Positions 1 through 20,819 of a DNA stretch of 20,819 nucleotides are shown piece by piece (the stretch's first letter is position 1; every line of letters starts with the position of its first letter). The notes under the pieces are model-generated. The model was not told the DNA's origin. It did not search any database and worked only from the letters and a program-made list of their open reading frames with translations. The DNA comes from a virus: positions 1 to 20,819 of the IMG/VR virus record IMGVR_UViG_3300045741_000298. One strand, written 5' to 3'. A program made the translations under genes and the position numbers.

Positions 1-17
1 TCTGCCGTCACCGCCAT
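1..17 (-). CDS. Start of a further head/tail-module gene (partial)
   Basis: Only the first five codons (M-A-V-T-A) lie in the window; the gene continues past position 1. It is called because a strong ribosome binding site, GGGGAGG on the minus strand (positions 26-32), sits 8 nt before the ATG at 17-15, and because the preceding minus-strand gene ends at 42, giving the tight spacing typical of a phage structural operon. The position after the major capsid protein and one small gene suggests a head-completion or connector protein. That is inference from gene order only. Confidence 0.6.
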
Positions 18-41
18 CCGCTATTCCTCCCCAACACGACA

Positions 42-329
42 TCAGCGGTTGCGACGACTCGAAGCTGCATCGCTTGGAGCCGTTGTAGCCTCGGCAGTAG
101 GAGTCGGCGGTGCGATGCTCTCAGCCGCCACCTTCTTCATCTCGGCCTCGGCACGCTCGATCTCGACTAGAATCCCAACCGAGGCCGCCAACTGTGTTGG
201 CGTTACCTCCACTTCGGAATCCTTGCCCTGCCCCGGCACGACGTGCCGCCGGTTGCCATCGGCGTCCGGGCTCGTCCAGAACGAACCTCGCACCACCACA
301 GCCTTCACCTTCGCTGCTTCCTTCGCCAT
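42..329 (-). CDS. Small unknown structural-operon protein
   Basis: A 95-residue protein with no family I recognise. The first half (about residues 10-55) looks like a compact fold, with RGSFWTSPDADGNRRHVVPG followed by a valine-rich stretch. The C-terminal third is Ala/Thr/Pro-rich, probably disordered, and ends in basic residues. The start is supported by GGAG 6 nt upstream of the ATG. It lies directly downstream of the major capsid gene in the same transcription unit, so a minor head or connector role is plausible but unproven. The start of the next gene lies 24 nt beyond its stop. Confidence 0.75.
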   Translation of the reverse strand: MAKEAAKVKAVVVRGSFWTSPDADGNRRHVVPGQGKDSEVEVTPTQLAASVGILVEIERAEAEMKKVAAESIAPPTPTAEATTAPSDAASSRRNR

Positions 330-393
330 TTCTGTCTCCGTCCTATTGGTTCACACATCCCAAACGCACAAAGTGTGTATGTGTGTGGGTGGG

Positions 394-1521
394 CTAAACG
401 TGGAAGTGCACGATACCGTTCTGGTCCAGAGCGTCGCGTTTGATGCGTGGCAGGATGATAGCCATGACCTTGAACAGGTAGATCATGCCTCCTTGCGACT
501 GCCACTCGATCATGCGCGGCTGGATGCCATCCAGCACCTCCGCCGTGTTCGGGTCCAGATTGACCAGGATGACGTTGTTGTCGGGAAGGAAGACGTTGGT
601 CTTGATGTACTTCAGGTTCTCGATCTCCTTCAATCGCGACATGATCGAGTAACCGGCGCCGCCTCCAAGAGTACGAGCGTCGTAGTCGCGCCGGAGAACC
701 TGCGCATACGACGTTGGAACGTACATTCCATACGGGCCAAACTGGTTCTTTGTCTCCATGGCTTGCACCATGGCATTCACGTCAGCGAAAATCTGCGCAG
801 CCGTAGCCGTCCGCCAGTCCGCCGTCAGGGTTCCTGTATTGCGGTAAGGGTACGTCGTCATGCCGTACAGGGTGCCAGCACCGGCACCGGCTGAGAACTG
901 GCCGTACAGGAACAGTTTCTCAATCGTATAGACCACACGCAGCGTAGCGAGCTGCGCCGTCGAGACATCGAGACCAGTACCAGCCTGCCGGGACGCCATG
1001 AGTGTGCGGATGTTCAGCCGGAATCCTTTGTGGATGATCGGGATGGGCATAGAATCCTGCGCGAACTCCATCCGATCGCGCAAATCCGTCGCCTCGCCAG
1101 TCATGTCCACCGTGGCGTCTTCCATGTCGCCAGCGCGGTCCCAGACCATCTGGGTGGTGGCCATCGGGTTCGCGAGCTTGCGCCGCATCCCCTCCGCCAT
1201 CATGTCCGTCACCAGAGTGAACTTACCTCGGGCGACTTGTGTGATGGCCGTGTCGTACTCGCGCCACTCGTTCTCGCGCAGAACCGCCGCCGTTCGCAGA
1301 GCGCCAAGATCGCCATTGGCTGCCAGAAGCCGCGCCGAGAACTCTCCGCTGCCACCACTGCTGTCCACTGCGTCGCGCGCGCCGAGATTGATCTGACGGC
1401 CGCCGGGCAGCATCAGGTCGATCGGAGCATTCGCCATTCGAGCTTCCGGTGTGTTAGCCATGGGGAGCTGGTTCACCGGAACCGCTTTGATTGCAGGCTT
1501 CCCCCGTCCCTTATTCGCCAT
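394..1521 (-). CDS. Major capsid protein, encapsulin/linocin-type HK97 fold
   Basis: Forms the icosahedral phage head shell. The 375-residue product carries a central stretch (IPIIHKGFRLNIRTL, then GLDVSTAQLATLRVVYTIEKLFLYG) that matches the encapsulin/linocin M18 family pattern: 'PLI..F.L..R', an acidic residue before an Ala-rich helix, then 'E..LF.G'. Encapsulins share the HK97 capsid fold, and phage capsid proteins of this type are known. The start is placed at the ATG at 1521, which has AAAGGTGG 8 nt upstream. An in-frame ATG 27 nt earlier (1548) has no ribosome binding site. The place after the decoration protein in the head operon agrees with the call. The N-terminal ~60 residues are Met/Pro/Gly-rich and may be an arm or a propeptide. 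Confidence 0.88.
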   Translation of the reverse strand: MANKGRGKPAIKAVPVNQLPMANTPEARMANAPIDLMLPGGRQINLGARDAVDSSGGSGEFSARLLAANGDLGALRTAAVLRENEWREYDTAITQVARGKFTLVTDMMAEGMRRKLANPMATTQMVWDRAGDMEDATVDMTGEATDLRDRMEFAQDSMPIPIIHKGFRLNIRTLMASRQAGTGLDVSTAQLATLRVVYTIEKLFLYGQFSAGAGAGTLYGMTTYPYRNTGTLTADWRTATAAQIFADVNAMVQAMETKNQFGPYGMYVPTSYAQVLRRDYDARTLGGGAGYSIMSRLKEIENLKYIKTNVFLPDNNVILVNLDPNTAEVLDGIQPRMIEWQSQGGMIYLFKVMAIILPRIKRDALDQNGIVHFHV

Positions 1522-1610
1522 TGTAGTCCCACCTTTCACCGTGCCCATCAGGGCGTTGGTTTCTATTCAATCGCCCTGCGCCCCCGGCGAAGGGAGTGTA
1601 ACGTCCAGGA

Positions 1611-2069
1611 TCAGATGATGCGAATGCGAATCCGCGTCGCCGATCCCGAACCGGAGTTGTCAACAGCCTCGTCAGCGACGCCAATAGCGTTCGCTGTCGT
1701 GCCCTTCGCCACGGTGCCGCCAGCCACACCCGTAACCGGGTCGCCGATTGCGATCGCGGCTGCACCCGCCGCGAGGTTCGCGTTGACCAGCATCCCCGAA
1801 GTCAGCGCCTCGCAAAGAACACGATCACCAGTGGCGTAGAAATACCCGGCGTTGATGGCCTGATAGCCAGACCCCGGATTGATACCACGGCCGAAAATCT
1901 CATCCTCGATGGCGATGAGCTTGTCCATGTTGGCTGAACCAGCCAGTGCGTTCTGCTGCACACCAGTAGCCGTACGCTGCACGAAATCTCCGGGATTGAT
2001 CTGAGCGTCTGCGGGATATTCGTACCGCATACCCTCACCGGCTGCGATAATGGTCCGTTTTGTCGGCAT
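1611..2069 (-). CDS. Capsid decoration/stabilisation protein (DUF2190-like)
   Basis: A 152-residue protein lying between the protease/scaffold gene and the major capsid gene, the usual place for a head decoration ('cement') protein. Its composition is typical: small, Gly/Ala/Val-rich, apparently all-beta, with INPGDFVQ near the start and an 'AIAIGDPVTGVAGGTVAKGTTANAIGVADEAV' type segment (about residues 105-137) resembling the beta-tandem of DUF2190 capsid cement proteins. The C-terminus is basic and hydrophobic (TRIRIRII). AGGGG lies about 9 nt before the ATG. It probably binds the outside of the expanded capsid. The family call rests on pattern and context. Confidence 0.72.
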   Translation of the reverse strand: MPTKRTIIAAGEGMRYEYPADAQINPGDFVQRTATGVQQNALAGSANMDKLIAIEDEIFGRGINPGSGYQAINAGYFYATGDRVLCEALTSGMLVNANLAAGAAAIAIGDPVTGVAGGTVAKGTTANAIGVADEAVDNSGSGSATRIRIRII

Positions 2070-2131
2070 GTGTCTGTCCCCTATGGGTTATTGCTTTGTA
2101 CGTTGACGAAGCATAAGAATGCGGATGAGGA

Positions 2132-2151
2132 TGCGGCCGACAAAGGCCGCA
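2132..2151. other. Stem-loop between scaffold and decoration genes
   Basis: A 7-bp perfect stem (TGCGGCC / GGCCGCA) with a 6-nt loop lies 8 nt downstream of the protease/scaffold stop codon on the minus strand. No T-run follows on either strand, so it is more likely an mRNA processing or stability element, or a weak attenuator adjusting the ratio of scaffold to decoration and capsid message, than a full terminator. Confidence 0.45.
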
Positions 2152-2159
2152 CCCGTTAC

Positions 2160-2918
2160 TTACTGAACGAGCTTGCCGTTCTTGTCGAAGGTGAACACGT
2201 CCGGGGCGACTGGGACGCCGACATTGCCACCACTACCACCTCTAGCTGCACGGCCGCCGAAGTTTGCCCCCTTGCCAGCCAGACGCGCTGCCTTAGCGGG
2301 GTTTCCAACAGGCGTCGGAGAGCGGCCGGAAGCAACCGCACCGCCCTTTCCATTCAGCTTCTTCTCTTCAGCAGCGAGGGCGTCGTTGTAGTCCATAAAG
2401 CCTAGCGATAGGCCCTCAACAGCAGCCTCAGCCTCCGCTTCCGACTCCTCATCTTCGCCTTCGCCTTCCTCCTCGCTCTCTCCCTCCTCCAGGTTGCGAG
2501 CGGCTTCAAGTGCCTTGTCTGCCGACAGGAAGGACAACGCCATCTTGTCCAGCGCCTCGAACTCGACTCCTGCAAGCATCTCCTTGGTGAAGTGCTTGCC
2601 CCCGGAGGACGACAGGATAACAGCCACAGCCTTGTCGCGCGCCGCTGCGCAGACCTTCATAGCGGCCCCAAGCTGGCGTCCTATCGCCGTCCCGGACAGC
2701 GCCTTCTGTACATCCTCCAGTGTCTCCGCCGTATCCAGCTTCTCAGCGAGATCGACAATGTGGGTGGGGAGGTGCGCGCCACTGCTCATCTTTTTCTTCT
2801 TGCCCTTCGACGTGGTTCCTTCGTTCTCGCCCTCGTCCTCCTCGTCCTCGTCAGCCGCGTCCGGCTCGGAGTCCTTTTTCTTCGCCTTCGCCGCCAACGA
2901 CTGGAGTGCCTTCGACAT
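2160..2918 (-). CDS. Nested scaffold protein from internal in-frame start
   Basis: Inside the protease/scaffold gene an in-frame ATG at 2918 (residue 355 of the long product) is preceded on the minus strand by AAGGAG with 6 nt spacing, a better site than the one for the full-length gene. Starting there gives 252 residues, MSKALQSLAAKAKKKDSEPD onward, comprising exactly the charged, helical scaffold region without the protease. This repeats the known lambda arrangement, where Nu3 scaffold is made from an internal start within protease gene C. The site is seen directly; production of the short protein is inferred. Confidence 0.6.
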   Translation of the reverse strand: MSKALQSLAAKAKKKDSEPDAADEDEEDEGENEGTTSKGKKKKMSSGAHLPTHIVDLAEKLDTAETLEDVQKALSGTAIGRQLGAAMKVCAAARDKAVAVILSSSGGKHFTKEMLAGVEFEALDKMALSFLSADKALEAARNLEEGESEEEGEGEDEESEAEAEAAVEGLSLGFMDYNDALAAEEKKLNGKGGAVASGRSPTPVGNPAKAARLAGKGANFGGRAARGGSGGNVGVPVAPDVFTFDKNGKLVQ

Positions 2919-3980
2919 GTTCTTCTCCTTCGCTTTTCCCCCCACGGGGACGGTTTTTGACTGGATCACCACCTCGACGGGATCGCCGACGAAAGTGCAG
3001 TTGTTATCCCCATCACTCTCATAGGCCAGCTCGTAGAGGACAAACTTGTCCCCATTATACTGTTCGTACACAACTACGTTGTCATTATACGTAATCACAT
3101 ACGACATTTTGGAGGAACCGAAGTGCTCCGACAGCGCACGCTGCATGTAGCCACGACGATCCGCATCAAAAGTATCAGCGTTCCATAGCATACGAGCAAA
3201 GCTCATGCCAAGGTTGGCTTTGTCCGCATCCGATGGCGCTGCCGCCACCAGACCCTTTGCTCCGGCGCAGGAACAGGCTTCGCGGCTCTCACCGTCAACC
3301 GATGCCTTCGCCCCCTTCGCTCCAGAGCCTACTGTCTTCAGTGCACCTGCCATGTTCCGACGCGCCCCTTCCGATAGTTGAATCCGACCTGCTGACTGAG
3401 TGCGGAATGTTCCGCACCCGTCCTCGACGCTACACGCCCCTACCTGATCGCCGTCTAGGAAGGCAAGATGGTCCGGGATCACGATATCCCAAGACCCCGA
3501 ATACTTCTTGCCTTCCCACTCGCCCTCTCCGCGCTTGGTGTAGACGATTGCCCCAACGGAAACCTCGACCGTCTCCCCGTCCACCAGCCGCTTCCACATG
3601 GATTCCACCCCCTTCGAGGTGGAAGCCTGGATCGCAGCCACGTCCAGCCATGCATCGACAAGCAGCTTGCCTCCCTCTACACGCGCCCCAAGAAGCTCAC
3701 CGAGGTAGCATTCCTCAAGAATTTCAGGGGATGACGCCAGGACAGCCTGCCCATCCGAGTTGACGGGGTGATTGACCACCAACGGACGCCCATTCCAGGT
3801 CTCGACGTGCCGCCCGAACGCCTCAGATAACACCAGCTCCGGCTTGGATGCTCCGCCAGCGTGGCGCACTCCTTCCACTAGCGCGACTACGGGAATGACA
3901 ACATAATCCCGTCCGCACAAAGTCCGGTTCTCACCGTCCATCGCAGCACGCAGTGTACGAAGTTTGTATCGAGTGGCCAT
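2160..3980 (-). CDS. Prohead protease-scaffold fusion (DUF2213-like)
   Basis: A 606-residue head maturation protein. Residues 1-195 resemble DUF2213-type prohead proteases: RPLVVNHPV with candidate catalytic His71, VEVSVGAIV with candidate nucleophile Ser141, and a following IPDHLAFLDGDQVG block (Asp170/His171) that mirrors the conserved segment after the serine in S78-type proteases. A middle region (about 250-350) is unassigned. Residues 355-606 are highly charged, with Glu/Asp-rich and Lys-rich runs and predicted helix, as expected of an internal scaffold. The product probably assembles inside the prohead, cleaves the scaffold, and is lost on maturation. The start has GGAAGG just upstream. 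A strong internal start at 2918 (listed separately) would give scaffold alone. Confidence 0.8.
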   Translation of the reverse strand: MATRYKLRTLRAAMDGENRTLCGRDYVVIPVVALVEGVRHAGGASKPELVLSEAFGRHVETWNGRPLVVNHPVNSDGQAVLASSPEILEECYLGELLGARVEGGKLLVDAWLDVAAIQASTSKGVESMWKRLVDGETVEVSVGAIVYTKRGEGEWEGKKYSGSWDIVIPDHLAFLDGDQVGACSVEDGCGTFRTQSAGRIQLSEGARRNMAGALKTVGSGAKGAKASVDGESREACSCAGAKGLVAAAPSDADKANLGMSFARMLWNADTFDADRRGYMQRALSEHFGSSKMSYVITYNDNVVVYEQYNGDKFVLYELAYESDGDNNCTFVGDPVEVVIQSKTVPVGGKAKEKNMSKALQSLAAKAKKKDSEPDAADEDEEDEGENEGTTSKGKKKKMSSGAHLPTHIVDLAEKLDTAETLEDVQKALSGTAIGRQLGAAMKVCAAARDKAVAVILSSSGGKHFTKEMLAGVEFEALDKMALSFLSADKALEAARNLEEGESEEEGEGEDEESEAEAEAAVEGLSLGFMDYNDALAAEEKKLNGKGGAVASGRSPTPVGNPAKAARLAGKGANFGGRAARGGSGGNVGVPVAPDVFTFDKNGKLVQ

Positions 3981-4019
3981 CTGCCTTCCTACAGGGGCTT
4001 GACAAGCAATTCTCTACAA

Positions 4020-5714
4020 TCAGTCGGGTACACCGTCAATTGATCCCTCGGACTTCAGCTCGCCCATGGCAAAGATGATACTCCGGGCTTCCTTCTCCGA
4101 GATGAGCTTGCGGCGAGGCACCTTGATCTGTTCGTTCTCGATAACTACAGGCTTTGGTGCTTCCGGCGGCTTAGCTTCCGCATCCGTACCACCAGCTTTC
4201 CCAGTATCCTCCCCCTGAGTTGGGACATCTTTTCCTTTTGCAGCTTCACCGCCTGCCTTCCCGGAATCGCCCTTGTCGCTCTTCTTGGATTTGTTGTCGT
4301 TGGCCGGGCCACCTTTCGCGTCTCCACTCGCCGCAGCCGTAGTTGCTGCCGCAGCCGCCGAGTGGAATTTGCCGCTCCCACCACCGCCAATCGTGACGTT
4401 CGAGCGCGAAATAGGATAGTCCACACCTTCGGTCGGGCGCTCGAAGTCCTTCATAGAGCGTACAAGGTTCGTGGCAGCTCGGGCTTGCTGGGCTGAGGTC
4501 TGACCGCGCTCCAGTGGGGACATCTGGAAGGCTTCGGGCCATTGAAGGTCAAACTCGCCCCCAGGTACGACACCAAACCGCTGCAAGCGCGACACCAATG
4601 GCCGCAATATCTTCGGCTCCGCGTGCAGAGTACGGCGCTCGTTGACCCTGATGGCCCAGTTAGCCCGATCCTGTTCCGAGGCCAGCTTGCCCTGCTCCGA
4701 GCCGATGAATATGCGTTGCGGTATGCCTGTCGAAATCGAAATCATCGACATAATGACGTTGAACACAGGCTCCGGGTTAACATGTGAGGAACCCAGGTCC
4801 TTGATGTTGACCCCGCGTGTACGCAGCACGCGCGTCATATCATTCATGAAATCGTCTACCTGCTGACGCAAATCCTTTGCGTGCGCTTCTGTGAACTGAG
4901 TCTCCTTGTCCACATCGATATGTAGTCCTCGACGGCCATTGAGCCAGAACAGCTCAGATGAGCCGCCCACTACTTTCTCGGAATCGTCTAGGAAGTTGTA
5001 GATGCGCTCAATGATAGGGTAGCCGTGTACGTCATTGTCAAGGGGACTGTCGCAGATGTGAAGAACACGATCACGATGCACACGGACCCAGTTGGCAGGT
5101 TGGTTCTCGGTCATCTGGTTGACCGTCAATGCCAACCCAAGTGAGTAAATACGAGGCAGGCCGAAGTACGGGGATTTAAGGTCATCTTCCCATTCAACCA
5201 CCTGACATTGGCCGTAGCCGAAGCATTGCACGTAGGCCAGCCCTACGCTTCCACGAACAGGCTTCTCCATCTGATCGTTGGTCTTAACGTCATCGAAGCC
5301 GAGCAGCAGAAGCGAATACTTACCAATTCCAGACAGCCGATCAGCGCGGTTAACGTAGTGGTACAATCCAACCGCCTTGTCGATCTCGTACATGGCTTTG
5401 TTGATCTTCGCAGGCGCCGCAGTCTCTCCAGACCCCTCAATCAACTGCGGAGGTCGTGTCCACATAGCATCAGGGTACGCATTTACGATTCGAGATACGA
5501 TACCAAACCGCTCATAGCGGCGGCGCATCTCCTCGTAAGAGACAGTTTGTGAGTACCCGAAGGTATCATATAAGTTACGCCGCCCGCCGAACAGCTCCCC
5601 GAGCTGCCGAGCCAGCAGGTTGCGCGCCGAAACAATGGAGTTGAAGGCCCGATACACCACATTGGCATCGGGCTCTCCTCCCCCACCAGACTTCTCCGTA
5701 CGACGAATACCCAC
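4020..5714 (-). CDS. Portal protein (DUF1073-like)
   Basis: Forms the dodecameric ring at the head vertex through which DNA enters and leaves, and docks the terminase. The ~564-residue protein shows the DUF1073-type portal signature: an N-terminal YERFGIVSRIVNAYPDAMW block (about 70-90) and the conserved STGIPQRIFIGSEQGKLASE segment followed by DRANWAIRVNERR (about 330-365). A low-complexity Lys/Gly/Ala linker (about 455-530) precedes a short conserved-looking tail. There is no ATG: the longest frame begins with TTG at 5726, but GGAGG lies 5 nt before the in-frame GTG at 5714, which is preferred. The gene starts 33 nt after the terminase stop. No Acb1-type phosphodiesterase domain is fused, as occurs in some relatives. 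Confidence 0.85.
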   Translation of the reverse strand: MGIRRTEKSGGGGEPDANVVYRAFNSIVSARNLLARQLGELFGGRRNLYDTFGYSQTVSYEEMRRRYERFGIVSRIVNAYPDAMWTRPPQLIEGSGETAAPAKINKAMYEIDKAVGLYHYVNRADRLSGIGKYSLLLLGFDDVKTNDQMEKPVRGSVGLAYVQCFGYGQCQVVEWEDDLKSPYFGLPRIYSLGLALTVNQMTENQPANWVRVHRDRVLHICDSPLDNDVHGYPIIERIYNFLDDSEKVVGGSSELFWLNGRRGLHIDVDKETQFTEAHAKDLRQQVDDFMNDMTRVLRTRGVNIKDLGSSHVNPEPVFNVIMSMISISTGIPQRIFIGSEQGKLASEQDRANWAIRVNERRTLHAEPKILRPLVSRLQRFGVVPGGEFDLQWPEAFQMSPLERGQTSAQQARAATNLVRSMKDFERPTEGVDYPISRSNVTIGGGGSGKFHSAAAAATTAAASGDAKGGPANDNKSKKSDKGDSGKAGGEAAKGKDVPTQGEDTGKAGGTDAEAKPPEAPKPVVIENEQIKVPRRKLISEKEARSIIFAMGELKSEGSIDGVPD

Positions 5715-5747
5715 CGAACCCTCCAACCCCGCAACCGCGCAAGTATG

Positions 5748-7334
5748 CTACCAGACAACACCTGTCACCAACTTACCACTCTCTGTACCGTCCGAATAGA
5801 CGTGATCGAGCTTTGCCACCAGCTCAGCATCCTCCAGCGACATTCCAGGACGCAGCACTAACCGCCCATTATGCATCGTATGCGTATCTACCGACCCCCA
5901 AGAAGGCGCGATCACGTCGTTCTGAAATAAATGATTGTAGCAGATGGAAGCCGTATCCACCTGATCGTCATGTCCACCAGAGGAGGGTGGGAATGCATCG
6001 AACTCCTCACGAAAAGTCTTGATCCACTCGGCTTCTTCGACCGCGTTAGGATCATCAACCAAGTATACGTTTCCGCTTTCTACGCCGGAAATGAGTGGCT
6101 GGGCCTTCAAAATCTTCGACTTATTTCCCGCCGGAACGGCTATAACCTCGAACTCAGGCAGCACATTCGTCCGGTAGTGCTCCACCAGGGCCGTGCCTTG
6201 CGAGCCGGGCTCCGTTTCCAAAAGCACTACGCAGTCGGTTCCGTCCGCTACAGCCGTGCGTCGAATCAATTGCTCAATCTTCAGCGGAGAAATCTGCTTG
6301 CGAATGATGTTGAAGATGTAGGCCTGCCGCGATAGTCCCTTTCGGCCCATCTTGGTGCCTGTGGTCCAGTCGCCACCACCTTGTTTAGAGGCAAAGTCCC
6401 ACGCACGCGCTGTCAACATGCCATCCAAAGACACTCCCTGCGCTACCCTCAACCAGCCGCCATCAGTGAAGTCGGACTGATCGTCAATAGGGCGCTGCTG
6501 GATCAGCGCGTCGAAGATGGTGCCGGACACTTTCATCGCAGCCTGCAATTCGCCGATGCGACCCATTCCGTAGCGCTCCGGGAACAGCACATCTCCAGGC
6601 CGTCTCCCTAGAATGTCCACTCCTCCTGGCTCGGTACACACCTCCGGTGTCGCAATAGCGGGGAAGCAGATGTTTTCCCACCCCTTCAGGTGCTTCAAAA
6701 TGCGCCCAATCAGATCATCCGACCACCACCTAGTCGCAACAATGATGATTGTGGCTCCCGGCTCCAAGCGAGTATGGATGTTGGCGACAAACTTCGCCCA
6801 CGTTTTATCTCGCATGGACTTGGACATCGCATCCTCAATGTCCTTGATGTAGTCGTCGATAATTACAAGGTGTGCGCCTTTACCTGTCTGTCCTCCGTTG
6901 ATACCGCCAAACCAGCAAGTTCCTCCCGTTGTGGTCTCAAAGCGGTCTACACGCGAACGATCTTCACGGATGTTGTATGAAAACAGGTCTTGGCGCGCGC
7001 GAATAATATCCTTCGCCTTCATTCCCCACTCTTCTGCGAAGTCGTCATTATACGCAACGAACATCATGTTACGCTTCACAAACTTCTGCAAGAACCACGG
7101 GATCGTCGATTCCGAGATGAGGCGACTTTTACCATGCCTAGGCGGCATACTAACAATCAGTCTGCCATTACCCTTCATGATAGCGTGTGTGATGCGGGAT
7201 GCTGCGTATAGAAGATGTTTCTGCGGTATCCACATGTCGGAACCGTCCGGCCACAGCGACATGGCCAGCGTAGCCGGGGTCAGAAACGGATCAGTCAAGT
7301 GGCGGGAAGCATCGGCAGAAGCGGGACTCTTCAT
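5748..7334 (-). CDS. terL: Terminase large subunit (packaging ATPase-nuclease)
   Basis: Motor that pumps DNA into the prohead and cuts the concatemer. N-terminal ATPase: Walker A MPPRHGKS (65-72 counting from the upstream GTG), Walker B LVIIDD (158-163), coupling motif VATRWW (201-206). C-terminal RNase H-like nuclease: Asp in RAWDFA (315), acidic residue in LLETEPGSQG (375), and the HDDQVDT metal-site block (457-463). At about 530 residues the length is normal. The ATG at 7334 is preferred because AGG lies 8 nt upstream; the GTG two codons earlier (7340) has the SD too close. First large gene of the head operon. A candidate small subunit lies about 5.6 kb away (12929-13993) rather than adjacent. 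Confidence 0.95.
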   Translation of the reverse strand: MKSPASADASRHLTDPFLTPATLAMSLWPDGSDMWIPQKHLLYAASRITHAIMKGNGRLIVSMPPRHGKSRLISESTIPWFLQKFVKRNMMFVAYNDDFAEEWGMKAKDIIRARQDLFSYNIREDRSRVDRFETTTGGTCWFGGINGGQTGKGAHLVIIDDYIKDIEDAMSKSMRDKTWAKFVANIHTRLEPGATIIIVATRWWSDDLIGRILKHLKGWENICFPAIATPEVCTEPGGVDILGRRPGDVLFPERYGMGRIGELQAAMKVSGTIFDALIQQRPIDDQSDFTDGGWLRVAQGVSLDGMLTARAWDFASKQGGGDWTTGTKMGRKGLSRQAYIFNIIRKQISPLKIEQLIRRTAVADGTDCVVLLETEPGSQGTALVEHYRTNVLPEFEVIAVPAGNKSKILKAQPLISGVESGNVYLVDDPNAVEEAEWIKTFREEFDAFPPSSGGHDDQVDTASICYNHLFQNDVIAPSWGSVDTHTMHNGRLVLRPGMSLEDAELVAKLDHVYSDGTESGKLVTGVVW

Positions 7335-7355
7335 ACGCACAGCCTAGGAAGGGGG

Positions 7356-7388
7356 TTGACACCTGACAGCAAAGCTGTAAGGTCTCCC
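7356..7388 (+). promoter_or_regulatory. Candidate plus-strand promoter with operator-like dyad
   Basis: TTGACA (7356-7361) is followed 16 nt later by TAAGGT (7378-7383), a perfect -35 with a weak -10. The spacer and -10 are covered by an imperfect palindrome, CCTGACAGC-AAA-GCTGTAAGG (7362-7382), with 8 of 9 positions paired, which looks like an operator. Transcription would run into the strong hairpin at 7437-7468, giving a short RNA of roughly 80 nt antisense to the leader of the terminase gene. Seen: the hexamer and the dyad. Inferred: promoter activity. Confidence 0.35.
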
Positions 7389-7436
7389 GTGCTCGTAGGC
7401 AAGCGTTCCCGGCAGGCGTGCCCGGATAAACCCCTC

Positions 7437-7475
7437 GAAGGCCGTCCAGGTGGCACTGGGCGGCCTTCAACTTTT
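7437..7475. terminator. Strong hairpin between DUF6527-like gene and terL
   Basis: A perfect 8-bp outer stem (GAAGGCCG 7437-7444 with CGGCCTTC 7461-7468), continued by a wobble pair and a 4-bp inner stem (CCAG/CTGG), closes a 6-nt loop. On the plus strand it is followed by AACTTTTA, a weak U-tract. On the minus strand it begins 5 nt after the stop codon of the DUF6527-like gene and is followed by GAGGGGTTTATCC. It probably limits read-through from that gene into terL and could also end a short plus-strand RNA. Confidence 0.6.
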
Positions 7476-7827
7476 ACGCTCTGCGATCAATCGTATTCAC
7501 AAACCAGTCCGGCAGATCAGGGAGTGGCACGGTCTGTCCGCTCAGCTTGTGGGGACTGTCTGCGCAATACGCAATCTGACCTTCCGTGACGAAATAGTGA
7601 CAAGTCGTACGCTCGACACCCCCTTCTAGCGGCACAAAGGCGCGCATTGAGGGTGAAAAGCTCGGCTTTTCTACGTTCCCATTCCAGGACCATAGAGGTC
7701 CAGGTGCCGCCCCAGCCCGTCGCTCTACGACGTAGCGCTCCATGTGGCCGCAGCCAGGACACCAGTGCCAAATTGACACAACCCCAGCATTCTCGGATCG
7801 AGCCAACTTCTTCGACAATAACTCCAT
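7474..7827 (-). CDS. DUF6527-like small zinc-site protein
   Basis: A 117-residue protein that fits the DUF6527 pattern: a paired-cysteine CPGCGH motif after HW, then a W.WNGNVEKPSFSPSM block, a later CHYFVTEGQIAYCADSPHKLSGQTVPLPDLPDWF block, and nothing else. The family is common in phages and mobile elements and has no established function; the cysteine/histidine pattern suggests metal binding. The start is the ATG at 7827, with GGGGAG about 5 nt upstream; an in-frame GTG six codons earlier (7845) lacks a site. It is the first gene of the minus-strand structural block, separated from terL by a strong hairpin. Confidence 0.78.
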   Translation of the reverse strand: MELLSKKLARSENAGVVSIWHWCPGCGHMERYVVERRAGAAPGPLWSWNGNVEKPSFSPSMRAFVPLEGGVERTTCHYFVTEGQIAYCADSPHKLSGQTVPLPDLPDWFVNTIDRRA

Positions 7828-7966
7828 GGACACTCCCCTCTCCACCCTTTATAACCCTGCCACCCTAACCATACACGGCTCCGAACCGAACAAGCCAGCC
7901 ATAGGCTGCACGGCAAAGGCCACCAGGGACTACCCGCCGCTGACGGGCCTCTCAATCAGCCAGGAA

Positions 7967-8006
7967 CTCGAAGAAAAAATAGATTCTTCGAGCGCGTAGG
8001 TGTTTT
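7967..8006 (+). terminator. Possible plus-strand terminator hairpin
   Basis: A 9-bp perfect stem (CTCGAAGAA with TTCTTCGAG) and an 8-nt A-rich loop are followed after about 9 nt by TTTTT. The distance from stem to T-run is longer than in a classical intrinsic terminator. It would insulate the reductase promoter from plus-strand transcripts antisense to the structural genes. Confidence 0.4.
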
Positions 8007-8114
8007 TACCCTAACCACCACCCACCGACCGAACAAGCTACGCCGCGCCGCTGGCGCGCGCATACGGATGCTTCGCACACAACGTACGCCTTGCGTACGC
8101 CTCCCGCCGAAAAG

Positions 8115-8143
8115 TTGACACAACCTCTCGCAGCAGGCATGTT
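8115..8143 (+). promoter_or_regulatory. Candidate promoter for the reductase gene
   Basis: A perfect -35 TTGACA (8115-8120), 17 nt, then CATGTT (8138-8143), a weak -10 keeping A2, T3 and T6. The -35 lies within GTTG-ACA-CAAC, a small inverted repeat. The expected leader is about 130 nt to the ATG at 8280. Confidence 0.4.
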
Positions 8144-8279
8144 GGGGGTTCCGTGTGCCACGAGCAGCCTACAGCATCCATCATGAGCGTTTCCGCATTC
8201 CGCGTCGTCGTGTGATCCCTTTTGTGGGAGCACGTCGGCACGCGCGTGCGTAGGCGTTCCTCACGACCTAGGGGGTCAT

Positions 8280-11200
8280 ATGAAGATCGCACGCCATTAC
8301 ACGACGACGCTTGCCCAGCTCCCGTTCTCGGAGTGGGACCCCTCCCAAATAGAAAAGCAATTCACCTGGAAATCGTTCCGCGTCTCCATCAAGGAAGGCC
8401 AGCGAACTATCCTGGAGGGAGAAGTCGAAGCTCCCGCCAACTGGACACAGCAGGCTGTTACCATTTTCGCACACAAGTACCTGCGCCGAGCTGGGGTTCC
8501 CACCGCCACTGTTCCGGTCCCGGAGTGCACAGCGCCGGGCGTCCCTCGCTGGCTTCAGCCGAAGCAGCCTGCGCTTGGTGCCAAGCTCGGTGCCGAGGAC
8601 TCCGCCCGACAAGTCTTCCGCCGCCTAGCTGGTATGTGGACGCACGAGGCTTTCGTCGGTGGCTATCTTGTCAGCCCGCAAGCTCCAGACCCCAACAGCC
8701 TCCCCGCCCGTGCGGATGGCACCATTGATTCAAGCCTGTTCGAGCCGTTCGAGCGTGCGCGCGAGGAGAACGCGCGCACCTTCTACGACGAAACCTTCTT
8801 CATGTTGGCCTCGCAGATGGCTGCCCCAAACAGCCCACAGTTCTTCAACACCGGATTGTGGTGGGCATACGGATTAGACGGACACACTTCTTCTCCGTCC
8901 TACAGGGCCCCTTACATCGGTGCAGATGCGGAGGAAATACATGAAGCGTATCGCTATCCACAAACGAGTGCCTGCTTCATCCTCGGTCTGCGGGACTCAC
9001 TTCTCGGAGAAGGGGGCATCCTCGACACGGTTGCGCGAGAAGCGCGCATCTTCAAGTATGGCAGCGGCAGCGGCGTCAACTACTCCTCCCTCCGTGCGAA
9101 GGGGGCTCCACTCTCAAATGGTGGTACAAGCAGTGGCCTCATGTCGTTTCTCAAGCTGTTCGACATCAACGCGGGGACGATCAAGAGCGGCGGCACAACG
9201 AGACGCGCTGCCCGCATGGCGATCGTGGACACGGACCACCCGGAAGCCGAAACTTTCGCCGCGTGGAAGGCCAAGGAAGAGGTCAAGGTTGCCGCAATGG
9301 TACTTGGCGCGAACACCGCCCGGCCAACGGCAGATTTACTTCGTACGGAAGCCCTTGCTTCGATCTCTGCTGCCTCGTTCGAGGGTGAGGCCTATTCCAC
9401 CGTATCCGGCCAGAACGCGAACAATTCGCTACGCGCCTACGACGACTTCATGAACATAATCGACGGCAAGACGACGATACCTACTATGACACCTAGTCAT
9501 GGTAAGTCCGCAATGCAAATGGAGTCCACCAAAGTACACTTGGATGCTCTAAAACTGTGGAGCACTGCCTGCCAAGCCGCATGGGCCTGTGGTGATCCCG
9601 GCTTCCAGTTCCACGATACTATCAACAAGTGGCACACCATCCCGAAACACTCCGCAATCAGAGCGTCTAACCCGTGCTCGGAGTATATGTTCATCGATAA
9701 CTCCTCATGCAATCTAGCCAGTTTGAACTTGGTGAAGTTCTGGTCGGATGGTTTTGAGGATGATGGTACGGGACACACCAAAATCAGCGCGAAGCGATTC
9801 GATGCGGAAGGTTTCGCGTACGCCTGCAAGCTGTGGGCGCTCATCCTGGATGTCTCAGTCGGAATGTCCTCGTTCCCGGACCCACTCGTGGCTGAGAACT
9901 CAGTTAATTATCGCGCGATCGGCCTCGGGTACGCGAACCTTGGCGGCCTCTTGATGTTGGTGGGAGTTCCTTATGATTCGGAAGAAGCCAGAGCTTACGC
10001 TGGTCTGGTCACAGCCATCCTGCATGGTGCAGCGTGGAACCAGTCCGTCTCACTCGCCTCCGACAATGAGCTTGGTCCCTTCCACCAGTTTGGTGATCAC
10101 TCCGATGACGTTCGTCGAGTTCGTAGCCTCCACCGAGACGCCGCTTCAGCCTTGGCAAAAGGACGTGTTGCGGCAGATATTCGCGCTGGGGGGACCGGGC
10201 ACCCGTTTGCGGATTGCTTGGGGTGGGTCACGGACAATTGGTTCCTCGAACCCACCACTGGCGAGCTAGGAAAGCTGGATGCATTCGCAGCCTGCCCCAT
10301 CCGCAATGCCCAGCTCACACTGCTGGCACCTACCGGGACGATCGGCCTCGCGATGGGCTGTGATTCTACTGGGATAGAGCCCATCTATATGCTGACCTCA
10401 CTCAAGAAGCTAGCTGGCGGCGGCGAGCTTCATCAGGAGGTCGGTCTTCTCCGCGAAGCCTTGCGAGGTCTCGGCTACTCGGATTCTGATTGCCACGACA
10501 TCCTGACCTACGTGCAAGGCGTAGGCCGCATGAGCATCGCCACTCCGCACATACGGCGCGAGCACATCCCGGTATTCGACTGTGCTGGCGACATCGTCGT
10601 GGATGGCCACCTGGGGATGATGGCTGCTGTACAGCCATTCCTGAGTGGCGCCATCTCGAAGACGGTGAATCTACCCAGCACTGCGACGGTGGAGGATGTC
10701 TCATCCACCTACATCAAGGCGTGGAAGCTAGGATTGAAAGCGGTTGCGCTCTATCGGGATGGCTGTAAGCTGTCCCAGCCGCTCAGCGCGGTGCCCGCCG
10801 CCCCTGTCGCGAACCAGCAGCTTGCTGCCCAGGACGCGCCCTTGGCGGCGGTTGCATTTCCACCCTCACAGAGCAGCAACACGCCAGCTATAGCCACCAC
10901 ATCTGTCGCGGTCGCAACAATCTCGGGTATGCCGCCTAAAGGCGCCGTTACCCCACGCTACAAACTGCCTGCACGGCGCGGTGGATTTACACAGAAGGTG
11001 GACATCGGTGGACAATCCCTATACCTGCGTACTGGTGAGTACCCGGATGGCCGTCTTGGTGAAATCTTCCTGACGATGGGTCGGGAAGGCTCCACTATGA
11101 AACACTTGCTGGACTCCCTGGCTATCACCATGTCGCTCGGGCTCCAGCACGGTGTCCCCTTGGCGGAGTATGTCGATGCGTTCTCGGATAGCCGCTCTGA

Positions 11201-11618
11201 ACCCAACGGTATCGTGCGTGGCTCCGATCATATCCGCATGTGCTCTTCTATCATGGACTATCTGGTACGGGAGCTAGCCGCCTCGTACATGCATCTGGAG
11301 ACTAACATTCCGATTGCCGTGCAAGCACCGGAACCCTCGTCTCGCGCACCAGCAAACGTCACAGTGATGATCCCATCCACGGACCCGGCAGTGCTGAGCA
11401 AGGTGGAAGGGCTGACAAAGCTGCTGCAAACTCCTAGCACAGAGGACACAGCTATGTCTGTGTTAGGGGCGACGGAGGCGGTTTCTGTAGGTATGCGGAC
11501 ACTATCTCGGCCTAAGTATAGTGGAAATGCGTGCACGCAATGTGGTTCCTTCACACTGCGCAGAAGTGGTACATGCCACGTATGCGATACTTGTGGAGAG
11601 ACGAGCGGCTGTAGTTGA
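8280..11618 (+). CDS. nrdJ: Adenosylcobalamin-dependent (class II) ribonucleotide reductase
   Basis: Reduces ribonucleotides to deoxyribonucleotides using a B12-derived radical, so it needs no oxygen and no separate small subunit; it supplies dNTPs for phage replication. The 1112-residue protein shows APNSPQFFNTG (182-192), the first redox cysteine in QTSACF (Cys232), FKYGSGSGVNYSSLR (258-272), the catalytic NPCSE motif (464-468, Cys466 and Glu468), the partner cysteine in SSCNLASLN (Cys477), and the APTGTIGLAMGCDSTGIEP loop. A TSCPD-type domain follows from about residue 895 (GGFTQKVDIGGQSLYLRTG). A C-terminal cysteine tail (CTQCG..CHVCDTCG, 1085-1106) matches the zinc/redox-relay tail of long NrdJ enzymes. 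SD AGGGGG stands only 4 nt before the ATG, a tight spacing. Confidence 0.95.
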   Translation: MKIARHYTTTLAQLPFSEWDPSQIEKQFTWKSFRVSIKEGQRTILEGEVEAPANWTQQAVTIFAHKYLRRAGVPTATVPVPECTAPGVPRWLQPKQPALGAKLGAEDSARQVFRRLAGMWTHEAFVGGYLVSPQAPDPNSLPARADGTIDSSLFEPFERAREENARTFYDETFFMLASQMAAPNSPQFFNTGLWWAYGLDGHTSSPSYRAPYIGADAEEIHEAYRYPQTSACFILGLRDSLLGEGGILDTVAREARIFKYGSGSGVNYSSLRAKGAPLSNGGTSSGLMSFLKLFDINAGTIKSGGTTRRAARMAIVDTDHPEAETFAAWKAKEEVKVAAMVLGANTARPTADLLRTEALASISAASFEGEAYSTVSGQNANNSLRAYDDFMNIIDGKTTIPTMTPSHGKSAMQMESTKVHLDALKLWSTACQAAWACGDPGFQFHDTINKWHTIPKHSAIRASNPCSEYMFIDNSSCNLASLNLVKFWSDGFEDDGTGHTKISAKRFDAEGFAYACKLWALILDVSVGMSSFPDPLVAENSVNYRAIGLGYANLGGLLMLVGVPYDSEEARAYAGLVTAILHGAAWNQSVSLASDNELGPFHQFGDHSDDVRRVRSLHRDAASALAKGRVAADIRAGGTGHPFADCLGWVTDNWFLEPTTGELGKLDAFAACPIRNAQLTLLAPTGTIGLAMGCDSTGIEPIYMLTSLKKLAGGGELHQEVGLLREALRGLGYSDSDCHDILTYVQGVGRMSIATPHIRREHIPVFDCAGDIVVDGHLGMMAAVQPFLSGAISKTVNLPSTATVEDVSSTYIKAWKLGLKAVALYRDGCKLSQPLSAVPAAPVANQQLAAQDAPLAAVAFPPSQSSNTPAIATTSVAVATISGMPPKGAVTPRYKLPARRGGFTQKVDIGGQSLYLRTGEYPDGRLGEIFLTMGREGSTMKHLLDSLAITMSLGLQHGVPLAEYVDAFSDSRSEPNGIVRGSDHIRMCSSIMDYLVRELAASYMHLETNIPIAVQAPEPSSRAPANVTVMIPSTDPAVLSKVEGLTKLLQTPSTEDTAMSVLGATEAVSVGMRTLSRPKYSGNACTQCGSFTLRRSGTCHVCDTCGETSGCS

Positions 11619-11624
11619 CGCCGC

Positions 11625-11652
11625 TTGACTGAGTGAGGGCGATCTGTAGTGT
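11625..11652 (+). promoter_or_regulatory. Weak candidate promoter just after RNR
   Basis: TTGACT (11625-11630), 16 nt, TAGTGT (11647-11652): five of six -35 positions and the three most conserved -10 positions. It begins 7 nt after the reductase stop and would place a transcript start near 11660, upstream of the hairpin series. It overlaps the left arm of the first hairpin, so the two functions may exclude each other. Confidence 0.25.
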
Positions 11653-11962
11653 GTAACTGCCGGTGTGCCCTCACGCTGGTTTGTGCGCCCGAGTTACGGA
11701 CAGGTCCGCCGCATCTCCTGTCTGGGCAAGGTGTAGACGGTGGTGGTTCGGCATCTTACCCCGCTGGCTGGGTTGCCACCGTCGCACCGCGCATGTAGTC
11801 GCTAAGACGTAGAAACGCATCGCTTTGGCTCCCGGTGACACGCACCGGGATTCTCGGGGGAGAAGGGGGCGACGGGGCAGAGCCATCGGGGGATGGCTGG
11901 AGTGACCCCACAGCGGCCACGGGCCGCAGAAAGGGCTCCTACCTTGCGGCGGGAGCCCTTTC
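11633..11962 (+). ncRNA. Candidate structured RNA: seven consecutive stem-loops
   Basis: The convergent gap after the reductase gene contains seven perfect stems in 330 nt: 11633-11640/11667-11674 (8 bp), 11699-11704/11717-11722 (6), 11736-11743/11776-11783 (8), 11830-11837/11843-11850 (8, 5-nt loop), 11881-11887/11892-11898 (7, GGGG loop), 11913-11918/11922-11927 (6, 3-nt loop) and 11929-11939/11952-11962 (11). No protein-coding frame is convincing here. The plus strand is chosen because a T-G wobble flanks one stem and a weak promoter precedes the array, but orientation is uncertain. It could be a long structured 3' end of the reductase mRNA or a separate RNA. It matches no family I can recognise. 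Confidence 0.4.
11929..11962. terminator. Bidirectional terminator-like hairpin
   Basis: An 11-bp perfect stem (GAAAGGGCTCC with GGAGCCCTTTC) and a 12-nt loop lie between the convergent reductase (plus) and DnaA-like (minus) genes. Neither side has a long T-run, though the stem base supplies CCCTTTC on each strand. Its position is what one expects of a shared terminator for converging transcripts. Confidence 0.55.
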
Positions 11963-12050
11963 GCTTGCTGGTGATGAGCTGAGGGGCGGTTGCGCGTCTG
12001 CTCGATAAAGGCTTGCTCCTATCCGTGTGCGCTGTGGCGGGGGATACCAC

Positions 12051-12698
12051 TTACGCTAGTCGCTTGCCTCCACCAGTCTCAGGCCGTCGCGTCAGGGGCT
12101 TTGCCTTCAGACCAGGGGGCTTGACCTTTCCCGGAGCGTTTCTGCCGTCTCCATGGCGGTCGGAGGTCCGCGTGGCACTGACGCGACGGCCTTTCCGAAA
12201 AATAGTTTGTGTGTTGCTGTTAGTCAACACCGCCTCGCTGCTTTCACCACCGTTCCGCGCCTCCCCGTTGGCTGAACCCTCGTGGAAAGTGTGATCCATA
12301 CCCGCTGGGACGTACCCATTACAACGATCGCAGAGGTGAATTATTCCATCCGCGCGGAGGTCTTGGCGCACAGCCTCGATCGCCTCCCGATGTTTACGGC
12401 CACCATTCTCCAGCTTGCGCTCGACGTGCGCTAGGGTGCGAATGATGGTCGTACGGGTTCGCTGGAAGCGCCGTGCCAGATCATCCAGGTGCATCCCAAG
12501 ATCGTGGCGCAGCAGATAGATAGCCACATGCCGATGTGTCGGGGTTCCGTTTGGGCCACCGCCGCCCTTGGAACGGTCTGAGAGCATGGCTCTTTGGGAA
12601 CAATCGAATCTGGCGGCTGCGGCAGCAAGGTAGGCGTTGATCAGTTTGGCTGTGGGCTTTCTCTTACGGGTGTGCTCGGTGGGAGCTTTTCTGGACAT
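12051..12698 (-). CDS. Standalone DnaA domain IV-like DNA-binding protein with zinc-type motif
   Basis: A 215-residue protein. Residues 20-98 follow the C-terminal origin-binding domain of DnaA: an Ala-rich helix with LSDRSKG (like the LL..R of DnaA), HRHVAIYLLRHDLGMHLDDLARRF (55-78) and TRTTIIRTLAHVERKLE (81-97), corresponding to 'RQIAMYL.R.LT..SL..IG..FG.RDHTTV..A..KIE'. No AAA+ ATPase is present. After it, CDRC (123-126) plus His136 and His139 form a plausible zinc site; the last 70 residues are basic and probably disordered. AGGAGA precedes the ATG by 9 nt. Likely roles are phage origin recognition, interference with host DnaA, or transcription control. It lies downstream of the small-terminase-like gene on the same strand. 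Confidence 0.65.
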   Translation of the reverse strand: MSRKAPTEHTRKRKPTAKLINAYLAAAAARFDCSQRAMLSDRSKGGGGPNGTPTHRHVAIYLLRHDLGMHLDDLARRFQRTRTTIIRTLAHVERKLENGGRKHREAIEAVRQDLRADGIIHLCDRCNGYVPAGMDHTFHEGSANGEARNGGESSEAVLTNSNTQTIFRKGRRVSATRTSDRHGDGRNAPGKVKPPGLKAKPLTRRPETGGGKRLA

Positions 12699-12928
12699 CA
12701 GGTGGTCTCTCCTAGGTCTAGCCGGTAGCAGCGCAGCTATATGCTTCGCTACCGGAAAGTCTGTATACTAGCCCAGAGTTTGCGCCCACCGCCCAGCCCC
12801 CGGTTTCCTTAGTCCACCTCCCTAGGTAGAACAAGCCCTTCGCAGTCCACAGTCGGCTCCGGTAGCCGGTTTTTCCTATGGAGATACACAGGGTTTATCA
12901 GCAGCGAGGCAGCGAGGAGATAGCGAGG
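12699..12928. promoter_or_regulatory. Spacer with CCGGTAGC repeats upstream of DnaA-like gene
   Basis: This 230-bp gap holds three copies of the 8-mer CCGGTAGC: 12722-12729 (plus), 12748-12755 (minus; together an 8-bp stem with an 18-nt loop) and 12859-12866 (plus). AGTCCAC is repeated at 12811-12817 and 12844-12850. TAGTATAC occurs on the minus strand at 12762-12769, matching a motif in other control regions of the window. No canonical DnaA box (TTATNCACA) is seen. These could be binding sites for the adjacent DnaA-like protein. Confidence 0.45.
12854..12875 (+). terminator. Short plus-strand intrinsic terminator
   Basis: CGGCT-CCGGT-AGCCG (5-bp stem, 5-nt loop) is followed immediately by GTTTTT. 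It would stop plus-strand transcripts before they run antisense into the small-terminase-like gene. No plus-strand gene precedes it. Confidence 0.45.
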
Positions 12929-13993
12929 TCACTTCCCATCTGTCGGAGGAGGACCATAGCCGGGAGGGTGCGCGTGAGCAACCTCCGTTCCAGTGTCCGA
13001 CCTTGGTGCGGAGCGCGCTTTGAGTAAGACTTCGATCGCCGCAGCCTGAAGGGCGGCTGCCGCGTCCGGGTTCTCGGCGAGGGCTCGGTTGATATCCTGC
13101 TGCATCTTCTCAGCCTGTGTGAGGCCTGCTTCAGAGGTGCCAAGGTAGTTCTGGGAGGATTCCCGAATAGCCCGGTCAGTACCGCTGAAAGGTGCGGGCT
13201 GGAAGCCTGCATCCTTGAGCTTGGGACCATGGGAAGGCAGTCCTAGTGAAACACGCTGCATTTGCATCATAGTGGAGAGCGCCGCAACGATTTCCGAGGC
13301 CTTCAGCCCCGCCCAAGGCCTGCCATCCTGATCATTGGAGCGTTCTTCGATTTCTTCTCCAAGTTGCTTCAACACATTGTTCGTCAATATGTAATGGGCA
13401 TCTTCGGTGAGAAGAATGCGCTGATCACGCAGTCTGGCTGCGGCGACCGGCTTAAGGATGTCGTAGCTGCGTGCTCGATCGTGCCAGTAGAATAGGATGT
13501 ACGCCTCTCTGATGGTGTAGGCGGAGAAGCCGGGGGAGTCGAAGTCGAGATCGTCTGCGCTCGTGGTTAGGGAGCGGTTCGGAGAGAGAAGGTACTGCCG
13601 AAAAGCTTGATAGTAGGAGGGAGGCTCATGCGGGAGCTGTGTCCACACTGGTCTGGGCTGACGATTGCTTTCAAACGAATGGTAGCCCTCCATCATCGAG
13701 AGCGGAAGCTGTGCGGTTTGGAGCAGGATGGCCTGCTTCTGCTGAGGACGCTGGTCTAGGTCCTGTGGGACGTGAGATGGGTCCAAAAGGTATTGGAGGA
13801 AACCGTTCGCGTCCCGTGGAGTAGCCTCTTGAAGGCGTTGGAACAGGTCGAGAAAGTTCGTGTCCTCCGTAACCGGGAGGAGCTGGATGGTTTCCGCGTT
13901 GTTTTTTGTCTCAGGCTTACCCGACGTGTTTGACCTACGCGGCTTGCGTGTGCTGCGTGTAGTCGGGTCGGGCTTTCGCTTGGCCGATGCCAT
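12929..13993 (-). CDS. Probable terminase small subunit-like protein
   Basis: A 354-residue protein with a basic N-terminus (MASAKRKPDPTTRSTRKPRR). The segment SYYQAFRQYLLSPNRSLTTSADDL ... FSAYTIREAYILFYWHDRARSYD (about residues 125-180) follows the pattern of many phage small terminase helix-turn-helix regions ('A...YL....RSL..VA......S...L..W...W..RA.AYD'). The rest is helical, and the tail is Pro/Gly-rich. A small subunit recognises the packaging site and loads TerL. TerL is about 5.6 kb away on the same strand with the reductase between, which is unusual. The ATG at 13993 (GGA 7 nt upstream) is preferred; the frame extends to a TTG at 14044 with no site. Confidence in the coding region is high, in the function moderate. 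Confidence 0.5.
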   Translation of the reverse strand: MASAKRKPDPTTRSTRKPRRSNTSGKPETKNNAETIQLLPVTEDTNFLDLFQRLQEATPRDANGFLQYLLDPSHVPQDLDQRPQQKQAILLQTAQLPLSMMEGYHSFESNRQPRPVWTQLPHEPPSYYQAFRQYLLSPNRSLTTSADDLDFDSPGFSAYTIREAYILFYWHDRARSYDILKPVAAARLRDQRILLTEDAHYILTNNVLKQLGEEIEERSNDQDGRPWAGLKASEIVAALSTMMQMQRVSLGLPSHGPKLKDAGFQPAPFSGTDRAIRESSQNYLGTSEAGLTQAEKMQQDINRALAENPDAAAALQAAAIEVLLKARSAPRSDTGTEVAHAHPPGYGPPPTDGK

Positions 13994-14447
13994 GGCTGTG
14001 TCCGTATAGTTGCGCTTTTTTGTGTTCGTAACGGCATAGCACAAGTCGCATACGGATGTGAATGGTCAAGTAGTACGTATACCAAATATAAAGCATCTTG
14101 GGGAAACACCGAAAATTTTGTAAGTCAGTGGGTATACTGAGTAAAAAAGTTCCTTCGGAAATTTCTGCAAATTTCGCGGGGTACTGAGCAACCCCGCCAG
14201 CGTGTCCCCTCTGTCTGCCGGATAAAGTTACTGCAACTAAAGCCGTGGTGTCGGCCGGTAAGTATGACTAGGCTAGTCATGCGTGGTGCGCATACCAGCT
14301 ATGCACTATTGTGTGTTCTCTGTCAGCATCCGTTGTGTCAGTATGAGTTCATCAGAGACGAGCAAGGAACAACGAACAACCTAGCAAGTCGCTGATGAGT
14401 ACAGAGAGTTAAGCGCAACACCTAGCAACCCTGAAAGGGAACGCATC
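13994..14447. promoter_or_regulatory. Palindrome-rich divergent control region
   Basis: About 450 bp between divergent genes with no gene visible. It contains a perfect 8-1-8 palindrome ATGACTAGGCTAGTCAT (14264-14280); inverted repeats GAAATTT/AAATTTC (14158-14164/14169-14175) and GCGGGG/CCCCGC (14176-14181/14192-14197) back to back; the 10-bp CGAAAATTTTG-type palindrome near 14110; GTATACTGA at 14132; GTGTCAGTAT at 14335; and two copies of ACCTAGCAA (14379-14387, 14420-14428) 41 bp apart. No close TTGACA/TATAAT pair was found for the plus-strand gene, so initiation may need an activator or phage factor. Confidence 0.5.
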
Positions 14448-14843
14448 ATGACCCGCTCTATCATCATCGCCGCTTCGATCCTCACCCTGTCCGCGTCGGC
14501 TTCCTTTGCTCAGACGGCCGCCCCTGCGACTGCTGCGCCAAAGCAGCCCGCGCCTGCTGCTGCTGCGGCGACTGCTACCGCCCCTGCGGTCGCCCCTGTT
14601 GGTAGCGTCGCTCGCAACGTCGCCACGTCGGCCGCTGCTGCACGCACCGCTTACGAGTCCGGCATCCGTGCACGGCAAGCGACGTGCACCGCAAAGGGCG
14701 GGCTTTACAAGTGGGTTCCGCCGCATGTTGCCGGTGACGCCAACCCGAAGGGTGGCTTCTATACCACGACGTTTGGTGGCGGATGCCGCAAGGTCGGGCT
14801 CGGCGAGGCTATCGCCAGCGGTGCTGTGATCGTCAAGCAGTAA
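14448..14843 (+). CDS. Small exported protein with Ala/Pro linker
   Basis: A 131-residue protein of unknown function with a clear Sec signal peptide: basic MTR, a hydrophobic core SIIIAASILTLSA, and a signal peptidase I site after ASFA (residue 21). A low-complexity Ala/Pro/Thr linker (22-50) leads to a small C-terminal domain with two cysteines (Cys80, Cys113) that could form a disulphide in the periplasm. AAGGGA lies about 8 nt before the ATG. Exported phage proteins often act in superinfection exclusion, lysis or envelope change; nothing here decides among these. A strong hairpin follows, so the gene may form its own unit. Confidence 0.82.
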   Translation: MTRSIIIAASILTLSASASFAQTAAPATAAPKQPAPAAAAATATAPAVAPVGSVARNVATSAAAARTAYESGIRARQATCTAKGGLYKWVPPHVAGDANPKGGFYTTTFGGGCRKVGLGEAIASGAVIVKQ

Positions 14844-14854
14844 CCGCAGCACAC

Positions 14855-14883
14855 ACGGTTGCCGGAACAAAACCGGCAACCGT
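14855..14883 (+). terminator. Stable hairpin after exported-protein gene
   Basis: An 11-bp perfect stem (ACGGTTGCCGG 14855-14865, CCGGCAACCGT 14873-14883) with a 7-nt A-rich loop lies 12 nt after the stop codon. There is no T-run, so it may act as an mRNA 3'-end stabiliser or a Rho-assisted terminator rather than a classical intrinsic one. Confidence 0.55.
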
Positions 14884-14925
14884 CCCGCACGCCAAACGAA
14901 ACGCCATGCCATTGAGGTAAGCGCT

Positions 14926-15099
14926 ATGCCTGACTTTCCGCAATCAATCGAAGAGTTCCTGGAGTCCCTTACTGATGCCGTCATCCCAACGGACGGCTGC
15001 TTAGAAGACTTCGATATTCTTAGCTCGCTGGCCGAACTTGGCCAGTCCATCGATATCAACGTGCTAACGACGTTCGTTGGCCAGTGCGTTGGGGGCTGA
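14926..15099 (+). CDS. Small acidic unknown protein
   Basis: A 57-residue open frame, MPDFPQSIEEFLESLTDAVI to the stop at 15097. GAGGT lies about 8 nt before the ATG, and the stop is followed 2 nt later by the ATG of the next gene, as in a translationally coupled operon. The product is acidic, apparently helical, with two cysteines. No family recognised. It is called on the ribosome binding site, codon pattern like its neighbours, and tight coupling. Confidence 0.65.
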   Translation: MPDFPQSIEEFLESLTDAVIPTDGCLEDFDILSSLAELGQSIDINVLTTFVGQCVGG

Positions 15100-15101
15100 T
15101 C

Positions 15102-15437
15102 ATGTCGCAACGTCTCATAAGCAACTATGGTCGCGTTGATCTTATGCAGCTCCGGGAAGCCGGGTTGCACGGTCACAAACCGGATGAGCGTTTCAGCATT
15201 TACTCGCTGGAATACTATGCCGAATATGTGACCATGGATGCCAATTGCAAACTGCATACTGGCATTCGGCATACGTGGAATTGCGTAAAGGAAGGCTTCC
15301 CTAGCGTTGCCAACCTTCGCAAGTTCATGAGCCACCATGATCAGATTGCGGCGGATGCGGGAATCGAGCTTATCACCGTGATGGCTTTCATTCGGCGAGT
15401 CAGCAATGGCGAAGTCGTCGCCGAAACTAAGCTGTAG
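15102..15437 (+). CDS. Unknown cassette protein
   Basis: A 111-residue protein starting MSQRLISNYGRVDLMQLREA. The ATG at 15102 is chosen because it follows the upstream stop by 2 nt; an in-frame GTG at 15084 would overlap the previous gene. It has two cysteines, many aromatic and His residues in the middle (SIYSLEYYAEYVTMD, IRHTWNCVKEGF) and no membrane segment. It is part of a run of six closely packed plus-strand genes (14926-17195), presumably one transcript. Function unknown. Confidence 0.75.
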   Translation: MSQRLISNYGRVDLMQLREAGLHGHKPDERFSIYSLEYYAEYVTMDANCKLHTGIRHTWNCVKEGFPSVANLRKFMSHHDQIAADAGIELITVMAFIRRVSNGEVVAETKL

Positions 15438-15442
15438 GTGAC

Positions 15443-15919
15443 ATGAATGCAGACATTCCTGACCGTGATCAACGGTTGCTGGTCGCTCTGGCTTCAATTG
15501 AGGAGCTTGGTAGACGTGATCAAGCAATCCGAGACTTGGCAACGTATCTCGGCGAAGTCATCCAAGCCGGGAGACTCCCAAGTCAACCAATAGCGTCGCA
15601 ACACCTACCGTTGCCGACGCTGGCGACTCCGGTCTCCGGTTGCGCGTTGCCGGAGTCGCCACCTCAAACACGCCAAACGCTTGCGGAACATCCGCTGGCA
15701 TCTCAGTTCCTTTCGTTTCTCCCATATGAATATCAGGGAATAGCAGGGAACGCAATGACCGCAATCGGACATTCTAAACGCGCATTGTTTGTGTGCGTCG
15801 CGGTGGCAATCGTTGCCGGTTTCTACACCGGAAGACTGACTATCCCCGATGCCATACGCAACACCTTGGTAACGTGTCCGGCTACGGTGCAGTCACAACT
15901 GCAATCGCAACCCCAATAG
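15443..15919 (+). CDS. Unknown single-pass membrane protein
   Basis: A 158-residue protein starting 5 nt after the previous stop, with AGG overlapping that stop as the likely ribosome binding site. Residues 1-45 form a charged, probably helical region (RDQRLLVALASIEELGRRDQAIRDL), 46-90 are Pro-rich, and 114-129 (ALFVCVAVAIVAGFYT) form one membrane segment flanked by basic residues. The C-terminus is Gln/Ser-rich. The layout suits a small inner-membrane protein; a holin/spanin-like role cannot be claimed because no endolysin lies nearby. Confidence 0.75.
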   Translation: MNADIPDRDQRLLVALASIEELGRRDQAIRDLATYLGEVIQAGRLPSQPIASQHLPLPTLATPVSGCALPESPPQTRQTLAEHPLASQFLSFLPYEYQGIAGNAMTAIGHSKRALFVCVAVAIVAGFYTGRLTIPDAIRNTLVTCPATVQSQLQSQPQ

Positions 15920-15926
15920 GTGCAAC

Positions 15927-16259
15927 ATGGCAAAGCCTAAAGCAAAGCCCGAACCGCAACCGACTCCGGAGCCGGACCATTTCCAGGTCATGCTGCGAGA
16001 AAAGATTGCGCTTGATGAACGCTACGACGCGGCCAAGGATTGGCTAAAGCGTAGGGAAGACCTTCGCATCGCCTTGAAGGAGCGCTGGCAAGCGGAGCGA
16101 CGCAACGCGCCTTGGGAAACGGACGGCTATCAAGTCGAGTTCGTCACCCAAAGCAAAACGTACACCAAGCCGTGCGCAGGGTGTCCGGGCCAAGCGGATA
16201 AGCGTTTTGAGCTTCACTATAAGCTCAGACGCATGGTCCCTGTGACCGATGCTACTTAG
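15927..16259 (+). CDS. Unknown charged helical protein
   Basis: A 110-residue protein with a Lys/Pro repeat N-terminus (MAKPKAKPEPQPTPEPD), a highly charged helical centre (VMLREKIALDERYDAAKDWLKRREDLRIALKERW region) and a CAGC motif in the C-terminal part. No family recognised. Its stop codon overlaps the start of the next gene (ATGCTACTTAG), so the two are translationally coupled, which suggests they work with the membrane protein that follows. Confidence 0.75.
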   Translation: MAKPKAKPEPQPTPEPDHFQVMLREKIALDERYDAAKDWLKRREDLRIALKERWQAERRNAPWETDGYQVEFVTQSKTYTKPCAGCPGQADKRFELHYKLRRMVPVTDAT

Positions 16260-16959
16260 GCTAGGTCTAGGTGCGGCCGTCGTCACTTTGACGGCCGCAT
16301 CTGCCTGGAACAACTGGCAGCACATGCGCTCGTTTGGCCTAGGTGTCGCAATCCTTGTGATCGCGGCCGAAGTCGCCAAGCCGTTGCTACCAGTTGCCTT
16401 GATCGAGCACGGGAAAAATCGCGCATCCCTACAGTGGTGCGGGACCCTGCTGCTGTGGTGCATCATAGTCGCGTTCTCGTTCGTCAACACGTTCGGAAAC
16501 GCATTGACTCGCCATGCAAAGGACAAGGCTAGGCAAGGCATCGTTGCGGCCAGCGCTACGCGGCCGGAGCATGTCATTCTGAGGGAATTGGCAAGCGTCA
16601 AATCTTGCCCGGACAAGGAAGAAACGCGAGACGAGGTGCAGCCCGCCAAAGGCAAGAAAAAAGCTATAGTGCTGCAAGTCAAGGTCCGCGTTCCTGATAC
16701 TGAGTGCGCGCAAAAGGTTGCGGCGGATAAGCTCGCCTTGACCGCTGAACTTACAGAATCGAAGCGTCGCGAGGCTAACGCTTTAGACGCGCCAATAGAT
16801 AAGAACACGGTAACGGATGGATACATTGAGCTTGCACGCATGGCCGGGTGGGAACCGCAACGCTACCAGATAGACACGTATACTGTACTTCTGTGGACGT
16901 TACTAGCGGAACTAGGCTCGGCCCTAGGTGGCTTGTGCATCCCGCGTAGCAGGGAGTAA
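16249..16959 (+). CDS. Four-helix membrane protein with cytoplasmic charged domain
   Basis: A 236-residue protein with hydrophobic segments at about 2-19, 29-51 (GVAILVIAAEVAKPLLPVALI), 63-83 (CGTLLLWCIIVAFSFVNTFGNA) and 211-231, and a charged soluble region of about 125 residues between the third and fourth. The 'A.EV.KPLLP' segment followed by 'FS.V...G.AL' resembles uncharacterised membrane proteins I recall from alphaproteobacterial plasmids and phages; this is memory of a pattern, not a search. The start overlaps the previous stop by 11 nt. Role unknown; an envelope or superinfection function is possible. Confidence 0.75.
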   Translation: MLLRLGLGAAVVTLTAASAWNNWQHMRSFGLGVAILVIAAEVAKPLLPVALIEHGKNRASLQWCGTLLLWCIIVAFSFVNTFGNALTRHAKDKARQGIVAASATRPEHVILRELASVKSCPDKEETRDEVQPAKGKKKAIVLQVKVRVPDTECAQKVAADKLALTAELTESKRREANALDAPIDKNTVTDGYIELARMAGWEPQRYQIDTYTVLLWTLLAELGSALGGLCIPRSRE

Positions 16960-16967
16960 TCCAAGTC

Positions 16968-17195
16968 GTGACAATCCAGATGCACGCTGGCAGGGGGCGA
17001 CTTCGCCCCCACATTTACCAGCTCGAACGAAACGCGATACGGTTCCGCAAGGAATGCGAGCGCCGTTGGCCGGAGAAAGACTTCTTTGTGACTGCGAATC
17101 CTTCGGACCCCTTCCATGGATACGCGGTTGCATTTCTTCTTCCGCATTCTCCGAAAGCTGTCTACATGTCCAAGCTAGACGGTTGGCGTCCGTAG
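16968..17195 (+). CDS. Small unknown protein
   Basis: A 75-residue basic protein (MTIQMHAGRGRLRPHIYQLE...) starting at a GTG, with GGGAG 11 nt upstream and overlapping the previous stop region. It contains an aromatic-rich centre (FFVTANPSDPFHGYAVAFLL) and ends YMSKLDGWRP. No family recognised. It is the last gene of the 14926-17195 cassette and is followed by a stem-loop ending in T-rich sequence. Confidence 0.62.
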   Translation: MTIQMHAGRGRLRPHIYQLERNAIRFRKECERRWPEKDFFVTANPSDPFHGYAVAFLLPHSPKAVYMSKLDGWRP

Positions 17196-17227
17196 ACACA
17201 TAATCCGTATAAAGTCAACAAAAAACT

Positions 17228-17273
17228 GCTATGCACGCGGCGCAATGCTCCGTTTGCATAGCTTTGCTCTTTG
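17228..17273 (+). terminator. Terminator-like hairpin after the small-gene cassette
   Basis: GCTATGCA (17228-17235) pairs perfectly with TGCATAGC (17255-17262) across a 19-nt loop, followed by TTTGCTCTTT. It lies 33 nt after the last cassette stop codon and probably ends the 14926-17195 transcript. Confidence 0.5.
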
Positions 17274-17642
17274 ACATCGTTGGAAAGTGTCCGCTCTACG
17301 ACATTTGTGCGGCGCGAGATCACGTTTTTGTGTGTTGACACACCTTCCTATCACGAAAAGTCAGTAAACTGTTGCTAAATTACGCCTTGACAGGACCAGT
17401 TTGCACCAGAACTAACGGTTTTTTCGGTGTACGGCTAGTTTTTTCCGTGTCAAGATACATTTTCGCAACTGGAAAGTGCTATTTTCAGCACACGAATGGT
17501 CAAATTTTGGTACTTCTAGGCATTTTTGCACTGTCAAGTGGTATTCTGGCCACGGATTAGCTATGCATTTTGTACGTATGCGACATTTCGGTCACATATT
17601 GCACCGCACACGTTGCACAACGGCCACAGTTGACAAAACGCA

Positions 17643-17662
17643 GGTCGCGCGCGCGCGCGACC
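17643..17662. repeat. 20-bp perfect CG-alternating palindrome
   Basis: GGTC followed by alternating GC and closing with GACC: a fully self-complementary 20-mer within an otherwise A/T-richer region. Alternating CG of this length can adopt Z-DNA or a cruciform and may be a protein-binding site. It sits at the left edge of the 153-bp duplication. Confidence 0.6.
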
Positions 17663-17908
17663 TACGCACACAGATTACCAAAAAACACCGCAAAAATTGC
17701 GAAATCGGTTCGATGGTACGTCGTATACGACTAGTTTTCGCTACCTTAAAGGTACTTAGAGGGGGTCCGCACAACGAATCAAATACGCGGTCGTGGGTCG
17801 TCGTCAATCGCGACCTACGCGCGCGCATCTATCAAAACAGCCGCAAAAATCTTACGATCAAATCCACGGTCCACAACAGGCGACGTATACGCATGACCTT
17901 AAAGGCCT
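17656..17908 (+). repeat. Diverged 153-bp tandem duplication ending in nuclease gene
   Basis: Anchor blocks recur at a fixed 153-bp offset: CGCGACCTACGC (17656 and 17809), CCGCAAAAAT (17688 and 17841) and ACCTTAAAGG (17743 and 17896). CG(T/A)CGTATACG recurs with a local 9-bp insertion (17719 and 17881). The second copy includes the ATG and first codons of the nuclease gene; in the first copy the equivalent point has lost the ATG. So copy one looks like a decayed duplicate of the gene's promoter-proximal region. Confidence 0.65.
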
Positions 17909-18438
17909 TGAAAGACTGGACGGGACATCGCACGCAGCACGTCACGATCCTCAACCGGCACAGGGACACGAGAGTCTACCTGCTCAAGCCTGGGGAGGAG
18001 CATACCCCTCGCCTACACTGGAGAGCGCGCTGCGACTGTGGCCACGAATGGCTTGTCCCGCACAGCCACATCTCTGAAACCTCCCCCGCCTCATGCAAGG
18101 GCTGCGCACCACGGCATCGTGAGCGCCACCTGTCGCTGCCGAGAGGTAAGCACTACAAGCGCACGCATCCCTCGTATGGGAGCTGGTACAGCATGTGGAG
18201 GCGCTGCACATCCCCAAAGCATGTCAACTATCACCGCTACGGAGGTCGCGGCATAAAGGTCTGCGACCGCTGGCGTGACTTCGATCTCTTCGTTGAAGAT
18301 ATGGGTGTACGCCCACAAGGCTACACGCTAGATCGCATCAACAACGATGCGCACTACAGCCCGGACAACTGCCGTTGGGCGACATATCGCCAGCAGCGTG
18401 CCAATCAACGCCCACCCACGAAACGAATCAAAAGCTAG
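17893..18438 (+). CDS. HNH-like (His-Me finger) nuclease with zinc ribbon
   Basis: A 181-residue protein of a phage-borne family. The N-terminus LKDWTGHRTQHVTILNR (5-22) matches the 'L.DLTG.RFG.LTVL.R' opening, followed by a zinc ribbon CDCG (47-50) and CKGC (68-71). The C-terminal part HPSYGSWYSMWRRC (92-105), YHRYGGRGIKVCDRW (113-127) and LDRINNDAHYSPDNCRWAT (146-164) is the conserved HNH-like core, with Asp147-Arg148 where classical HNH enzymes have D-H. Such proteins are often free-standing homing-type endonucleases. The frame is open back to 17476, but the ATG at 17893 starts exactly at the family N-terminus and is preferred, though its ribosome binding site is weak. The upstream duplication suggests insertion and rearrangement. 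Confidence 0.72.
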   Translation: MTLKALKDWTGHRTQHVTILNRHRDTRVYLLKPGEEHTPRLHWRARCDCGHEWLVPHSHISETSPASCKGCAPRHRERHLSLPRGKHYKRTHPSYGSWYSMWRRCTSPKHVNYHRYGGRGIKVCDRWRDFDLFVEDMGVRPQGYTLDRINNDAHYSPDNCRWATYRQQRANQRPPTKRIKS

Positions 18439-18640
18439 TCACCACAACACTTGTATAGCTCCCTCTACACAGCACACGAACAAGCTACTAATCAGGAGCA
18501 GCCAGTCAGTATGCGAACAAACCGTAAACAAATAAAAACACTTCGCATCCGTAATAACCGTTGACAAACACTTAGTATGCGGCTATATTAGTAGCATCAA
18601 GAGCACAGAGACAAACAACCAAGCCGAGAAAGACAAGCAA
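18439..18640. promoter_or_regulatory. Leader region with strong promoter
   Basis: About 200 bp, A-rich, no gene seen. It holds the promoter listed at 18561-18589 and a copy of GTCAGTATGCG (18505-18515), a motif shared with other control regions. The untranslated leader after the predicted start is about 45 nt and Gly/purine-poor, with only a weak GAGAAAGA before the ATG at 18641. Confidence 0.5.
18561..18589 (+). promoter_or_regulatory. Near-consensus sigma70 promoter
   Basis: TTGACA (18561-18566), exactly 17 nt, TATATT (18584-18589): a perfect -35 and a five-of-six -10. Transcription would start near 18596. TTAGTATGC lies in the spacer, a possible operator half-site. This is the best promoter in the window and suggests early transcription by host RNA polymerase. 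Confidence 0.75.
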
Positions 18641-18868
18641 ATGAGGCGCAAGGGTCAAGCTGACAAGCTCCGCAAGTGCTACTTGCAGTTCGGCGAAGGC
18701 GGCAAGGGACCTTTCTGCACTTCCGAAGCTGAAAGGCGCGGTAATCTCCTCTTCTGGAGTGGAACAGCGAAGATATTAGACGTGCACACAGACACGAACA
18801 CGCCCAAATGGTCCAAGGGGGAATATGTGATTATCGATGACGAACGTGTGCGCGTACAGGATGCCTAA
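18641..18868 (+). CDS. Small basic early protein
   Basis: A 75-residue protein (MRRKGQADKLRKCYLQFGEG...) of unknown family, first gene behind the near-consensus promoter at 18561. The N-terminus is strongly basic; the C-terminal half (SGTAKILDVHTDTNTPKWSKGEYVIIDDERVRV) has a beta-strand pattern. Small basic early phage proteins often bind host enzymes or nucleic acids; that is only a general expectation. The ribosome binding site is weak. Confidence 0.62.
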   Translation: MRRKGQADKLRKCYLQFGEGGKGPFCTSEAERRGNLLFWSGTAKILDVHTDTNTPKWSKGEYVIIDDERVRVQDA

Positions 18869-18869
18869 A

Positions 18870-18901
18870 CATACGCATACGCTCATAACACCCGCATACG
18901 C
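18870..18901. repeat. Three CATACGC repeats
   Basis: CATACGC occurs at 18870-18876, 18876-18882 and 18895-18901 between two small genes. It may be a short regulator-binding cluster; the length is too small for certainty. Confidence 0.35.
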
Positions 18902-18916
18902 AATAGAGATATTCAC

Positions 18917-19117
18917 ATGAGAATTGCAACATGTCGAGAGGTCGCGAACCAAAAACGCGATTATGGCACCGACTATGACACCGCGATATACGCACGCGCA
19001 CAGTATGCAGACACTCCGCAAGCATTATCCGAGGCATTACCTACGCGCGTCTTTCGCACGCTCTGCCTTGCCTTTGCTTTCGGCTACGTGCTCGCTCTGC
19101 TGCCACTCTGTCACTGA
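18917..19117 (+). CDS. Small membrane protein
   Basis: A 66-residue frame, MRIATCREVANQKRDYGTDY..., with one hydrophobic C-terminal segment (about 48-65, LCLAFAFGYVLALLPLC). It begins 48 nt after the preceding gene with only a weak AGAGAT before the ATG. The soluble N-terminus is polar and charged. The layout suits a small tail-anchored inner-membrane protein. No family recognised, and coding status is less certain than for its neighbours. Confidence 0.5.
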   Translation: MRIATCREVANQKRDYGTDYDTAIYARAQYADTPQALSEALPTRVFRTLCLAFAFGYVLALLPLCH

Positions 19118-19292
19118 CACGAAACCGAACCAAAATTCTAAAAAACGCTTCAAAAAAGCGCCATTTTAGAAAATGGTTCCAAACCATCAAAAACGGGTTT
19201 TCGCTATGCACATCAAAGGCTTACACAAAAGCTTCGGGGTTTTGAGGTTTTTGTGGCCCCTGCTCCACTCCAATTTCAATTGTAAGCCAACT

Positions 19293-19334
19293 AAGGTCAA
19301 CCTTCACACAAGTAAGTTTTTTGACCTTACTTGT
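19293..19334 (+). promoter_or_regulatory. Overlapping, mutually exclusive stem-loops
   Basis: AAGGTCAA (19293-19300) can pair with TTGACCTT (19321-19328), while ACAAGTAAG (19308-19316) can pair with CTTACTTGT (19326-19334). The two perfect stems compete for 19326-19328, so only one can form fully. In RNA this is attenuator-like; in DNA it could be overlapping operators. Confidence 0.45.
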
Positions 19335-19374
19335 CTCCTTTCCTTCCTTCCTTACCCTTTCCAATAGAAGAAAC

Positions 19375-19462
19375 CACAAAACCCCAAGAAACCACATAAC
19401 CATTTGAAACAACACAACAATACCTCCGAGGTTTCCTCACACAAAACCCCAAGAAACCGCAT
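19375..19462 (+). repeat. Two 23-bp direct repeats, 65-bp period
   Basis: The 23-mers at 19375-19397 and 19440-19462 differ at one position. The core is AAAACCCCAAGAAACC. Related AGAAACC words occur on the minus strand in the 19680-19708 tandem 11-mers and a further AGAAACC at 19369 immediately before the first copy. Confidence 0.7.
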
Positions 19463-19481
19463 CAAACCACAGGGAGAACCA

Positions 19482-19503
19482 AGAACATTCCAGAACATTC
19501 TGG
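19482..19503 (+). repeat. Tandem AGAACATTC with embedded palindrome
   Basis: AGAACATTC occurs at 19482-19490 and 19492-19500, a 10-bp period that puts both on one face of the helix. The second copy lies within the palindrome CCAGAA-CA-TTCTGG (19490-19503). This is a likely protein-binding site. Confidence 0.6.
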
Positions 19504-19531
19504 CTCAATCGAACGTATACAACCCCCTAGA

Positions 19532-19608
19532 TTGAACACCGTATTTAACACAACGGACCGTCACCTCTAACACTTACCCAAGTCGCTTGTGTGAAATACC
19601 GTGTTCAA
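19532..19608. repeat. Long inverted repeat, 22-bp arms
   Basis: The left arm 19532-19553 and right arm 19587-19608 are inverted copies with 20 of 22 positions matching, separated by 33 bp. Each begins TTGAACAC on its own strand. No coding sequence lies inside. It could form a cruciform or bind a dimeric protein at two sites. Confidence 0.7.
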
Positions 19609-19686
19609 CTTGCAACCGAGCAACAGTGATGAAAATGCCTAAACCCCCTAAACACCCCGCAAATGTTCCCGTTTCTCCCGAGGTTT

Positions 19687-19708
19687 CCGGGGTTTCTCCG
19701 GGGTTTCT
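19687..19708 (+). repeat. Tandem 11-mers CCGGGGTTTCT
   Basis: Two exact copies (19687-19697, 19698-19708) with a degenerate third just before (GAGGTTTCC, 19680-19688). The complement AGAAACCCC relates them to the 23-bp direct repeats. A period of 11 bp is near one helical turn. Confidence 0.6.
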
Positions 19709-19765
19709 CGCCAAAAAACCCCCGACGCAAACTTATTCCAGCCGACCCGAAAACAACAAAAGTGC

Positions 19766-19794
19766 TTGACACAAGGCATACGAAGTGTTAGTAT
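19766..19794 (+). promoter_or_regulatory. Sigma70-like promoter for the 19839 operon
   Basis: TTGACA (19766-19771), 17 nt, TAGTAT (19789-19794): a perfect -35 and a four-of-six -10. Start near 19801, leader about 38 nt. Confidence 0.68.
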
Positions 19795-19802
19795 ACTGAC
19801 AC
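19785..19802. promoter_or_regulatory. Operator-like dyad over the -10
   Basis: GTGTTAGTATACTGACAC is an 18-bp palindrome with a single mismatched pair, covering the -10 and start region of the promoter at 19766. A dimeric repressor bound here would block transcription. Half-sites or close matches occur at 12762, 14132 and 14335. Confidence 0.55.
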
Positions 19803-19838
19803 TGAGACGACAGACGGCCGAATGACAAGGCAACGGCA

Positions 19839-20207
19839 ATGACACATCAACTCAACAGTCACGACGTGTGCATTCAGGGTTTCGAGCGGTTGCGCACAAC
19901 GCGTGAGTACATGCTGGCCATCCCAGTTCACAAGGGCATGACGCCCGCAGAAGTGCTCGACGCCTTGAAGGCTGATCTTCAATGCTGTGATCGAGGGGAC
20001 GACTTCGATTGGGATGCAGCGGACGATTGCGTGCGAACCTTTACGGAAGGGCTCAAGCCATATGCATTTGCTGATGTGGAGGATCGTGGCGAGGACGACG
20101 AACCTTGCTACCTGTTCCTCTACATCGAACCCGTCACGATCGAGCCGAACGACTCAGAAAGTCCGCAATCAATCAGCGCACATGAACGTCACGGCGACAA
20201 CCACTAG
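19839..20207 (+). CDS. Acidic unknown early protein
   Basis: A 122-residue protein, MTHQLNSHDVCIQGFERLRT..., with AAGG about 8 nt before the ATG and its own promoter. It has an MTPAEVLDALKADLQC helix near residue 34 and a very acidic second half (CDRGDDFDWDAADDC, DVEDRGEDDEPCYLF). Acidic small phage proteins sometimes mimic DNA, but nothing specific shows this here. No family recognised. First gene of a unit with 20217 and 20483. Confidence 0.8.
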   Translation: MTHQLNSHDVCIQGFERLRTTREYMLAIPVHKGMTPAEVLDALKADLQCCDRGDDFDWDAADDCVRTFTEGLKPYAFADVEDRGEDDEPCYLFLYIEPVTIEPNDSESPQSISAHERHGDNH

Positions 20208-20216
20208 GGACCATGC

Positions 20217-20486
20217 ATGGGCATCGTGACAGACACCATCACTGCGCCGTCCTATTGGGCAAGCTACCTTGTCAACGGCGATGACAGCAGCCTTACGACT
20301 TCGGAGAAGCTGCAAGCCGATCGCTGGCGGCAAGGCAAAAACGTCGAACAAGTCCTGGACTGCATCGAAGGGTCGGAGCGCTACACTAACCACTACAAGC
20401 TCTACGCGCCGGACACCAACGCCAGCGCGGGCAGAGTTGCCGACTACATCGTTACTCTAAAGCCGGAGAAGGAGCAGTCTCAATGA
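20217..20486 (+). CDS. DUF6926-like small protein
   Basis: An 89-residue protein whose opening SYWASYLVNGDDSSLTTSEK matches small phage/plasmid proteins beginning '.YWA.YLINGD.SGL', which I associate with DUF6926, ending in a DYIV.L strand as here (VADYIVTL). The family has no known function. AGGGA precedes the ATG at 20217; an ATG 4 nt earlier is in a different frame. The stop overlaps the next start (ATGA), so the two are coupled. Confidence 0.72.
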   Translation: MGIVTDTITAPSYWASYLVNGDDSSLTTSEKLQADRWRQGKNVEQVLDCIEGSERYTNHYKLYAPDTNASAGRVADYIVTLKPEKEQSQ

Positions 20487-20819
20487 CAAAAATTCACGAA
20501 ACCGAAAACGCACTAAGCGCCACGCGAACCGTAATCGGAAAGGACATGCGTAACAACTGGGAAGCCACCACACGCATCCCCCTGCCGGATGGCTTCATCC
20601 TCAAGCTTAGCACCCACAAGGTCCACAGTGGACACCTCGTCTCTACAGCCACTTGCTGGAAGCCGGGCGCCAGCTCCGGCCTATACACGGCAGAAACGCA
20701 CAGAATGTACACCGACTTCAACGAGAGACCAATTGACACCAAGCCACCGCGAGTAACCGAGAAGGCTGTTCGGGCGCAGCACGCCAGCTTGCTGCTACTT
20801 CAGGAAGAACTGATCAAGC
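20483..20819 (+). CDS. Unknown protein, truncated by window end
   Basis: An open frame from the ATG at 20483 (overlapping the previous stop as ATGA, AAGGAG about 8 nt upstream) continues without a stop to the window end, giving at least 112 residues beginning MTKIHETENALSATRTVIGK. The visible part has a WEATTRIPLPDGFILKLSTH strand-rich region and ends in a helix (AVRAQHASLLLLQEEL). No family recognised. Third gene of the unit driven by the promoter at 19766. Confidence 0.72.
   Translation, partial: MTKIHETENALSATRTVIGKDMRNNWEATTRIPLPDGFILKLSTHKVHSGHLVSTATCWKPGASSGLYTAETHRMYTDFNERPIDTKPPRVTEKAVRAQHASLLLLQEELIK

Follow-up and report, generated by a model that had tools for sequence, protein, structure and literature searches.

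The window analyzed here, 20,819 bases long, is an entire IMG/VR virus record. Its minus strand carries the head genes of a phage (capsid, portal and TerL). On the plus strand, positions 8280-11618 encode a class II (B12-dependent) ribonucleotide reductase recognized by the Pfam domains PF02867, PF08471 and PF12637. The reductase gene converges with a minus-strand gene at 12051-12698, which encodes a short protein with a helix-turn-helix similar to DnaA domain IV (PF08299 at E 1.3e-4, a match below the cut-off; phrog_664). The gap between the two genes covers positions 11619-12050. TerL and capsid are closest to those of Brevundimonas phages (34-37%). The nearest relatives of the reductase are found in a different IMG/VR phage (L008, 49%) and, within GenBank, in Bradyrhizobium phage BDU-MI-1 (38%). 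The DnaA-like protein has no close relatives in the collections searched. A TerL search for close relatives recovered one short contig at 61%, with all others at or below 38%, and the capsid protein was absent from 394 Hyphomicrobiales and 385 alphaproteobacterial genomes in a search run without a positive control. No close relative of the window phage was found in the collections searched, and the RNA described below is a single copy in its lineage. The window also contains an HNH endonuclease gene at 17476-18438 (+), possibly a homing endonuclease, and no tRNAs.

The gap is unusually rich in stems. An earlier note, drawn from the sequence alone, had described seven consecutive stem-loops at 11633-11962, and seven non-overlapping perfect stems of 6-11 bp are indeed present (11633/11674, 11699/11722, 11736/11783, 11830/11850, 11881/11898, 11913/11927 and 11929/11962). 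Among 500 dinucleotide shuffles, stems of at least 6 bp numbered 2.7 on average, and seven were reached in 0.2% of cases (P about 0.002). Folding energy, which the note had proposed to compare with shuffled sequence, is likewise exceptional, as the plus strand has an MFE of -171.5 kcal/mol (z -3.94) and 0 of 100 shuffles folded as low. The minus strand of the same 330 nt reaches z -3.44, so the fold alone cannot tell which strand matters. Local folding is strong at both ends of the region (z -3.1 at 11600-11709 and z -3.8 at 11880-11989) and ordinary in the middle (about -1.3). With most of the energy excess in the outermost 110 nt on each side, energy alone would miss the important part of the gap. 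By z-score, the window folds most strongly elsewhere, at 20021-20130 (-5.3) and 15621-15730 (-4.2), both inside ORFs.

The first stem forms a hairpin (GTGAGGGC/GCCCTCAC, 11633-11674, plus strand) just 3' of the reductase stop codon. It overlaps a promoter-like pair, TTGACT-16-TAGTGT (11625-11652, plus strand), which matches the consensus at 8 of 12 positions and is as weak as the note had judged it. The pair is not listed by a consensus scan and provides no evidence of function, and no strong promoter for the RNA was seen. Three more plus-strand stems at 11830-11927 (TCCCGGTG, AGCCATC and GCGGCC) are probably the 3' part of a longer precursor; the Rfam search of the gap found no RNA family for them. 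The region ends in an 11-bp hairpin flanked by AAAG and CTTT (11929-11962, assigned to neither strand). This hairpin exists as previously described, and it resembles a terminator only loosely, as it has no long U tract and is absent from the list of a consensus terminator scan. By shape it fits a symmetric bidirectional terminator with weak tracts, and it is probably shared in this role by the two convergent genes. It accounts for 34 of about 330 nt. Its Rfam matches to ctRNA_p42d, ncS011 and Xoo2 (17-18 bits) were discarded as generic GC-rich terminator hairpins.

The center of the gap resembles a bacterial small RNA. At the gathering threshold, an Rfam search returned zero families. Under an E-value limit instead, RF02500 (Atu_C6, EcpR1) aligns over its full model length (1-113) to 11684-11793 on the plus strand, with 32.5 bits against a gathering score of 60 bits. 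The E-value of 0.0083 refers to the 601 bases searched against all 4,227 Rfam families; for the whole window against all of Rfam it would rise to about 0.3 (4,227 times the record-wide value of 6.7e-5 for this single family). A covariance model (R1) trained on 39 EcpR1 genes, all bacterial and none from phages, places an EcpR1-like core of two hairpins, SL1 and SL2, at 11683-11795 (+) with 34.8 bits and E 3.2e-6 (whole window, filters off). The runner-up site scores 10.3 bits. The same model detects EcpR1 in 43 of 61 genomes at 36.9-109.9 bits, which puts the score of the window just under that of the lowest host member sampled. The case for the match is built on a gap singled out beforehand, on a model made from hosts only and on an exact copy of the invariant part of EcpR1.

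This invariant part is the 20-nt block CAGGUCCGCCGCAUCUCCUG at 11701-11720 (+), which is identical to the hosts at 20 of 20 positions. Markov models of the window predict about 2.4e-9 occurrences of this block in the gap. Within the block lies the 12-nt target-binding loop UCCGCCGCAUCU (11705-11716, plus strand), the same as loop 1 of host EcpR1. In bacteria, the SL1 block C16-G36 with this loop is identical across all EcpR1 homologs analysed (Robledo et al., PMC4414408). SL1 of the window spans 11687-11727 (+), with a lower stem GCCC/GGGC (11687-11690/11724-11727) and a 6-bp upper stem GACAGG/CCUGUC (11699-11704/11717-11722). All ten consensus pairs are standard, and three differ on both sides from the pair usual in hosts. 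Compensatory changes, which the note had named as a check, are thus present in SL1. The A-U at the second upper pair occurs in no other aligned sequence, and the exact stem version GACAGG...CCTGTC was found in 0 of 84,980 genomes. A stem version seen in none of these genomes, yet with its pairs kept, fits selection on the RNA and not a recent acquisition of host DNA. SL2 follows as a long hairpin with an 8-bp perfect base, GACGGTGG/CCACCGTC (11736-11783, plus strand). Its stem is present, and the UCCUCG motif of the host SL2 loop, a less conserved feature, is absent. Outside the 20-mer, the window RNA is 41% identical to host copies, compared to 58% among the hosts themselves. Divergence around an intact loop block with retained stem pairing looks like selection on an RNA that presents the loop.

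EcpR1 (SmelC291) is a chromosomal sRNA of Rhizobiales. In S. meliloti it is induced by stress and represses dnaA and gcrA by pairing of loop 1 with their mRNAs (PMC4414408). RNase E is needed for its full effect on dnaA and Hfq is dispensable; overproduction leads to cell elongation and raised DNA content (PMC4414408). We found the 20-mer in at least 119 genome-contig stretches, and each title listed names either a Hyphomicrobiales/Rhizobiales organism or a MAG that is unclassified or placed more broadly in the alphaproteobacteria. At 116 of these 119 loci, sequence typical of the ecpR1 neighborhood (PleD, DivK or RpmG) is present. Within one order, 192 of 397 genomes contain the 20-mer, nearly always once. 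Candidate prophage copies in three two-copy genomes (G207, G212 and G406) were rejected, as each appears to be the chromosomal locus repeated within a fragmented assembly. The window RNA lies in a phage context and not downstream of divK-pleD. It also lacks an EcpR1-type Rho-independent terminator with terminal U residues, since no T run follows 11783 and the next candidate hairpin, at 11929-11962, offers TTTC only. Given this genomic place and terminator, the score under the cut-off and the missing SL2 loop motif, we name the RNA EcpR1-like and not a member of the family. The earlier view of a phage non-coding structured RNA beyond a plain terminator gains support from this core. The accompanying statement that the RNA is undescribed and of no recognizable family no longer applies to the central 110 nt.

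A second phage carries a bona fide EcpR1. The 9.4-kb contig L068 (IMGVR_UViG_3300033233_000697) matches RF02500 at 896-1007 with 78.8 bits, above the gathering score, and R1 with 86.3 bits. In a search of 1.33 Mb of related phage DNA with R1, it was the sole match at E<=1. Its RNA begins only a few bases past the stop codon of a gene at 43-891, which is TerL by place and sequence (without a PHROGs match). A portal gene with 47% identity to Rhizobium phages follows about 20 bases beyond the RNA. The RNA is closest to Hyphomicrobiales copies (about 79% over 94-97 nt), is 53% identical to host copies outside the 20-mer, and has no visible independent terminator. In both phages, a phage stop codon directly precedes the RNA, which has the same orientation as the gene; this arrangement suggests expression together with phage mRNAs. 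Nothing indicates that the two phages are related, hence EcpR1-like RNA apparently entered phages at least twice. Relatives of the window's reductase do not carry the RNA. Elsewhere in IMG/VR, searches for the 16-mer at the center of the block and for the loop plus CCTCCTC returned chance matches only. Of the 22 contigs holding the 16-nt center, none besides L068 has more than two extra stem pairs, and R1 gives at most 26 bits on those examined. The block is absent from 50,697 GenBank phage records, and a literature search found no link between EcpR1 and phages.

Chance or decay could in principle produce such a likeness. The gap might encode nothing other than a shared terminator or 3' UTR, with the resemblance to EcpR1 being accidental or the non-functional remnant of, for example, host DNA acquired once. 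Convergent genes with a symmetric hairpin between them would suit this explanation, as would a score under Rfam gathering, and an unrelated match to the 20-mer inside a gene does exist in IMG/VR (L069, 22.7 bits). We consider it very unlikely given the chance expectation of the block in the gap and the independent occurrence in L068. Compensatory stem changes with divergence outside the loop block are also the opposite of what a decaying remnant would show. A further explanation would be integration of the phage at ecpR1, with part of the gene carried as attP. Small RNA genes often serve as integrase sites. The identity is confined to an internal 20 nt, though, and the flanking stem has been rebuilt by two-sided changes. 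Pfam and PHROGs revealed no integrase in the genes examined, and the host loci examined show no prophage interrupting ecpR1, making an attachment site highly improbable.

We suggest that the gap likely encodes a phage-borne, diverged EcpR1-like sRNA that mimics the host stress sRNA and represses host dnaA and gcrA. The RNA would either form the 3' tail of the reductase mRNA or be transcribed from the weak promoter at its start, with the transcript ending at the hairpin at 11929-11962. This hairpin could stop the transcripts of both convergent genes and so spare the RNA from antisense transcription. Folding predictions leave the SL1 loop 99% unpaired in a 110-135 nt core, and its unpaired fraction drops to 0.17-0.53 once the transcript extends to 11962. 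Because the loop is partly paired in longer forms, trimming to a core of about 110 nt may be required, as for EcpR1 in S. meliloti. SL1 would then present a loop identical to that of host EcpR1 to the same targets. Repression of dnaA and gcrA might keep the host cell cycle in check during the time in which the phage reductase provides deoxynucleotides, which would be the benefit to the phage. Several observations weigh against this proposal, including the low identity outside the 20-mer, the score below gathering, the missing UCCUCG, the partly paired loop of longer forms, the single copy in this lineage and the lack of a strong promoter. The Brevundimonas affinity of TerL and capsid also makes the Hyphomicrobiales/Rhizobiales host that we infer less certain, and Caulobacterales are not known to carry EcpR1. 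The DnaA domain IV-like protein at 12051-12698 (-) adjoins an RNA expected to target dnaA mRNA, and the two might both act on host DnaA.

A genuine relative of EcpR1 could instead serve the phage's own mRNAs, for instance in the timing of capsid or reductase expression, and leave host dnaA and gcrA alone. The phage does contain good sites complementary to the loop. The best one elsewhere in the record is GGAUGCGGCG in the capsid gene (1165-1194, minus strand), with -24.7 kcal/mol. Such sites fall within coding sequence and are hardly better than the background to be expected from a GC-rich genome of 20 kb, and the exact keeping of a block invariant in hosts is best explained by host targets. 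Regulation of phage mRNAs is thus an unlikely role. A different possibility is that the RNA acts as a decoy or sponge. It would rival host EcpR1 in binding targets or degradation factors but cause no repression, or capture EcpR1 through the loop of the 3' hairpin, relieving the stress arrest. The end hairpin contains TGCGGCGG (11945-11952), complementary to CCGCCGCA of the SL1 loop. At P 0.03, this 8-mer is near chance level, and the complementarity is possibly an internal kissing or decoy contact. Phage anti-sRNA sponges are known, with AgvB as an example (PMC12197685, PMC4104026). What is conserved in the window is the sense sequence of EcpR1, a mimic rather than a complement, and a sponge seems quite unlikely.

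The proposed mimic of dnaA/gcrA regulation can be placed next to known RNAs. Phages are known to harbor protein genes of their hosts and to encode a small number of sRNAs themselves. The window RNA shares with host EcpR1 the 20-nt SL1 block, the 12-nt loop, the length of the two-hairpin core and the pairing of SL1. It differs in its position after a phage reductase gene rather than at pleD/rpmG, in its diverged stems, in the lack of UCCUCG and of a strong promoter of its own, and in a score below gathering. The EcpR1 of L068 is likewise phage-borne, in sense, just after a phage stop codon and identical in the loop. Unlike the window RNA, it is a full family member, and it lies between the TerL and portal genes of a phage unrelated to this one. 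DicF of the E. coli Qin prophage is also a phage-encoded sRNA, and it blocks host cell division by pairing with host ftsZ mRNA (PMC12197685). DicF differs in target and sequence, and it is not homologous to a core sRNA of the host. Like the window RNA, AgvB and further phage anti-sRNAs are phage RNAs directed at the host sRNA network. AgvB mimics targets, whereas the window RNA would mimic the regulator itself.

A wider scenario, for and against which we see the balance as even, is that Hyphomicrobiales phages repeatedly captured EcpR1. In the window phage, the captured RNA would have been rebuilt down to loop and fold, freed of host control, and used to arrest the cell cycle via dnaA and gcrA. 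If true, this would provide a clear example of a phage imitating a core regulator of its host at the level of RNA, with the seed loop kept exactly and the rest diverged. Rfam gathering cut-offs can hide such mimics. The finding makes it possible to test directly whether phages use an RNA to restrain the replication that DnaA and GcrA drive in alphaproteobacteria.
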